The notes beneath the pieces are model-generated. The model was not told the DNA's origin. It was given only the letters and a program-made list of their open reading frames with translations, and searched no databases. Positions 1-64,000 of a stretch of 64,000 bases of DNA are shown here, piece after piece (positions within the stretch are counted from its first letter, which is position 1; each line of letters starts with the position of its first letter). Source of the stretch: Massilibacillus massiliensis (GTDB lineage: Bacteria > Bacillota > Negativicutes > FLKF01); assembly GCF_900086705.1 (NCBI RefSeq), contig NZ_LT575483.1, forward strand, positions 2,679,189 through 2,743,188, written 5' to 3'. A program made the translations under genes and the position numbers.

Positions 1-11
1 CTTACGTTAAA

Positions 12-46
12 AAATCCGTTTGTCTGACGAAGCTCGCTTCGGATTT
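12..46 (-). terminator. Rho-independent terminator of the PIN gene pair
   Basis: Read on the minus strand, AAATCCG and CGGATTT form the outer stem, with an inner GAAGC/GCTTC stem. A run of T follows. It lies about 70 bases after the small gene ending at 117 and would end that transcript. Confidence 0.65.
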
Positions 47-116
47 TAGTAAGTTGATCTTTTTTCAAGTATTTTGGGGGTTTGATGACCGTTTTATATT
101 CATTTTTGTGGTGCCT

Positions 117-317
117 TTATAATTTACTAATTGCTTTCATTGCATTTTTGCTGAATTCTTTAACACTTATATCTTTACTAAAGTGGCTATCTTGCCACTT
201 TGTATAATCAAAAGGTTCTTTAATAATTAAAGAAATAAAACGTTCTGCATCGACTTTACCAAGTTTGTCAATTAAGATACTCATACCTTCATTTTTGATA
301 ATACTATCAGTTTTCAT
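117..317 (-). CDS. Small hypothetical protein, possible antitoxin partner of the PIN protein
   Basis: A 66-residue soluble protein starting at the ATG at 317, one base after the stop of the PIN-domain gene. A GGAGG ribosome binding site lies about nine bases upstream; the in-frame TTG three codons earlier touches that site and is less likely. The motif EPFDYTKWQ is of a kind often seen in short proteins encoded beside PIN-domain genes. No DNA-binding fold can be seen. The tight coupling to a PIN gene suggests a type II toxin-antitoxin pair, but with the putative toxin first, the reverse of the common order. Function is inferred from context only. Confidence 0.6.
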   Translation of the reverse strand: MKTDSIIKNEGMSILIDKLGKVDAERFISLIIKEPFDYTKWQDSHFSKDISVKEFSKNAMKAISKL

Positions 318-318
318 C

Positions 319-786
319 TTACTCAACCTCCAATCGGCTTATTAATTCTATAGGATTTATTATATCAATTTCGGAAATATCTTTATTTAATAACTTTTTA
401 TCTGTGGTAAGGTAATAATCACATTTAGAAGCAACGGCACAAGAGATATGCAGGGCATCTTTGGTTTTTATACCTTTTGTCTTAAGAGTTTCAGCGAATG
501 TTAAGATATCTTTGGATTCAATTACGGTTTCAGTGGCAATATCTTTCCAAAGAATAATAGATTGTCTTCGAATTTCAAAAGGATTCTGCATATTTTCATA
601 TTCTAAAATATAGGACCAGACAAAATCGAGTTCCCGCTTTAGTATCTGTGCTTGAACATAGAGTTTGGCTTGTGTTTCCAAATGAATTTTTAATTGTGTT
701 TGATCATCAAATGGTCGATTAAAGCAACAATTATCCAAATAGATTTTTAACTTTGTCGTCTTGCTATGTTTTTCTATTAAATCCAT
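319..786 (-). CDS. PIN-domain protein (putative toxin ribonuclease)
   Basis: A 155-residue protein. PIN domains are metal-dependent ribonucleases with a cluster of acidic residues. Here the candidates are the Asp in KIYLDNCCFNRP (about residue 18), a Glu near the middle (YILEYENMQNP), the Asp in KDALHISCA and the Asp in YYLTTDKKLL near the C terminus. This order and spacing match the fold. The start has a good GAGGTG ribosome binding site five bases upstream. It is first in a two-gene unit with the 66-residue protein, and the unit ends in a clear terminator. It is probably a VapC-like toxin; a PIN nuclease with another role is possible. Confidence 0.75.
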   Translation of the reverse strand: MDLIEKHSKTTKLKIYLDNCCFNRPFDDQTQLKIHLETQAKLYVQAQILKRELDFVWSYILEYENMQNPFEIRRQSIILWKDIATETVIESKDILTFAETLKTKGIKTKDALHISCAVASKCDYYLTTDKKLLNKDISEIDIINPIELISRLEVE

Positions 787-1058
787 GCAAACACCTCATC
801 CTATATTTTCTTTTAGCATAATCCAATCTTCTGATTTAACAATATGCTATTTGATTTTGTATGTCAATAAAATGATGCGTATAGAAAAAATTGTATTGGA
901 AATATCGCGAGGTTGTATGTTTTTCTTTTGATTTGTGTAGAGTATCATTTTCGTATTGTTGGTTGTTGTCAAAGAAAAAGAAATGATATAATGCATTTAA
1001 GAAAAGAAATGAAAAACGAGACAAATGGTTTTAGTGGGAGTAGAGAGGAATAGATAGT

Positions 1059-2198
1059 ATGGGTTTAACAGAACGGCAGTTTGCCGAAATTGTCGCTGAA
1101 CATGGCGGACGGGTTTTTAGAGTTGGTGGCTCTGTTCGTGATCATTTTATGAGAGCAGTGCCCAAGGATATTGATTTTAGTGTAGTCGGTATGGTAAAGA
1201 AAAATTTTAAATTGCTTTTTCCCGATGCACAGGAATGCGGTAAATCATTTCCTGTTTTTCTTTTAGCGATTGATGGGATTAAGCGCGAGGTTGCTTTTGC
1301 TCGGACCGAGAAAAAAGTAGGTACAGGGTATAAAGGTTTTAGAGTGTCCGCCAAACCCAAAATTACGATTGAAGAGGATTTATATCGCCGGGATACGACC
1401 GTGAATTCGATGGCGCAGGATGCTTTGACGGGTGAAATTATCGATCCATATGGTGGGAGAGCCGATATCGAGGCAAAAATACTAAGAGCAACGAGCGAGC
1501 ATTTTTCTGATGATCCTATACGTGCTTTACGCCTTGCCGGACAAGCTGCGCGGTTTAATTTTACTGTGGACCCGGGAACGCTTCCGCTTATGTCGGCGAC
1601 CAAAGAGGAGCTTGCCGAGGAACCCGTAGAACGAATTGTTGCTGAGCTAGGAAAGGTTTTATCAGAAGCACAAAAACCGGCAATGTTTTTTGAGATTTTG
1701 GCAAGAACAGCGTTACTTTCAGTTACATTTGCAGAACTTGCAAATATAAGCGAAGCTATTTTTGCAAAGGCTATGACACAGTTAAATGCTGTAGCACATG
1801 AAACGAAAGATGCTAAAATCAGGTTTGCAGCCTTCGGCGTCACATTAGATAAGGAAAGACTTACTGCATGGAATACTGCGATGACATTGCCAAATGATTG
1901 GTTAAATGCAGCAAGTATTGTCAACGAACTTATAACTGAATTGGAGAAGGCGACACCGGAAAAGATTTTTGATGCCATGCAAAGGCTAAGACGTGGTTCG
2001 CTTAATCTCGAAGAGTTCGATTTGATTACCAAAGGGACGAATTTAAATGTTTTACAGTTGTGTCCTTTGAAAAAAGTCATGGTACTGCCGAAGGATGAAG
2101 CTATTCCTCCGGAGTTGAAAGGAAAAGAGATTGGGGAATGGCTGAAACAAAAACAAATCGCACTGCTTAAAAATTATTTAAGTCGTGCGATTGAATAA
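1059..2198 (+). CDS. tRNA nucleotidyltransferase / poly(A) polymerase family protein
   Basis: A 379-residue class II nucleotidyltransferase. The N-terminal head domain has RVGGSVRDHF followed by PKDIDFSVVG, which gives the GGSVRD nucleotide-binding motif and the DxD metal-binding pair. Next come RRDTTVNSMA, DPYGGRADIEAK and DDPIRALRLAGQAARF, the usual order in CCA-adding and A-adding enzymes. The C-terminal part (from about residue 200) is weakly conserved and has no visible HD domain. The likely role is adding CCA to tRNA 3' ends, or only part of it: sequence alone does not separate CCA-, CC- and A-adding enzymes. The start has a GAGAGGAA site. It stands alone in its transcription unit. Confidence 0.8.
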   Translation: MGLTERQFAEIVAEHGGRVFRVGGSVRDHFMRAVPKDIDFSVVGMVKKNFKLLFPDAQECGKSFPVFLLAIDGIKREVAFARTEKKVGTGYKGFRVSAKPKITIEEDLYRRDTTVNSMAQDALTGEIIDPYGGRADIEAKILRATSEHFSDDPIRALRLAGQAARFNFTVDPGTLPLMSATKEELAEEPVERIVAELGKVLSEAQKPAMFFEILARTALLSVTFAELANISEAIFAKAMTQLNAVAHETKDAKIRFAAFGVTLDKERLTAWNTAMTLPNDWLNAASIVNELITELEKATPEKIFDAMQRLRRGSLNLEEFDLITKGTNLNVLQLCPLKKVMVLPKDEAIPPELKGKEIGEWLKQKQIALLKNYLSRAIE

Positions 2199-2265
2199 TG
2201 CGTTTTGAGAAAAACTATAGATTTTGAGCTTTTATTCATTCATAAAGATGTAGGGGAGCAAGATC

Positions 2266-3189
2266 ATGACATTGCAGCAGCTAAAATATATTATTGAAAT
2301 TGTAAATTGCGGATCTATTAATGAAGCCGCAAAAAGGCTGTATATTACGCAGCCTAGTCTATCTAGTGCGGTCAAAGAACTTGAAAATGAAGTTGGCATC
2401 GATCTATTTATTCGGACTTCCAAGGGAATTCAACTTTCGCGGGATGGTGCTGAATTTCTTGGTTATGCCCGGCAGGTTGTGGAACAGGTTGGGCTTTTGG
2501 AACAACGGTACTTGAACAAAAAGCCGTATCGGCAGCTTTGTTCTATTTCTACACAACATTATGCTTTTGCCGTCAATGCGTTTGTTAATTTTATTCAGAA
2601 AAGCGGTGCAGAAGAGTATGAATTTACGCTTAGAGAGACGCGAACTTATGAAATTATCGAAGATGTCAAAAATTTGCGCAGTGAAATCGGTATTATGTAT
2701 AAGAATCCATTTAATCGCAGGGTGATAGAGAAATTGTTACGGGAAAATCGGCTTGATTTTCATCCATTATTTACGGCAAAGCCCCATATTTTTATTAGTA
2801 CGCAAAATCCGCTTGCGAAACAAAAGGTTGTAACCTTGGAAGATTTGCAGGAATATCCATATCTATCTTTCGAACAGGGCGAGTTTAACTCTTTCTATTT
2901 TTCAGAAGAAATTTTGAGTACGGTATTTCGTAAAAAAAGTATTCATGTCAGCGATCGGGCGACTTTATTTAACCTGTTAATTGGGCTGAATGGGTATACA
3001 ATCTCTACTGGAATTGTCAGTGCGGATTTAAATGGTGATAACATTATATCGGTACCGCTAGACGTTGACGATCATATTCAGATCGGCTGGATTTCCAATC
3101 ATCGCACGCAGCTTAGTAAACAAGCGAATGCTTATTTAGATGAATTGAAGTCTGTAATTTTAGAATATGGGCTTTATGTGGAAGAATAG
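2266..3189 (+). CDS. LysR-family transcriptional regulator
   Basis: A 307-residue regulator. The N-terminal winged helix-turn-helix is clear (LKYIIEIVNCGSINEAAKRL, then YITQPSLSSAVKELENEVG), followed by an effector-binding domain of normal length. LysR proteins bind DNA as oligomers and respond to a small metabolite. It follows the nucleotidyltransferase gene by 67 bases, and there is no divergent target beside it, so its regulon cannot be read from context. An AGGGGAG ribosome binding site supports the start. Confidence 0.88.
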   Translation: MTLQQLKYIIEIVNCGSINEAAKRLYITQPSLSSAVKELENEVGIDLFIRTSKGIQLSRDGAEFLGYARQVVEQVGLLEQRYLNKKPYRQLCSISTQHYAFAVNAFVNFIQKSGAEEYEFTLRETRTYEIIEDVKNLRSEIGIMYKNPFNRRVIEKLLRENRLDFHPLFTAKPHIFISTQNPLAKQKVVTLEDLQEYPYLSFEQGEFNSFYFSEEILSTVFRKKSIHVSDRATLFNLLIGLNGYTISTGIVSADLNGDNIISVPLDVDDHIQIGWISNHRTQLSKQANAYLDELKSVILEYGLYVEE

Positions 3190-3260
3190 GTCATAAGTAA
3201 AATTGATTTCTCAGTGCAATATATTTCGCCTGAACGTTTGTGCATAAGCCCGCAATGCGG

Positions 3261-3300
3261 CTTTGCTTCTACCACCGTCCCCCGGCTTTAGATGCTTTGG
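3261..3300. repeat. Partial copy of the GGGACGGTGGTA repeat
   Basis: The string TACCACCGTCCC here is the right arm of the inverted repeats found intact at 7885-7929 and 8472-8516. The left arm is absent, so this is a remnant or half-element. It lies between LysR and a terminator hairpin. Confidence 0.5.
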
Positions 3301-3312
3301 TCAAAAAAGAAG

Positions 3313-3343
3313 GAGGATGTTGCCTTAAGATTGCAGCATCCTC
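3313..3343. terminator. Bidirectional terminator between convergent genes
   Basis: GAGGATGTTGC and GCAGCATCCTC form an 11-bp stem with one G-U pair. It is preceded by a run of A and followed by TTTT, so it can serve both the rightward LysR gene and the leftward oxidase-like gene that ends at 3356. Confidence 0.7.
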
Positions 3344-3355
3344 TTTTGGATTGAT

Positions 3356-3775
3356 TTAATTCAATTGAATTGTAGCGATATTTTCAAAGTCTAATGTCAC
3401 GATGGCTGTATCAAATTGAATTTCAAATAAAATTAAAAATTGTCCGGCTTGCTCTATGGTATCTTTATAGTCGGGAATTTTAGCTATGAAATGATCAGCG
3501 ATGTCAAAGATGGTTTGTTTGCTTTGTTTCACAATCCCTGTTGCTTTTACATGTTCATTACCGTGATGCGGGATGGTTGTAAAAGCAACTTTTTTATTTT
3601 GCTCAAATTCTTTCACTTTTTCGTTATCGCCAAAAGTAGCAAAAAACAAAAGGTTGGTAGTACTGTCAAAATAAAAATTTACGATTCTAACATTCGGTGT
3701 ATTTTCTACGCTGGTCGCCAGCGCAATTTCTGTCTGTGTTTCTAAAATTCTTGTTAAATCATTTTTTGTAACCAT
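3356..3775 (-). CDS. Pyridoxamine 5'-phosphate oxidase-like FMN-binding protein
   Basis: A 139-residue split-barrel protein of the PNPOx-like superfamily. The visible pattern is ALATSVENTPNVRIVNFYFD, then NLLFFATFGDNEKVKEFEQN and KKVAFTTIP, the usual order of strands lining a flavin pocket. Members bind FMN, F420 or heme and reduce varied small molecules; the substrate here is unknown. The ATG has a GGAG site. It is transcribed away from the WYL regulator at 3876, and a near-perfect palindrome covers its -35 box, so it is probably that regulator's target. Confidence 0.75.
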   Translation of the reverse strand: MVTKNDLTRILETQTEIALATSVENTPNVRIVNFYFDSTTNLLFFATFGDNEKVKEFEQNKKVAFTTIPHHGNEHVKATGIVKQSKQTIFDIADHFIAKIPDYKDTIEQAGQFLILFEIQFDTAIVTLDFENIATIQLN

Positions 3776-3801
3776 AAAATTACTCCTTTATCTTATTTAT
3801 A

Positions 3802-3829
3802 TTTATACGATACTATGAAAAGGTGTCAA
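3802..3829 (-). promoter_or_regulatory. Promoter of the PNPOx-like gene
   Basis: On the minus strand a perfect TTGACA -35 (plus 3824-3829) is followed by a 16-bp spacer and TATAAA (plus 3802-3807). The -35 lies inside the palindrome at 3818-3844. Confidence 0.6.
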
Positions 3830-3844
3830 TTTGTGATACCTTTT
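3818..3844. promoter_or_regulatory. Palindromic operator between divergent genes
   Basis: AAAAGGTGTCA and TGATACCTTTT are 11-base arms with one mismatch across a five-base spacer. The site covers the -35 of the leftward promoter and lies 32 bases before the WYL regulator start. That position fits repression of the PNPOx-like gene and autoregulation by the WYL protein. Confidence 0.6.
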
Positions 3845-3875
3845 AAAAAGGATAATAAACTAGGAGTCAGAACAT

Positions 3876-4817
3876 ATGCAAAAATCAGAACGGTTAAATG
3901 ATATGATGCTGTATTTAAATGACAAAAATTCATTTCACTTGAAAGATATTATGGGAAAATATGCGATTTCAAAAAGTACGGCAATACGTGATCTCAAATC
4001 ATTAGAACAGATTGGAATGCCGATTTATTCGCAGGTAGGGAGAAATGGTTACTATGGAATTTTGTCCAATCGTTTGCTTTCTCCGATCGTGTTTACAGTA
4101 GATGAAATGTATGCATTGTATTTTTCTATGTGTACATTGCGTGCATATGAATCAACCCCATTTCATCTGCACGTGGAAAAATTAAAAGAAAAATTTGAAA
4201 TGTGTTTATCAGAGGAAAAAGTTGAGGCGGTTCACAAAATGGAAAAAGTCCTCACTTTAGGTGTTTTAAAACATCACAATAGCAGCGTGTTGTTAAAGGA
4301 AATTTTACAAATGGCGATAGAGGAAAAGGGCTGTGAAATTTTATATAAAAAAGAATCTGCTGATACGTTATATGTCGTGCAATTTTTTGAAATTACCTCT
4401 GCATATGGGCAATGGTATGTAACTGCACATAATTTTGCAACAAATCGGCCCCAAGTATTTCGGTGTGATAAAATCATTTCAATGAAGCAGACCCTTCAAT
4501 ATGCTACGAAAACGATTGATGAATTAAAGAAAGCGGGAGTGAAAATTTTCAGAAATCAAGCTGCAATTGATTTTGAAGTTGTTATAACTAAAAAAGGTGT
4601 GGATTTATTTCACAAAGAACATTATCCTTCTATACAGCTTTATATGGAGGAAGAAAAGTTTTTGCTTAGAGGTTTTTACAATCAGGGCGAAGAAAATTTT
4701 ATCGCCAATTACTTGATTGCATATGCCGAAAACATCATCTCAATAAAACCAGACAAACTTAAGAATTTACTTTGTTCCAGAATTGATGCGCTAAAACAAT
4801 ATTATACGACCATATAA
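3876..4817 (+). CDS. HTH-WYL domain transcriptional regulator (YafY/DeoR-like)
   Basis: A 313-residue regulator. The N-terminal helix-turn-helix is RLNDMMLYLNDKNSFHLKDI, then YAISKSTAIRDLKSLEQIG and the wing GMPIYSQVGRNGYYG, typical of the HTH_11/DeoR type. The central region from about residue 130 to 230 fits a WYL ligand-sensing domain (EILYKKESADTLYVV, FFEITSAYGQWYVTAHN). It is divergent from the PNPOx-like flavoprotein with a palindrome between them, so local control is likely. The ligand is unknown. Confidence 0.82.
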   Translation: MQKSERLNDMMLYLNDKNSFHLKDIMGKYAISKSTAIRDLKSLEQIGMPIYSQVGRNGYYGILSNRLLSPIVFTVDEMYALYFSMCTLRAYESTPFHLHVEKLKEKFEMCLSEEKVEAVHKMEKVLTLGVLKHHNSSVLLKEILQMAIEEKGCEILYKKESADTLYVVQFFEITSAYGQWYVTAHNFATNRPQVFRCDKIISMKQTLQYATKTIDELKKAGVKIFRNQAAIDFEVVITKKGVDLFHKEHYPSIQLYMEEEKFLLRGFYNQGEENFIANYLIAYAENIISIKPDKLKNLLCSRIDALKQYYTTI

Positions 4818-4896
4818 TATTGTTTTGGCATCCAATCTTAACATTAACTTTGTTGAGGTGCTATAAGGTACTTCGTATACATGTCGAAGTATAAAG

Positions 4897-4926
4897 GTTA
4901 ACTTATTTAATAGAATTGGTTTACAA
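4897..4926 (+). promoter_or_regulatory. BirA-type biotin operator 1
   Basis: GTTAAC, a 15-base spacer and GGTTTACAA form the spaced inverted half-sites known for BirA operators in Firmicutes. The right half overlaps the -35 box of the bioB promoter, so bound BirA-biotinyl-AMP would block RNA polymerase. Confidence 0.7.
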
Positions 4927-4948
4927 ACGATGGGGAGCGAGGTACAAT
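4920..4948 (+). promoter_or_regulatory. Promoter of the bioB pair
   Basis: TTTACA at 4920-4925, a 17-bp spacer and TACAAT at 4943-4948 form a good housekeeping promoter. The -35 is embedded in BirA site 1, and BirA site 2 begins a few bases after the expected transcription start. Confidence 0.7.
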
Positions 4949-4960
4949 AATAACAAAATG

Positions 4961-4989
4961 GTAAACTTTTAATGATGAATAAGTTAACG
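4961..4989 (+). promoter_or_regulatory. BirA-type biotin operator 2
   Basis: GTAAAC, a 15-base spacer and AGTTAACGA repeat the design of operator 1. It lies 64 bases downstream, just after the predicted transcription start and before the bioB ribosome binding site. Two sites suggest cooperative or looping repression. Confidence 0.6.
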
Positions 4990-5011
4990 ATGAACGAAAG
5001 GGATACAATTT

Positions 5012-5998
5012 ATGGGTGCAAAAGAGATTGTTGAGCTTGGTGAAAAGGTTTTATCTGGACAAGAAATCAATGAAGAAGAGGCTTTATATTTGGCGGAAAC
5101 TTGTGCAGAAGACATTCCCTTACTTGGGGCTTATGCAAATAAGATCCGTAGTAAGTTTGCAGGGGATAAGGTTGATATGTGCGGCGTAATCAATGCACGT
5201 TCAGGTTTATGTTCAGAAGATTGTAAGTTCTGCTCTCAATCCGTATATTATCAGACGGATTCTCAGCCATTTTCTTTAATATCAAAAGAGGCAGCTTTTG
5301 CCGCTGCAGAAAAACTTTTTAAAGCTGGTGCAGAGCGTACGAGTATTGTTACGAGCGGAAAAGGAATGGAAGATGATCCGGATTTTGTTTATATTGTTCA
5401 AATGCTACAGTATATTTTGTCGAAATCTAAGATGAAAATTTGTGCGAACTTGGGAACCATTAACTACGAACAGGCAGTTTATTTGAAAAAAATAGGTATT
5501 AAGAGGTATGCACATAATCTTGAAACCAGTCAAAACTTTTATCCGCAGATATGTACAACGCATCCTTATGAGGAACGATTTGATACCCTGACAGCGGTGA
5601 AAAAAGCTGGATTAGAGCTTTGTTCAGGCGGTATTATTGGGTTGGGCGAGAGTTGGAGTGATCGGATCAGTCTTGCACTTACGTTGCGCGCGCTAGATGT
5701 GGATTCTGTTCCGATTAATATATTAAATCCGATCAAAGGAACGTTATTAGAATATCAAGAGCCATTATCTGTATTGGATATTTTAAAGACATTTGCTATT
5801 TTCCGATTTATTTTACCCGATAAAATTATACGCCCGGCAGGAGGGCGCGAAGTGAATTTACGGGATATGCAGGGCGCTGTTATGTTAGCGGGGGCAAATG
5901 GTTTAATTGTTGGCAATTATTTAACGTTTGGTGGTCGCGATATAGAAAAAGATTTTATGATGGTTAAAGATGCAGGCTTGTGTCCTGAAATGAATTAG
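5012..5998 (+). CDS. bioB: Biotin synthase, copy 1 (auxiliary-cluster ligand missing)
   Basis: A 328-residue radical SAM enzyme that inserts sulfur into dethiobiotin, the last step of biotin synthesis. The SAM [4Fe-4S] motif CxxxCxxC is intact (C67, C71, C74 within SGLCSEDCKFCSQS). Of the residues that hold the second cluster in E. coli BioB (C97, C128, C188, R260), the equivalents C144, C204 and R274 are present, but the first is Ser111 (ERTSIVTSG where copy 2 has YRFCVVTAG). It therefore lacks one known cluster ligand. It may be a specialised or partly defective BioB, or act on another substrate. It is the first gene after two BirA-type operators and lies 11 bases before copy 2. No bioA, bioD or bioF is nearby. 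Confidence 0.85.
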   Translation: MGAKEIVELGEKVLSGQEINEEEALYLAETCAEDIPLLGAYANKIRSKFAGDKVDMCGVINARSGLCSEDCKFCSQSVYYQTDSQPFSLISKEAAFAAAEKLFKAGAERTSIVTSGKGMEDDPDFVYIVQMLQYILSKSKMKICANLGTINYEQAVYLKKIGIKRYAHNLETSQNFYPQICTTHPYEERFDTLTAVKKAGLELCSGGIIGLGESWSDRISLALTLRALDVDSVPINILNPIKGTLLEYQEPLSVLDILKTFAIFRFILPDKIIRPAGGREVNLRDMQGAVMLAGANGLIVGNYLTFGGRDIEKDFMMVKDAGLCPEMN

Positions 5999-6009
5999 GG
6001 GGTAAAACG

Positions 6010-7005
6010 ATGAGTTATGATTTGATTTTTTCCTTGGGGAAAAAGGTTTTGGATGGTGGGCAGCTGACGCTTGAAGAAGCGTTGCAGCTTACACAAATTC
6101 ATGAAGATGATATTCCGATTTTATTGGGGGTCGCCAATAAGGTGCGAATAAAATTTACCGGGAATCAAGTTGACACTTGTGAAATCGTCAATGCCCGTTC
6201 AGGTGGCTGCTCAGAAAACTGCAAATTTTGTGCACAATCCGCCCATCATAAAGTAGAGTTTGAAAGATATCCGTTAATGCCGGAAGATCAGATCATAGAT
6301 GCCGCAAAGGCTGCTGAATCTCATGGCGCATATCGTTTTTGTGTTGTAACGGCTGGGTGTGGGATGAAAGCGGATTCGGATTTTGTTAAACTTACCGATG
6401 CAATTAAGCGGATTGGGCGAGAAACAAATTTAGAGCGTTGTTGCTCACTTGGAATTTTAGAGCCGGAGCATGTCAAAGCTTTGAAAAAAGCTGGGATCAC
6501 ACGCTATCATCATAACCTAGAGACAAGCAAAAGTTATTTTGATCAAATTTGTACGACACATACTTATGATGAACGTGTTAATACAATAAAACATATTAAA
6601 GCTGAAGGATTGGAAGTCTGCTCAGGTGGTATTATCGGCTTAGGTGAGAGCTGGGAAAATCGAATAGAGCTGGCGTTTGCACTGAAAGAATTAGACGTGG
6701 ACTCTGTGCCGATTAATGTCTTAAATCCCGTAAAAGGAACTGCACTTGAAGACCGTTTACCCTTGAAACCAATGGAAGTTTTGCAGACGTTTGCAATATT
6801 TAGATTGATATTGCCTACAAAAATTTTGCGTTATGCGGGTGGTCGTGAAAAAGCATTAGGAGAACTGGTACCACTTGGTTTTCTTTCAGGCATCAATGGA
6901 ATGCTGATCGGCAATTATTTGACCACCAATGGACGTGGTGCGAATCGCGATATTGATACGATTCGGGAATTGGGATTGAAACCGATTGTAGAGCAGGCAT
7001 TATAG
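6010..7005 (+). CDS. bioB: Biotin synthase, copy 2
   Basis: A 331-residue biotin synthase collinear with copy 1. It has C67, C71 and C74 for the SAM cluster, and all four positions that hold the auxiliary cluster in E. coli BioB: C111, C144, C204 and R274. Two extra cysteines lie beside them, C117 (VVTAGCGMK) and C145 (LERCCSLGIL). It is known that BioB enzymes of obligate anaerobes can use an auxiliary cluster other than [2Fe-2S]; the extra cysteines make that plausible here, but this cannot be settled by eye. It is co-transcribed with copy 1 (AGGGGG site, no terminator between) and is the better candidate for the working enzyme. Confidence 0.9.
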   Translation: MSYDLIFSLGKKVLDGGQLTLEEALQLTQIHEDDIPILLGVANKVRIKFTGNQVDTCEIVNARSGGCSENCKFCAQSAHHKVEFERYPLMPEDQIIDAAKAAESHGAYRFCVVTAGCGMKADSDFVKLTDAIKRIGRETNLERCCSLGILEPEHVKALKKAGITRYHHNLETSKSYFDQICTTHTYDERVNTIKHIKAEGLEVCSGGIIGLGESWENRIELAFALKELDVDSVPINVLNPVKGTALEDRLPLKPMEVLQTFAIFRLILPTKILRYAGGREKALGELVPLGFLSGINGMLIGNYLTTNGRGANRDIDTIRELGLKPIVEQAL

Positions 7006-7339
7006 GCGAACATAATGATATTTCCATATGTTTTGGAATATGTGGAAGTATGAGTATGAAAATTTGTCCGTATAATAGTAACTTTAATAGGTTTCATAAC
7101 GAATAGATTTTTAAACGATCTAATTTTATGGTTATTTACGTAAAAAACAATAGAATATGGATTTGAGCAGAAAATAAAATGTAGAAATCACTGATTTTAA
7201 AAGAGTATTTCATTAATTGTGGCAGGAATTTTTTCTGGAAGCAAAGAATGTAGTAAGTGTGTATTTTAAATAATACTTTTTAAATAGGAACAATTGTTTA
7301 AAATTTGTTCCAAAAAAGTAAGAACAAAGGAGAGATACT
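7006..7339. other. Intergenic region before rubrerythrin
   Basis: A 334-base AT-rich stretch without a credible gene. The only clear structure is the inverted repeat at 7287-7311. No convincing terminator for the bioB pair was seen. Confidence 0.5.
7287..7311 (+). promoter_or_regulatory. Inverted repeat upstream of rubrerythrin
   Basis: GGAACAA and TTGTTCC are perfect seven-base arms around an AT-rich 11-base centre, 29 bases before the rubrerythrin ATG. The position suits a repressor site for an oxidative-stress gene. The regulator is unknown; the sequence is not an obvious PerR box. Confidence 0.4.
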
Positions 7340-7873
7340 ATGCAATTAAAAGGAACAAAAACAGAAAAAAATCTAGCGGCGGCATTTGCAGGTGAATCTC
7401 AGGCAAGAAATAAGTATACATACTTTGCATCCGTTGCCAAAAAAGAAGGTTATGAGCAAATCGCTGCGATATTCGATGAAACAGCAAATAACGAAAAAGA
7501 GCATGCGAAACTTTGGTTTAAAGCGCTCGGGGAACTTGGTGACACGCCTGCGAATTTACTTCATGCTGCCGAAGGTGAAAACTATGAATGGACAGATATG
7601 TATGACGGTTTTGCCAAAGATGCGGAAGAAGAAGGATTTACTGCTTTAGCAGCGCAATTTAGAATGGTTGCAAAAATTGAAAAAGCGCATGAAGAAAGAT
7701 ATCGTGCACTGATTAAAAATATAGAAATGCAAAAAGTATTTGAAAAATCCGAAGAAAAAATCTGGGAATGCCGCAATTGTGGACATCTTGTAATGGGCAA
7801 AAAAGCACCTAAGATGTGTCCTGTTTGCGCACATCCACAAAGCTTCTTTGAAGTTAGAAAAGAAAATTATTAA
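7340..7873 (+). CDS. rbr: Rubrerythrin
   Basis: A 177-residue peroxide-reducing di-iron protein of the anaerobic oxidative-stress response. The N-terminal four-helix ferritin-like domain shows iron-ligand motifs in [30 protein letters not shown] and [13 protein letters not shown]. The C-terminal rubredoxin-like domain has CRNCG and CPVCAHP (two CxxC pairs, about residues 142-163). Length and domain order are those of classical rubrerythrin. It is a single-gene unit with an AAAGGAGAG site and an upstream inverted repeat. Confidence 0.95.
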
Positions 7874-7884
7874 TTAAATACAAA

Positions 7885-7929
7885 GGGACGGTGGTAGTGT
7901 CTTAAAGGATAGGACGATACCACCGTCCC
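7885..7929. repeat. REP/MITE-like inverted repeat, copy A
   Basis: Two 17-base arms (left GGGACGGTGGTAGTGTC) with two mismatches and an 11-base spacer lie 12 bases after the rubrerythrin stop. A further CCGTCCCC follows at about 7931. The left arm is identical to that of the copy at 8472-8516. The hairpin could also act as a transcript end. Confidence 0.75.
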
Positions 7930-8010
7930 TTTGCCGTCCCCTCGGCTTCGGTATCAAAAGAAAGCCGAACAAAAATAATAAATCGAAAGTTGCTAACAAG
8001 GAGGGGTATA

Positions 8011-8418
8011 ATGAGATTAGGCGCAATAGTATTAGATAGTGATAACATTGAAGAATTATCTGATTTTTATGCAAGCATGTTAGGGTGGACTAAAAGTAGC
8101 CAGATTCATGAAGAGGAAAAATGGATTACTGTAATAAAAGCGGATTATAGCGAAACACCTTTAATATTTCAAGAAAACCCTGATTATAGCAGCCCCAAAT
8201 GGCCATCCAATAAGGACGAACAGCAACAAATGATACATTTGGACTTTTATGTTAGAATGGATGAATTTGAAAGTAAAATAGAGCACGCAATTCAGTGTGG
8301 AGCTAAAATCGCGGAAAGCCAATTTTCAAATAGATGGAAAGTGATGATAGACATTGCCGGACATCCTTTTTGCATTATTCCAATACCAAAAGATATATAT
8401 GAACAGCGATATCGTTAA
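8011..8418 (+). CDS. VOC (glyoxalase/bleomycin-resistance) family protein
   Basis: A 135-residue protein with paired beta-alpha-beta-beta-beta modules. The first module reads LGAIVLDSDNIEELSDFYAS then MLGW; the second begins at MIHLDFYVRMDEFESKIEHA and ends DIAGHPFCIIPIP. This is the vicinal oxygen chelate fold; members bind metals and small hydrophobic molecules. No substrate can be assigned. The start is set by the AAGGAGGGG site before the ATG at 8011. It sits between two copies of the inverted repeat. Confidence 0.75.
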   Translation: MRLGAIVLDSDNIEELSDFYASMLGWTKSSQIHEEEKWITVIKADYSETPLIFQENPDYSSPKWPSNKDEQQQMIHLDFYVRMDEFESKIEHAIQCGAKIAESQFSNRWKVMIDIAGHPFCIIPIPKDIYEQRYR

Positions 8419-8733
8419 ATGAAAATCTTAATCTCCTAGCTATGCTGGGGGGAACAGAGTAAAAAGACGAGGGGACGGTGGTAGTGTCTTAAAAGATAGG
8501 ACACTACCACCGTCCCTTCGTCCTTCTTTCGTCCTTGAATGGATAGGGAAATAAGATAAAAGACCTATGGTGTAAATATCTTTTAATGGTAAAATAATGA
8601 ATATTAATGACAGCTTTTGCGACATGCTTATATTGAAGGGGTGGACAAGAGCGAGGCGCTGTAGTCTGATTGGTCAAGATATGGTGATGGAGATTAGTCA
8701 TAGTAAACGAAGAAATGAAAGGATGATATAGCG
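8419..8733. other. Intergenic region with one inverted repeat
   Basis: No credible gene in 315 bases. It holds repeat copy B at 8472-8516; apart from that, nothing was recognised. Confidence 0.5.
8472..8516. repeat. REP/MITE-like inverted repeat, copy B
   Basis: Perfect 17-base arms (GGGACGGTGGTAGTGTC and its complement) surround an 11-base spacer. It nearly matches copy A 590 bases upstream in arms and spacer. It is followed by CGTCC-rich degenerate repeats to about 8536. Confidence 0.8.
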
Positions 8734-9258
8734 ATGAAAAAAGTATGGATGATAACCATGGTTTTGTTGTTGGCATACTCTAATTTGGTTTTTGCCGCGC
8801 CCAGTGAGTCTGAAGTCGTAGCGTCATTTAAAAGCTATGTAGACCAGGAAGTCAAAAAAGCAATGGATAGCTATAAAGGGCAGAATTGGCTGGTTTTCAT
8901 AATTAATAAGAAACAACCACCTAACTGGCTAGAGCCGCCATTTTGGAGGATAGTGCACTTTACAGTGAATGGCGAGTACACGATTGATCTTCGTAAGAAT
9001 GATTCTTTGATTAGACCCTATGTTGGAATATTGAAAATTGATAAAGTCAATTATTATGAGGATTTTTCCAGCCAAGAAGCTGCTGCGCAATGTGATTCGC
9101 CCAAATATCGGGATACTGACCACTATACATTTAGTATTGCCTATCAAGAGGATAAATGGGTAGTCACTAAAGTTGAGTTGCAATATGACGGTGAGCAGGA
9201 TACAAATAGTATTTATGATGTATTGAAGCTTAAACCTCAAGTGAATCATCTGTATTAG
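8734..9258 (+). CDS. Exported protein of unknown function
   Basis: A 174-residue protein with a classical signal peptide: Lys-Lys at the N terminus, a hydrophobic core (MITMVLLLAYSNLVFA) and a probable cleavage after AFA-like VFAA near residue 23. The mature part is soluble with mixed charge and has few cysteines (one near QCDSPKYRD). No family was recognised. The AAAGGATGA site supports the ATG. It is a single-gene unit that ends in the hairpin at 9375-9417. Confidence 0.7.
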   Translation: MKKVWMITMVLLLAYSNLVFAAPSESEVVASFKSYVDQEVKKAMDSYKGQNWLVFIINKKQPPNWLEPPFWRIVHFTVNGEYTIDLRKNDSLIRPYVGILKIDKVNYYEDFSSQEAAAQCDSPKYRDTDHYTFSIAYQEDKWVVTKVELQYDGEQDTNSIYDVLKLKPQVNHLY

Positions 9259-9374
9259 AGGAACAAGAGATTATGGATTTATAACCCCAAAATATCGTTT
9301 GTTGAAGATAGATTGTGGAAAATGACCGCTTCATCGCATCTGTTGCAATGAATATCAAATTTATTGTTGAAAAA

Positions 9375-9417
9375 ACGTGTCACATAACGAGTTTTAAAAA
9401 CTTGTTGTGTGACACGT
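9375..9417. terminator. Bidirectional terminator
   Basis: ACGTGTCACA and TGTGACACGT are the outer arms of a stem that continues inward with minor mismatches. It is flanked by A- and T-rich runs and lies between convergent genes (exported protein and HTH regulator). Confidence 0.75.
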
Positions 9418-9450
9418 CTTTTATTTTAGGGATAGATTAAATTTATCATT

Positions 9451-10035
9451 TTAAATGGTTTGCTGGAATAATCCGTGATTGGAACAATAGAAATATAGTT
9501 TGCCGTGCCCGAATTTATGAAATCTAAATTGCAGATTCCATTCGGGATATTGTTTCACGATAAAAACTTTATCACCTGTAACATAGGCGACAAATGCAAT
9601 ATAATGTTCTTTTATCATCTCATGAGAGGCAGAGATATAGAGCTCATCCTCTATAGGTTCTATTGCTAATCGATGTTTTTCATCGGTTTTAACTGCGGTT
9701 AATGGTTCCAGCTTTTTCCCGCAGCAGGAGATGTTGGCCTCGCCCGTCGCAGTCATGAGATTTTGACATTGCGGGCAGACGTAAAATTTTATCTTTTTCA
9801 TATTTCCTCCAATGGTTTCGTTTAATTCAATGCTGCCGGATAAGAGATATTCAATCGGAACGCCAAGGTTTTGCGATAATTCTGGGAGTAAGGATACATC
9901 GGGGCAGCCAAGTCCCCGTTCCCATTTGCTGATTGTTTTATCGCTGATATTCATTAAATCAGCAAGGTCTTTTTGTGTCATGGATTTTTCTTTTCGCAGC
10001 TGGTAGATTAATCTGCCGATTTTTTCGCAATTCAT
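9451..10035 (-). CDS. XRE-family HTH regulator fused to a complete desulfoferrodoxin-like domain
   Basis: A 194-residue protein. An XRE helix-turn-helix (about residues 5-60: IYQLRKEKSMTQKDLADLMN, then ISDKTISKWERG) is followed by a desulfoferrodoxin-type module. The small iron-binding domain has its four cysteines (C87, C90, C104, C105: CPQCQN and SCCGKKL). The superoxide-reductase domain keeps all five iron ligands of that family (H121 in DEKH, H138 in SHEM, H144 in EHYI, C184 and H187 in CSNHG), plus the Glu-Lys pair before the first His. It may be a redox-sensing regulator, a DNA-bound superoxide reductase, or both. The ATG at 10035 is chosen because the upstream GTG lies inside the GAGGTG ribosome site. 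Confidence 0.85.
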   Translation of the reverse strand: MNCEKIGRLIYQLRKEKSMTQKDLADLMNISDKTISKWERGLGCPDVSLLPELSQNLGVPIEYLLSGSIELNETIGGNMKKIKFYVCPQCQNLMTATGEANISCCGKKLEPLTAVKTDEKHRLAIEPIEDELYISASHEMIKEHYIAFVAYVTGDKVFIVKQYPEWNLQFRFHKFGHGKLYFYCSNHGLFQQTI

Positions 10036-10170
10036 CTGTATCACCTCACAAATTCATTGTAGGATATTTTGCAGTTAAGAACAATAAACGAACCGTAGAG
10101 TTAGATGGCGGTAAAATAATAAAGTTTATTTTTATAGTTTGTACGCGCTGGTATATTTCAATAACAAAAA

Positions 10171-10211
10171 AAGGGCGCTTGTCAGATCTTTAGGATTTGA
10201 CAAGCGCCCTT
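10171..10211. terminator. Terminator of purB
   Basis: AAGGGCGCTTGTCA and TGACAAGCGCCCTT form a perfect 14-bp stem with a 13-base loop. Oligo-A on one side and oligo-T on the other allow use in both directions. It lies 16 bases past the purB stop on the minus strand. Confidence 0.9.
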
Positions 10212-10226
10212 CTTTTTTATGTGAAT

Positions 10227-11582
10227 TTATATATTTTTTAATAAAGAACTGGCAATTCCGATGTATTGTGCAGGCGTTAAAGCCAGTAAACGTTTTTTGT
10301 CCGCTGCTGGAAGATCTACGCTTTCGATAAAGGCCTTGAGATCTTCTTCTGCGATGCCTTTCCCGCGTGTGATTGCTTTTAATTGATCGTAGGAATTGGC
10401 ATGTCCGTTTTTACGCATGACAGTTTGTACTGCTTCAGATAGAACTTCCCACGCATGGTCTAAGTCGGCAGCAAGGGATTCTTTATTTACTACTGTCTTT
10501 TTCAAACCTTTTAATGCGTAAGTAATGGCAAGATAGGAATGTGCGATACCTGTACCGATATTGCGTTGTGCCGAGGAATCGCTAAGGTCACGTTGCAAAC
10601 GGGAGATCGGCAATTTATTTGCTAAATGATCCAATACGGCATTGCTCAGACCGAGATTTGCTTCTGAATTTTCAAAGTCAATTGGATTTACTTTGTGTGG
10701 CATTGTGGAAGAACCTACTTCACCAGCAATTGCTTTTTGCTTAAAGTAACCAAGTGAAATATAAAGCCACATATCACGATCGAAATCTAGAAGAATATTG
10801 TTAAAACGCGCAAGTATATGGAATGTTTCAGCAACATAATCATGCGATTCAATCTGTGTAGTTAATGGGTTGTAAGTTAAGCCAAGACCTTCTACAAAAG
10901 AACGAGAGGTTGCTTGCCAATCTACTTCTGGATAGGCAATGCTATGGGCATTAAAATTGCCGACAGCACCGTTGAATTTGCCTAGATATTCTTGTGCACG
11001 AAGTTGTTTTAGCTGACGATTCCAGCGATAGATAAATACAGCCAGTTCTTTTCCAACTGTTGTAGGCGATGCAGCCTGTCCGTGGGTATGTGCGAGCATG
11101 GGAATGTCTTGTTCTTCTTTTGCCATTGTTGTAACCGTTTGAATCAAGTTTTCCATAGCTGGAAGCCAAACATCCTCAATCCCGTGTTTTAGCATGAGCG
11201 CATAGGAAAGATTGTTAATGTCTTCTGATGTACAAGAAAAATGAATAAATTCTAATACGTCAGATAATGACATGCTGCCTAAAGTTTCGCGCAGATAATA
11301 TTCGATTGCTTTTACGTCATGATTGGTTGTGCGTTCAATTTCTTTAATGCGCAATGCTGCAGCTTCATCAAAATTTTTCACAATATCGCGTAAAAATGTA
11401 ATTTCTTCTGGAGTAAAGGAACGAATTTCAGAGAAAGCAGAGTTGTTTGCCATCGCGATTAGCCATTCTACTTCTACGTGGATCCGATATTTTATTAAAG
11501 CCCATTCTGAAAAATAGTCGCCTAAAGGTGCCGTAATGTGTCCATAGCGTCCTTCTAGCGGCGTAAGTGATTTAATGCTCAT
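10227..11582 (-). CDS. purB: Adenylosuccinate lyase
   Basis: A 451-residue enzyme of the fumarase/aspartase superfamily. It acts twice in purine synthesis: on SAICAR to give AICAR, and on adenylosuccinate to give AMP, releasing fumarate each time. The signature loop SSTMPHKVNPIDFEN (near residue 290) carries the catalytic Ser. The conserved HFSCTSEDINN and AHTHGQAASPTTVGKE segments are also present. The length matches the long form of the enzyme. It is monocistronic with its own terminator and no other purine gene beside it. Confidence 0.93.
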   Translation of the reverse strand: MSIKSLTPLEGRYGHITAPLGDYFSEWALIKYRIHVEVEWLIAMANNSAFSEIRSFTPEEITFLRDIVKNFDEAAALRIKEIERTTNHDVKAIEYYLRETLGSMSLSDVLEFIHFSCTSEDINNLSYALMLKHGIEDVWLPAMENLIQTVTTMAKEEQDIPMLAHTHGQAASPTTVGKELAVFIYRWNRQLKQLRAQEYLGKFNGAVGNFNAHSIAYPEVDWQATSRSFVEGLGLTYNPLTTQIESHDYVAETFHILARFNNILLDFDRDMWLYISLGYFKQKAIAGEVGSSTMPHKVNPIDFENSEANLGLSNAVLDHLANKLPISRLQRDLSDSSAQRNIGTGIAHSYLAITYALKGLKKTVVNKESLAADLDHAWEVLSEAVQTVMRKNGHANSYDQLKAITRGKGIAEEDLKAFIESVDLPAADKKRLLALTPAQYIGIASSLLKNI

Positions 11583-11761
11583 TTTTATACCTCATCATTC
11601 TTTCAAAATTAACAGCATCAATGAAATTGCCATCAAAAATATATGATTATTATACTACATTACAGCCTTACAATGCCACGCTATAAAATAAATTATCTAA
11701 AAACAAAGAAAAATGAGAATAGGAAGTCTGTTTGTTCAAAGATTCTAGAAAGAAGTCTCGT

Positions 11762-12757
11762 TTAAAAATGCTTGAGATTTGTTAATATGCGATTTAAGGT
11801 TTGTAGGTTAAGTGACCCGGTGCCAAGGCTGACACCTAAGATAACAAAACAGAGGGCGGCTAGATAGTTCCATTCTAATGGTTCATTTAAGAAAAATGCA
11901 GATGCAAAGACACCGGCGACAGGAATTCCATTTTGGAAAAGGGACGATTTGGAGGCACCGATGCGCTGTATACCCATATTCCACCACAAAGCGCCTAAAG
12001 CGGTGTTTACTAAGCTGGAAAATAAGAGTACGCTAAGTGGATACATATCAAATGCGCCTTCATAAATCCAAATAGGATTTACAAAACAGCCAAATATAAT
12101 TAGGGCCAACGTGGCAACCGCGTGCGTATATGCGGTTACGATTAATGGGGCAACATTCGCAGTACTTTTTTTTACGAATAAGGAGCCAATAACCGCCGTG
12201 AGCATGGCTAGAAACATAACAAAGTCACCGAATAGAGTAGCCGTACCTTGAATTTTGCCAGATACTACGAGTATAACACCGCTGAAACCAAAGCAAATGC
12301 CCAGCCCTTTAAACCATGTTAGAGGTTCAGCGGCTAGGCGGCTTGCCAAAAGTGCTGTTAGAAGAGGGTTCAGACCTAGAATGAGAGCAGCATGAGTTCC
12401 GCTGGTCAAGGCAATGCCAGAAGATAGTGTTATATGATGAAGAAATATTGCAAATAGGGAAACGCCAAGCATGGGGAATAAAGCAGATTGTGGTGGCCTT
12501 TGGAATCCGTATTTGGAAATGACGATAGGCAGTAAAAGGCAGGTAGCTAAAAAAAGACGGATAGGTGCGAGTGACAATGGTGGGAAAAATGTAGTCAGGT
12601 ATTTTATCATTACGACATTGATTCCCCAAAGGATAACGACGAATACTAACAATCCTGAGGTAGAACAATACTTTCGTGCAGGCTTAGACAACGCGGCAAA
12701 AAGTATCATGAACTTTTGTACATAACTAGATTTTTCACGCATACAATCTTTTCTCAT
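11762..12757 (-). CDS. EamA-family (DMT superfamily) transporter
   Basis: A 331-residue membrane protein with about ten hydrophobic helices in two EamA repeats. The first repeat contains LWGINVVMIKYLTTFFPP, the motif near the start of such carriers. The second repeat ends with FLNEPLEWNYLAALCFVILG. These proteins usually export amino acids or other metabolites; the substrate is not evident. About 30 residues precede the first helix. The AGAGGTG site before the ATG at 12757 supports this start. It is divergent from the AraC regulator at 12889, which may control it. Confidence 0.82.
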   Translation of the reverse strand: MRKDCMREKSSYVQKFMILFAALSKPARKYCSTSGLLVFVVILWGINVVMIKYLTTFFPPLSLAPIRLFLATCLLLPIVISKYGFQRPPQSALFPMLGVSLFAIFLHHITLSSGIALTSGTHAALILGLNPLLTALLASRLAAEPLTWFKGLGICFGFSGVILVVSGKIQGTATLFGDFVMFLAMLTAVIGSLFVKKSTANVAPLIVTAYTHAVATLALIIFGCFVNPIWIYEGAFDMYPLSVLLFSSLVNTALGALWWNMGIQRIGASKSSLFQNGIPVAGVFASAFFLNEPLEWNYLAALCFVILGVSLGTGSLNLQTLNRILTNLKHF

Positions 12758-12888
12758 GTATACACCTCTCTACAATAGGATTAAGTTGCTGTATTAAGAG
12801 TAAGCATGATACTATTGTAAGAAATGATATGGTGTTTTTCATGAACAATCTTGTGAAAATATAGCATAATCTTGTTGAGGTGAAGCAT

Positions 12889-13746
12889 ATGGATATTGAG
12901 CAAGTCGGTCAGAGATGTAGGTTTAGCCGCTCAGATTTTCCTGTGGATATCCATCGCAGTGAGCATCATAGAATAGGAACTGTCATTGAATGTCATTGGC
13001 ATGAAAACTTTGAAATTCTGTACTTTGAGAAAGGCGCAGCAACGGTCTATTGCAATTCTCAGCCAATTCAGGTTGAGACGGGAGATTTGATTATTATAAA
13101 CAGTAATGATTTACATTACTGTGAAAGCCGTTCTGAGCATCTAATTTATTATGTTGTTGAATTTGATCTTACCTTTATTCAGAGTAATCAAATTGATTTA
13201 TGCCAGCTCAAGTACATGGTACCTTTAGTGCAAAATAGATTTCTTTTTCGTAATCAGATCGAAAAGGACAGCAGCTTGCGAGAAGAAATTCTGCAGCTTA
13301 TATCCGAGTATTATAGAAAAGAATTTGGCTATGAATTATCTGTAAAATCTTATATTTATCGTGTTTTAGTGCTATTACTTCGTTATTATAAAGAACAAAC
13401 GATAAGTGAAGCGGCAAAAAAACATCAACGCAGAACGCTAGCTTGTCTTGCACCGGTGTTAGAATACATGGAAGCTCATTATACAGAGAAACTCACGCTC
13501 GATGCGCTTTCTTCAGCCGCGCATATGAGTTCTTATTATTTTTGCAGATTATTTAAAAGTTTTACCGGAAAATCGCCTACTGCGTATATTACACATCTTC
13601 GTTTGAACAAAGCTGCAGTTCTCTTACAGGAAAATAAACTAAATATCACAGAAGTAGCATTAACAGTGGGGTTTAGTGATAGTAACTATTTTAGTCGTCA
13701 ATTCAAAAAATATAAAAAGGTAGCACCTTCTAAGTTACAGAAGTAG
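12889..13746 (+). CDS. AraC-family transcriptional regulator
   Basis: A 285-residue regulator. The N-terminal part is a cupin-type sensing domain (HWHENFEILYFEKGAATVY, then VETGDLIIINSNDLHY). The C-terminal AraC domain has two helix-turn-helix motifs: LTLDALSSAAHMSSYYFCRL with FKSFTGKSP, then ITEVALTVGFSDSNYFSRQF with KKYKKVAPS. The start is the ATG at 12889, with GAGGTG six bases upstream; the upstream GTG lies within that site. It is divergent from the EamA exporter, the most likely target. Confidence 0.85.
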   Translation: MDIEQVGQRCRFSRSDFPVDIHRSEHHRIGTVIECHWHENFEILYFEKGAATVYCNSQPIQVETGDLIIINSNDLHYCESRSEHLIYYVVEFDLTFIQSNQIDLCQLKYMVPLVQNRFLFRNQIEKDSSLREEILQLISEYYRKEFGYELSVKSYIYRVLVLLLRYYKEQTISEAAKKHQRRTLACLAPVLEYMEAHYTEKLTLDALSSAAHMSSYYFCRLFKSFTGKSPTAYITHLRLNKAAVLLQENKLNITEVALTVGFSDSNYFSRQFKKYKKVAPSKLQK

Positions 13747-13795
13747 GTTGAACAGTAAAAATTGGTATTGCAGATTGGGGAATGGGCAAGCTTTT

Positions 13796-13945
13796 ATGAA
13801 AAAGAAAATCGTTCGGTGGTTGAGAAGCTGCGTGATTATCATTGTCACGTCAGCTTTTTTTACGCTTGAAAATTCAAATTACTACGAGTTTGTTGCAGTT
13901 TTTTTTGTCATAACGGCTGCTTATAGCGTAAGAAAAATATCTTAG
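13796..13945 (+). CDS. Possible small membrane protein
   Basis: A 49-residue reading frame that begins with MKKKIVRWLRSC, has two hydrophobic segments (VIIIVTSAFF and EFVAVFFVITAAY) and ends RKIS. Positive ends and paired helices are plausible for a small membrane protein. The ribosome site is weak (GGGG-rich, about 17 bases upstream), so it may not be expressed. It starts 50 bases after the AraC gene. Confidence 0.35.
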   Translation: MKKKIVRWLRSCVIIIVTSAFFTLENSNYYEFVAVFFVITAAYSVRKIS

Positions 13946-14148
13946 TGATGGATTTATATTTAAATAAAATATTAAATTCGGTTGATTTTATCAGCAAAAA
14001 ATAGTATTGTTAAATAAATGATAGAAATGTTTTAGTACATGTTAAATAAATAAAAATTATGTTAATTCATGTATAATTAGCATGTTTAGAAGCGTAGCGA
14101 TTTATTCACAAATTCGATGGGAAGAGGAGTATTTAGCAAACGTGATTG

Positions 14149-14226
14149 AACACAAAGAACACGAAGTACACAACGGGTAGATCATACTGATTCCTTTGCG
14201 TCGAGTTGTAGCTTTGTGTTTTTTTA
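14149..14226 (+). terminator. Terminator-like hairpin in the nuo leader
   Basis: AACACAAAG and CTTTGTGTT form a 9-bp outer stem, with an inner ACAAC/GTTGT pairing, followed directly by a run of T. It lies about 150 bases before nuoA. It could end transcription from the AraC side or act as an attenuator for nuo. The rest of 13946-14373 is AT-rich with no gene seen. Confidence 0.5.
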
Positions 14227-14373
14227 TGAGGATGTATAGTTAAAAGAATAATAGAATATGCTTATGGAAACAATGGAGAACAAAGCTTTATGATAATGAC
14301 TGGTGTCATTCCAGTTTTATAGAAATATGCTGGCGCACAGCCTATGGGCAGTGTAGGGGGGAGGGGATTCATT

Positions 14374-14736
14374 ATGTTAGAGGAGTTTGGCAGTGTTGGA
14401 TTGTTATTGTTGATTGCCTTTGCGTTTCCGTTATTGGCATTAGGAACGGCATTTATCATTCGACCACATCCTCGAAATCAAGATATTGAAAAATCTTTAC
14501 CGTATGAGTGTGGCGTTGATACGGTCGGCGAAACTTGGGTTCAGTTTAGAGCAAGTTATTTTTTGTATGCTTTGGTTTTTATTGCTTTTGATATTGAGAC
14601 TGTATTCTTGTATCTATGGGCGATTCAGTTTAAGCAGCTTGGGACGTTTGCCTTTATTGAGATGTTTATTTTCCTCAGTATCTTATTGGTGGGCTTAGGA
14701 TATGCATGGAAGAAAGGGGCCTTGGAATGGAAGTGA
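14374..14736 (+). CDS. nuoA: NADH-quinone oxidoreductase subunit A
   Basis: A 120-residue membrane subunit of complex I with three hydrophobic helices. The conserved loop between helices one and two reads [19 protein letters not shown], containing the Cys of the quinone-site loop, and the second helix carries [11 protein letters not shown]. It is first in an 11-gene operon (nuoABCDHIJKLMN). The ATG at 14374 is chosen because a GGGGGGAGGGG site precedes it; an ATG ten codons upstream lies before that site. Its stop overlaps the start of nuoB by ten bases. Confidence 0.92.
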
Positions 14737-15236
14737 ATCATTTACAGAAGCAAGAAGACAATGCCTTGCTTCAGAAAAATATTATTTTAACCAGCGTTGA
14801 TACTGTATTAAAGTGGGCGCGCAGTAATTCTTTATGGCCTTTATCTTCAGGGCTTGCTTGTTGTGCGATCGAAATGATGTCCGCTGCCGCTGCTAGATTT
14901 GATTTATCAAGGTTTGGTTATGAAGTCTTTCGTGCTTCACCCAGACAGGCAGATTTGCTTATTGTGGCTGGTACTTTAACTTGGACAATGGCTGGTCCAC
15001 TCAAACGTTTGTATGCACAGATGCCAGAGCCGAAATATGTGATTGCAATGGGGAGCTGTGCAAATTCCGGAGGTCCTTTTGCGGATTCTTACTCCGTTGT
15101 TCCCGGTGTGGATCAGATCTTACCGGTGGATGTATATATTCCTGGCTGTCCGCCGCGTCCGGAGGCCTTAATTCATGGGATGCTGGAGTTGAAGCGGAAA
15201 ATTAACAATCCTGAAGTTGCGAGGAAAGAAGTATGA
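14727..15236 (+). CDS. nuoB: NADH-quinone oxidoreductase subunit B
   Basis: A 169-residue peripheral-arm subunit that carries iron-sulfur cluster N2, the last electron carrier before quinone. The four ligand cysteines are visible: the CC pair in [11 protein letters not shown], one in [11 protein letters not shown] and one in [11 protein letters not shown]. The start at 14727 fits an AAAGGGG site and overlaps nuoA. The end overlaps nuoC by four bases (ATGA), so the genes are translationally coupled. Confidence 0.94.
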
Positions 15237-15700
15237 GCAGTCGAGATGCGATACAGCTATTAGAAGAATTACAGGCACGGTATTCGGATGTTGCGAAAAT
15301 CGTGGGGGAAGGAACTCAGCAAGTTTTACTTGTTGAAGCCGGCGGGATGCTGGAGTTGTTTGAGGAACTTAAAACAAATGAGAGCTATCAATTCAACATG
15401 TTACGTAATCTAACCGCGGTGGACTACACTGACTATCTAGAAATGGTATATCATTTCTATTCTTTTCCAAATCGGCGGGCGATTACAGTGAAAGTGCGTT
15501 GTGATATACAAGATCCGCAGGTTTCATCTGTCACAGCGATTTGGCCTTCGGCGGATTTTCAAGAACGGGAAATCTATGATCTACTTGGCGTCCAGTTTCA
15601 AGGGCATCCTGATTTAAGACGTATTTTGCTGCCGGAGGATTTTTCAGGACATCCGTTGCGGAAAACGTATGAGATGAAAAATACAAGGGAAAAGAGGTAG
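15233..15700 (+). CDS. nuoC: NADH-quinone oxidoreductase subunit C
   Basis: A 155-residue peripheral subunit (30-kDa type). The family signature is [20 protein letters not shown]-like: here [20 protein letters not shown], followed by [14 protein letters not shown] and GHPLRKTYE. It is separate from nuoD, as in most Firmicutes, rather than fused as in E. coli. It starts at the ATG overlapping the nuoB stop. It helps form the quinone-reducing module with NuoB, D and I. Confidence 0.93.
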
Positions 15701-15707
15701 TCTATGC

Positions 15708-16805
15708 ATGGTAAAGACAGAAACCTATACGCTGAATATGGGACCACAGCATCCGAGTACGCACGGTGTTTTACAAGTTGTATTAGAACTTGATGGAGAA
15801 CGGGTGGTACAAGCGATGCCGCATATGGGATATTTGCATCGCGGGATCGAAAAGTTGGCTGAGAGTCGAACCTATGCGCAGTTTATTCCCTATACCGATC
15901 GTTTAGATTATGTTTCTTCTATGGGCAATAATTTAGGTTATTGTCAAACGGTAGAAAAGTTGATGGAGATTGTAGTTCCAGAACGTGCGGAGTATCTTAG
16001 AATTATGATGACGGAGCTGAATCGTATTGCGAGTCATTTGATTTTTATGGGGTCGCTGGCAATGGATTTGGGGGCTTCAACCGGTATGATGTTCGGCTTT
16101 CGCACGCGAGAGCGAATTTTGGATTTGTTTGATATGGTTTGCGGTGCCAGACAGACTTATAGTTACATACGATTTGGCGGTGTTTCAGCGGATCTTCCAT
16201 CCGCGTTTATCCCTGCATTGAAAGAATTTTTGGCGGATTTTCCTGCGATGCTTGAAGAATATCACAATTTGTTGACTGGCAACGAGATTTTTTATCATCG
16301 ATTAAAAAATACGGGAATAATTTCTGGGCAGAGAGCACTAGAAATAGGTTTAACTGGACCTGTTTTGCGTGCATCCGGCATTGCCTATGATATTCGCAAA
16401 GCCGAGCCATATGGTGTGTATGATCGATTTGATTTTACAGTACCTTTGGGCAAAGTTGGAGATTGCTGGGATCGATATATTGTGCGTATGGAAGAAATGC
16501 AGCAAAGTTCTGAGATTGTACGGCAAGCGCTGGAACAAATGCCTGAGGGGGAAATCATGGCGAAGATTCCCAAGATAGTAAAACCGCCAGTTGGCGAAAT
16601 GTATCATTCCATTGAAAATCCACGCGGTGAGCTGGGGTATTATATTGTAAGCAATGGTTCAACCAAACCTTACCGCCTCCATGTGCGGCGTCCTTCTTTT
16701 ATCAATTTGCAGGTGTTGAATGAAGCTTGTCAAGGTTTGCTGATCGGTGATGTTGTAGCTGTACTGGCGACGTTGGACTCGTTGATGGGAGAAGTGGATT
16801 GTTAA
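15708..16805 (+). CDS. nuoD: NADH-quinone oxidoreductase subunit D
   Basis: A 365-residue peripheral subunit (49-kDa type), homologous to the large subunit of NiFe hydrogenases but without the nickel ligands. It begins [15 protein letters not shown] and has [13 protein letters not shown] and the C-terminal motif [19 protein letters not shown]. Its conserved His and Tyr line the quinone pocket next to cluster N2. The gap to nuoC is seven bases. Confidence 0.94.
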
Positions 16806-16828
16806 TGCTAGGCGAGGGGGTGTAAAAC

Positions 16829-17869
16829 ATGCAAGAAATTATGGGATTATTGCAAATTTCCATTGTCTTAAGAGGTGCTTTGGCACATTTCATTTCTAAC
16901 CCGCAGGCATTGGAGCTTTGTATCAATTTAATCCAGGTCGGTGCGATTTTTATGATGATTTCTTTAGCCGCTGTAGTACTTGTTTATACGGAGCGAAAGG
17001 TAAGCGCTTTTGTGCAGCGGCGTTCCGGCCCTAATCGTGTTGGCCCGGGAGGCACGCTGCAGTCCGTTGCTGATATGGTTAAGCTTATGGCGAAGGAAGA
17101 TATTATACCGCTTGGTACGGATAAATGGATGTGGATGCTGGCGCCTATTTTATTGTTTATTCCTGCAGCGGCAGCGTTTGTTGTAGTGCCATTCGATCAT
17201 AAAGCAATTTTTGCAGATTTAAATATTGGTATTTTTTATTTTATGGCGATATCTGCGCAATCTGTTTTACCGTTTTTGATGGCGGGGTGGGCGTCTAATA
17301 ACAAATATTCTCTGGTAGGTGGCATGCGAACGGTTGCCCAGATGCTTAGCTATGAGGTTCCGATGGTGCTTTCGATTTTAGGAATTGTGATGCTCACAGG
17401 TTCCATGCGTATGAGTACCATTGTGGTGATGCAGCAGCAAGTGTGGTTTATTGTTTTGCAGCCGCTTGCGTTTGTCATTTATGTAATTACGGCAACGGCA
17501 GAAATTAATCGTGCGCCGTTTGACTTGGTTGAAGGAGAGTCAGAATTGGTTGCAGGACCATTTACGGAATATACAGGTATGCGCTGGGCATTGTTTTTTT
17601 TAGCTGAGTACGCAAATTTACTGGCTGTGTCGGCGATTGCCACTACGTTGTTTTTGGGCGGGTGGAACGGACCGTGGCTGCCTGGCTGGGTATGGTTTTT
17701 CCTTAAAGTAGGCGGGATGATTTTTCTGTTTATGTGGTTTCGCTGGACGTTTCCTCGGCTGCGGATTGATCAGCTGATGTCGTTTGGCTGGAAGATATTA
17801 CTTCCTTTGGCATTGGTCAATCTCATTGCTACGGGTATTGGTATCTATGTGTTCGATTTTTTCAGTTAG
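16829..17869 (+). CDS. nuoH: NADH-quinone oxidoreductase subunit H
   Basis: A 346-residue membrane subunit with about eight helices that forms the quinone channel at the joint of the two arms. Visible conserved loops are VYTERKVSAFVQRRSGPNRV (after the first helix) and AEINRAPFDLVEGESELVAG, plus RWTFPRLRIDQLM near the end. These acidic and arginine residues belong to the coupling path from quinone to proton pumps. No nuoG lies upstream, where many bacteria carry it. Confidence 0.94.
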   Translation: MQEIMGLLQISIVLRGALAHFISNPQALELCINLIQVGAIFMMISLAAVVLVYTERKVSAFVQRRSGPNRVGPGGTLQSVADMVKLMAKEDIIPLGTDKWMWMLAPILLFIPAAAAFVVVPFDHKAIFADLNIGIFYFMAISAQSVLPFLMAGWASNNKYSLVGGMRTVAQMLSYEVPMVLSILGIVMLTGSMRMSTIVVMQQQVWFIVLQPLAFVIYVITATAEINRAPFDLVEGESELVAGPFTEYTGMRWALFFLAEYANLLAVSAIATTLFLGGWNGPWLPGWVWFFLKVGGMIFLFMWFRWTFPRLRIDQLMSFGWKILLPLALVNLIATGIGIYVFDFFS

Positions 17870-17881
17870 GAGGAATGCAGT

Positions 17882-18319
17882 ATGCTGGGTAAAGGTTTGC
17901 TAAAAGGGATGCGTGTTACTTTAAAAACTTTTTTTCATAAAAAAGAAACCTTGCAATATCCTGAAAAAAAATTAACCATGCCTGAGCGATTTCGTGGTGG
18001 TGAACTAAATTTAAATCATAAGAAATGCATTGCCTGTGGTCTTTGTGCAATGACATGCCCGAATCATGTTATCGCGCTGACGACAGAAATGAATGAGAAT
18101 AAAAAAAGATTTTTAAAAACTTATGTGTATCATTCGGGTTTGTGCTTATACTGTAATTTTTGTGTTGAAGCATGTCCTACCAACGCAATTTCTTGGGATA
18201 AGAATTATGAGAACTCCACATACTTCCGAGATGCGTTAGATATTGATTGTTTAGCGATTGCCAAACAGAGAGATATGCAGGAAAATGAGACGGAGCAAGG
18301 GAGGGATGGGAATGCATGA
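17882..18319 (+). CDS. nuoI: NADH-quinone oxidoreductase subunit I (2x[4Fe-4S])
   Basis: A 145-residue subunit with two ferredoxin-type clusters. The motifs are CIACGLCAMTCPN (about residues 49-61) and CLYCNFCVEACPT, each with the fourth cysteine followed by Pro. It passes electrons from the input module to NuoB. As nuoEFG are absent here, it is the likely docking point for an alternative donor such as ferredoxin. The end overlaps nuoJ by eight bases. Confidence 0.93.
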   Translation: MLGKGLLKGMRVTLKTFFHKKETLQYPEKKLTMPERFRGGELNLNHKKCIACGLCAMTCPNHVIALTTEMNENKKRFLKTYVYHSGLCLYCNFCVEACPTNAISWDKNYENSTYFRDALDIDCLAIAKQRDMQENETEQGRDGNA

Positions 18320-18821
18320 ACTTGCCTACACAGCTGCATTTTTTATCTTTGCGGTGCTTACAGTAGCATCAGCAGTCGGCGTTGTGGCAAAAAGTGATCT
18401 TGTACATAGTGCATTATTACTGGCGTTGTGCTTTGTTGGTGTAAGCGGGTTATATGTGTTGTTGCAGGCTGATTTTTTGGCTGCAGTCCAGATCTTAATT
18501 TATAATGGGGCGATTGCGATTGTTTTTGTGCTTGGAACGATGTTGACACGGCGTAGCAGTCGACATGGAACCAATGATACGGATGAGAATGTTCCATCAA
18601 AGTGGGTTACGGCAGTCAGCGGATTATTTGTTCTCGTTGTCTTGGGGGTGATTGCTACAACCCCATGGCGGTATTCTGTGGTGGAGGCGGTGCAAGATAC
18701 GCCGTCACTTCTTGCACAATTGATACTTACCGATTATATGGTGGTCATGGAAGCCGCTGCAGTGCTTTTACTGGCAGCGATGATTGGTGCAATTGTGTTG
18801 GCAAAGGGAGTGGAAGAATGA
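18312..18821 (+). CDS. nuoJ: NADH-quinone oxidoreductase subunit J
   Basis: A 169-residue membrane subunit with five predicted helices. The conserved third-helix region reads ADFLAAVQILIYNGAIAIVF. The ATG at 18312 is favoured by the AAGGGAGGG site about seven bases upstream; the ATG at 18306 abuts that site. The gene overlaps nuoI at its start and nuoK (ATGA) at its end. Confidence 0.9.
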   Translation: MHELAYTAAFFIFAVLTVASAVGVVAKSDLVHSALLLALCFVGVSGLYVLLQADFLAAVQILIYNGAIAIVFVLGTMLTRRSSRHGTNDTDENVPSKWVTAVSGLFVLVVLGVIATTPWRYSVVEAVQDTPSLLAQLILTDYMVVMEAAAVLLLAAMIGAIVLAKGVEE

Positions 18822-19126
18822 TTGGTTTGACGCATTTTTTAACAGTTGCGGCGATGGTGTTTGTGATCGGTTTATATGGAGCATTGACGAAGCGAACCAT
18901 TATTGGAATTTTGATGAGTATTGAGTTGATGTTGAATGCTGTTAATATCAACTTGATCGCTTTCTCGCGCTTTATTACACCGGAAGTTTTAACAGGACAA
19001 ATCTTTGCGATTTTTACAATCACGGTTGCGGCGGCCGAAGTAGCCGTTGGCTTGGCCATGGTTTTTCGCATATATCATGATCGAAATACTGTGCATGCTG
19101 CTCGACTGAATAAAATGCACTGGTAA
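18818..19126 (+). CDS. nuoK: NADH-quinone oxidoreductase subunit K
   Basis: A 102-residue membrane subunit with three helices, related to MrpC of antiporters. The conserved segment GILMSIELMLNAVNINLIAF carries the Glu of the proton path in helix two, and helix three has FTITVAAAEVAVGLAM with a second Glu. It starts at the ATG overlapping the nuoJ stop by four bases. Confidence 0.93.
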   Translation: MIGLTHFLTVAAMVFVIGLYGALTKRTIIGILMSIELMLNAVNINLIAFSRFITPEVLTGQIFAIFTITVAAAEVAVGLAMVFRIYHDRNTVHAARLNKMHW

Positions 19127-19145
19127 GATTTGATCGAGAGAGTAG

Positions 19146-21059
19146 GTGAGAATTTTGTTTAGCCAATACGCATTGCAACATGCTTGGTTGATTCCGTTGA
19201 TGCCAGCGGTGGCTTTCATTCTGGTTGGTGTTTTTCTGCGTCGTTTTGCTGCGACTTCGGCAGTGATTTCTATTGGATTGAGTTTTTTAAGTTTTGTTTT
19301 GGCACTCGGTGTTGGCATTGGAATTATAGAAAGCAATATTACGGTGGATGCTCCATTGATTCAAAAAATACCTTGGGTTTCAATTACGGGATTTTCTGCC
19401 GAGATGGGTGTATATCTAGATCCGATCTCTGCGATGATGCTATTTGTCGTCACGCTGATTACGCTATTGGTACAAATCTATTCCGTTGGCTATATGCGCG
19501 GCGATGATGGATTTGGACGTTTTTTTGCGTATCTATCTTTATTCTCTGCAGCTATGCTGGGGTTGGTTCTCGCAGTTAACTTTATGCAATTGTTTGTTTT
19601 TTGGGAATTAGTTGGTCTGTGTTCCTACCTTTTAATTGGGTACTATTTTCATAAAATTTCCGCACGGGAAGCGGCTAAAAAAGCGTTTTTTACAACACGT
19701 GTGGGTGATTTTGGATTATTGATTGGAATTTTACTTTTGCAGAGTTTGTTTGGTACATTGGATTTTAGAGAATTGGCAATTGTAGTGCCTGGATACGCTT
19801 GGCAATATGGTACAGGTTTCCTCACAGCCGTGGCAATTCTCTTGTTTCTTGGTGCAGTTGGAAAATCGGGACAGTTTCCGCTGCATGTATGGCTGCCGGA
19901 TGCGATGGAAGGACCCACACCTGTGTCGGCGCTGATTCATGCGGCAACGATGGTCGTTGCCGGGGTGTATTTGATCGCTAGGAGTTTCTTTTTATTCAGT
20001 ATTTTACCGAATGCATTGGAGATCATCGCTTGGATTGGGGCGTTTACTGCTTGTTTTGCTGCCAGTATTGCAATTACACAAAGAGAGCTGAAACGTATTT
20101 TGGCATATTCTACAATCAGTCAGTTGGGATATATGATGCTAGCACTTGGGGTAGGCAGTGTCACAGCGTCGATGTTTCATTTGATGACACATGCATTCTT
20201 CAAGGCCTCGTTATTTTTAACGGCTGGTGTGGTTTTACATGCTTTGCCGGATAAATCCGATATTTTTACAATGGGTGGATTACGTCATAAGATGCCGCTT
20301 GCATTTGTCGCAATGACGATTGGTGTTCTCGCGATATCCGGTATTTGGCCGTTTGCGGGTTTCTTTTCAAAAGATGAAATTTTGCTGGCCGCTTCTCAAG
20401 TGAGTATGCCGCTATACAGTCTCGCCATGCTGACTTCTTTTATGACGGCTTTTTATATGGCAAGGTTGCTGATCGTTGTATTTTGCGGTCCGGAAAAGAT
20501 GGAGCATCAACCGCATGCTGTGCCAATTTCTATGCAAGTCTCGATCATCGTACTTAGTATTTTTTCTGTTGTAGGAGGCTATATACCGTATGTAAATCAT
20601 TTTGGTGAATGGGTTCGATTTGGGTTGAGCACACATGCAGCTATCAATTGGAGTATTGCAATCGTCTCAATGGGCGTATCAATCGCGGCGATTTGTCTGG
20701 CTTGGCTGATCTATGGCACGGAGAAAGTTTCAGCGGATCAATTGATTAGACGGTTTCGTCTGTTATACAAACTAAGTTTTCACAAATATTATATCGATGA
20801 ACTTTATCTATGGATGAAGCGTACGTTTGTCGATGGCTTGGGAAGATTTTTGTATTGGCTGGAACTGCACTTTGTAGAAGGGATTGTCAATGAAATTGCG
20901 CGTTTACCCGTACAGGTTGGTGATTTAGTACGCAAAGGACAGTCCGGTAATTTGCAGCGTTACAGCTTGGTTATGTTTAGTGCACTGCTCATTATTATAG
21001 CGGGGCTGGTATTTGGCGATCCGCTATGGAAGTTGATCTTAGCAGGGGGTGATTTTTAA
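19146..21059 (+). CDS. nuoL: NADH-quinone oxidoreductase subunit L
   Basis: A 637-residue antiporter-like proton-pumping subunit, the farthest from the peripheral arm. Conserved pieces are FFAYLSLFSAAMLGLVLAVN, FWELVGLCSYLLIGYYF and SGQFPLHVWLPDAMEGPTPV with its Lys and His residues, then the long C-terminal lateral helix. The start is uncertain: GTG at 19146, or TTG at 19155 just after an AGGTGAG site. It lies 19 bases after nuoK. Confidence 0.93.
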   Translation: MRILFSQYALQHAWLIPLMPAVAFILVGVFLRRFAATSAVISIGLSFLSFVLALGVGIGIIESNITVDAPLIQKIPWVSITGFSAEMGVYLDPISAMMLFVVTLITLLVQIYSVGYMRGDDGFGRFFAYLSLFSAAMLGLVLAVNFMQLFVFWELVGLCSYLLIGYYFHKISAREAAKKAFFTTRVGDFGLLIGILLLQSLFGTLDFRELAIVVPGYAWQYGTGFLTAVAILLFLGAVGKSGQFPLHVWLPDAMEGPTPVSALIHAATMVVAGVYLIARSFFLFSILPNALEIIAWIGAFTACFAASIAITQRELKRILAYSTISQLGYMMLALGVGSVTASMFHLMTHAFFKASLFLTAGVVLHALPDKSDIFTMGGLRHKMPLAFVAMTIGVLAISGIWPFAGFFSKDEILLAASQVSMPLYSLAMLTSFMTAFYMARLLIVVFCGPEKMEHQPHAVPISMQVSIIVLSIFSVVGGYIPYVNHFGEWVRFGLSTHAAINWSIAIVSMGVSIAAICLAWLIYGTEKVSADQLIRRFRLLYKLSFHKYYIDELYLWMKRTFVDGLGRFLYWLELHFVEGIVNEIARLPVQVGDLVRKGQSGNLQRYSLVMFSALLIIIAGLVFGDPLWKLILAGGDF

Positions 21060-21060
21060 A

Positions 21061-22596
21061 ATGTCCGAATTTCCATTGTTGACAACAATTTTACTCACAC
21101 CTGTTTTGGGAATCTTGATTTTATCTTGTATGCCTCGGGCGGCAGATCAAATGATTAAGATGATTTCTGCGATCACAATGTTGATTACGCTTGCTTTAAC
21201 AATGTATGCCTATGGTGCGTATGATGTTAGTTTAGGCGGCATGCAGTATAAGGAAAATGTTGTTTGGGTTCCTGATTTGGGCGTGTCTTATGCACTGGGA
21301 GTGGATGGCATTTCATTACCGCTTCTGTTGCTTACGGTTCTTGTAGGTTTTTCGGCAGTTTTTGTTTCATGGAAAGTTGAGAAACGTTCCAAAGAATTTT
21401 TTATTCAATTGCTGCTGTTAGTTGTTGGCGCGATTGGAACATTTGTCGCGCAGGATCTGTTTATCTTTTTATTATTTTATGAAGTAGGGATCATTCCGAG
21501 TTATATTATGATGGTGGTTTGGGGATCTGCTAAGCGTGTGCGTAAAGAATACGCAGCAATGAAATTGGTGATTTATTTATTGTTAGGTTCGGCCTTTATG
21601 CTCGCTGGCGTGATTGCCTTATATATCAATGCTTTTCCGGCAGGCATGCGAACCTTTAGTCTGCAAGTTTTAGCGCAGGCGCAGGCATTTGGACATTTAT
21701 CGGAATCGGTTCAAATTATCGCATTTTTCTTATTGCTCTTAGGGTTTGGTTCAACATTGGCGATGTGGCCATTTTATAGCTGGGCGCCTGACGGTTATGC
21801 AGCGGCACCGACTGGTGTAGCGATGCTTCATGCCGGTGTATTAAAGAAAATTGGCGCTTATGGTTTGATTCGTATCGGAATGGTGATTTTACCATTGGGT
21901 GCTAAGTTTTGGGCGCCGATGATTGCATTTGTTGCAGTAATCAATATTTTGTATGGGGCATTTCTTGCACTGGTTCAGAAAGATTTAAAATATATGGTGA
22001 GTTATTCCTCTATTTCTCATATTGGATATATCTTAGTCGGCTTTGCAGCGTTGAATATCATCAGTATGAATGGTGCGATTGCCAATATGTTTGCACACGG
22101 GATCATGAGTGCTTTATTCTTTGCTATGATTGGCTTAGTCCATGAAAAAACCAGTACAAGACAGATTTCTGAACTTGGCGGGTTAGCGCATCAGATGCCG
22201 CGTGTAGCAATTGGGTTTATGTTAGCCGGAATGAGCGCACTCGGGCTTCCGGGATTGGTAGGATTTATTCCGGAATTTATAAGTTTTGTTGGCGCATTTA
22301 AAGTTTATCCATGGCATACGCTTTTGGCTGTATCGGGGATTATCTTCACAGCACTTTATGTGTTGCGTATGTTGGCAAATATCTTGTTTGGTCCAAGACG
22401 GAGAGAGTTCGATGCTTGCCGTGATGCATCCGGTGTTGAATTGGTACCGCTTACTGTATTAGGAGCTGTTTTGGTCGTTGCAGGTGTTTTTCCGCAGCTA
22501 TTAATGGGCATGGTCAATAGTGGAGTGGAACCGATGATGTCGGTCTTTGTGAATTTACCGATCACGCCAACTTTGTTGGGAGGTGTGTTTAAATGA
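21061..22596 (+). CDS. nuoM: NADH-quinone oxidoreductase subunit M
   Basis: A 511-residue antiporter-like proton-pumping subunit. The visible signatures are LFYEVGIIPSYIMMVVWG (with the essential Glu) and MWPFYSWAPDGYAAAPTGVA, followed by MLHAGVLKKIGAYGLIR. It starts at the ATG at 21061 with a GGGGGTGA site, and overlaps nuoN by four bases. Confidence 0.94.
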   Translation: MSEFPLLTTILLTPVLGILILSCMPRAADQMIKMISAITMLITLALTMYAYGAYDVSLGGMQYKENVVWVPDLGVSYALGVDGISLPLLLLTVLVGFSAVFVSWKVEKRSKEFFIQLLLLVVGAIGTFVAQDLFIFLLFYEVGIIPSYIMMVVWGSAKRVRKEYAAMKLVIYLLLGSAFMLAGVIALYINAFPAGMRTFSLQVLAQAQAFGHLSESVQIIAFFLLLLGFGSTLAMWPFYSWAPDGYAAAPTGVAMLHAGVLKKIGAYGLIRIGMVILPLGAKFWAPMIAFVAVINILYGAFLALVQKDLKYMVSYSSISHIGYILVGFAALNIISMNGAIANMFAHGIMSALFFAMIGLVHEKTSTRQISELGGLAHQMPRVAIGFMLAGMSALGLPGLVGFIPEFISFVGAFKVYPWHTLLAVSGIIFTALYVLRMLANILFGPRRREFDACRDASGVELVPLTVLGAVLVVAGVFPQLLMGMVNSGVEPMMSVFVNLPITPTLLGGVFK

Positions 22597-24011
22597 ATAT
22601 TGAATTATTAGCAGTTGAAATAGCCGTTGTTGTTCTCGCGTTAGCGCTGATCATGTTTGATTTATTGCTGCCGCGGCAAGAGAATCGCCGCAGTTTAGGA
22701 TGTTTTACGGTTTGCGGATTAATCGGGATTTTGCTTTATAGTTTTCAGCAGTATGGAATTTCGGATACTGTATATCGTGAATTTTTTGTGGTGGATAGTT
22801 TTGCTGTATTTTTTAAACAGGTATTTCTTGTTGGAACGATATTGACGGTGGCATTCTCCTTTGATACCGTAGAAAAATTCACAAAAAATATAGGCGAATT
22901 TTATGCATTGCTATTGTTTGGTCTGGCAGGGATGATGGTCATGGTATCTGCAAATGACCTGCTTACTGTATTTATTGGTCTTGAATTAATGTCAATTGCT
23001 TTTTACAGCTTGGTGGGATTTCATTTGAAAAGTGTGAAATCAAGCGAAGCAGGGATTAAGTATTTGATTCTTGGGGCTACAGCAAGTGCTGTTTTTTTGT
23101 ATGGTGTGAGTTGGGTATATGGGTTTAGCGGAAGTATTTTATTTGGTCAGCTTGCGCTGCAACTGAATGATAGTCCGGCGGTACTTTTAGGGGTAGGTTT
23201 GATACTTGCTGGATTATGTTTTAAAATATCCGTTGTCCCTTTTCATATGTGGGCGCCCGATGTCTATGAAGGAGCGCCGATTTCTGTTACGGCTATGCTG
23301 GCAATGGCATCAAAGGCAGCTGGCTTTGCAGTTGTAGTGCGGGTCTTTTTGGTGGCTTTTATCCCTTTGCAAATGTATTGGCAGCCAGTCATCAGTATTT
23401 TGGCTGGATTAAGTATGCTTGTTGGAATTGTAGGTGCGATTTGGCAAAAAAATATGAAGCGTATGTTAGCGTATTCTTCAATCGCACAAGCCGGATATAT
23501 CTTAGCTGGCTTGGTAGCTGCTGACGGGGCTGGCGCTAAAGGAATGCTGGTATATATTGTTTTATATATGGCAGCCAATGTGGGTGCTTTTGCTGTAATT
23601 GCCGCTGTATATAATCAATGTGGTGCAGATGAAATTGAGGATTTTTCCGGACTTTCGCAAACATCACCATTTCTCGCAGTTGTGATGACAGTATCTTTGT
23701 TATCTATGGCAGGGCTGCCACCCTTAGCAGGGTTTGTTGGAAAGCTGTATATTTTTACTGCGATTGCGGATAAAGGATATTTTTGGCTTGCCGTATTAGG
23801 CTTAGTGTTTTCTATGATTTCAGTGTATTACTATATGCTGGTGGTCAAGACGATGTATGGGAAAGAGGCAAAAGAAACGCAGGTTGGTTTTCATGCTGAT
23901 GGAACATTGCGCATTGTAGCGTTATTCAGTCTGGTTGCAACTTTATTTATCGGAATTTATCCGAGACTGTTGGCGGAGCTGGCAAATGCGGCAGTTCAGG
24001 CGCTTTATTGA
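22593..24011 (+). CDS. nuoN: NADH-quinone oxidoreductase subunit N
   Basis: A 472-residue antiporter-like subunit and the last gene of the nuo operon. Conserved regions are TVFIGLELMSIAFYSLVGF (with the key Glu) and KISVVPFHMWAPDVYEGAP. Together with L and M it forms the three-channel pump. A hairpin terminator follows at 24026-24100. Confidence 0.94.
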   Translation: MNIELLAVEIAVVVLALALIMFDLLLPRQENRRSLGCFTVCGLIGILLYSFQQYGISDTVYREFFVVDSFAVFFKQVFLVGTILTVAFSFDTVEKFTKNIGEFYALLLFGLAGMMVMVSANDLLTVFIGLELMSIAFYSLVGFHLKSVKSSEAGIKYLILGATASAVFLYGVSWVYGFSGSILFGQLALQLNDSPAVLLGVGLILAGLCFKISVVPFHMWAPDVYEGAPISVTAMLAMASKAAGFAVVVRVFLVAFIPLQMYWQPVISILAGLSMLVGIVGAIWQKNMKRMLAYSSIAQAGYILAGLVAADGAGAKGMLVYIVLYMAANVGAFAVIAAVYNQCGADEIEDFSGLSQTSPFLAVVMTVSLLSMAGLPPLAGFVGKLYIFTAIADKGYFWLAVLGLVFSMISVYYYMLVVKTMYGKEAKETQVGFHADGTLRIVALFSLVATLFIGIYPRLLAELANAAVQALY

Positions 24012-24025
24012 AAGAAGAAATAAAG

Positions 24026-24100
24026 AAAATATCGACCTGCCATAATCTATAAGTTGGTCGCTTGAGCAAACAGATTTCTTGATGCAAGTCGATATTTTTT
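24026..24100 (+). terminator. Terminator of the nuo operon
   Basis: AAATATCGAC and GTCGATATTT are 10-base arms around a long loop, followed by a run of T, 15 bases after the nuoN stop. Confidence 0.75.
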
Positions 24101-24282
24101 ATTAGATGATTTATACAACGGTGAGAGCAAAAACAATAAAATAGTTGTGAATTCTTCTAATTGTCTGAATTGTTTTAAAATTATAAAATAATAATATAAG
24201 GTGGTTATTTTATTATTTTTAAAAAGGAGGAAAATACCGAGTTTTATCCTAATATGTCGCAGTTTTTACGAGGAGGATTATT

Positions 24283-25623
24283 ATGGAAAGCAGTATATTT
24301 TTATTAGGGGTATTATTTGCGGCGATTGGACTCATTGTTTTTTTTATTATGAAAGCCAGACTGCACGCTTTTTTATCGTTGATTATTGCTTGTATGTTTG
24401 TAGGGATAGCTACAGGGATGCCACTCGTTAAAATAAGTGCTTCAATTGAAGCGGGGATGGCGAGTACTCTTGGTTTTTTGGCTACGATTTTGGGACTTGG
24501 TACGATTCTGGGAAAAATGTTAGAGATTTCTGGCGGAGCTGAGCGTTTAGCCAGAACGATGATTGATATTTTAGGTAAGAAAAATGCACAGTGGGCGATG
24601 ATGATTGTGGCCTTCGTAGCGGGAATACCAGTATTCTTTCAAGTTGGCTTCGTATTGTTAATTCCGTTGGTTTTCAGTGTTGCATTGGAAACAGGATTGT
24701 CTCTGGTGGCGATCGGTGTTCCAATGGCAGCTACGCTGATGACGGTGCACTGTATGATTCCACCGCATCCTGCAGCGATGGCGATTGCCGTATCATTGAA
24801 TGCAGATGTCGGTCGCGTTATTATGTATGGTTTATTGATTGGTTTCCCGGCAGCGGCCATCGGTGGTCCTATTTTTATTAATCTTTTGCGTTATAAAGCT
24901 GAGTTTAAACCTCCTGCTCATTTAGCGAAAAGTGAACGTACGCCGGATGAAAAATTGCCGCCGTTTGGTACTACTTTATTTACGATTTTACTTCCTTTGC
25001 TTATCATGGTAGCGAAAACAATTATTGAACTAAATGTACCGAAAGATGCAGCGATTATGCCTTTAATCGCATTTATCGGCAATCCGATTACGGCACTTCT
25101 GATTTCAGTGTTTCTATCGTATTGGACGCTTGGCTTTGCGCGTGGTTTCTCGATGAAACAGTTAAGTAGTTTTACAGAACAATGTTTCGGACCGGTTGCA
25201 GGCATTCTACTTGTCATTGGTGGGGGTGGTGCCTTTAATAAAGTACTGATTGATAGCGGTTTAGGAAATGAAATTGCAAAAGTTTTAACGAGTCTTGATA
25301 TGAGTCCGTTGGTGATGGCGTGGCTTGTTGCGATTGTCATGCGTTTTGCTGTTGGATCTGCAACTGTAGCAATGATGACGGCCGCAGGCATTATTATACC
25401 GGTATTGCAGGTATATCCTAATTTAGATCCGGCGTTAATTGCGATTGCGATCGGAGCAGGTGCTATTGGGTTTTCTCATGTAAATGATTCGGGATTTTGG
25501 ATTGTTAAGGAGTATTTCAATATGCCGCTTATGGATATGTTTAAAACGTATACGATGGCAACGACGGTTGCCGCAGTAGTCGGTTTAGCTGGGGTATTGT
25601 TACTTTCGAATATGGTTGGATAA
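24283..25623 (+). CDS. GntP-family transporter (gluconate/glycerate type)
   Basis: A 446-residue membrane protein with about 12 helices. GntP-family features include GTILGKMLEISGGAERLART, PVFFQVGFVLLIPLVFS, MIPPHPAAMAIA and the C-terminal GFSHVNDSGFWIVKEY. The family imports gluconate and related hydroxy-acids with protons. The neighbours are a CdaR-type regulator and a glycerate kinase, so glycerate or a sugar-acid precursor is the likely cargo. A GAGGAGG site supports the ATG at 24283. Confidence 0.9.
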   Translation: MESSIFLLGVLFAAIGLIVFFIMKARLHAFLSLIIACMFVGIATGMPLVKISASIEAGMASTLGFLATILGLGTILGKMLEISGGAERLARTMIDILGKKNAQWAMMIVAFVAGIPVFFQVGFVLLIPLVFSVALETGLSLVAIGVPMAATLMTVHCMIPPHPAAMAIAVSLNADVGRVIMYGLLIGFPAAAIGGPIFINLLRYKAEFKPPAHLAKSERTPDEKLPPFGTTLFTILLPLLIMVAKTIIELNVPKDAAIMPLIAFIGNPITALLISVFLSYWTLGFARGFSMKQLSSFTEQCFGPVAGILLVIGGGGAFNKVLIDSGLGNEIAKVLTSLDMSPLVMAWLVAIVMRFAVGSATVAMMTAAGIIIPVLQVYPNLDPALIAIAIGAGAIGFSHVNDSGFWIVKEYFNMPLMDMFKTYTMATTVAAVVGLAGVLLLSNMVG

Positions 25624-25642
25624 GGGAGGTTTTTATGAAGTA

Positions 25643-26800
25643 TTAGTCTTTCAAGATGATTTTACAGAGTACAGCATGATGAAAGAAACGACAGGGGTCG
25701 AGTTCTGTGATTTCTTTAAATTTTTTTAGACGAAACAGTAGGGTGTTTCGGTGAATATAGAGATTTTTTGCAGTATCTGTGAGATTTAAGTTATGTTCTA
25801 ACAAGCAAAGAATGGTTCTTTTTATATCATACTTTTTGGTTAGTCCATTTAAATTTTCCTTTATTTTTAAAATTGGCGAGGTTTCTGTACCATGAATTTG
25901 TTCTAATAAATAGGAAACTAAGATATCAAAGTCGTGTATGCTGGAAATGGCATTAGAGGTTTCTTTTGTAAGTGCAAATAAGGCCTCTTGATAAGATTGC
26001 GCCAAAGCAGTATAGTGACTGGCTAGACTTCCTACGCCTAAGAAAAGCTGTATTTTATTTTCTGGATTTATAAGACTCAGGATCACTTCTGCCCAGCTTG
26101 TATAGGCGGATGGAGCAACGGTGTCAGAAAAATGTTTAAGAATAATTAAGTGCGTTTCTAAAAAAACAACAAAGTCAGCACCCTGTATTTCTGGACAGTT
26201 TGTTAATTGTTGCAGCAGCTTGTCTTTCGTGCGATATGCTGCGAGTTCGCTTATACCGAATTGATCAAACGCATACTCCAAAAGGGGTTGTATATCAATC
26301 ACCAAAACCAACCGTGCTAAGCTTAAATCGTATTTTAATAGTTTTGCAGTCGCAGTCAATTTATCTTGGTTTGTATGTGCATTCTCAGAGAGAAGAAGTG
26401 CAGTGAAATTTTCTCTTAAATGAGATTGAGAATGCGCTTCTTCTTGCAATACTTCCTGCTCTATTATTAATTCTGTGATCATTTTTACCATTTGCGCAAT
26501 GGGTCTTACTTTCTCTGGATGCCCAGATATTCCTACGACGCCAATAATTTTTTGATGCACGATAATCGGCATATTCAGGCCTGGTTTTGTACCGCTGTAT
26601 TGTTTAAGATTTGCAGGAAAGATTTCAACTGTTTGAGCAGTTTGAATTGCGGTTTGTGCACCTTTGTGGAGGGTATTGATTCTATCGGGTTGACCTGAGG
26701 CAAGAATCATTCCTTGGTTGTCCATAATATTAATGTTTTGTTGGGCGATGGGCAAAATGCTGTCGACGATTCTTTGGGCTAAGGTATGTGTTAAAAGCAA
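25643..26800 (-). CDS. cdaR: CdaR-family sugar-diacid/glycerate regulator
   Basis: A 385-residue regulator. The N-terminal putative sugar-diacid recognition domain covers about residues 5-135 (AQRIVDSILPIAQQNINIMD, VVGISGHPEKVRPIAQMVKM). The middle is a GGDEF-like non-catalytic domain. The C-terminal PucR-type helix-turn-helix is NLTDTAKNLYIHRNTLLFRL. E. coli CdaR activates glucarate and glycerate genes. It lies convergent with the GntP gene and divergent from glycerate kinase, fitting control of both. TTG at 26800 is preferred because GAGGTG lies six bases upstream and the GTG at 26809 is inside that site. Confidence 0.85.
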   Translation of the reverse strand: MLLTHTLAQRIVDSILPIAQQNINIMDNQGMILASGQPDRINTLHKGAQTAIQTAQTVEIFPANLKQYSGTKPGLNMPIIVHQKIIGVVGISGHPEKVRPIAQMVKMITELIIEQEVLQEEAHSQSHLRENFTALLLSENAHTNQDKLTATAKLLKYDLSLARLVLVIDIQPLLEYAFDQFGISELAAYRTKDKLLQQLTNCPEIQGADFVVFLETHLIILKHFSDTVAPSAYTSWAEVILSLINPENKIQLFLGVGSLASHYTALAQSYQEALFALTKETSNAISSIHDFDILVSYLLEQIHGTETSPILKIKENLNGLTKKYDIKRTILCLLEHNLNLTDTAKNLYIHRNTLLFRLKKFKEITELDPCRFFHHAVLCKIILKD

Positions 26801-27014
26801 AAAAATCACCTCGATTAGTTAAAATGTACAATTAGATTTTATTATATCTCATTATAACAAATTATATGGGCGTACTCATTGGTTATTTTGCATAATATTT
26901 ATTGGAATCTAAAATAAAAGATTAGGCAGTGTCAATATTGTAAATCTTGCCGGTTTTTCATAAAATGAAGATAAGCCAGAATACGAAATTGATCAAGTGA
27001 AATGAGGGATGGAT

Positions 27015-28166
27015 ATGCGTATTATAGTCGCGCCGGATTCTTTTAAAGGCAGTGTTTCAGCAGTAGAAACAGCGAATGCGATTGAACAGGGGATAAAAAA
27101 TGTGTTTCCGAAGGCTGAAGTGATCAAAGTGCCGATGGGGGATGGCGGCGAAGGTACCGTGGAAGCACTTGTTACAGCGACAAACGGAAAAATTATGTAT
27201 CAAAATGTGATGGGACCGCTTGGAACGATTGTCAAATCATTTTGGGGGATTTTGGGTGATGGGGAAACTGCAGTAATTGAGATGGCAGCAGCATCGGGAT
27301 TGCCTTTAGTGCCGGAAGAAAAAAAAGATCCGCGCATTACAACGACCTATGGTACCGGAGAATTAATACGTGCTGCCTTGGAACACGGAATGAAGAAGAT
27401 TATCGTCGGTATCGGGGGCAGTGCGACAAATGACGCTGGTTGTGGGATGATGCAAGCTTTAGGCGGAAGATTTTTAGATGAGGCTGGACAAGAACTTCCT
27501 CAGGGTGGAGCTGCATTGATAAAATTAGCTGCAATCGATCTTTCACAGCTTGATGTACGTTTGCGGGATACAGAAATTATTGTTGCTTGTGATGTGGATA
27601 ATCCATTATGCGGAGAAAAAGGTGCGTCGGCAGTTTATGGACCACAGAAAGGAGCGACACCAGAACTTGTCATTGAGCTGGATCAAGCGCTTGCACATTT
27701 TGCTGAAAAGGCTGAAATCGCTACGGGAAAAGCAGTAGCAAATCAGGCTGGAGCCGGCGCAGGTGGGGGAATTGGCGCTGGATTTTTATTTTTTACGAAT
27801 GCTGTGTTACGCCCGGGAGTAGAAATTGTTTTGGAAGCAACCAATTTCACAGAGCTAATCAGATCAGCACAGCTTGTGATTACAGGTGAAGGCAGAACTG
27901 ATTTCCAAACTGTATTTGGTAAAGCGCCTGTCGGCATTGCAAAAATTGCGCAGAAACATCAAGTGCCGACGATTTGTATAGCTGGTTGTCTGGGGAAAGG
28001 GTATGAAGGGGTGTTAAAAGCAGGTATTGATGGGCTGATGAGTATTACTACTGGACCTATGACGTTGGAAAGTTGTATGGAAAACGGCAAAGAATTAATT
28101 ACACAGGGCGCAGTAAGAGCTTGCCAGATGATTCAAATTGGAATGAAAATCAAACAGCATGAATAA
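27015..28166 (+). CDS. glxK: Glycerate kinase
   Basis: A 383-residue kinase of the GlxK/GarK type that phosphorylates D-glycerate with ATP, most often to 2-phosphoglycerate in this class. It begins MRIIVAPDSFKGSVSAVE and has VPMGDGGEGTVEAL, VGIGGSATNDAGCGMMQALG and VITGEGRTDFQTVFGKAP, all typical. The ATG at 27015 has a GAGGG site seven bases upstream; the ATG at 27009 is too close to it. With the GntP carrier and CdaR it forms a glycerate-use module. Confidence 0.93.
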   Translation: MRIIVAPDSFKGSVSAVETANAIEQGIKNVFPKAEVIKVPMGDGGEGTVEALVTATNGKIMYQNVMGPLGTIVKSFWGILGDGETAVIEMAAASGLPLVPEEKKDPRITTTYGTGELIRAALEHGMKKIIVGIGGSATNDAGCGMMQALGGRFLDEAGQELPQGGAALIKLAAIDLSQLDVRLRDTEIIVACDVDNPLCGEKGASAVYGPQKGATPELVIELDQALAHFAEKAEIATGKAVANQAGAGAGGGIGAGFLFFTNAVLRPGVEIVLEATNFTELIRSAQLVITGEGRTDFQTVFGKAPVGIAKIAQKHQVPTICIAGCLGKGYEGVLKAGIDGLMSITTGPMTLESCMENGKELITQGAVRACQMIQIGMKIKQHE

Positions 28167-28195
28167 GCGTTGCTTTATAAAATAGAAGTTTTGCT

Positions 28196-28235
28196 AAGAG
28201 TGTTTTTGGCATATGCCGAGAGCATTCTTTTTATT
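28196..28235 (+). terminator. Terminator of glycerate kinase
   Basis: AAGAGTG and CATTCTT pair with one G-U, with an inner GGCATATGCC self-complement, followed by T-rich sequence. It separates the kinase gene from the partner-switching operon. Confidence 0.6.
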
Positions 28236-28383
28236 TTAGCTTCATTTGCAGCAGCGCAATGTGTATGGCTGCTATATTTTGTGGAAACATCAGCTTTTTT
28301 GCAGTTTTCTCTAAAATGAAGAAGGTTTTTGGAAAATGATATAGAATAGCTAAGAGTTTAATAAAAACAAGGAGGGATCGTTT

Positions 28384-28785
28384 CTGGGAAATAGTTTTAA
28401 CTATACATGTGCTTCCCATGATGAGTTTCGTCTGGCTAGAGCGGCTATTCGGGAAACACTGGATACATTTTATCCGGCATGTTCAATGCAATTATTTATT
28501 GCCATCAATGAAGCGGTCAATAATGCGTTTTTTCATGGCATAAATGATCATAAAGGTACGCAAGTAATAATTAATATAACGCGAACTGAACAAGGTTTAT
28601 ATATTGTAGTGAGTCATAATGGAGAGGGCATTGAAGAACTCGGCGTATGTCATCCAACTTGTGATTTGTATAATGAAGGCGGGCGGGGAATTGAGATCAT
28701 TCGTCATTATGTAGATTCATTGGAATTTAGCGCTTGTGGTTGTAAACTTACAATGTATAAACAGTTTGATGTTTCGCCGGAGTGA
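28384..28785 (+). CDS. RsbW-like anti-sigma/serine-kinase ATPase, apparent CTG start
   Basis: A 133-residue HATPase_c_2 protein. The N-box is AINEAVNNAFFHG and the G-box region is NEGGRGIEIIRHYV. Such proteins bind a sigma factor or other partner and phosphorylate a STAS antagonist. Between the in-frame upstream stop and an ATG at 28486 there is no ATG, GTG or TTG. Starting at 28486 would remove the first helix and strand of the fold. An ideal AAGGAGGG site lies seven bases before CTG at 28384, so CTG is the probable start. It is first of a four-gene set (STAS, PP2C, chemoreceptor). Confidence 0.8.
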   Translation: MGNSFNYTCASHDEFRLARAAIRETLDTFYPACSMQLFIAINEAVNNAFFHGINDHKGTQVIINITRTEQGLYIVVSHNGEGIEELGVCHPTCDLYNEGGRGIEIIRHYVDSLEFSACGCKLTMYKQFDVSPE

Positions 28786-28796
28786 GGAGCGATGCT

Positions 28797-29099
28797 ATGA
28801 AAGCAGATATTCATGTTGAAAATAACAAAGTATTCATAAAATTAGAGGGAGGTTTATACGTCGAAGATGCCCTTTTGCTTAGAACAAAAGCTTTATCTTA
28901 TTTCCAAGAAGGGCATACAAATTTTTTAATTGATTTATCCCAAGTTGATTATATTGACAGTTCTGGTCTGGGTGTGTTGGTAGCGCTGCAAAAACGTGCA
29001 CTTGAACACCATGGAAAGCTACAGTTGCACGGTTTGACAGGTGTTGTAAAAGAGTTATTTGAGCTTACACGCCTAAATAAAATATTTGAATTCGTATAA
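28797..29099 (+). CDS. STAS-domain anti-sigma factor antagonist (RsbV-like)
   Basis: A 100-residue single STAS domain. The phosphorylation motif is YIDSSGLGVLVALQ, with the regulatory Ser at DSSG. The domain begins ADIHVENNKVFIKLEG and ends with VVKELFELTRLNKIF. The unphosphorylated form should bind the RsbW-like protein and free its partner. The ATG at 28797 has an AGGAG site. It lies 11 bases after the kinase gene. Confidence 0.88.
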   Translation: MKADIHVENNKVFIKLEGGLYVEDALLLRTKALSYFQEGHTNFLIDLSQVDYIDSSGLGVLVALQKRALEHHGKLQLHGLTGVVKELFELTRLNKIFEFV

Positions 29100-29182
29100 A
29101 TTTTTATTGAGTAGTATGAAAGGTTAAAATCTTGAATTCTATTGATTGAACAATACGGAAATAATCATTGGGAGTCTTAATA

Positions 29183-30244
29183 ATGAATGAATTTCCAGTA
29201 GGAAAACTTGTTGCAGAGGGCGCGCATTTTTTCCCGGAATGTAGTTATTGGATTTTAAATATGGTGAATGATCCCCTTGTGCTGCTTGATGATTCTGGCA
29301 TGATTTTATTTATGAATGAAAAAGCATGTGATTTTTATGGATATTCACTGGAAGAGATTCAATATTTGCATATTATGCAGTTGGATTTGAATGTAACGGT
29401 ATCAGAAAAGTATCTGTATACGATTCAATATTCCGGACAAGAAGGTCATATATTTCTATCTACGCATCGAAAAAAAAATCATGAACTTGTACAGGTGCAG
29501 ATTGATGCGCGACATGTAAAAGTTCATGATAAAAGTATCTTTGCTTTATTAATTAAAAATATCTCATTAGAACGGCGGCTAAAGAGAGAGTTTGAATTTG
29601 CCAGCCGCATTCAAAAAAATATGCTTCCGCAAAATTATAAAAATTCTCAGGTTGAGATTCGATCGATGTATCGTCCTTATCATTATGTGAGTGGGGATTT
29701 TTTTAATTTTCGCTGGGAAGAAAATAATGTGCTAAATGGTTATGTGCTTGATATCATGGGGCATGGTTTGACGACTTCCTTCATGTTGTCAGCGTTAAGG
29801 GTTTTGCTGGCGCAGGCTTTTAAGAGAGAGGCAGCGCTAAACGATAAACTTGCATGGTTTAATCAGCAAGCGATACCTTTTTTGACAGAGGACTCTTTTG
29901 CGGCATTAATCTGCTTTTCGCTTGATTTTGAGAAACGAGAATTGACATATAGCATGGCTGGTATTAATCATTTTCTTGCAATTATAAATCAACAGCCAGC
30001 CGTTATAAAAAAACCGGGACTTTTTATTGGTATAGATAAAAAAGCTGAATATGAATGTCATAAGATTTCTTTTGGTTCGGGAGATGTTTTCTATTTTATG
30101 ACAGATGGACTATTTGAATTGCTAAAAGAACCTGCCATTCATTGTCCGATCGGGTATTCTGATAGTTATCGCTGGCTGTTTAGGACAACACGCAGCCGTA
30201 AACGTCGCGACGATATTGCGGCATTATGTTTACATATTAAATAA
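29183..30244 (+). CDS. PAS-PP2C phosphatase (RsbU/SpoIIE-like)
   Basis: A 353-residue protein. A PAS domain covers about residues 20-130 (MVNDPLVLLDDSGMILFMNE, then FYGYSLEEIQ). A SpoIIE-type PP2C domain follows from about 140 to the end. Its acidic metal ligands are visible in YVSGDFFNF, VLDIMGHGLTTS, YFMTDGLFELL and RRDDIAAL. It should dephosphorylate the adjacent STAS protein in response to a signal sensed by PAS. No membrane helix is seen. Confidence 0.88.
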   Translation: MNEFPVGKLVAEGAHFFPECSYWILNMVNDPLVLLDDSGMILFMNEKACDFYGYSLEEIQYLHIMQLDLNVTVSEKYLYTIQYSGQEGHIFLSTHRKKNHELVQVQIDARHVKVHDKSIFALLIKNISLERRLKREFEFASRIQKNMLPQNYKNSQVEIRSMYRPYHYVSGDFFNFRWEENNVLNGYVLDIMGHGLTTSFMLSALRVLLAQAFKREAALNDKLAWFNQQAIPFLTEDSFAALICFSLDFEKRELTYSMAGINHFLAIINQQPAVIKKPGLFIGIDKKAEYECHKISFGSGDVFYFMTDGLFELLKEPAIHCPIGYSDSYRWLFRTTRSRKRRDDIAALCLHIK

Positions 30245-30271
30245 TCGATTTAGAGATTGGAAGGATGAAAC

Positions 30272-31525
30272 ATGAACCTTACCTTACGCATGAAACTTTT
30301 CATTGGATTTTTTTCTTTGCTGATATTGAATGCAGCAGGACAAATCTATATGTCGGTCAAGGAAGGCAGCACTTTTTTTTCAGGAGGAAATATCATTTTT
30401 CTTGCAGTTGAATTGATTGTGGCAGTTTCTTTTGTGTTTTTATTAGAGCATTCTATTTTAAATTCAATTCACGCGCTGCAAAAAACGATGAGACAAGCGG
30501 GGGAAGGGGATCTTACCGTACATAGTCAAATGCAGGTGCACGATGAATTTGGACAGTTGGCTGATTCTTTCAATGGTATGATTGACAGCCAGGATAAAAT
30601 TGTTCGTCAAGTTGCGGAGGCGAGTCAGCAATTAGGTGCTGCTTCAGAAGAAATGTCTGCTTCTTCGCAAGAAGTCACAGCTTCTTTTGAAGAGATATCA
30701 ACCAGTATGCAGTCTTTAGCCATTGAAACAGAGAAGGGAAATACGGCGGTATTGGAAGCGTCACAAGCTTTAGTACAGTTGTCATCTTTGATTCAGATGG
30801 CAAAGGTGAAAGCATCGACGACGGAAAGTGATTCTGCTGAAACGCAAAAAGCGGCCCAGCAAGGATTGCATAATGTGCAAGATACAATGGAGATGATGCA
30901 CAAAATTAAAAATCAAACACAGATCACATCGGATATGATTGCAGATTTAAACAGTTATTCACAGCAAATTCGTCAAATTATTGATACAATTACATCGATA
31001 TCCAATCAGACCAATCTACTGGCTTTAAATGCAGCAATTGAGGCTGCTCGTGCCGGAGAACACGGCAGAGGGTTTTCAGTTGTAGCAGAAGAAGTTCGTA
31101 AATTGGCAGAACAGTCGAATCAGGGAACACAGGAAATCACGCATTTGATTGAAAATGTATCACTAAAAACCACACAAGTCGTTGAAGCTATGGCGGAAAA
31201 TAGTATGCAGGTGGAAGATGGTGTGCAGGCTGTTACGAAGACTGGTACAGCGTTAGATACAATTTTAGCAGCAGTGAAACATACAGCCAATGAAATTAAT
31301 GCAATTAATGGCATTGCTGCTGAGGAAGTGGCAAATTCGGATCAAATCGTTAAACTGATTGATCAATTGGCTAGTATAATTGAGGCAGTAGAGCGTCATG
31401 CGGAACAAATTTCTGCTTCTACGCAACAGCAATCAGCGGCAATGCAGAATGTTACAAGTTGTGCGGAAGAAACGGCGGCAATGTCGGCTACTTTGCAAAA
31501 TGGAATCAGTCATTTTAAGGTTTAA
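30272..31525 (+). CDS. Methyl-accepting chemotaxis protein with almost no periplasmic domain
   Basis: A 417-residue chemoreceptor. Two membrane helices (about residues 8-26 and 40-62) are separated by only some 15 residues, so there is no room for a ligand domain. A HAMP region follows (about 62-115: [20 protein letters not shown]). The signalling tip is present ([20 protein letters not shown], then [18 protein letters not shown]). It may sense within the membrane or cytoplasm, or take its input from the partner-switching proteins encoded just upstream. It ends at a clear terminator. Confidence 0.9.
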
Positions 31526-31534
31526 ATAAATAAA

Positions 31535-31567
31535 AACTCCAACAAACGTTTAAGTTTTGTTGGAGTT
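31535..31567. terminator. Bidirectional terminator
   Basis: AACTCCAACAAA and TTTGTTGGAGTT form a 12-bp perfect stem, flanked by A and T runs. It serves the rightward chemoreceptor gene and the leftward tct operon, which ends at 31575. Confidence 0.9.
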
Positions 31568-31574
31568 TTTTTAT

Positions 31575-32597
31575 TCAGTTCTTTTGCGCTTTTATTTGAT
31601 CGAGAATGCCAGTTTCTTGAATGGCTTTAGATAGTTTCTCGCTATCAGAAATCCATTTGTCTTTTGATTCATTGGAATTTAAGTATTCTAGCTGTAAGCC
31701 TAAATTTTCAATGTTGGTTTTAAATTCTGGATCAGCGGCAATTGCTTTTAATGCTTCATCCAATTTTGCTCTAACTTCAGGTGGCATATCTTTAGGTGCG
31801 GCTATACCAAACCAATTTGTAAATTCTATATCAAAACCTAATTCTTTTAAGGTAGGTATTTGAGAGAGTTTTGGATCGTCGGTAATTCTTTGCGTTCCTG
31901 TTGTTGCCAATGCTCTTAATGTACCGTTTTTAATATGTTCTTTGACGGTTGAAGGATTAACAAAAGCGGCTTGAATATGATTTCCTAATAAGGCAATCGT
32001 AGAATCATTGGCACCACGAAATGGAACTTGTTCAATCGAAATACCAGAAAGTTTCCCCAATTGCTCACTAAGAATGTGCGCGGTAGAACCGATACCTGTA
32101 TTACCAAATTTAATTTGTTTAGAAGTTTGTTTAGAGTATTGAATTAAATCATTTACATTTTGCCAAGGCTGTTCGGCAGGTACTACTAAAATTAATGGTA
32201 AGGTTGTAACTTGCGCAATCGGTTCCAAAGCTGTCGGGTAGTGGTATTTTGTTGCTCCATACAAAGGCTGAATTAATACATCAATCGCGCTGATTCCTAA
32301 AGTATAGCCATCGGCAGGGGAGGTAACCAGTTCATTCCAGCCAATGGTACCAGATCCTCCCGGTTTGTTGACAACAACTAAAGGTTGTCCTAAATATTTT
32401 GGTGCCATTTTTTCTAAAGTTCTTGCCACAAGGTCTAATCCACCACCTGCACTAAAAGGAACGATCATCGTAATCGGTTTGGTGGGATATTTTGGTGCCG
32501 ATGTACTACTCTGTGTTGCCAAGGTATTACAGCCGCCGATGATAAAAGCCATGATCAATAAACTTGTAGTCAAGAATAAAAATGATTTTCTTTTCAT
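31575..32597 (-). CDS. tctC: Tripartite tricarboxylate transporter substrate-binding lipoprotein, paralogue 1
   Basis: A 340-residue periplasmic binding protein of the Bug/TctC family. The signal peptide ends in a lipobox (IIGGC), so it is lipid-anchored. Family features are YPTKPITMIVPFSAGGGLDL and GSGTIGWNELVTSPADGYTL. It captures a carboxylate for the TctAB carrier. It is last of three tandem copies. Its N-terminal 30 residues and 5' leader are nearly identical to those of paralogue 2, whereas the ligand-facing middle differs. Confidence 0.92.
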   Translation of the reverse strand: MKRKSFLFLTTSLLIMAFIIGGCNTLATQSSTSAPKYPTKPITMIVPFSAGGGLDLVARTLEKMAPKYLGQPLVVVNKPGGSGTIGWNELVTSPADGYTLGISAIDVLIQPLYGATKYHYPTALEPIAQVTTLPLILVVPAEQPWQNVNDLIQYSKQTSKQIKFGNTGIGSTAHILSEQLGKLSGISIEQVPFRGANDSTIALLGNHIQAAFVNPSTVKEHIKNGTLRALATTGTQRITDDPKLSQIPTLKELGFDIEFTNWFGIAAPKDMPPEVRAKLDEALKAIAADPEFKTNIENLGLQLEYLNSNESKDKWISDSEKLSKAIQETGILDQIKAQKN

Positions 32598-32685
32598 CTC
32601 AGTATCTCCCTTGTATTTGTGTATGGAATGGTTATAGTTTAAAGGATTAACGCTGACAAGCTAAATTTTTACCAGGTTTTTAAAT

Positions 32686-33705
32686 TTAGTTCTTTTGCGC
32701 TTTTATTTGATCGAGAATGCCAGTTTCTTGAATTGCTTTAGATAGCTTATCGCTATCAGAAATCCATTTGTCTTTTGATTCATCGGAATTTAAGTATTCT
32801 AGCTGTAAACCTAAGTTTTCAATGTTGGTTTTAAATTCTGGATCAGCGGCAATTGCTTTTAATGCTTCATCCAATTTTGCTCTAACTTCAGGTGGCATAT
32901 CTTTCGGTGCGGCTATGCCATACCAGTTGGTCAATATGATATCAAATCCCAATTCCTTTAAGGTTGGTATTTTTTCTAATTCTGGGTCAGTAAGACGCTG
33001 GTCATTTGTTACGGCAATTGCTTTTAATGTACCATTTTTAATATGCTCTTTAACAGTTGAAGGATTAACAAATGCAAATTGAATATGATTGCCTAATAAT
33101 GCAGCAGTCACATCACTAGCACCTCGAAATGGGACTTGTTCAAGTTTGGTTGAAGTTATATTAGCAAATTTTTCTCCTAAGATATGAGAAGGTGATCCTA
33201 TTCCAGTATGCCCAAAGTTTAATTTCTGAGAAGAGTGTTTTGCATAGTCGATGAGTGCATAAATATCTTTATAAGATTGGTTTGCATCGACGACTAAAAT
33301 CCATGGTGAAGTTGTAATTTGGGCAATTGGTTCAAGTGCAGTTGGATAATGATATTTAGTTGTTCCATATAAAGGTTGAATCAATACGTCAATTGCACTG
33401 ATCCCTAGAGTGTAGCCATCAGAAGGAGCACTCACCAATTCATTCCAGCCGATTGCACCAGCACCGCCTGGTTTATTGATAACGACTAAAGGCTGTCCTA
33501 AATATTTTGGTGCCATTTTTTCTAAGGTTCTTGCCACTAAGTCTAATCCGCCACCAGCACTAAAAGGAACGATCATCGTAATCGGTTTGGTAGGATATTT
33601 TGGTGCCGATGTATTGCTCTGTGTTGCCAAGGTATTACAGCCTCCGATGATAAAAGTCATGATCAATAAACTTGTAGTCAAGAATAAAAATGATTTTCTT
33701 TTCAT
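32686..33705 (-). CDS. tctC: Tripartite tricarboxylate transporter substrate-binding lipoprotein, paralogue 2
   Basis: A 339-residue TctC/Bug lipoprotein with lipobox IIGGC and the same N-terminal binding signature as paralogue 1 (GAGAIGWNELVSAPSDGYTL). The start is the ATG at 33705, after an AAGGGAG site. The segment from about residue 145 to 215 differs from paralogue 1 (VDANQSYKDIYALIDYAKHS), while the C-terminal 80 residues are almost identical. This mosaic suggests recent duplication or gene conversion with divergence around the ligand site. Confidence 0.92.
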   Translation of the reverse strand: MKRKSFLFLTTSLLIMTFIIGGCNTLATQSNTSAPKYPTKPITMIVPFSAGGGLDLVARTLEKMAPKYLGQPLVVINKPGGAGAIGWNELVSAPSDGYTLGISAIDVLIQPLYGTTKYHYPTALEPIAQITTSPWILVVDANQSYKDIYALIDYAKHSSQKLNFGHTGIGSPSHILGEKFANITSTKLEQVPFRGASDVTAALLGNHIQFAFVNPSTVKEHIKNGTLKAIAVTNDQRLTDPELEKIPTLKELGFDIILTNWYGIAAPKDMPPEVRAKLDEALKAIAADPEFKTNIENLGLQLEYLNSDESKDKWISDSDKLSKAIQETGILDQIKAQKN

Positions 33706-33814
33706 CTCAGTATCTCCCTTGTATTTGTATATGAAATAGTTATGGTTTGGGTAGGTGATTGATGAGGGGAATATGTAAAAATAGAAAAACGACAATGTGA
33801 ATCAGAGGAGAGGT

Positions 33815-34834
33815 TTAATTTTTTTGCGCTTTTATTTGATCGAGAATCCCGGTTTCTTCAATTGATTTATATAGCTTATCACCATCAGAAATCCACTTGT
33901 CTTTTGACTCATCAGAATTTAAGTATTCTAGTTGCAAACCTAAATTTTCTATATTTGTTTTAAATTCGGGATCGGCGGCAATTTCTTTAAGTGCTTGATC
34001 TAATTTTGTTCTTACTTCAGGTGGCATATCTTTAGGTGCGGCTATACCAAACCAGTTGGTTAATACAATGTCAAAACCTAATTCTTTAAAGGTTGGGATT
34101 TTTTCTAATTCAGGATCGGTAAGCCGATGATCACCTGTTATTGCGATTGCTTTTAGTGTACCATTTTTAATATGTTCTTTGACCGTTGATGGATTAATGA
34201 AAGAAAATTGAATGTGATTGCCTAACAGAGAGGCTACCACATCGCTAGCACCTCGAAAAGGGACTTCATCAAATTTTGTATCGCTAAGTTTCGAAAATTT
34301 TTCACCTAAAATATGTGGTAATGTTCCTATACCAGGATGTCCTAATTTTAAATTTTGAGGGGAGTTTTTTGCGTATTGGATGAAAGAATTAATATCTTCG
34401 CAAGGCAGATCAGCATTAACTACTAAAATCCATGGAGAAGTTGTAATTTGTGCAATAGGCTCCAAGGCTGTGGGATAGTGATACTTTGTTGTTCCATATA
34501 ATGATTGTACTAGTACATCAATTGCGCTGATTCCTAAAGTATAACCATCGGAAGGCGAACTGACCAGTTCGTTCCAACCAATTGTACCGGAACCGCCCGG
34601 TTTGTTGATAACGACTAAAGGTTGTCCTAGATATTTGGGTGCCATTTTCTCTAAGCTTCTCGCTACCAAGTCCAATCCACCACCAGCACTAAAAGGAACA
34701 ATAAGAGTAATCGGTTTGGTTGGGTATTTTTTCTCAGAAACTTCTGCTTGTGTTTTCATTGTATTACAACCTCCTAATATTATAGATGTGATAAATAAAA
34801 ACAGGGTAAGAATCAGAAATAGTTTTTTTCTCAT
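33815..34834 (-). CDS. tctC: Tripartite tricarboxylate transporter substrate-binding lipoprotein, paralogue 3
   Basis: A 339-residue TctC/Bug lipoprotein, the copy closest to tctA and the most diverged. The lipobox is ILGGC. Conserved segments are YPTKPITLIVPFSAGGGLDL and PFRGASDVVASLLGNHIQF. The start at 34834 follows an AAGGGAG site like those of the other copies. It is probably the original binding protein of the system. Confidence 0.92.
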   Translation of the reverse strand: MRKKLFLILTLFLFITSIILGGCNTMKTQAEVSEKKYPTKPITLIVPFSAGGGLDLVARSLEKMAPKYLGQPLVVINKPGGSGTIGWNELVSSPSDGYTLGISAIDVLVQSLYGTTKYHYPTALEPIAQITTSPWILVVNADLPCEDINSFIQYAKNSPQNLKLGHPGIGTLPHILGEKFSKLSDTKFDEVPFRGASDVVASLLGNHIQFSFINPSTVKEHIKNGTLKAIAITGDHRLTDPELEKIPTFKELGFDIVLTNWFGIAAPKDMPPEVRTKLDQALKEIAADPEFKTNIENLGLQLEYLNSDESKDKWISDGDKLYKSIEETGILDQIKAQKN

Positions 34835-34868
34835 TACAACATCTCCCTTGTGTTTATATATAAAACAC

Positions 34869-36389
34869 TTATAGTTTAGCTGATTTACTTGAATAACGCG
34901 TAGAAATAGGAAAGCGGCGCAGTACGTGATAAAGAATAAACATGCCGCCAACAGCAAAAATTGTACCAGCAATTGGCCGTGTAAAAATGCTCCAAAAGTT
35001 ACCGTCGCAGATAATTAAACTTTGTACCAATCCTTGTTCTAATTCAGGCCCAATAACAATGCCTATGATAAGCGGTGCCGGCTCAAATCCATTCCGATTC
35101 ATAAAAAATCCAATGATACCAAAAAGAATGATCCACATTAAATCTAAAATGCTGTTATTAATGGTATAAGCACCCGTTAAAGTCAGAATTGCCACTAAAG
35201 GCATAAGGATATGAATCGGTGTTTTTAAGAGCTGGACGAAAATTCCGACAAGTGGAAAATTGATAATGAGTAATAATATATTGCCAACATACATGCTGGC
35301 AATCAGTCCCCAGAATAAATCAGGCTGCTGTGTGATTAGGGCTGGTCCCGGAATAATACCGTGGATCATGAACCCGCTTAATAAAATCGCTGTTCCACCG
35401 CAAAACGGCAATCCCAATGTCAATAAAGGGATCATAGTTGCCGAAATAGCAGAATTGTTTGCCGCTTCTGGGCCTGCGACTCCTTCGATTGCACCATGAC
35501 CAAATTCTGCGGGATTTTTACTGCATTTTTTTTCAAGTGCATAGGATGAAAAACTAGAAATTGTTCCGGCAGGGCCAGGCAATAAGCCAACTAAAAATCC
35601 TAAAATTCCACCGCGGACGATAGGTGCTGTCGAACGTTTATATTCTTCGCGGGTAGGATATAAATCACGGAATTTTAAGGTGGGGATGTGTGTGGATTCG
35701 CCAGACTTTGTCATTACGGTGAGAATTTCACCAATGCCGAAGATTCCCATCGCTAAAATGGAAAGATCAAAACCACGATCTAATTCATCAACCCCAAAAG
35801 TAAATCGGCTGATGCCGGACATACTATCAAGTCCAATAGTTCCGAGCATGATACCAACAGCAGTCATTAGAATAGATTTTGGAACAGAAGTACCCGTTAA
35901 TTTCGTGAGAACGATTAGGCCCACAGTTGCGATGGCGAAATACTCTGGCGGGCCAAATACCAGCGCAGCTTGTGCTAGCGGCGGAGCAAATATGGTCAAA
36001 CCAATGATGCCAATCGTTCCAGCGATGAAAGATCCAATTGCAGATACAGCAAGTGCAGCACCACCGCGTCCGCGTTGTGCCATTGCATAACCGTCTAAAC
36101 AAGTGACGACGGAAGCTGCTTCACCCGGGACATTCATTAAAATAGAGGTTGTGGAACCGCCATATTTTGAACCATAATAGATGCCGGCAAACATAATCAA
36201 GGCGGCGGTGCTGTCCATGCTATAACTAAAAGGCAATAACAGAGCAATGGCGCTAATCGTGTCTATGCCCGGTAATACCCCGACAAGTGTACCGAGCAAA
36301 ACTCCGATGATACAGGCTAATAAATTCATTGGCATGATACTGATAGAAAATCCATGTAAAAGCATACTCAAAGTTTCCAACGATCTCAT
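34869..36389 (-). CDS. tctA: Tripartite tricarboxylate transporter large membrane subunit
   Basis: A 506-residue membrane protein with about 12 helices. TctA signatures are GVLLGTLVGVLPGIDTISAI, YYGSKYGGSTTSILMNVPGE and GFLVGLLPGPAGTISSFSSY. It moves carboxylates such as citrate with sodium or protons, with TctB and TctC. It lies 35 bases after tctB in the same operon. Confidence 0.94.
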   Translation of the reverse strand: MRSLETLSMLLHGFSISIMPMNLLACIIGVLLGTLVGVLPGIDTISAIALLLPFSYSMDSTAALIMFAGIYYGSKYGGSTTSILMNVPGEAASVVTCLDGYAMAQRGRGGAALAVSAIGSFIAGTIGIIGLTIFAPPLAQAALVFGPPEYFAIATVGLIVLTKLTGTSVPKSILMTAVGIMLGTIGLDSMSGISRFTFGVDELDRGFDLSILAMGIFGIGEILTVMTKSGESTHIPTLKFRDLYPTREEYKRSTAPIVRGGILGFLVGLLPGPAGTISSFSSYALEKKCSKNPAEFGHGAIEGVAGPEAANNSAISATMIPLLTLGLPFCGGTAILLSGFMIHGIIPGPALITQQPDLFWGLIASMYVGNILLLIINFPLVGIFVQLLKTPIHILMPLVAILTLTGAYTINNSILDLMWIILFGIIGFFMNRNGFEPAPLIIGIVIGPELEQGLVQSLIICDGNFWSIFTRPIAGTIFAVGGMFILYHVLRRFPISTRYSSKSAKL

Positions 36390-36424
36390 CTCCTATTTTA
36401 AAATTATGAAAAGATTGAAGGTGG

Positions 36425-36844
36425 TCAAGGTAAAGCAACGGCTAAATAGTATTTAAATAGAAGATAAAATGAAGCTGAACTGCCGAAAGCTACACCAAGA
36501 GGAATAATCCATCCGGACATGTCAGCAATTTTAAACAAATAAAAGAGGACGATAAATGTAGTGAAAAAATAGCCAATAATATGGAATAGTGTAATATAGA
36601 AGATGAAGCCAATTAGGATAAAAATGAACTTTGTCCAATCCACCGAATTTTCTGCATTGGATTGCTGTTTATCCCGTTGCTTAAAAAGCAAAAAGCATGA
36701 GATTATAATTGCGGCAATGCCAACCAAGATAGGCAGAAATCCGGAGCGAGGTGACTGCAGGTTTCCAAAGGTGAGTTGTTTTGCAAAATACAGATAAGAA
36801 CTGCTGATCAATAGAAAGAAAAACGTTAAAATTTTTTCAGGCAT
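36425..36844 (-). CDS. tctB: Tripartite tricarboxylate transporter small membrane subunit
   Basis: A 139-residue protein with four hydrophobic helices. The N-terminal helix is followed by GNLQSPRSGFLPILVGIAAI, the usual TctB pattern (a Pro-rich loop before helix two). It is placed between the histidine kinase gene and tctA on the minus strand. Confidence 0.85.
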   Translation of the reverse strand: MPEKILTFFFLLISSSYLYFAKQLTFGNLQSPRSGFLPILVGIAAIIISCFLLFKQRDKQQSNAENSVDWTKFIFILIGFIFYITLFHIIGYFFTTFIVLFYLFKIADMSGWIIPLGVAFGSSASFYLLFKYYLAVALP

Positions 36845-36889
36845 AGTATATCACCTCTGCTGATTTAATTTTGAGTCATATGAAGTCTT

Positions 36890-38323
36890 TTATTGTAATG
36901 TGAGTCCAAATTTCATGATAAAAGTAGTTCCTTTGCCAGGTTCACTTTCAATTTCCATTGTTGCTTTATGACGTTGTAAAATTCGATAGCAGATTGCCAG
37001 TCCAAGTCCAGTACCATTTTCTTTGGTAGTGAAAAACGGTGTTCCTAATTTATCTTTGATATCGGCAGGGATACCAGATCCAGAATCTCTAATTAACAAA
37101 ATAACCGTACTTTTTTTGTATTTTGTCATAATATGAATCAAACCATTTTGCGGCATTGCATCTAAAGCATTTCTGATCATATTAAAAAGGAGCTGGCGGA
37201 TACTGTTTTCATCTAAAGGAATTTTAGGAAGTCTGTTTAAATGCAATTCGATGTCGCAATGATTGCATACAGCATCAGCATGTATCAACGGATAGATATC
37301 TTGGATGATATCATTTAAATTGGTAGCTTCGAAATTCATCGTTCTATTTTTCGCCAAGGATAAAAATTCTGTAATAATACTGTTGGCACGATCAATTTCA
37401 TCAATCATTAATGAAAAGTTTTCTTGCTGCTGGTGGAATTCTTTTTTTCTGGTGAGTAACTGTAACAGACCTCTTACCGTTGTCAGTGGATTTCGTATTT
37501 CATGGGCAATTCCGGCTGCCATTTCGCCAATGATATTCAAGCGATCTAAGCGTGTCATTTGTTCGGTTTGTTGACTGATGTATTTTAGAATCGGTGTAAA
37601 TTCAGCGATTTCACTACGATACTTATAAGAATTACCTGAAAGAATAGATTCAGCAAATAACTGTAAGTCTTTTTTTAGTCGAATAAACAATTCGCGAAAA
37701 ATGCTGATACAGATCAACAGCATAATAAATGCGCCTAAAAAAGTGTTTGCTGTCCGTTTCCAAATTACCGCATAGACCGCATCTTGATTTACCGCAGCAA
37801 AAACTTTGCCAACGATGACGCCATTTTCTTCAATCGGCTGTACATAAGTAATGGTCGATGCGCCATGCCATAGAATGGAGTGCTCTTTTTCAAAAACTCT
37901 TTCCGCGTCGCTCTCATCAAATTCTTGAATTGGAATGGGAGAAACATCCATAAGCAGAGATTTATCAACTTGAGGTCCGATGGCGACAATGTTGCCGTAT
38001 TTTTGTGAGTAAAAACCAAATTTAATTGTATTGGTTGGAATGAAAATTCCGCATAAAAGCGGTTGAAGTTCTCGATTCAAGGCAAGAATTTCTTCACGAT
38101 TTGTTTGATCATCGTTGTCAGGCTGTGCGTATATTTTTGAGAAACTATTTTCGGTTTTTCTTTCGAGTAGGACATTGGTAATGGACATTAAATATTGTAT
38201 ATTTTTTTCATTTTCTTCTTGCAATGAGAGCCAATGCGTATATGCTGTAATTGTGATCATTAATAGAAAAACAACGCTGACTATTTTTATGTTCAATCTT
38301 GTTGTTAAAGTACAACCCTTCAT
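36890..38323 (-). CDS. Membrane sensor histidine kinase at the head of the tct operon
   Basis: A 477-residue sensor kinase. One helix near the N terminus and another near residue 190 enclose an extracytoplasmic domain of about 150 residues. The H-box is MAAGIAHEIRNPLTTVRGLL, the N-box is LLFNMIRNALDAMPQNG, and the G-boxes are DSGSGIPADI and GTGLGLAICYRILQ. No response regulator gene is adjacent, so its partner must be elsewhere. As it leads the tctBAC operon, it probably senses the transported acid. ATG at 38323 has an AAAGG site; an upstream extension of 19 codons lacks one. Confidence 0.88.
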   Translation of the reverse strand: MKGCTLTTRLNIKIVSVVFLLMITITAYTHWLSLQEENEKNIQYLMSITNVLLERKTENSFSKIYAQPDNDDQTNREEILALNRELQPLLCGIFIPTNTIKFGFYSQKYGNIVAIGPQVDKSLLMDVSPIPIQEFDESDAERVFEKEHSILWHGASTITYVQPIEENGVIVGKVFAAVNQDAVYAVIWKRTANTFLGAFIMLLICISIFRELFIRLKKDLQLFAESILSGNSYKYRSEIAEFTPILKYISQQTEQMTRLDRLNIIGEMAAGIAHEIRNPLTTVRGLLQLLTRKKEFHQQQENFSLMIDEIDRANSIITEFLSLAKNRTMNFEATNLNDIIQDIYPLIHADAVCNHCDIELHLNRLPKIPLDENSIRQLLFNMIRNALDAMPQNGLIHIMTKYKKSTVILLIRDSGSGIPADIKDKLGTPFFTTKENGTGLGLAICYRILQRHKATMEIESEPGKGTTFIMKFGLTLQ

Positions 38324-38520
38324 TTGTTTTACCTTTCTATTGAATAGTCTTATCGTGTTATTTTTACAATATAAGATCATTGTTCAAATACTCAATTACA
38401 ATTAGCAACATATAAACCTAATAATGTAAAAATTTCTTATTTATGTTTATTACTTCGTCAATAAATAGCAAAATCCTTCCAGTCGATATAGGAAAAATGT
38501 CTTGAATATAGGCCGGACAA

Positions 38521-38566
38521 AAATAAAAGACTTTATCAAAGTAATTTTGATAAAGTCTTTTATTTT
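38521..38566. terminator. Terminator of the BASS-family symporter gene
   Basis: AAAGACTTTATCAAA and its complement form a long perfect stem with a five-base loop, extended by AAAT/ATTT. It lies 19 bases past the stop of the leftward gene at 38585 and is flanked by A and T runs on both sides. Confidence 0.85.
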
Positions 38567-38584
38567 ATATTATTTAGGAAGTCT

Positions 38585-39508
38585 TTATTTGCGGTTACTC
38601 CAAAAACCAGCAAGCAAGCTTCCGCTGAAATTATGCCATACACTGAAAATGGCTCCCGGAATAGCCGCCATCGGATCAAGATGTGCCATTGCTAAAGCAA
38701 CTGCCAACCCCGAATTTTCCATTCCAATTTCAAAGGAAATCGCACGCGCTTTACTTTCGTTCATGCCAATCATGCGCGAGGCGCCATAACCAAGGAAGAG
38801 CCCGATGGAATTATGGAGTATCACAGCTAGAAATGCGATGCCGGCAACCGTGATTAGTTTGTTGGCATTCAATGCAACGACAGCCGTAATAATCAAAATG
38901 ATTGCAATAACAGAAAAGGCCGGAATCATTGGACTGAATCGATCAACAATAGTTGAAGCCAGCATACGTAAGATGATACCAAGAAATACAGGAAATAAGA
39001 CGATTTTTAAGATGTCAATTAGCAGTGCATCTGACTGGATTGGAATCATTGTTCCTGCAAGTGATAAAAAAATAAATGGTGTGATGATGGGAGCTAAAAT
39101 CGTATTGAAGCTGGATACGGTAACTGACAATGCGGTATCACCTTTGGCGATAAACGTCATAACATTGGAGGCTGTACCGCTTGGACACGCGCCAACGAGA
39201 ATGAGACCTGCGGCTAACGCTGGAGGTAAATCCAGTAATTTAGCCACCAAAAAAGCGATCAGCGGCATTGTGATATAACGTAAAAGAATACCGCAAATTA
39301 CATCTTTAGGACGAATCAGTACAAGTTTAAAATCATGGATTGACATCGTCAAACCCATACCAAGCATAATAAGACCCAATAAGTAAGGTACATATGTACC
39401 AAGCGGTTTAAAAGGAGTCGGTTGGAAGAAAGCCAATGCGGCAAAAAAAACAACCCATAAAGGGAAATAGCGTGTAATGATCGTACTTATTTTTTCGAAA
39501 AACTTCAT
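38585..39508 (-). CDS. Bile acid:sodium symporter (BASS) family transporter
   Basis: A 307-residue membrane protein with about nine to ten helices. Family features are GTYVPYLLGLIMLGMGLTMS, VGACPSGTASNVMTFIAKGD (the sodium-site crossover) and EIGMENSGLAVALAMAHLDP. Bacterial members carry sodium-coupled organic anions such as pyruvate, pantothenate or keto-acids; the substrate is unknown. It is monocistronic with its own terminator. A GGAGG site precedes the start. Confidence 0.9.
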   Translation of the reverse strand: MKFFEKISTIITRYFPLWVVFFAALAFFQPTPFKPLGTYVPYLLGLIMLGMGLTMSIHDFKLVLIRPKDVICGILLRYITMPLIAFLVAKLLDLPPALAAGLILVGACPSGTASNVMTFIAKGDTALSVTVSSFNTILAPIITPFIFLSLAGTMIPIQSDALLIDILKIVLFPVFLGIILRMLASTIVDRFSPMIPAFSVIAIILIITAVVALNANKLITVAGIAFLAVILHNSIGLFLGYGASRMIGMNESKARAISFEIGMENSGLAVALAMAHLDPMAAIPGAIFSVWHNFSGSLLAGFWSNRK

Positions 39509-39877
39509 AAAAAAGACCTCCTGTTTTTGAACAATAAAATTAGCAAAAAACCTCCTTAAGTAAAGTTAAATAAACTTTTGAGGGAATATAGCAAGCAGGA
39601 TTTGAACTATTTGTCTACATAAATAGATAGCGCCTTATTCTTAAAAAATGTAAAGTTGTAAACAAAATATTATTTTATTATAATCGCAAATAACAATATG
39701 TCAAGAAGAAAACTGTAAAATATGTTAATATTTATTATTTAAAATTTAATATGCTGAAGTTCGGCAAGCAGAAAGCTTAATCAAAAACACTTTACAAATC
39801 GTTCATATTATGTGAGGTGAAATGTGGTGAAGCTTTTTGTTCGCTTGCGGCTAGATTATATATTTATACTTTATAAT

Positions 39878-39930
39878 GTTTTACTACTTAATTTAATTAA
39901 ATTGTTGTGCACCCGTAAATATAGTACATT
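39878..39930 (+). promoter_or_regulatory. Shared regulon promoter A (membrane Fe-S oxidoreductase)
   Basis: A 27-base AT-rich element (39878-39904) begins GTTTTACTACTT and ends TTAAATTG. Its end overlaps the -35 TTGTTG (39902-39907). After a 17-base spacer comes the -10 TACATT (39925-39930). Promoters B, C and D in this window have the same layout to the base. The rest of 39509-40031 is AT-rich with no convincing gene. Confidence 0.75.
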
Positions 39931-40031
39931 TAATATGAAATTTTCATAGCATGATGATTTTTTTAGAAGTGCAAGAGTAAAAGAAATTCATTTTGCATTC
40001 AAGAATAATTGGGGGAGAGAGGTATTTTATT

Positions 40032-42041
40032 ATGGCAAAAATTCTAATTTTTTTACTTTGGATGGGGAGTACTTTTAGTTTCATGATGTATAAAATCTTC
40101 CGCAGGTTTAAAAATACTTTGCACGGAAAACCCGATAACAGGTCTGACCGGTTAGGGGATCGTTTGAAATATTTTATGTCAAATGTCGTGGGGCAGGATA
40201 AGGTGCTGCAGGATCGGGTTTCTGGGGTAGCGCATGTATTGATTATGTGGGGCTTTATTGTGCTTGGTTTTGGTGCAATGAATTTGGCGGTAGAAGGATT
40301 GTTTGGTATTTCGCTTCCAATTGTTGGTGACAACAGCTTATTTATCGGCTTGAAAGAATTATTTTTACTGTTAGTTTATATCGGCGTTATTATGGCTGTA
40401 TTACGGCGTACGGTGCTGAAGCCGGATCGAATAGAGAATTCTGTTGAAGCGTTTTTGATTCTTGGTCTGATCAGTCTTATTGTTACTGGAGACCTGTTAT
40501 ATAACGGGGCCAGTTTTGCATTAGGCGAAAAAAATGATATTCGTGGTGCCTCCTTCCTTGCCAATTACATAGCAGGCTCACTCGTAAAATATTCGCCCGA
40601 TACGCTCCAAACATTGGCAACGGGCGCTTGGTGGATGCATTTTTTTGCAATGGGCTTGATGGCTATTCTGATTCCGGGGTCAAAACATCTGCATTTGGCA
40701 TTTGCTCCAGCTAATGCAATCTGGCATACTTTACGACCGAAGGGCTCGATGACGAAGTTAGATTTTGAGGATGAAACGGCAGAAACCTTTGGCGTGAATA
40801 GGTTGGAAGAGTTTACGTGGAAACAACTTGTGGATGCTTATAGTTGTGTGCGATGCGGGCGATGTACAGAGCATTGTCCGGCCTTTCAGACAGGAAAACC
40901 GCTCGATCCCCGTGCCTTGCATGTTGAACTGCGTGCGCATATGGAAGAAAAAGCACCATTGTTAGACAAACTTAAAGCCGCAGGCGATCAGAAAGTAGAA
41001 TTTACGGACGCAGAGCAAAAAGTATTGGAAAAACAGGTGGTTAGCGACCTGTTTTCCGAAGAATTTATTTGGTCGTGTACAACTTGCCGTGCGTGTGAAG
41101 AGGTTTGCCCTGTTTCGAACGAACATGTACAAAAAATTCTCGACTTGCGTCGTTATATGGTCATGACTGAGGCAAAGATGCCAGAGGACGTACAGCGTAC
41201 TTTTAATTGTTATGCGAGCGGTAATCCGTGGAAACTTTCTAGTAGTAGTCGTGGTGACTGGATGAAAGGGTTGGATGTACCTGCTTGGTCGGAAGAAAAA
41301 GAATATTTACTCTATGTGGGCTGCTCGGGTGCTTATGATGAAAGGGCTAAGAAGGTAAGTACTGCTTTAGTGAAGGTGTTGAAAGCGGCTGGCGTAAACT
41401 TTGGCGTATTGGGCAGCGATGAGCCTTGTTGCAGTGAAACGATTCGACGTATGGGTAATGAATTTGAATTTCAGCAATTGGCTGAGGGCAATGTGGAGCT
41501 GTTCAAGGGATTGGGAATTAAAAAAATTATTATGCTTTGTCCACATTGTTTTAATTCGTTTAAAAATGATTATCCTGATTTTGGCGGCGAATATGAAGTT
41601 ATTCATCATTCACAGTTTCTCGCGGATCTTGTGCAAGCAGGAAGAATTAAGACGGATAGCTCTTTTTCTGCAAAGGTTGTTTATCATGATGGGTGTTATC
41701 TTGGACGGCATAATGATATATTCGATGCGCCGCGTACAGTTCTGCAAGCTGTGCCGGGAGTACATTTGACTGAAATGGCACAGAATCGAAAAAATGCTTT
41801 CTGCTGCGGTGCCGGAGGCGGGCGTAATTGGATGGAAGAAAAAACAGGTGATGGGCAGCAACGTATCAATGAAGTTCGGGTAAAACAAGCTTTGGAAACA
41901 GGCGCTGAAGTCATTGCAACGGCCTGCCCGTATTGCTTGACAATGATGTTGGATGGAACCAAGGCGCACAACGCTGACGAGCAAGTACGTACCTTCGATA
42001 TTGCGGAAATTCTTGCAAAATCCATTGCGCAGACAGAGTAA
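40032..42041 (+). CDS. Membrane-anchored Fe-S oxidoreductase (DUF224/HdrD-like), probable ETF:quinone link
   Basis: A 669-residue protein. The N-terminal region to about residue 230 has several membrane helices and resembles a heme-b/NarI-type anchor. Two [4Fe-4S] motifs follow (CVRCGRCTEHCPAF and CTTCRACEEVCPVS). Two cysteine-rich CCG domains then appear (VGCSGAYDERAKK with DEPCCSE, and HDGCYLGRHN with AFCCGAGGG). Proteins of this type are known partners of EtfAB in anaerobes such as Syntrophomonas, moving electrons between acyl-CoA dehydrogenase and menaquinone. Here EtfBA and two dehydrogenases are encoded nearby under the same promoter type. The ATG at 40032 follows GGGGAGAGAGG. Confidence 0.87.
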   Translation: MAKILIFLLWMGSTFSFMMYKIFRRFKNTLHGKPDNRSDRLGDRLKYFMSNVVGQDKVLQDRVSGVAHVLIMWGFIVLGFGAMNLAVEGLFGISLPIVGDNSLFIGLKELFLLLVYIGVIMAVLRRTVLKPDRIENSVEAFLILGLISLIVTGDLLYNGASFALGEKNDIRGASFLANYIAGSLVKYSPDTLQTLATGAWWMHFFAMGLMAILIPGSKHLHLAFAPANAIWHTLRPKGSMTKLDFEDETAETFGVNRLEEFTWKQLVDAYSCVRCGRCTEHCPAFQTGKPLDPRALHVELRAHMEEKAPLLDKLKAAGDQKVEFTDAEQKVLEKQVVSDLFSEEFIWSCTTCRACEEVCPVSNEHVQKILDLRRYMVMTEAKMPEDVQRTFNCYASGNPWKLSSSSRGDWMKGLDVPAWSEEKEYLLYVGCSGAYDERAKKVSTALVKVLKAAGVNFGVLGSDEPCCSETIRRMGNEFEFQQLAEGNVELFKGLGIKKIIMLCPHCFNSFKNDYPDFGGEYEVIHHSQFLADLVQAGRIKTDSSFSAKVVYHDGCYLGRHNDIFDAPRTVLQAVPGVHLTEMAQNRKNAFCCGAGGGRNWMEEKTGDGQQRINEVRVKQALETGAEVIATACPYCLTMMLDGTKAHNADEQVRTFDIAEILAKSIAQTE

Positions 42042-42083
42042 TTCTCTAAGAATGTAATGACCATGTGGTTTTGCCTTATAATA

Positions 42084-42136
42084 GTTTGATAATTTAAAAT
42101 TATTAAATTGTTGTGAATATTTAACTATAGTATATT
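42084..42136 (+). promoter_or_regulatory. Shared regulon promoter B (acyl-CoA dehydrogenase 1)
   Basis: The 27-base element (42084-42110) begins GTTTGATAATTT and ends TTAAATTG. -35 TTGTTG at 42108-42113, a 17-base spacer, and -10 TATATT at 42131-42136. The element holds a perfect ATAATTT/AAATTAT palindrome here. Confidence 0.8.
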
Positions 42137-42246
42137 GAGTTTATCGGAAGAAACTTATAGATTTCGTAAATTCGTTGTAACTTTCTAAACCATATACATA
42201 GCAAGTCATGTATTCTTGCAAGTTGCTAAATTGGGGCGGGAAGATA

Positions 42247-42306
42247 AAAAGTTCTAGGCCATAAGGTCTTAGACTTATAGATACTTTCGCATAGCCGAAA
42301 AGTGTT
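42247..42306 (+). ncRNA. Two-hairpin leader RNA upstream of acyl-CoA dehydrogenase 1
   Basis: The first hairpin pairs TCTAGGCC with GGTCTTAGA across loop ATAA, extended by AAG/CTT. The second pairs ACTTTC with GAAAAGT. The linker reads ACTTATAGATACTTTC, close to ACTATAAATACTTTC in the leader at 50149-50206. Both leaders end about 22-24 bases before their start codons. Sequence change with stem retention suggests a conserved RNA element. Confidence 0.6.
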
Positions 42307-42328
42307 TAAAAAATAAGGGGGAAAGAAA

Positions 42329-43513
42329 ATGGGAAAATTGAATGAACAAGAATTTAAAGCGTATCTAAAACAGATCAGAGAATTAACAGAGGGCACATTT
42401 GATGTGATGCAAAAGGAAATTGAGGATACGAATGTGTTTCCTGAGGAGTTTTATCAACTGGGCATAAAAAATAACCTGTACCGTTGCTCGATCCCAGAAG
42501 AATACGGCGGTTGGGGTCTCTCTGAATTAGAAATTTTAAAAATTCAGGAAGAATTTAGTCGTGGTCCTGGCGGAATGCGTATGCATCTGCATTATGCTAT
42601 GGATTTAAATTGGCGTCCTTTATATGACTTTGGTAGTGAAGAACTGAAAGCAGAGTTAATGCCTGGTTTTCAGGACAGATCGGTCTTTACTTGCTGGGCG
42701 GTTACAGAGGAAACAGGCGGAACTGGTGCAGATATTAAAACCTTAGCTGTCAAAGACGGCGATGATTACATTATTAATGGAGAAAAGTATTTAATTTCTC
42801 ATACGGATTGCTGCAATTATGCTTATGTTACGCTTCTTACGGATCCTAATGCCGATAAAGATCATCGTCTTTCTACCTTTATGGTTCCATGTAATACACC
42901 GGGGTACGAAGTTACGCCGATGCCTCATATGATGGGATGCCGTGGATCAGGGCATACCGGCTTAAAATTTACGAACATGAGAGTCAATAAGAAGTACTTG
43001 CTTGGTAAAGAAGGCGATGGTCTCCATATCTCGATTCATTCCCTGTCTGTTTCACGTGTTCATATCGCAGCTAGTAATCTGGGGATGGCGCAACGCATGT
43101 TGGAAATTTCGCTTAAACGTGCCCATGACCGTGTTACTTTCGGCAAACCGATCATCGAACGTCAGGCGATCAGAATGAAAATTGCTGATATGGCTACGCA
43201 TGTTCATGCTTTACGTACCATGGTTTATGATTTTGCAAAAGATTACGAAAAGGATCCGAACGGAGAATACATTGAAGAAAAGGCTGCAATGTGCAAACTG
43301 TTCAGTATTCAAGTTACCAAAGTGTGTGGCGATGAAATGCTTGAAATCTTTGGTGGTGTTGGCTACTTTGAAGATTGCGAATATGGCCCTACGGAACGCT
43401 TATACCGTGATTCCCGTGCAATGTGGCTAGAAGAAGGGACGCCTACGGTGCAGCGCATAACGATTTCTCGTCAGACGATCAAACATGGTGGCTGTTTAGC
43501 GTATCTTGATTAA
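42329..43513 (+). CDS. Acyl-CoA dehydrogenase 1
   Basis: A 394-residue FAD enzyme that oxidises acyl-CoA to 2-enoyl-CoA or works in reverse as an enoyl-CoA reductase with ETF. Visible signatures: the FAD region CWAVTEETGGTGADIKTLAV, GEKYLISHTDCCNYAYVTLL, the C-terminal RAHDRVTFGKPIIERQAIRM and FGGVGYFEDCEYG. The catalytic Glu is expected in WLEEGTPTVQR. It is transcribed alone from promoter B and ends in a terminator at 43537. It differs clearly from dehydrogenase 2 at 50230, so the two may serve different acyl groups. Confidence 0.9.
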   Translation: MGKLNEQEFKAYLKQIRELTEGTFDVMQKEIEDTNVFPEEFYQLGIKNNLYRCSIPEEYGGWGLSELEILKIQEEFSRGPGGMRMHLHYAMDLNWRPLYDFGSEELKAELMPGFQDRSVFTCWAVTEETGGTGADIKTLAVKDGDDYIINGEKYLISHTDCCNYAYVTLLTDPNADKDHRLSTFMVPCNTPGYEVTPMPHMMGCRGSGHTGLKFTNMRVNKKYLLGKEGDGLHISIHSLSVSRVHIAASNLGMAQRMLEISLKRAHDRVTFGKPIIERQAIRMKIADMATHVHALRTMVYDFAKDYEKDPNGEYIEEKAAMCKLFSIQVTKVCGDEMLEIFGGVGYFEDCEYGPTERLYRDSRAMWLEEGTPTVQRITISRQTIKHGGCLAYLD

Positions 43514-43536
43514 GTCTGAAAATTTGTGGACATATC

Positions 43537-43573
43537 AGAAGGTCATCTGTGTAAAACCGATGACCTTCTTTCT
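43537..43573 (+). terminator. Terminator of acyl-CoA dehydrogenase 1
   Basis: AGAAGGTCATC and GATGACCTTCT form an 11-bp perfect stem followed by TTCT-rich sequence, 24 bases after the stop. Confidence 0.85.
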
Positions 43574-43670
43574 ACATTAAAAGTTAAATCATTTCCTTAT
43601 TAAAGTGGTAACTTTAATTCGGAGCATCAAAAGTTTCTCAGAATACAATGCGCGAAGGGAGGACTGAAAG

Positions 43671-44192
43671 TTGGAATTTGGTCCCCTGAGAAGCAAGGCT
43701 GCCAGAAAGCCTTGGCCGGAATGTCCCGATATTGTAATCTATCGTTGCAGGCATTGTAGCAGGTTATATCAAGTTATGGGCTATGATATGCCAATACAAG
43801 AGCCTGTATGCTGTGGTGTATCCATGGAATGTCTGAAGGCATTGCCAATGGATGCTGTATTGCCCGAGATCAATATAGATTATAAGATTGTTGGCGGTTT
43901 TAATCAGAATGCAGTACAGATATTCTGGGAGATAAAGCAGTTGGAAAATAGACCGGAGTGGATTTTACTTAAGACTTTTACTGGTGCTTACATAAAGTAT
44001 GTTTCTGCGAAGAAACAACCGCCAGTGGTATTTCCTTTGGCCGATGAGGATGCTTATGTATATTGTGACAGAAGCAAATGTTTAGAGTGTGTCTTTCGCT
44101 GTAAACGAGGTTTTATTATATATCTGTATATAAAAACAAAAGGTTTACTGGAACTTCCATTAGATAAAATGTCTGCTTACTTTAATTCTTAA
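43671..44192 (+). CDS. Cysteine-rich protein of unknown function with a desulfoferrodoxin-like ribbon
   Basis: A 173-residue soluble protein not recognised as a named family. Near the N terminus CRHC, a 14-residue gap and CC (in VCCGVSMECL) repeat the CxxC-x(n)-CC pattern of the desulfoferrodoxin iron-binding domain. A second cluster near the C terminus reads YCDRSKCLECVFRCKRG. The middle (YKIVGGFNQNAVQIFWEI) is probably beta-rich. It may bind iron or zinc and take part in electron transfer or sensing. It starts at TTG with an AAGGGAGG site and precedes the MFS carrier and CoA-transferase genes in the same direction. Confidence 0.65.
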   Translation: MEFGPLRSKAARKPWPECPDIVIYRCRHCSRLYQVMGYDMPIQEPVCCGVSMECLKALPMDAVLPEINIDYKIVGGFNQNAVQIFWEIKQLENRPEWILLKTFTGAYIKYVSAKKQPPVVFPLADEDAYVYCDRSKCLECVFRCKRGFIIYLYIKTKGLLELPLDKMSAYFNS

Positions 44193-44350
44193 TGCTACAG
44201 CGAGATGAAGAAATCTTTCATGCTGCAAAATTAAAAAAACAAGTGATATAAGGAAATGAATGAAAATTTTGAATCAGAAGGTTCCAATTCTTCGATGTTT
44301 TTTACTCATAAAAGTAAAAAGTGCACTTTAAAAAATAGGAGGAATCTCTT

Positions 44351-45643
44351 ATGGAATCAAAGATTGGTAATAAACGATGGTATATCATTGCTCTGTTGGT
44401 CGTATGTTTCACTTTTATGTATCTAGGGAGAGCCAGTATATCAATTGCTGGGCCGGTATTGATGAAAGAATATGGCTGGACTGGAACGGAGTTTGGCTTA
44501 GTTTCGACGGCATTTTTTATTGGGTATGCTCTGACCATGCTTCCGGCTGGTTGGTTATCTGACCGATTCGGGGCGACTAAAGTAATTGTCATTGGTACGT
44601 TAGTTTGGTCAGTATTTACCTTTTTAACTCCTTTTGGGGCGGCAACGATAAGCTCACTGATTTTTATTCGGGTAATTGTAGGTTTGGGGCAAGGCGTTAC
44701 TTTACCTGCGGCTTCTTCACTGGTAGCCAGATGGGTACCGAAAAGAGAGGCAGGTAAGGCACAGGGATGGACACTAATTGGAGTTCCACTCGGGGTCATT
44801 CTCACTATGCTTACAGGTGTCTATTTAATCCAGAATTATAACTGGCAAACTATATTTTATCTATTTGCGCTGCTTGGACCAATTTGGTGTTTAATTTGGG
44901 CTAAATTTGGTGGAAATCGGCCCGAACATGCTTCAGTTGGCAAAGAAGAACTGGACTATATTTTATCGGGGCAGGGGGCAAAAGATACTGGTACCCAAGC
45001 TGCTATCTTAACTGCAAAGCAGATTTTTTCAACCGGATCCGTATGGGGTGCGATTATTGCATACTTTTGTTATAATTACGTTTTTTACTTGCTATTAACA
45101 TGGCTGCCGACCTATTTAGCTGTTGGACGTGGATTTACTCTGGTGAAAAGTGGCTATTACACAATCATTCCATATCTTGTCGCGATGATCACATATCCAT
45201 TGGGTGGTATCTTGGCTGACTGGGCATCGCAGAAATTCGGAGACAATATAGGGCGAAAGCTGTTTCCTGTTTGTGGTTTAGTCATAGGGGGAATTGCTTT
45301 GATCCTAGGCGCGCAGGCTGATAATGTTAACACAGCGATCATTTTAATTGCAGCATCGATGGGCTTTTTAACCATTACGCAAGGTGGCTTTTTCTCCATT
45401 CCAATCATCTTTGCACCTAAAAATGCCGGTACAATCGTGGGCATGTATGGTTTCATTGGTACGATGGCAGGAATTTCCGCACCGCTTGTTACTGGTATGG
45501 TTGTTGACGTCTACGGGTATAGCTATGCGTTGTTTTTGGGCTCCTCCATGGCAATTTTAGGTGCGCTGATATTATTAGCTGCCAAGATTCAACCGATTCA
45601 AGCTAAAAGCCAATATCTAAGCGGCATTTCAATCGACAAGTAG
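44351..45643 (+). CDS. MFS transporter 1 (ACS-like organic anion carrier)
   Basis: A 430-residue carrier with 12 predicted helices. The loop 2-3 motif is GWLSDRFGATKV, and the first helix carries YLGRASISIAGPVLM, as in the anion:cation symporter (ACS) branch that takes up hexuronates, phthalate and other organic acids. It is paralogous to the carrier at 48605 (both begin with KIG-KRWY). It lies next to a CoA-transferase gene, so it probably imports the acid that is then activated. Confidence 0.88.
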   Translation: MESKIGNKRWYIIALLVVCFTFMYLGRASISIAGPVLMKEYGWTGTEFGLVSTAFFIGYALTMLPAGWLSDRFGATKVIVIGTLVWSVFTFLTPFGAATISSLIFIRVIVGLGQGVTLPAASSLVARWVPKREAGKAQGWTLIGVPLGVILTMLTGVYLIQNYNWQTIFYLFALLGPIWCLIWAKFGGNRPEHASVGKEELDYILSGQGAKDTGTQAAILTAKQIFSTGSVWGAIIAYFCYNYVFYLLLTWLPTYLAVGRGFTLVKSGYYTIIPYLVAMITYPLGGILADWASQKFGDNIGRKLFPVCGLVIGGIALILGAQADNVNTAIILIAASMGFLTITQGGFFSIPIIFAPKNAGTIVGMYGFIGTMAGISAPLVTGMVVDVYGYSYALFLGSSMAILGALILLAAKIQPIQAKSQYLSGISIDK

Positions 45644-45697
45644 TTACGTATGCTAACAAAAAAGCAAATTGCAATCTGATAAAGGGAGTGTTTTACA

Positions 45698-46969
45698 TTG
45701 AAAGGATTAGAAGGCATTAAAGTAATCGAACTGACTTCTTACATTGCAGCACCAGCATGTCCACGAATTCTCGGTGAAATGGGAGCAGAGATTATTAAAA
45801 TTGAACCATTTAGCGGGGATGAACAACGTACACAAGGCCCTGGTTATGGTATGCTGCGTGATGATATTGAAGATCCTGCATTCGATATGGCTGGTCTTGA
45901 TAAGAATTGGTTGAGTGTGAATCTTAAAAGTAAAGAGGGTATCGCTTTCGTTTATAAAATGGTGGAGACTGCGGATGTTATTGTTACGAACTTTAGAGAT
46001 AAAGCTTTGGTTAAATTGGGGTTGGATTATGAAACGATTCGCAAGATGTTCCCGCATATCGTTTATGCGCAAATGAGAGGTTATGGCGAAAGAGGACCGG
46101 AAAGGGATTCAAGAGGATATGATGCGACTGCCTATTCTGCGCGTGGCGGCATATTGACTTCATTTCCGCAACTAGGTGAAAATCCAGTGAATGTTCCTGC
46201 TGCTTTTGGTGATTGGAATGCGAGCGGTTTTTTGACTGCCAGTGTTTTGGCCGCTTTAGTGAGAAAAGAGAAAACTGGTTTAGGCGACAAGGTAGTCGTT
46301 AACCTTTATCATGTCGCTTGTTGGGGAATGCAGCATGCGATTGTTTCACGCCAGGCAGGGGCTTTATATCCAAGATCAAGAAAGCTGGTTCCAACCCCGT
46401 CAAATAACTGTTATAAATCTCAAGATGGGATTTGGTTTTTGATTTGTCAGGGCAATTATAATAAATATTTCGAACAAATGGTTGAGGCATTCGGTATCGA
46501 ATCGCTTCGCGGCAATCAAGAATACAATACGTTAGAAAAACTTACGGCAAATAAGACGAATGGTTATGTGGTTGAACTTTTTGAAGATGCATTTATCAAA
46601 AAAACGTTTGCTGAATGGGAAGTAATTTTCAGAGAAAATGAGATTCCTTATCAGAAAGCATTTACGGTGGATGATATCCTTGTAGATGAAGAAGTTTATG
46701 CCAATGACATCCTAAGACATGTGAAATACAAATCTTATGGTGACCGCGTTATTCCGACAAGTCCAATTCGCATGAAGAGTGTTGGCGACCCTAAGTTGTG
46801 GATATCTAAACCGATTGGTTATGATACACGTGCGTACCTGTTGAAATATGGTTATTCTGAAACTGAGGTTCGGCAATTCATTGAAAATGGTGCTGTGAAG
46901 GTATATGAAGGCGGAGAATTGAATTTTGATAAATTAAGCAGCACGTCAGCGACAGAAGAGCTTCCTTAA
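45698..46969 (+). CDS. CaiB/BaiF-type (class III) CoA-transferase
   Basis: A 423-residue family III CoA-transferase, which moves CoA between carboxylic acids through an aspartyl-anhydride intermediate. The N-terminal signature is LEGIKVIELTSYIAAPACPR, followed by LGEMGAEIIKIEPFSGDEQR, LDKNWLSVNLKSKEG and SRGYDATAYSARGG, where the Asp in GYD is the likely nucleophile. Characterised relatives act on carnitine/crotonobetaine, oxalate or aromatic acids. The start is TTG after AAAGGGAG. It follows MFS transporter 1 by 54 bases and can recycle CoA from product to incoming substrate. Confidence 0.9.
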   Translation: MKGLEGIKVIELTSYIAAPACPRILGEMGAEIIKIEPFSGDEQRTQGPGYGMLRDDIEDPAFDMAGLDKNWLSVNLKSKEGIAFVYKMVETADVIVTNFRDKALVKLGLDYETIRKMFPHIVYAQMRGYGERGPERDSRGYDATAYSARGGILTSFPQLGENPVNVPAAFGDWNASGFLTASVLAALVRKEKTGLGDKVVVNLYHVACWGMQHAIVSRQAGALYPRSRKLVPTPSNNCYKSQDGIWFLICQGNYNKYFEQMVEAFGIESLRGNQEYNTLEKLTANKTNGYVVELFEDAFIKKTFAEWEVIFRENEIPYQKAFTVDDILVDEEVYANDILRHVKYKSYGDRVIPTSPIRMKSVGDPKLWISKPIGYDTRAYLLKYGYSETEVRQFIENGAVKVYEGGELNFDKLSSTSATEELP

Positions 46970-46993
46970 GGAAGATAATGTGTAAATAGAAAG

Positions 46994-47038
46994 GCTCCAT
47001 ATGCAATCTATACGGTACGGATAAATTGCATATGGAGC
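46994..47038. terminator. Hairpin after the CoA-transferase gene
   Basis: GCTCCATATGCAAT and ATTGCATATGGAGC form a 14-bp perfect stem with a 17-base loop. The T run after it is interrupted (TGATTTTGTTTT). It lies between convergent genes. Confidence 0.7.
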
Positions 47039-47139
47039 AGCCTGATTTTGTTTTACAAATTTTGTTCATGATACCCCTTGACTAGGATGTTTATAACAAT
47101 GCACAAAAGTGTAATTTTTCTGAGCAGCCTGGTCATTTT

Positions 47140-48066
47140 TTATCCATCGGAGGTATTGTGTATATAATTTTCCTGTGACCAATGTACAAAAAAATTCTTG
47201 AAATTTAAAACAACGGGAGAAAGTTTTTTCTTTTTTGGAAAGACCACGGATACAGTCCTAATTGCTTTCGGTTTAAAGCGAACTACAGCAATGTTTTTTC
47301 CTGCAGGACATGCCATTTTCGCTATCCGAGAGGATAGTAATGCGATTCCCATACCTTCGGTTACAAGGCTAACGCAGGTATCAACGTAGTGAGAATTATA
47401 GCCGAATTTCGGTTCAAATCCAGATAACTTACAGGCATCAATGGTGTCTGTAAAAGCTCCGGAAGACTTGGAGAGAGAAATAAAAGTTTCTTCCGCGGCT
47501 TCATGTAGATCGATTATTTCTCTGGAGGCAAATCGGTGAGCGGTATTCGTTATAATGACTAATTCGTCTTGGATCAGAGGGTATGACTCTAGCGGCATCT
47601 TGTCCGGTTTGTATTTGTTGTATGCGGTAAGAAAGGCTACGTCAATTTTTCCACTCGACAATAGTGGATAGAGGTCAAAACATTCGGCTTCATGAAATTC
47701 AAAAGAAATTTTTGGATAGTTTTTTTTGAAAGCTGCTATGAGTGGCGTAATACCAAAAGCTCCAAGCGCCGGGACACTGCCTATGGATATTTTACCGCTT
47801 TCACCATCCACATATTGTTGCATGGCCATGTTAATTCCGGAAATATCCAATATTAGTTTCTTGGCATTTTCAACAAATTCAATGCCCGCCGGAGTTAGAT
47901 GAACTGATCGTGTAGTTCTTCCGAATAGGACAACGCCCAATTCATCTTCAAGTTTTTTTATTTGCTGTGATAAAGAGGAGGGAGTTACACAAACTTCTTC
48001 CGCTGCACGAGAAAAATTTTGGTGCTTGGCTACTGCTAATATGTACCTGATTTGAAAAATCTCCAT
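47140..48066 (-). CDS. LysR-family regulator of the acyl-CoA cluster
   Basis: A 308-residue LysR protein. Its helix-turn-helix is IRYILAVAKHQNFSRAAEEV then CVTPSSLSQQIKKLEDELG, and an effector domain follows. It sits inside the acyl-CoA gene cluster, transcribed opposite to its neighbours, and is the only regulator there. It is the best candidate for binding the 27-base element shared by the four promoters at 39878, 42084, 48389 and 50009; this is inference. The ATG at 48066 has an AAAGGA site; the upstream extension does not. Confidence 0.88.
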   Translation of the reverse strand: MEIFQIRYILAVAKHQNFSRAAEEVCVTPSSLSQQIKKLEDELGVVLFGRTTRSVHLTPAGIEFVENAKKLILDISGINMAMQQYVDGESGKISIGSVPALGAFGITPLIAAFKKNYPKISFEFHEAECFDLYPLLSSGKIDVAFLTAYNKYKPDKMPLESYPLIQDELVIITNTAHRFASREIIDLHEAAEETFISLSKSSGAFTDTIDACKLSGFEPKFGYNSHYVDTCVSLVTEGMGIALLSSRIAKMACPAGKNIAVVRFKPKAIRTVSVVFPKKKKLSPVVLNFKNFFVHWSQENYIHNTSDG

Positions 48067-48202
48067 ATAGTCTATTCCTTTCTGACGCACGATCTAATGC
48101 GTATATTGATAATTAATAAGAATGTTAATATTTATAATATTTATTTTAGATATTCTTGATACTTTACAAATTTCCTTTAAAATCAGAATTGTATAATAAT
48201 TC

Positions 48203-48240
48203 AAAAAAGCTTTGATTATTGAATAATCGAAGCTTTTTTA
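48203..48240. terminator. Terminator-like hairpin without an obvious gene
   Basis: AAAAAAGCTT and AAGCTTTTTT with an inner GATTA/TAATC pairing form a strong hairpin with A and T tracts. It lies between the LysR start (48066, leftward) and promoter C (48389, rightward), so no annotated rightward gene needs it. The rest of 48067-48604 holds promoter C and no gene seen. Confidence 0.7.
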
Positions 48241-48388
48241 TGTGGTTTCTGCGGCGCGGAATTATTAACTTTTTCTAATCAATCTTACCTATATGCTGGA
48301 TCATATTGCATATTCGCAGTAGATGTATTTTGCGATTGGTTAGTATGGCTAAAAATTCATCCGGATTAGTTTCTTTTTATTCATAATA

Positions 48389-48441
48389 GTTTGAATATTT
48401 AAATTTATTAAATTGTTGTAAATCATTTAATAAATTACATT
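48389..48441 (+). promoter_or_regulatory. Shared regulon promoter C (MFS transporter 2)
   Basis: The 27-base element (48389-48415) begins GTTTGAATATTT and ends TTAAATTG. -35 TTGTTG at 48413-48418, a 17-base spacer, and -10 TACATT at 48436-48441. The leader before the gene is about 160 bases long and contains a short GGCATAA string also present in the leader at 50149-50206. Confidence 0.75.
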
Positions 48442-48604
48442 AAAGAAAGAGTTATAGTGTGACGTCAAATAGATAGCATCTTTAAAATTAAAATATTTTA
48501 ACAATTACAAACGTTTCTAGTTGTCGAAATGGATCGACGTAGAAGGAGATTATACCTATTTGGCATAAGACCCTATTATCATAGAAAAGAGAGGCGGAAT
48601 GATT

Positions 48605-49909
48605 ATGGACGCAAAGATTGGTAAAAAAAGATGGTATATGATTGCTATGTTGACATTGTGCTATACGATTCTTTATATGGATAGATCATGTATGTCGATG
48701 GCAGGACCTTCTATGATGAAGCATTTCAATTGGAGTGCCACACAATACGGGTTGGTTTCAACAGCTTTCTTTATTGGCTATGCATGTACGCAGTTTCCGG
48801 GCGGGTGGTTGGCGGATCGATTTGGCGGTGGAAAGGTTACAATGATTGGCGCTCTTTGGTGGTCGCTGTTTGTATTTGTAACGCCTTTTGGCTCTACAAT
48901 GGGGCTAATGGTAATGATACGAGTTGCAATGGGGTGGGGAGAAGGTGTTTCTTTACCGGCGATGACTTCAATTGTAGCACAGTGGATGCCGAAAAAAGAA
49001 TCTGGGTTAGCCCAAGGGTTGAGTCTTATGGGGGTGGCTATCGGAATTGCTGCGGCTATGCCGATATCGGCTTGGATTATCCAAACTTGGGGATGGCAAA
49101 TGGTCTTTTTCTCTTTTGCTTTTATTGCTCCGCTTTGGGTCATTCTCTGGCTTAAGTATGGTAAGGATAAGCCTGAGGAGCATCCGACAATAAGTAAGGA
49201 AGAAATAGCGTATATTAGAGCAGATCAAGGTGGTTTGGCAGAAGGTACAAATCAGATCGTAACCTTGACCGCTAAAGATATATTTTCAGTACGGTCAGTT
49301 TGGATCGGTGCAATTTCTTTTTTTTGTACCAATTACCTCTTTTACTTATTTATGACCTGGTTGCCGGTGTACTTTGTTAAGGGGCGTGGCTTCGCGCTAG
49401 GAACAAGTGCAATATATAGTATGATGCCATATGTGGTTGCCATGTTCACGTATCCATTAGGCGGCTGGCTGGCTGATCAGGCCGCAAAGAAATTAGGACA
49501 CAATATTGGGAGAAAGCTATTTCCGATACTTGGCATGATAGGTGCTGGCGTTTTATTAATATACGGTTCTAAGGCGATGAATGCCAGTATGGCGGTAGCT
49601 TTAATATCAGCGTCTAATGGAGTTTTATGCCTAACCATGGGAGGATATTATTCTATGCCGATCGTTTTTTCTCCCACGCATGCCGGCAAAATTGTTGGCC
49701 TTTATGCCACCTGTGCCACAATTGGCGGTATAATTGCACCGCTTCTGACGGGGGTGGTTGTGGATTTATATGGGTATGACTATGCGTTATACTTAGGGGC
49801 GGGCTTATCGATACTGGGAGCACTTATTCTGATGACGAGTCAGGTTAAACCGATTATCCCCAGAGTTGATAGAGATAAAGCGCCGAAGTGTAATTCAGTA
49901 CGAAGTTAG
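48605..49909 (+). CDS. MFS transporter 2 (ACS-like organic anion carrier)
   Basis: A 434-residue carrier with 12 predicted helices, paralogous to the one at 44351. It begins MDAKIGKKRWYMIAMLTL and has MDRSCMSMAGPSMM in helix one and GWLADRFGGGKV in loop 2-3. Having two such carriers, each with a dehydrogenase under the same promoter type, suggests uptake of two related acids or substrate/product exchange. ATG at 48605 is preferred for spacing from GAGAGGCGG; ATG at 48599 is close to that site. Confidence 0.88.
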   Translation: MDAKIGKKRWYMIAMLTLCYTILYMDRSCMSMAGPSMMKHFNWSATQYGLVSTAFFIGYACTQFPGGWLADRFGGGKVTMIGALWWSLFVFVTPFGSTMGLMVMIRVAMGWGEGVSLPAMTSIVAQWMPKKESGLAQGLSLMGVAIGIAAAMPISAWIIQTWGWQMVFFSFAFIAPLWVILWLKYGKDKPEEHPTISKEEIAYIRADQGGLAEGTNQIVTLTAKDIFSVRSVWIGAISFFCTNYLFYLFMTWLPVYFVKGRGFALGTSAIYSMMPYVVAMFTYPLGGWLADQAAKKLGHNIGRKLFPILGMIGAGVLLIYGSKAMNASMAVALISASNGVLCLTMGGYYSMPIVFSPTHAGKIVGLYATCATIGGIIAPLLTGVVVDLYGYDYALYLGAGLSILGALILMTSQVKPIIPRVDRDKAPKCNSVRS

Positions 49910-50008
49910 AAGTCGGTCAATAAAGTTTGACGATTGGGGATGAACTGAAAATGGTAGTGATTCATATTGTTAAAGAGCAATCTGACAATTCAGTTTTAAT
50001 TTATAATT

Positions 50009-50061
50009 GTTTGATAATTTAGAAAAGTTAAATTGTTGTTAATCGTGAAGTATAGTACAGT
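50009..50061 (+). promoter_or_regulatory. Shared regulon promoter D (acyl-CoA dehydrogenase 2 operon)
   Basis: The 27-base element (50009-50035) begins GTTTGATAATTT and ends TTAAATTG. -35 TTGTTG at 50033-50038, a 17-base spacer, and -10 TACAGT at 50056-50061. It drives the dehydrogenase-etfBA unit. Confidence 0.78.
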
Positions 50062-50148
50062 TTATATGGGTGGAAAAAGTGGCTCTGGTTTTTGAAAACA
50101 AAGTGCCTGATTTTGTAAACAAATATAGGTGGAGGATGGCAGAAATGA

Positions 50149-50206
50149 AAAAGTCTAAGGCATAAAGCCTTGCACTATAAATACTTTCAATTTTTGAGAG
50201 TATACG
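50149..50206 (+). ncRNA. Two-hairpin leader RNA upstream of acyl-CoA dehydrogenase 2
   Basis: The first hairpin pairs TAAGGC with GCCTTG across an ATAAA loop, enclosed by AGT/ACT. The second pairs ATACTTTC with GAGAGTAT. It matches the leader at 42247-42306 in order, loop sequence (ATAA) and linker (ATAAATACTTTC), and lies about 24 bases before the start codon. Confidence 0.6.
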
Positions 50207-50229
50207 AAATGATTTGGGGAGGATTTGCG

Positions 50230-51363
50230 ATGGGACACATATTAACAGATGAACAAAAAGAATTGGTTGAAATGGTAAGAAACTTTGCACTTAAAGAAGT
50301 AAAACCGCATGTTAAAGAACTTGATGAAAAAGGTGAATTTCCAAAGGAGCTTCTTAAACAGGCTTTTGAGATGGGCTTGCATTGTTTGGAAATACCTGAG
50401 GAATATGGTGGTTCAGGACTGGATTATCAAACGACAGCTATTGTTTTTGAAGAATTAGCCAAAGTCGATGCTGGCTATGCTATTTCTTTGGTGACTACAT
50501 TTGTTGCACTGCGTTCAGTTATCGCGGCAGGCAATGATGAACAGAAAAAGTTGTTTGCCGATATCATTATTCCAGGTGCCTTTGGCGGGTTCTGCCTAAC
50601 AGAGCCAAATTCCGGATCGGATGCAGGATCGATGAGAGGAACTGCAGTTAGGGAAGGCGATGAATACGTAATTAACGCCAATAAATGCTTTGTTACAAAC
50701 GGGGGCGTTGCAGATGTATTTGTTGTATTTGCATCAACGGATAGAAGTAAAGGTATTAAGGGGATATCAGCCTTTATTGTAGAGCGAAATAGAGCGGGAA
50801 TTACTGTTGGAAAACACGAAAACAAAATGGGTCTTCGGTTATCTAATACTACGGATGTAATTTTTACGGATGTAAGAATTCCAGTTGATCATCTGCTTGG
50901 GGAAGAGGGAACAGGTTTTATTACAGCAATGAATACGCTAAATGTTTCCAGAGCTTTCGTTGGTGCTTTAGCAGTTGGCATTTGTCAAGCAGCAATTGAC
51001 GAGGCTGTAAAATATGCAAAAGAAAGATTTCAATTTAAAAAACCGATCGGGCAATTACAGGCTGTCCAAATGATTTTGGCAGATATGGAAATTCAGACTG
51101 AGGCAGCTCGTCAATTGGTACAACATGCAATGGTCTTAATGGATGATCATAAGCCAGTGATAAAAGAAGGCTCAATTACAAAAACATTCTGTGGTGACAC
51201 GGTTGTAAAAGTAACTACGGATGCCGTTCAAATCTTTGGCGGATATGGTGTCAGTAAGGAATATCCGGTTGAAAAACTGATGAGAGATTCTAAGGTGTTC
51301 CAAATCTTTGAAGGAACAAATCAGATTCAAAGAATCGTCATTGCAAGAGAAATGCTAAAGTGA
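50230..51363 (+). CDS. Acyl-CoA dehydrogenase 2
   Basis: A 377-residue FAD enzyme close to short-chain acyl-CoA dehydrogenases. Signatures: GGFCLTEPNSGSDAGSMRGT at the FAD site, RFQFKKPIGQLQAVQMILAD, QIFGGYGVSKEYPVEKLMRD and FEGTNQIQRIVIAREML, which holds the catalytic Glu. It is the first gene of an operon with etfB and etfA, so its electrons pass to or from ETF. It could oxidise the acyl-CoA or reduce the enoyl-CoA. The ATG at 50230 follows GGGGAGG; the upstream in-frame extension overlaps the structured leader. Confidence 0.94.
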   Translation: MGHILTDEQKELVEMVRNFALKEVKPHVKELDEKGEFPKELLKQAFEMGLHCLEIPEEYGGSGLDYQTTAIVFEELAKVDAGYAISLVTTFVALRSVIAAGNDEQKKLFADIIIPGAFGGFCLTEPNSGSDAGSMRGTAVREGDEYVINANKCFVTNGGVADVFVVFASTDRSKGIKGISAFIVERNRAGITVGKHENKMGLRLSNTTDVIFTDVRIPVDHLLGEEGTGFITAMNTLNVSRAFVGALAVGICQAAIDEAVKYAKERFQFKKPIGQLQAVQMILADMEIQTEAARQLVQHAMVLMDDHKPVIKEGSITKTFCGDTVVKVTTDAVQIFGGYGVSKEYPVEKLMRDSKVFQIFEGTNQIQRIVIAREMLK

Positions 51364-51385
51364 AAAATTACGAGGAGGGATCATT

Positions 51386-52174
51386 ATGGAGATTTTAGTT
51401 TGCGTAAAGCAAGTACCAGATAGTTCTGATGTAAGCATAGACACAGCAACCAATACGTTGATTCGTGATGGGGTACCAAGTGTTTTAAATCCTTTTGATG
51501 GCAATGCCCTTGAAGCGGCAGTGCAGTTGAAAGAAGCACATGGTGGTACGGTGACTGTATTGAGTATGGGACCGGAACAAGCGAAAAGTGTTTTAAAGGA
51601 ATGTGTATCGCTTGGTGCTGACAAAGCAGTACTGATCAGTGACAAAGCCTTTGCTGGATCGGATACTCTCGTAACCAGTTATATATTGGCAAATGCGATT
51701 AAAAAACTTGGTAAGTTTGATCTTATTCTCTGTGGTAAACAGGCAATTGATGGCGATACCGGACATGTTGGTCCAGAAATAGCAGAGCAACTGGATTTGC
51801 CGCAGCTTACCTTTGTTGCCAAGATAGAAGTTCAGGGTGATACGATTACCGTGAATAAAGAACATGATGAAGGTTATGAAGTGGTCGAAGCCAAGCTTCC
51901 TGTGGTGGCTACGGTAGTAAAATCCATTAATATTCCGAGATATCCATCCATTAAAAGTAAAATGGCAGCAAATAAAGCCAAGATAGAAGTCCTGACAGCG
52001 GCAGAACTGCCAGAAATTGATATCGAGAAAACAGGGCTCAAAGGTTCACCGACAAAAGTAGTAAAAATGTTTACGCCTCCTAAAAAAGAATCAGGCATTA
52101 GGATTTGTGAAAGTAGTGGAAAAGAATGTGCACTAAAATTATTCGAAGAATTCGTGACTGCTAAACTTATTTAA
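51386..52174 (+). CDS. etfB: Electron transfer flavoprotein beta subunit
   Basis: A 262-residue ETF beta subunit. It begins MEILVCVKQVPDSSDVSID and has LILCGKQAIDGDTGHVGPEI and a VATVVKSINIPRYPSIKSKM segment near the FAD/AMP site. With EtfA it carries electrons for the dehydrogenase just upstream. Some anaerobe ETFs hold two FADs and bifurcate electrons; this cannot be decided by eye. It lies 22 bases after the dehydrogenase gene. Confidence 0.95.
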   Translation: MEILVCVKQVPDSSDVSIDTATNTLIRDGVPSVLNPFDGNALEAAVQLKEAHGGTVTVLSMGPEQAKSVLKECVSLGADKAVLISDKAFAGSDTLVTSYILANAIKKLGKFDLILCGKQAIDGDTGHVGPEIAEQLDLPQLTFVAKIEVQGDTITVNKEHDEGYEVVEAKLPVVATVVKSINIPRYPSIKSKMAANKAKIEVLTAAELPEIDIEKTGLKGSPTKVVKMFTPPKKESGIRICESSGKECALKLFEEFVTAKLI

Positions 52175-52185
52175 GGAGGCGTGTA

Positions 52186-53199
52186 ATGATGAATATTGCG
52201 GACTATAAAAATATATGGGTGCTGATTGAAAATGTTGATGGAGCAGCAAAAAATGTAGGACTGGAATTATTAAGTCAGGGGCGTATTTTGGCGGATGCCA
52301 ATCAGGAAAAACTAGTCGGCGTTGTGATTGGAAACAACGTTGCCGCTGCGGTTAAATCAACGATTGCGTATGGTGCAGATGAGGTGTTGGTAGTCGAGGG
52401 TGAGGAATATAAGGATTACAGTACCGATGGATATACCAATGCCATGGTAAAGCTGGTTGAAAAGTATAAACCGTCAGTGCTTTTAATCGGAGCCTCCAAT
52501 CATGGGAAAGATTTGAGCCCACGGATTTCCGCGCGACTGGAAACTGGTGTGACTGCAGATTGCACCGTATTGGGCATTGATGAGGCAACGCGCGAGATCG
52601 AATGGACGAGACCCGCTTTTGGCGGAAATTATATGGCGACGGTTGTATGTTCTAATACCAGACCGCAGATTGGAACCGTAAGACCTGGCGTATTTAAAAA
52701 GGCACTGCCAGATGATGCGAGAACTGCACCGGTGATAAAGGAAGAAATTTGCACGCCTGCTGAAATGATTCGCACAAAAGTAATTGATCTTATCAAAGCT
52801 GTAGGGGGATCCGCCGTTAAGATTGAAGAGGCCGAAGTGATCGTTTCTGGGGGCAGAGGCATGGGAAAACAGGAGAGCTTTGCCTTGCTGAAGGATTTAG
52901 CAGATCTTTTTGGCGGTGCAGTGGGTGCATCAAGGGCAGCGGTAGATGCCGGATGGATGCCGCCCTTGCAGCAAGTAGGTCAAACAGGAAAAACCGTAGG
53001 CCCTAAGATTTACTTTGCCTGCGGGATATCAGGCGCTATACAGCATTTGGCAGGTATGACGTCTTCGGATATTATCGTAGCCATCAATAAAGATCCGGAA
53101 GCACCTATCTTTGATGTGGCCGATTATGGCGTAGTAGGTGATTTATTTGAAGTGATTCCAGCTCTTATTGAGGAAATTAAGAAAAGCAGAGCAAACTAA
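52186..53199 (+). CDS. etfA: Electron transfer flavoprotein alpha subunit
   Basis: A 337-residue ETF alpha subunit. The C-terminal FAD domain has VSGGRGMGKQESFALLKDLA, GASRAAVDAGWMPPLQQVGQ and CGISGAIQHLAGMTSSDIIV, ending with NKDPEAPIFDVADYGVVGDL. There is no N-terminal ferredoxin domain, unlike some anaerobic EtfA proteins such as CarE. It is the partner of EtfB 11 bases upstream. Confidence 0.95.
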   Translation: MMNIADYKNIWVLIENVDGAAKNVGLELLSQGRILADANQEKLVGVVIGNNVAAAVKSTIAYGADEVLVVEGEEYKDYSTDGYTNAMVKLVEKYKPSVLLIGASNHGKDLSPRISARLETGVTADCTVLGIDEATREIEWTRPAFGGNYMATVVCSNTRPQIGTVRPGVFKKALPDDARTAPVIKEEICTPAEMIRTKVIDLIKAVGGSAVKIEEAEVIVSGGRGMGKQESFALLKDLADLFGGAVGASRAAVDAGWMPPLQQVGQTGKTVGPKIYFACGISGAIQHLAGMTSSDIIVAINKDPEAPIFDVADYGVVGDLFEVIPALIEEIKKSRAN

Positions 53200-53391
53200 G
53201 TTTCATAACTGAAAATAGTATAGCTCTAAATGCTCCATGGATAGAAGCGGCTTAAAATTTTTATCTTCAAGGGGACTACGTGGATTCAGAAAGATCATGC
53301 ATATTTGCATAGAGCCTGAACCATTAAAGTAACAAGCGGAGAGTTTTAAACAACTTCTATTAGATTTATTTTCAATCAAGGGGTGAGAGGA

Positions 53392-55041
53392 ATGTCTTCA
53401 ATAAGAAAAGCTGGTGGATCTCGTGAACACTACTATAGGCGGAAAGGTTATTGGGGGGATGCAACCTTAGCTGATTATTGGAGAATGGCGGTTCTAAGCT
53501 CCCCGGAAAAAATAGCTGTGATGGATCTGCAAGGTACAAGTTACACCTATGCCGAATTAGATGATGCGGCTGGCAGAGTTGCATCTTTTTTGCAAGATGC
53601 AGGAGTGAAATATGGAGATTTTGTTTCTTTCCAATTACCTGGATGGGCTGAATTTACCGTTGTTTACATAGCCTGTCTGAAAGTGGGGGCAGTTGCGAAT
53701 CCTCTTTTACCATGTTATCGACAAAAGGAATTAGTACATATTCTTAATCAATGTGAATCAAAAGTTTTTTTCTTTCCAATGAAATATCGAAGGCTGTCTT
53801 ACTTGCCAATGGTTCAGTCCATCCTTTCTCAACTTCCTTGTTTAAATGAATTGGTAATTGTAGAAAAAGAAGAGAATGTATCTGATGGCAATACCTTTGG
53901 AAGGATACTGAAACAATATACACCATTGCCCGATCAGCGTGTGGGGCGGGCTGAGGATTTAGCGGCGGTTTTATTTACCTCGGGAACGGATGGGGCTCCT
54001 AAAGGAGTTATGTTTAATCATAATAATATGATTGCCAGTGAAAAAGCTTTTGCAGCCGCATTAAATTTTAATTATACAGATGTTATGTTAATGCCAGCGC
54101 CAATGGCACATGCTACCGGCTTTCATCACGGCGTAACGGTACCTTTTATGTTTGGTGCTACAAGTGTACTTCAGGATGTATTTTCTGCAGACACCAGCCT
54201 CGCATTAATCACACGGGAACGATGTACTTGCAGCATGGGGGCTACCCCCTTTGTTTATGATATACTGCGTGCGTTGCAAAGTCGGCAATATGACATATCT
54301 TCACTTCGCTTTTTCCTATGTGGCGGAGCGCCAATACCCAGACATATCGTTGAGGAAGGGCTGAAAGCAGGGCTCAAAGTGATTGGTGTTTATGGATCTA
54401 CTGAAAGTGTTCCTCATACAGTGGTACGTCTGCATGATCCGATTGATAAAGTTATACAGACGGATGGTGCGCCGGTACCCAGTGTAGAGGTGCAGGCTGT
54501 TGATCCATTACGTCATCCAGTACCTGTGGGAATTGAAGGAGAAGAAGCCTCACGCGGTCCGAATGTTTTTATGGGGTATTTTAAAGATCCGGAAACTACT
54601 GCGCGTGTTTTTGATGAGGAAGGTTGGTATTATAGTGGTGACTTGTGTACTTTGGACGAGGATGGATATGTCAGGATTACCGGCAGAAAAAAAGACTTTA
54701 TTATTCGTGGTGGGGAGAATATCAGCAGTGTGGAGATAGAAAATATTTTATTGCAAATTCCTGGTGTTTATGAAGCTGGTGTCGTAGCAATGCCAGATGA
54801 GCGATTGGGTGAGAGAATTTGTGCTTATGTAGTAATGCAAGAACGGAATGAAAGTCTGACTTTAAATAGTATAAAAGCCTTTTTTGAGGAAAAGAAGGTG
54901 GCCAAATGCAAATGGCCGGAACGGCTGGAAATCATAAATTGTCTTCCAAGAAATGCGGCAGGTAAGATACAGAAATTTATATTACGACAGGATATAAAAC
55001 ATAAATTGAGCCAAGAGAATGCCAAGATTGCTGTATACTAA
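53392..55041 (+). CDS. Acyl-CoA ligase, AMP-forming (CaiC/FadD-like)
   Basis: A 549-residue adenylate-forming enzyme that joins a carboxylic acid to CoA using ATP. Core motifs: the P-loop FTSGTDGAPKGVMFNHNN, VYGSTES, YYSGDLCTLDEDGYVRITG, RKKDFIIRGGENISS, and PRNAAGKIQ with the catalytic Lys. Crotonobetaine/carnitine-CoA ligase CaiC is a plausible relative, but the substrate is unknown. Ligase and CoA-transferase in one cluster would give priming with ATP and then cheap CoA recycling. ATG at 53392 is chosen over the GTG at 53383. Confidence 0.9.
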   Translation: MSSIRKAGGSREHYYRRKGYWGDATLADYWRMAVLSSPEKIAVMDLQGTSYTYAELDDAAGRVASFLQDAGVKYGDFVSFQLPGWAEFTVVYIACLKVGAVANPLLPCYRQKELVHILNQCESKVFFFPMKYRRLSYLPMVQSILSQLPCLNELVIVEKEENVSDGNTFGRILKQYTPLPDQRVGRAEDLAAVLFTSGTDGAPKGVMFNHNNMIASEKAFAAALNFNYTDVMLMPAPMAHATGFHHGVTVPFMFGATSVLQDVFSADTSLALITRERCTCSMGATPFVYDILRALQSRQYDISSLRFFLCGGAPIPRHIVEEGLKAGLKVIGVYGSTESVPHTVVRLHDPIDKVIQTDGAPVPSVEVQAVDPLRHPVPVGIEGEEASRGPNVFMGYFKDPETTARVFDEEGWYYSGDLCTLDEDGYVRITGRKKDFIIRGGENISSVEIENILLQIPGVYEAGVVAMPDERLGERICAYVVMQERNESLTLNSIKAFFEEKKVAKCKWPERLEIINCLPRNAAGKIQKFILRQDIKHKLSQENAKIAVY

Positions 55042-55088
55042 CTTCGGTATTGCCGCAAAATCAGTAAAAACAGAGGGGAGGATCGCTG

Positions 55089-55481
55089 ATGAAAAATGGG
55101 GGATATGAAGATACGCTGATTGCTGCATTAGGCATTAAAGTAATCGAAATAAAGGATACGCAAATTGTTGCTACGATGCCGATTAACAATAGCACCCGCC
55201 AGCCAATGGGATTATTACATGGCGGAGCTTCGGCTGCTCTGGCGGAAACAGTAGCCGGTTTAGGTACCTATCATTTTATAAATCCAGAGATAGAATATGC
55301 CGTTGGTATAGAAATCAATGCAAATCACGTTCGAAAAAAAAGGGATGGTGTTGTCACTGCGGTGGGCAAACTGCTGCATCACGGAAAAACGATTATGGTA
55401 TGGGATATTAAAATCACAGATGAACAAGAAAATCTTATATGTGTTTCACGATGTACGATAGGCGTATTTCCTAAAAAATGA
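55089..55481 (+). CDS. Hotdog-fold acyl-CoA thioesterase (PaaI/YbdB type)
   Basis: A 130-residue hotdog protein. The active-site helix region is QPMGLLHGGASAALAETVAG, with HGG and the Glu in ALAE expected at the catalytic site. It hydrolyses acyl-CoA esters and could release product or rescue trapped CoA in this pathway. It lies 47 bases after the ligase gene with a GGGGAGG site, and a strong terminator follows. Confidence 0.9.
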   Translation: MKNGGYEDTLIAALGIKVIEIKDTQIVATMPINNSTRQPMGLLHGGASAALAETVAGLGTYHFINPEIEYAVGIEINANHVRKKRDGVVTAVGKLLHHGKTIMVWDIKITDEQENLICVSRCTIGVFPKK

Positions 55482-55495
55482 GCAGACAAGAATTT

Positions 55496-55540
55496 AAAAA
55501 CCCCCCATTCTTAGAAAAGGCTATGAATGGGGGGTTTTTA
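55496..55540. terminator. Terminator of the acyl-CoA cluster
   Basis: AAAAACCCCCCATTC and GAATGGGGGGTTTTT form a 15-bp perfect stem with A and T tracts, 15 bases after the thioesterase stop. It marks the right end of the cluster. Confidence 0.92.
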
Positions 55541-55601
55541 TGCATCAAGAGAATGGCATTTGTATATTGCGTAATTAAAGCTAAAACAAGGAAAAGATAA
55601 A

Positions 55602-57005
55602 TTATGATGCATATTCAGAACTTGTAATTGTCTTAGAGTCAAGAAGATAGGTCAAGAGGAAAGTTCCGACACAAGCAATCCATTCCATATAAATAACGTG
55701 AGGGAAAATGCGAATGGCTGGGAGTGTCTGCCAAAGAATTAAGACAATTAGACTTACAAGGATGGTATAAAAAGCAGCGTTCTTTCGGCAAAGTGAAGGT
55801 GCAAATAGTGTAAAGAGTACGATGACACTGAAGGAAGCTGTCAGACTAAGACCAATCATAAGGGTGTTGATGATACCGCTGATTGTCATTGCAAAAATAA
55901 GGGTTAACAGACCTAAAGCCAAAACAGAAATTTTTGTGACAAGTAGAAAACTTTTATCACTCATGTCTGGTTTTACGAATTTTTTATAAATATCTTGTGA
56001 AAACAATGTGGCGGAGCTCAGCAGTAAATTGCAAGCTGTGGACACATCTGCGGCCCATAATGCAGCCAATGTAATGCCTGCTAAAATTGGATTTAAAGAC
56101 ATGATGGTCATGGGAAGTGCCATTGCTGGTGCTGCATCCGGAAACATTGTTCTTGCAATGACACCCAGTAATGCACTGACAAAACCGATTGGCAGCATCA
56201 TGAGACCACCAATGATAAATCCACGTTGTGCTGTTTGCACATTTTTGGCACCTAAGGAAATTTGAATGATGCTTTGCAAAGATAAATTCACTGTTACTAA
56301 TACGAGGATCCAAGTTATAATGCCTGTAATGCCGACACCATCAAAAAAGCTAAGAAAAGGTGTCGATTCTGGAAGTTTGGCTTCGATGTTCGCTAAACCA
56401 CCAGCTTGCCAAACGCATACAATTGTAGCTAAAATGATACCGATGTATTTTAAAGATACATTTAAGATATTAGAGAGACTTGCAGACCACATGCCGCCGA
56501 TCATGGTAACACTAATGAAGACAACTGCGCTTGTCAGCATTCCTGTAGTCAGTGTAAAGATTTCCGGCATCAAAGCGGAAAGAATGCTGCCACCTGCTAA
56601 ATACTGCAGGGACATGATGACGAGTTGAATTAGAATCTGACATGCAATGCCAGCAATCATACCCTTTTTATCATAGTATCTACCGAGCAGTTCTGGAATG
56701 GTTGTAATATTGAGCTGCCGATATTTTTTTGCAACGAGCATGCCCATGGCGATGGCACCAATGCCCCAAGCTGTAGTGTACCAACCTGCGGACAATCCTA
56801 CTTTATATGCCTGTTCAGCAACACCAATCGTAGAAGCACCACCCACGGCAAGACCGACGATGGATACTGTGATAAGCGGGGTAGTTAATTGTCTGCCAGC
56901 TAAAATATAGTTGGCAGCACTTCCGGCAGAACGACGTTGCGCAAAATAGCTGATAACGAAAAGTAAGAGAATATAAATGCAGACGATAAGAAATGGAATA
57001 TGCAT
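55602..57005 (-). CDS. Sodium:solute symporter family transporter
   Basis: A 467-residue SSS-family carrier with about 12-13 helices. Features: the N-terminal NYILAGRQLTTPLITVSIVG, then VGGASTIGVAEQAYKVGLSA, and the central WAADVSTACNLLLSSATLFS. Family members couple sodium to proline, pantothenate, sugars or carboxylates. The T-box leader means expression responds to the charging of one tRNA, so an amino acid or precursor is the likely cargo. The ATG at 57005 has an AGGAGG site. Confidence 0.88.
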   Translation of the reverse strand: MHIPFLIVCIYILLLFVISYFAQRRSAGSAANYILAGRQLTTPLITVSIVGLAVGGASTIGVAEQAYKVGLSAGWYTTAWGIGAIAMGMLVAKKYRQLNITTIPELLGRYYDKKGMIAGIACQILIQLVIMSLQYLAGGSILSALMPEIFTLTTGMLTSAVVFISVTMIGGMWSASLSNILNVSLKYIGIILATIVCVWQAGGLANIEAKLPESTPFLSFFDGVGITGIITWILVLVTVNLSLQSIIQISLGAKNVQTAQRGFIIGGLMMLPIGFVSALLGVIARTMFPDAAPAMALPMTIMSLNPILAGITLAALWAADVSTACNLLLSSATLFSQDIYKKFVKPDMSDKSFLLVTKISVLALGLLTLIFAMTISGIINTLMIGLSLTASFSVIVLFTLFAPSLCRKNAAFYTILVSLIVLILWQTLPAIRIFPHVIYMEWIACVGTFLLTYLLDSKTITSSEYAS

Positions 57006-57044
57006 AAGAAAACCTCCTAAAATAGAATTTATTTTTATGGAAAT

Positions 57045-57350
57045 GATAAAAAAAACGCCCCTCATAAAGAGGGACGATAGGATCGTGGTACCACCCAAAT
57101 TTAACCTTACAGACAAAATAAAAAGCGATACCGATAAGGGACGAATCACCGCGGTACCACCCTAGTTTGACCATAAGATCAGCTCTATGTCTGTAACGTA
57201 GACGAAACGGCAAGACCTACTTTTATTTCAGTCCGCAGTTCGGGAAGGAACTTCATGATGGATTTTCAACTAGTTTGCACCAACCACTAGCTCTCTGGAT
57301 GAAAATACAAAATTACTTTTTTCCGTCATCACCAATAAATAATATATCAT
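57045..57350 (-). promoter_or_regulatory. T-box leader with two antiterminator/terminator modules
   Basis: Read leftward. Stem I has AGAGAGC and GGTTGGTGCAAACTAG (AG bulge and apical loop). AGTAGG and GCCG blocks follow, then AGGGTGGTACCGCG (plus 57151-57163) with a terminator GGTACCG/CGGTATC and T run. A second GGGTGGTACCACG (plus 57084-57096) follows, with a strong terminator CGTCCCTC/GAGGGGCG plus eight T. Only one stem I is present. The specifier is uncertain; TTC (Phe) after GAAG is a candidate. Confidence 0.88.
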
Positions 57351-57510
57351 TGTAAACGATTATAAAGTTTTACAGTACAAATGTCAATATACAATATACT
57401 GTCAGGTTAAATTTTATGATGAAAAATGAGATTGTTTCTCAAAAATTGCAGGAAAAACGTTTACTAAAAGAGAAATTCTATAATTTAGTTTTATTTAAAC
57501 GGAGGTTTTC

Positions 57511-59265
57511 ATGTCTATTTATAAAAAATTTATGCAGTACTATAAACCATATCAGAAATTATTTTACATGGATCTATTGTGTGCTTTGATCGTTTCAATC
57601 ATTGATCTTGTATTTCCACAGCTTTTATACTTTCTTACACATGGTTTATTTGTACAAACACCACAAGAAATATTGCGCGTGATTGGCTGGGTTGGGGCTG
57701 GTATGCTGTTTATGTATAGCATTCGGTATGTCTGTCAATATTATATTACAACCTGGGGGCATATCATGGGAGCCCGGATGGAAAGTGATATGCGGCAGGA
57801 TTTGTTTGATCATTATCAAAGGTTGTCATTTTCCTATTATGATCGTAATAATACTGGCGAGATGATGTCAAAATTAGTATCTGATTTATTTGATATATCA
57901 GAACTTGCCCATCATGGACCGGAAAATATTTTTATATCATCAATTAAGATTTTAGGATCGTTCGCATTGTTGTTATTTATCAATGTTAAGATGACATTGG
58001 TTCTTTTTGCAGTTACGTTTGTGATGATTGTTTTTAGTATTTATAAGAATAGAAAAATGAAAGAAATTTTTATGAACAACCGTGAAAAAATTGCGGGCGT
58101 GAATGCTAGAGTGCAAGATAGTCTTTCGGGCATTCGTGTGGTAAAATCGTTTGCCAATGAAGAATTGGAACGTGAAAAATTTAATCACAGCAATCTGGAA
58201 TTTTTAGTTACAAAAGAAGACAGTTACAGAATCATGGGCGGATTCCATGCGGGAAATGGCTTTTTTCAGGGCTTATTATATATAGCGGTATTGGTCAGTG
58301 GTGGGTATTTTATCGCCAATGGTAGTTTAGAAGTTACAGATTTGGCAGTATACGCGTTATATATAGGAATATTTTTAAATCCGATTGATGTTTTGATCAA
58401 TTTTACAGAGCAATTTCAAAAGGGGTATTCTGGATTTAGACGGTTTGTAGAAGTTGTAGGAACAACACCGGAAATCCTTGATCGACCTGGTGCCGTTGTG
58501 CTGGAAAATGTAGAAGGAAATATCGTTTATCAAGATGTATCATTTCGCTATGATCAGACGAATGGTGTGCTGGATCAAGTGAATATTTCGATTCCGGCAG
58601 GTAAAACGGTTGCGCTAGTCGGCCCTTCAGGAGGAGGAAAAACTACGTTATGTTCTCTTTTACCAAGGTTTTATGATGTAACTGCAGGTGCGGTCTTAAT
58701 TGATGGCAAAGATGTGCGTGATGTCATGTTAAAGTCTTTAAGAAGTGCGATTGGGATTGTGCAGCAAGATGTTTATATTTTTGCGGGAACGATTCGTGAC
58801 AACATTGCGTATGGAAAACCGGATGCTACGGATGAAGAAATTATCGCAGCGGCGAGAAACGCCAACATTCATAGTTTTATCAGTAGTCTGCCGGAAGGGT
58901 ATGACAGCTATGTTGGTGAAAGAGGCACCAGACTTTCCGGTGGACAAAAGCAGCGGATTGCAATTGCCCGTGTATTTTTGAAGAATCCTAAGATCTTAAT
59001 CCTTGATGAAGCTACTTCAGCGCTTGATAATGAAAGCGAACGATATATTCAATCCTCGTTAGAACGTCTTTCGAAAGATCGTACGACCATTGTTGTTGCA
59101 CATAGACTTAGTACTATTCGCAATGCCGATGAAATTATCGTTATCAACCACAAGGGCATTCAAGAAAGAGGTTCGCATGATGAGCTCTTGCCTTTAGATG
59201 GCTTATACGCAAAATATTACAAAATGCAGTTTGAGGGATTGGATGAATTACCGGACGAAGTGTAA
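57511..59265 (+). CDS. ABC transporter, fused permease and ATPase (MsbA/LmrA-like)
   Basis: A 584-residue half-transporter. Six membrane helices cover about residues 15-310 and a nucleotide-binding domain follows. The Walker A is GPSGGGKTT, the signature is LSGGQKQRIAIAR, and the Walker B is ILILDEATSALD; the D-loop and the switch His (VVAHRLST) are intact. It should work as a homodimer exporting lipids, drugs or peptides. The SMR gene follows 33 bases later in the same direction. An ACGGAGG site supports the ATG. Confidence 0.92.
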   Translation: MSIYKKFMQYYKPYQKLFYMDLLCALIVSIIDLVFPQLLYFLTHGLFVQTPQEILRVIGWVGAGMLFMYSIRYVCQYYITTWGHIMGARMESDMRQDLFDHYQRLSFSYYDRNNTGEMMSKLVSDLFDISELAHHGPENIFISSIKILGSFALLLFINVKMTLVLFAVTFVMIVFSIYKNRKMKEIFMNNREKIAGVNARVQDSLSGIRVVKSFANEELEREKFNHSNLEFLVTKEDSYRIMGGFHAGNGFFQGLLYIAVLVSGGYFIANGSLEVTDLAVYALYIGIFLNPIDVLINFTEQFQKGYSGFRRFVEVVGTTPEILDRPGAVVLENVEGNIVYQDVSFRYDQTNGVLDQVNISIPAGKTVALVGPSGGGKTTLCSLLPRFYDVTAGAVLIDGKDVRDVMLKSLRSAIGIVQQDVYIFAGTIRDNIAYGKPDATDEEIIAAARNANIHSFISSLPEGYDSYVGERGTRLSGGQKQRIAIARVFLKNPKILILDEATSALDNESERYIQSSLERLSKDRTTIVVAHRLSTIRNADEIIVINHKGIQERGSHDELLPLDGLYAKYYKMQFEGLDELPDEV

Positions 59266-59297
59266 TTTTTCATTACTTTTATTATGGAGGCCATAAA

Positions 59298-59624
59298 ATG
59301 AATGGTTATATGTTTTTAGGCTTAGCAATTGCATTAGAAATCTTTTCTACATCTATGCTTAAAGCTTCGGAAGGATTTACGAAGATGATTCCCGGAGGTC
59401 TATTTATCGTAGGAATGGGACTATCTTTTTATTTACTTTCCTATGCATTACAGTTTATACCTTTGAGTATAGCCTACGCGATTTGGTCCGGGGTAGGAAC
59501 GGCTTTGACTGCTTTAATCGCTGTACTCGTTTGGAAAGAATCGCTCAATGTATATACTGCGATTGGGATAGTATTCATTATTCTTGGCGTTGTAATACTG
59601 AATATGAAAGGATCAGTGCATTGA
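59298..59624 (+). CDS. Small multidrug resistance (SMR) family transporter
   Basis: A 108-residue protein with four helices. The conserved Glu of helix one is in LGLAIALEIFSTSMLKASEG, and GLSFYLLSYALQFIPLSIAY and AIWSGVGTALTALIAVLVWK complete the SMR pattern. It exchanges protons for cationic drugs or guanidinium-like compounds. It is probably co-transcribed with the ABC exporter. Confidence 0.92.
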   Translation: MNGYMFLGLAIALEIFSTSMLKASEGFTKMIPGGLFIVGMGLSFYLLSYALQFIPLSIAYAIWSGVGTALTALIAVLVWKESLNVYTAIGIVFIILGVVILNMKGSVH

Positions 59625-59716
59625 TTAATTTCTAGATGCAAGATGATTTTAAGCTAATTGTATCTTTTAATTTATTAGACTATAATATTTATAAATAATA
59701 TTATAGAGGTGGAAGA

Positions 59717-60625
59717 ATGGATACATTAGGAATTGAAGCTTTTCTTGCTGTGGTGCGGCATGGTAGTTTAACTGAAGCGGCAAACTCTTTGTTTTTATCT
59801 CAATCCACTCTTAGCCATCGTCTTTCAGAACTGGAACGGGAAGTAGGCGTGAGCTTAATTGATCGAGGACGTGGGCTCAGAACGTTGACTTTAAACGATT
59901 ATGGGAAAGAATTTTTAGCAATCGCCAGAAGATGGGATGACTTGATGCAGGATACAAAACGCATTCAATCCCGGACAAAAAATTTGTCATTGTTCATTGG
60001 CGCTGTAGATATCATTCATACGTTTCTGCTTCCTCCTCTTTATCAGACCTTGCGTGAAAATGCAAAAGATATGAGTATTCGTATGAAAACGCATAATTCA
60101 ACAGAACTTTATCTTAAAGTAGATAGTGGTGAAATGGATGTTGCCTTTACACTTTTAGATTTACCGATGAGAAATATTGTGATCAAGAAATTTTACACTG
60201 AGCCCAGGGTTGTATTACGAAAAGAAGCTGTAGCGGGAAAGTGTAATGAAATTATTGATTTAGATAGTCTGGATATGACAAAGGAAGTATTTTTTGAAGG
60301 AGAGCCCATGTTTCAAGAGTGGTACAGTCGATGGAAGGGCGATCGGGGGTATCCCGACATCTGTGTAGATACGGCACAATTACTGTTTCCACTTTTAAAC
60401 ATTGAAGGAACTTGGTCGATTGTTCCACTTTGTATGGCGCAAAAATTTGTTTCGACAGGAACATTTTCTTATTATCGATTAGAAGATCCGCCCCCTGAAC
60501 GTATTTGTTATAAGATACAATCGCAATATCCAAAAACAAAAGCTTTAGACAGTCTTAAAATATTAGATTCATGTTTAGATTGCTTTTTTATTGAATCATT
60601 ACTGTACAATAATGATAGAGCATAA
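59717..60625 (+). CDS. LysR-family regulator (probable regulator of pxpABC)
   Basis: A 302-residue LysR protein with helix-turn-helix IEAFLAVVRHGSLTEAANSL then FLSQSTLSHRLSELEREVG, and a standard effector domain. It lies just upstream of pxpABC in the same direction, separated by a terminator. It may control the 5-oxoproline genes. An AGAGGTGG site supports the ATG. Confidence 0.87.
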   Translation: MDTLGIEAFLAVVRHGSLTEAANSLFLSQSTLSHRLSELEREVGVSLIDRGRGLRTLTLNDYGKEFLAIARRWDDLMQDTKRIQSRTKNLSLFIGAVDIIHTFLLPPLYQTLRENAKDMSIRMKTHNSTELYLKVDSGEMDVAFTLLDLPMRNIVIKKFYTEPRVVLRKEAVAGKCNEIIDLDSLDMTKEVFFEGEPMFQEWYSRWKGDRGYPDICVDTAQLLFPLLNIEGTWSIVPLCMAQKFVSTGTFSYYRLEDPPPERICYKIQSQYPKTKALDSLKILDSCLDCFFIESLLYNNDRA

Positions 60626-60627
60626 GT

Positions 60628-60676
60628 ATAAGTGGTAGACAGCGAGTTAAGGCTTGCTGTCTACCACTTATTTTTA
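60628..60676 (+). terminator. Terminator after LysR
   Basis: ATAAGTGGTAGACAGC and GCTGTCTACCACTTAT form a 16-bp perfect stem with a 12-base loop, followed by TTTTTAT. The stem starts just after the LysR stop. Confidence 0.9.
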
Positions 60677-60835
60677 TATGCGGATTCTTTGCAAATATGC
60701 CAATTTAAGCATTTTTAATATTATCGAAATATTCGATTTTATAACACAAAAACTTAAATTTTACAATCTTTTCGTGCATATATATAATAACAGTGTAAGC
60801 AATGTAGACAATAATCTTTTTAAGGGGGATGTATT

Positions 60836-61606
60836 TTGAAATCATGTATTGACTTAGTTGCTGATCTTGGAGAAGGGTTCGGTTGTTATACGATTGTAGA
60901 TGATGCTAGCATGCTGGAACTGGTTAGTTCTGCAAATGTTGCCTGCGGATTTCATGCCGGTGATCCTCGAACGATGGCGAAAGCAGTAGAATTGGCTGTC
61001 AAAAATGGTGTTGGCATTGGCGCGCACCCGGGATTTCCAGATTTAGTTGGGTTTGGCCGCAGAGATATGAACCTAACCTCTTGGGAGATTACAACAGATA
61101 TAATTTATCAATTGGGTGCACTGCATGCTTTTGTTAAAGTATACGGAGGGCACTTGCAGCATATAACGCCACACGGGCGGTTGGGCAATCTTGCAGATAC
61201 AGATCGAAGATATGCAGAGGCAGTAGTTGATGCGGTTCTTCGTTTCGATCCGTCATTGATTATCGCAACATCAGAAGGTGAATTATCAGAGCTTGCTAAA
61301 ACACGTGGATTAAAGGTAGCAACGCTGCTACTGGGAGATCGTGCTTATCATGATGATGGTTCACTCGTGAGCCGCAGAGAAGCAAATGCGGTTATTCATG
61401 ATCCGGAAATTGTATTAAAAAGATGTGTACGAATGGCGCTGGAGGGCAAGGTAGAATCGGTAAATGGACGTGATATTGAGAAAAGGGGCGATTCATTACT
61501 TTTACATGGTGATACGGCAGGCGCTTTGGCAATAGCAAAAAAAATTCGCAATGCATTAATTGAAGCTGGGGTAGAAATACGTACATTAGGTAAGAGTTTC
61601 TCCTGA
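60836..61606 (+). CDS. pxpA: 5-oxoprolinase subunit A (LamB/YcsF family), divergent
   Basis: A 256-residue subunit. With PxpB and PxpC it hydrolyses 5-oxoproline (pyroglutamate) to glutamate using ATP. It shows LVADLGEGFGCYTI, SSANVACGFHAGDPRTMAKA and GVGIGAHPGFPDLVGFGRR. The usual HVKPHGxLYN motif is HITPHGRLGN, so a conserved Lys and Tyr are replaced. It may belong to a subfamily with a different lactam. It starts with TTG after AAGGGGG. Confidence 0.9.
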   Translation: MKSCIDLVADLGEGFGCYTIVDDASMLELVSSANVACGFHAGDPRTMAKAVELAVKNGVGIGAHPGFPDLVGFGRRDMNLTSWEITTDIIYQLGALHAFVKVYGGHLQHITPHGRLGNLADTDRRYAEAVVDAVLRFDPSLIIATSEGELSELAKTRGLKVATLLLGDRAYHDDGSLVSRREANAVIHDPEIVLKRCVRMALEGKVESVNGRDIEKRGDSLLLHGDTAGALAIAKKIRNALIEAGVEIRTLGKSFS

Positions 61607-61646
61607 ATCGTTTGGTGAGGGTGGCATATTTGAGGGAGGATGTAGA

Positions 61647-62369
61647 GTGAAAATTCTAAATAATGAAATAATTAATTATGGCGATTCAGCAATTTTGATT
61701 GAATTTTCCAAGATCTTTACGGAAGAAGCTTGGGAAAATGCACATGGTTTAGCAAAATTACTTCGTCAACATGAAATCAATGGAGTTTTAGAAATCTATC
61801 CAACCTACACGACGGTGCTGATTACTTTTGATTGCTTGATTACTGATCACAATACGATTAAATCGATCGTTCATGAAATTATCGAAAGTAGAGCTGACCT
61901 AAAGAAATTTGAAGTTGGATTGAGGCAATATTATCGACTTCCGGTTGTATTCGGTGGGCAATGGGGCTCTGATCTACCCTTTGTTGCCGCGCATTTGGGA
62001 ATTGCAGAGGAGGCAGTAATTCAGACGTTCTGCTCTGGGTTTCGTAAGATTTTTACCTTTGCCACGTTTGGCGGTTTCTTGATGGAAGGTGCACCTTTTG
62101 CAGAGAAAATCCCTCGACTTAAGAGTCCACATACACAGGTTCCAGGTGGGTATGTGGCGGTGGCTGGAAATCAGACCGCATTTGTTCCGGTAACAAGCCC
62201 TAGTGGGTGGCGAACGATAGGTCACTGCCCGATTCAGGTTCTTGATTTAGAAGTTCTGCCTCCTGTTCCCTATAATCCGGGAGATTATATTGAATTTTTT
62301 CCTATTACCGAAGAAGAGCAAAGCTTATATGCAGAAAAAACAATTCATGATATGAAGGTGATGCTGTAA
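61647..62369 (+). CDS. pxpB: 5-oxoprolinase subunit B (KipI-like)
   Basis: A 240-residue protein of the allophanate hydrolase subunit 1/KipI family. Visible features are NYGDSAILIEFSKIFTEEAW, CSGFRKIFTFATFGGFLMEG and VPGGYVAVAGNQTAFVPVTS with SPSGWRTIGHCPIQV. It starts with GTG after GGGAGGA. Its stop overlaps the first base of pxpC, so translation is coupled. The KipI name reflects an old kinase-inhibitor assignment in Bacillus; oxoprolinase is the better-supported role. Confidence 0.92.
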   Translation: MKILNNEIINYGDSAILIEFSKIFTEEAWENAHGLAKLLRQHEINGVLEIYPTYTTVLITFDCLITDHNTIKSIVHEIIESRADLKKFEVGLRQYYRLPVVFGGQWGSDLPFVAAHLGIAEEAVIQTFCSGFRKIFTFATFGGFLMEGAPFAEKIPRLKSPHTQVPGGYVAVAGNQTAFVPVTSPSGWRTIGHCPIQVLDLEVLPPVPYNPGDYIEFFPITEEEQSLYAEKTIHDMKVML

Positions 62370-63268
62370 TGGAAAAATGTCTAATTGTTAAATCTGCAGG
62401 ATTTGCATCTGTGCAGGATCTTGGTCGGACGGGGTTGATGCACTATGGTATCAGCAGTAACGGTGCGATGGATACTTATGCGTATCTTTTGGGAAATGAG
62501 TTGGTGGGCAATCAGTCGCCTGAGCCGTCTATTGAAATTACTGCTTTCGATTTTTCGATGAGCAGTACAGTCGATGTCCCAATTTGTATTACAGGGGCAC
62601 CGGCAGATCTTACAATAGATGCTCTGCCAATTGAGGCAGGAAAGTCTACGATTCTCCCGGCAGGAAAAGTTTTTTCTGTACAAAATATTCGGCAAGGCTT
62701 ACGGGTTTATATTGCCGTTGGAGGAGGCATTGAAGTTCCGAAGGTATTGGGAAGCTGTGCGATGGATACCATCGGTATGATTGGAGATAAGCTTCGTACC
62801 GGACAGCAGTTATTGCTGAGAAATCCGCCAATATCGCCAAATGTAGGTTATGGATCACCTTGGAATATTAGAGTATGTGATGGCTGTAATATAGATATTT
62901 TCAAAGATTACTTGGAGCAATTTTATCAATCAACTTATACTGTCAGCCTAGATAGCAATCATGTTGGAATTCGTTTGGAAGGTTCTCCGATTGTAGGACA
63001 TCAACCAACTGAGGTAATATCACGTGGCGTTTGTGTGGGTTCTATACAGATCGTTCCGTCTGGTACTCCGATCATTACTTTCAAGGGGCGGGGAGGCACT
63101 GCAGGGTATCCGATTATTGGGGTGATTGCCTCAGTCGATATGGAACTTGCCGCTCAACTTAGACCGGGAGATAGCGTGAAATTTACCAGAATTTCAGTTG
63201 AAGAAGCAATAGAAAAATATCGTGAACGATTTAGAAAATTGAAGCTGGTTAAAGCACTTCGAGTATAA
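62369..63268 (+). CDS. pxpC: 5-oxoprolinase subunit C (KipA-like)
   Basis: A 299-residue protein of the biotin-dependent carboxylase-like/allophanate hydrolase subunit 2 family. It begins with SAGFASVQDLGRTGLMHYGI and has GAMDTYAYLLGNELVGN and IQIVPSGTPIITFKGRGGTA, then the end segment YPIIGVIASVDMELAAQLRP. It completes the oxoprolinase with PxpA and PxpB and overlaps pxpB by one base. Confidence 0.92.
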   Translation: MEKCLIVKSAGFASVQDLGRTGLMHYGISSNGAMDTYAYLLGNELVGNQSPEPSIEITAFDFSMSSTVDVPICITGAPADLTIDALPIEAGKSTILPAGKVFSVQNIRQGLRVYIAVGGGIEVPKVLGSCAMDTIGMIGDKLRTGQQLLLRNPPISPNVGYGSPWNIRVCDGCNIDIFKDYLEQFYQSTYTVSLDSNHVGIRLEGSPIVGHQPTEVISRGVCVGSIQIVPSGTPIITFKGRGGTAGYPIIGVIASVDMELAAQLRPGDSVKFTRISVEEAIEKYRERFRKLKLVKALRV

Positions 63269-63321
63269 ACACCCAATCAGTTTTAAAGTGCAAAAATGAG
63301 AGAATAGGGAGAGGGAATGGG

Positions 63322-64000
63322 ATGACAAAATCATGTTCAAGTATTGTTTTTGGTGTAGAGGGGTCGCCGACGGTAGCAATTTCTGACCGCGCACGCCAAT
63401 TGCAGCAAGAAGGCGTTAATGTAATTAATTTAGGGAGTGGAGATCCTGATTTTGGGACACCGCAGCATATTCAAGATACTGCGATTGCATCTATAAAGGA
63501 TGGATTTACGCATTATGTTGATAGTAAAGGTACACCGCAACTTAGAAAAGCAATTGCTGAAAAATTTCAGAGAGAACAGGGACTGACATACGATGTTAAT
63601 AAAGAAATCATAGCGACGGCAAGTGGGAAGGTGGCATTGTATATTGCATTAAATGCAGTGGTGGAGCCAGGTGATGAAGTTCTGATATTTGAACCAGCTT
63701 GGGTTAGTTATCGTCCAATCGTTCAGTTGCTTAGCGGAATACCAGTGGGAGTTCCATTACAATTTGAAACAAATTTTACGATTACAGACGACATCATTGA
63801 AGCCCATGTCAGCAAAAAAACCAAAGCGATTATTGTAAATTCTCCTAGTAATCCAACTGGCAGGGTGTTAACCAAGACAGAGCTTGATAGTATCGCTCGG
63901 ATGGCGCAAAAGTATGACTTATGGGTGCTGACAGATGATATATATGAAAAAATCATCTATGATGGTCGCGTGCATACGTCACTGGCTGCTTTACCGAATA
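63322..64000 (+). CDS. Class I/II aminotransferase (aspartate aminotransferase-like), 3' end beyond window
   Basis: A partial gene of 226 codons that continues past the right edge. The translation begins MTKSCSSIVFGVEGSPTVAI and has VINLGSGDPDFGTPQHI, HYVDSKGTPQLRKAIAEKF, VNSPSNPTGRV and LTDDIYEKIIYDG, the fold-type I PLP enzyme pattern up to just before the catalytic Lys. Related enzymes move amino groups between glutamate and keto-acids. It follows pxpC by 53 bases with a GGGAGAGGG site. The link may be use of glutamate released from 5-oxoproline. Confidence 0.9.
   Translation, partial: MTKSCSSIVFGVEGSPTVAISDRARQLQQEGVNVINLGSGDPDFGTPQHIQDTAIASIKDGFTHYVDSKGTPQLRKAIAEKFQREQGLTYDVNKEIIATASGKVALYIALNAVVEPGDEVLIFEPAWVSYRPIVQLLSGIPVGVPLQFETNFTITDDIIEAHVSKKTKAIIVNSPSNPTGRVLTKTELDSIARMAQKYDLWVLTDDIYEKIIYDGRVHTSLAALPN

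Follow-up and report, generated by a model that had tools for sequence, protein, structure and literature searches.

Whether a transcription regulator that carries a complete superoxide reductase module still works as an enzyme, with catalysis coupled to sensing, or has kept the metal site of that enzyme for sensing is the question raised by one gene in the 64,000-nucleotide stretch of the Massilibacillus massiliensis genome analyzed here (hereafter "the window"). A first-pass annotation had read this gene as an XRE regulator fused to a desulfoferrodoxin, and we compared it with its homologues for domain content, promoter, interdomain linker, neighboring genes, and iron ligands.

Domain architecture and distribution of the regulator

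The gene is a single unbroken open reading frame (coordinates of all features in Table 1), and the fusion that the first-pass annotation had proposed was borne out at both ends of its product. A profile search matched HTH_3 to residues 10-64 with 56.9 bits (cut-off 23), and the TIGR00320 desulfoferrodoxin model aligned over nearly its full length (residues 81-191 to model positions 4-123; 32.9 bits, E 6e-8). This second score is well under the curated TIGR00320 cut-off of 146.9 bits, and PF01880 also stayed under its own (14.7 versus 22.2 bits), so that curated Pfam and NCBIfam thresholds would overlook the superoxide reductase (SOR) domain of this protein. An AlphaFold2 model built from 85 aligned homologues (pLDDT 89, pTM 0.63) had superoxide reductases as its top Foldseek matches (1y07, 2ji1/2ji2, 1vzg, and 1dfx), with E-values of about 1e-7 to 1e-6 and TM-scores of 0.73-0.77 by target length for 1y07, 2ji1, and 1dfx. 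Sequence and predicted structure confirm that the regulator combines an XRE domain with a desulforedoxin-superoxide reductase (Dx-SOR) module in which all nine iron ligands align. The same window also holds a rubrerythrin-like gene (7340-7873), at a distance of about 1.6 kb from the regulator, and a tandem pair of BioB-like radical SAM genes (5012-7005; 328 and 331 aa).

Matches to the regulator at E 1e-15 were found in 47 of 250 genomes of its class, a few of them HTH-only or partial. The genome collection contained 382 relatives, 80 of which were kept, and nearly all were from Firmicutes, including Paenibacillus and Priestia. Two loci carry damaged genes: one (L202) is a broken copy that retains the module with neither HTH nor start, and the other (L214) is a frame-disrupted copy; other genomes have intact copies. 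Ligands and operators were compared across a set of 110 homologues.

Table 1. Features of the regulator locus, in window coordinates
Feature	Position	Strand	Details and evidence
Full-length HTH-Dx-SOR regulator gene	9451..10035	-	194 aa plus stop; 110 homologues compared
XRE/HTH_3 DNA-binding domain, residues 1-64	9844..10035	-	HTH_3 match; model helices H3-16 to H61-66
Putative Shine-Dalgarno plus internal start codon GGAGGAAATATG (Gly76-Gly77-Asn78-Met79)	9799..9810	-	Codon bias, synonymous null, RNA structure
Dx-SOR module, residues 79-194 (predicted 116-aa short product from Met79)	9454..9801	-	TIGR00320, Foldseek, ATG79
Centre I (rubredoxin-like), Cys87, 90, 104, 105 (CX2C-X13-CC)	9721..9777	-	Invariant, 110/110
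Glu119-Lys120-His121 motif and centre II ligands His138, His144, Cys184, His187	9473..9681	-	Column counts; alignment with standalone SORs
Predicted operator ACTCTACGGTTCGTTTATTGT	10081..10101	-	About 66 bp 5' of start codon; PWM
Promoter: -35 TTGTTC, 17-bp spacer, -10 TACAAT	10056..10084	-	-35 overlaps operator 3' end

Predicted operator and promoter, and a candidate second start

The predicted operator at the regulator's own promoter scored 34.2 bits with our position weight matrix (PWM), and the next best site in the window scored 0.0. Equivalent operators were recovered in 107 of the 110 homologous promoters but in none of the shuffled controls, and their distance to the start codon was nearly always 60-70 bp. 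Within these 107 promoters, the TTG of the -35 element at the operator 3' end and a -10 TAnnnT occurred at a fixed 17-bp spacing in 94-100%; for the -10 TAnnnT the figure was 94-97%. Because the matrix had been seeded by eye from the regulator's closest relatives, homologues of about 45% identity, which lie outside the matrix set, matter as an independent set; they have upstream dyads of the CTACG-N3-CGTAG type, perfect in several. Taken with the CTACG-N3-CGT core of the operator itself, these dyads are most simply read as a dimer site. Across the 250 class genomes, about 50 matches to the operator pattern were listed versus about six for the reversed control; most of them are the regulator's own promoter, and they fall mostly in genomes with the regulator gene. 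Conservation by itself supports the predicted site as the specific operator of a one-component XRE factor. Its position beside the -35 element may suit contact with sigma, and thus activation, whereas occlusion of the -35 would mean repression.

In the window genome only the regulator's own site was convincing, and matches with three mismatches were no commoner than in the reversed control, so no target gene beyond the regulator itself was identified there. Other candidates were set aside. Several single-mismatch matches in relatives (L182, L186, L192, and L194-L198) lie inside coding genes and were dismissed as chance or coding, and two further candidates (L190 and L191) fell below the matrix threshold.

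The linker between the two domains carries a putative ribosome-binding site followed by an in-frame ATG. The GGNM that it encodes is nearly invariant, with Met79 in 109 of 110 homologues, and codon 79 is ATG in 85/85 representatives in the synonymous-site test set (proteins 52-80% identical to the window regulator). Codon choice upstream of this ATG is strongly skewed. Gly76 is encoded by GGA in 64 of 72 cases versus 342 of the 1021 glycines elsewhere in these genes (Fisher 5e-21, where P-values treat homologues as independent though ancestry is shared, in a set dereplicated at 88% identity), and never by GGC; GGAGG occurs in 76% of the 85 representatives versus 27% (maximum 41%) in 300 synonymous reshuffles. 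Predicted ribosome pairing averages only -1.3 kcal/mol at other in-frame ATGs, versus -8.8 kcal/mol at the internal start and -8.9 kcal/mol at the genes' own starts. Local RNA structure and G+C at the internal ATG are the lowest of the ±180-nt profile. The predicted short product would begin MKKIKFYVC, the usual beginning of free desulfoferrodoxin, and the Gly76 codon bias together with the minimal RNA structure suggests that a second, sensor-only product is made.

The linker GGAGGAAATATG might also be explained as a relic of gene fusion, as an interdomain ribosome-pausing signal, or as a hinge that matters at the protein level, in each case not as a used start. Such a reading would accommodate the sister group at about 45% identity, where the internal GGAGG is absent and the ATG is absent in several members, as well as the lack of an exact GGAGG in about one quarter of the representatives and the rather short spacing of 4 nt between GGAGG and ATG. 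We judge it rather unlikely, as it is opposed by the conservation at synonymous sites across 85 proteins, by a Shine-Dalgarno energy almost equal to that of the genes' own starts, by the ATG found in 85/85, and by the minimum of RNA structure and G+C within the surrounding 360 nt. Given the sister group without it, the internal start would be a trait of the window regulator's subfamily.

Candidate targets and the state of the metal site

In seven genomes (G004, G043, G008, G026, G044, G114, and G039), extra copies of the operator lie upstream of FMN_red (PF03358) flavoprotein genes, with the flavoprotein gene either directly downstream or second after a small unnamed gene; elsewhere, the gene downstream of an extra copy encodes a small unnamed protein or is a solo XRE gene. 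A flavoprotein gene also follows the regulator in the same operon at L189, L090, L096, and L109, and other regulator loci are coupled to CAT-type acetyltransferases (about 13 loci) or isochorismatase-type hydrolases (about seven loci). One locus, L189 (2353-4792), combines a solo XRE gene, a small unnamed gene, DUF2087, a CAT-type acetyltransferase, the HTH-Dx-SOR gene, FMN_red, and two operator copies. At L180 and L193, both 5' of flavoprotein genes, an apparent HTH remnant follows the operator, as though a second regulator copy had degenerated and its operator had survived to drive the flavoprotein operon. The window genome itself has only distant relatives of FMN_red. Gene neighborhood was rejected as a guide to the regulator's function, as neighbors are mostly unrelated and the recurrent partners (CAT, isochorismatase, and FMN_red) vary by lineage.

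These operon partners are no specific pointer to superoxide, and the Dx-SOR module might sense a different signal (NO, sulfide, nitro or quinone xenobiotics, antibiotics, or iron) and control a regulon for xenobiotic detoxification. The tight coupling of the CAT-type, isochorismatase-type, and FMN_red genes downstream would fit such a role, as would the presence of the family in aerobic-type Bacillales (Paenibacillus and Priestia), but most loci are monocistronic with unrelated neighbors, and the invariant Fe(Cys)4-type cysteines favor redox chemistry; we consider this reading unlikely.

The iron ligands, whose conservation among orthologues the first-pass annotation had made the test of its proposal, proved to be conserved, with all four centre I cysteines in 110/110 homologues and individual centre II ligands in 88-110 of 110. 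The centre II residues of the regulator (His121, 138, 144, and 187 plus Cys184) align with the four His and one Cys of SORs and were retained in 110 (His138), 109 (His144), 108 (Cys184), 95 (His187), and 88 (His121) of the 110 homologues, and residues of the HTH are as conserved as the iron ligands. Departures at centre II were mostly to a carboxylate (His121 to Glu in 18 and His187 to Asp in 12 of 110); the two swaps arose repeatedly (at least 6 and 11 changes across the tree) and never occurred together in one protein. One centre II ligand is Glu or Asp in about 25% of family members, so not every member has the canonical Fe(His)4(Cys) site, and the family looks to have kept its metal site while tolerating some variation at one ligand.

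The catalytic Lys near the active iron tells the window protein apart from most of its family. The Glu-Lys pair highlighted in the first-pass annotation is indeed present in the window regulator (Glu119-Lys120, corresponding to the Glu47-Lys48 pair of SOR), though Lys120 is kept in only 8 of 110 homologues versus EK in 30/30 standalone SORs of the same class, a control drawn from that one class only. Lys120 is sporadic on the tree (minimum 8 changes), and the window regulator's nearest relatives, at 80% identity, have Ser or Asn in its place; position 119 is often Glu or Asp in the family. Outside the window regulator the pair is confined to a few members and does not characterize the family, and because Lys is rare and absent even from the 80%-identical relatives, catalysis coupled to sensing is no family property. 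Moreover, the sole above-threshold PF01880 match in the window genome is a standalone 2Fe desulfoferrodoxin with an EKH motif (L001; G000:C6:3109217-3109471), so that the cell encodes a canonical SOR in addition to the regulator.

A bifunctional protein, that is, a working superoxide reductase in which the oxidation state of centre II switches the DNA-binding domain, would be consistent with the full ligand set and the Glu-Lys pair of the window protein, with the frequent acidic residue at 119, and with an internal start that would free a module beginning where standalone desulfoferrodoxins begin. We regard it as quite improbable in view of the scattered Lys120, the Ser or Asn of the nearest relatives, the tolerated Glu/Asp ligand swaps, and the canonical SOR already encoded by the genome. 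Of the original proposal, the one-component regulator that keeps its iron site is supported by an intact HTH, its own operator, and conserved ligands; retained catalysis coupled to sensing is not supported. An iron-based sensor is better supported by these sequence comparisons than a coupled enzyme-sensor, because the Lys kept by 30/30 standalone SORs is found in only 8/110 family members. That the metal sites are structural (e.g., zinc) and the module is a mere dimerisation domain, with regulation by protein level through autoregulation, is very improbable: the lost catalytic residue, the carboxylate that can replace one His ligand, and an operator found only at its own promoter in the window genome would agree with it, but the near-invariant His138, His144, Cys184, and centre I cysteines exceed the needs of dimerisation, and the operator is also found at flavoprotein genes in relatives.

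Proposed mechanism and comparison with known systems

The reading that we favor, with somewhat more confidence than doubt, is that of an autoregulated one-component iron-sensor regulator, derived from a superoxide reductase and probably accompanied by a sensor-only partner from the same mRNA. A dimer of the XRE domain would bind the operator CTACG-N3-CGT(A/T)(G/T), situated next to or overlapping the -35 of the regulator's own promoter, and the C-terminal Dx-SOR module would sense redox state or reactive oxygen via its mononuclear iron centre(s) and thereby alter DNA binding. As a descendant of superoxide reductase, this module would have been selected for its metal site and not for full catalysis. 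The same mRNA would probably also yield the sensor module alone from the Met79 start, and this short form might dampen full-length subunits by pairing with them, or serve as free Dx-SOR. We infer iron binding, sensing, and dimer exchange for the regulator. More tentatively, and at slightly less than an even chance, the Dx-SOR polypeptide from the internal start would exchange into full-length dimers (or act as a free superoxide reductase), with autoregulation set jointly by the product ratio and the redox state of the iron.

If true, this transcription factor would derive from superoxide reductase and differ from known bacterial ROS sensors such as SoxR, OxyR, PerR, and OhrR, and a single gene would encode both a regulator and its own free sensor. 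In-frame internal starts that give products without the DNA-binding part are known from the Tn5 transposase inhibitor and other N-terminally truncated regulators, whereas the short product of the regulator described here is a prediction only. Two XRE oxidative-stress regulators, Xtr of C. difficile and TrtA of T. denticola, were considered as counterparts and set aside, as neither is described with a SOR domain in the available portions of their sources. The regulator resembles BzdR, an example of the XRE one-component regulators whose sensor domain derives from an enzyme, in having evolved by addition of an HTH to an enzyme domain, as far as the consulted part of that report goes (PMC3602430); it differs in that its enzyme domain is a superoxide-defence metalloenzyme whose metal ligands are kept. 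With desulfoferrodoxin/2Fe-SOR (class I SOR; 1dfx, 2ji1), it shares the fold and all iron ligands, and the free module would start alike, but the regulator has an HTH and only sub-threshold PF01880/TIGR00320 scores, and its family has lost the Lys48 equivalent.

The closest precedent is SORGOdb (2011; PMC3116461), which defined a class HTH-Dx-SOR with 19 proteins and the same domain order of N-terminal HTH, desulforedoxin centre I, and SOR centre II. SORGOdb gives the canonical Dx spacing as CX2C-X15-CC, versus X13 in the window regulator, whose four centre I cysteines are invariant across the homologues. That resource is domain-based and, in the sections consulted, describes neither a function nor an operator, and mentions neither an internal start nor the loss of the catalytic Lys; our literature searches found no functional study of the class, and the operator string had no occurrence in the literature text searched. 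Overall, the HTH-Dx-SOR architecture has been known since 2011, and what appears new from the present comparisons is that a widespread Firmicutes class lying below curated Pfam/NCBIfam SOR thresholds gains predictions of its operator and promoter layout, a set of candidate targets, and a probable second product.
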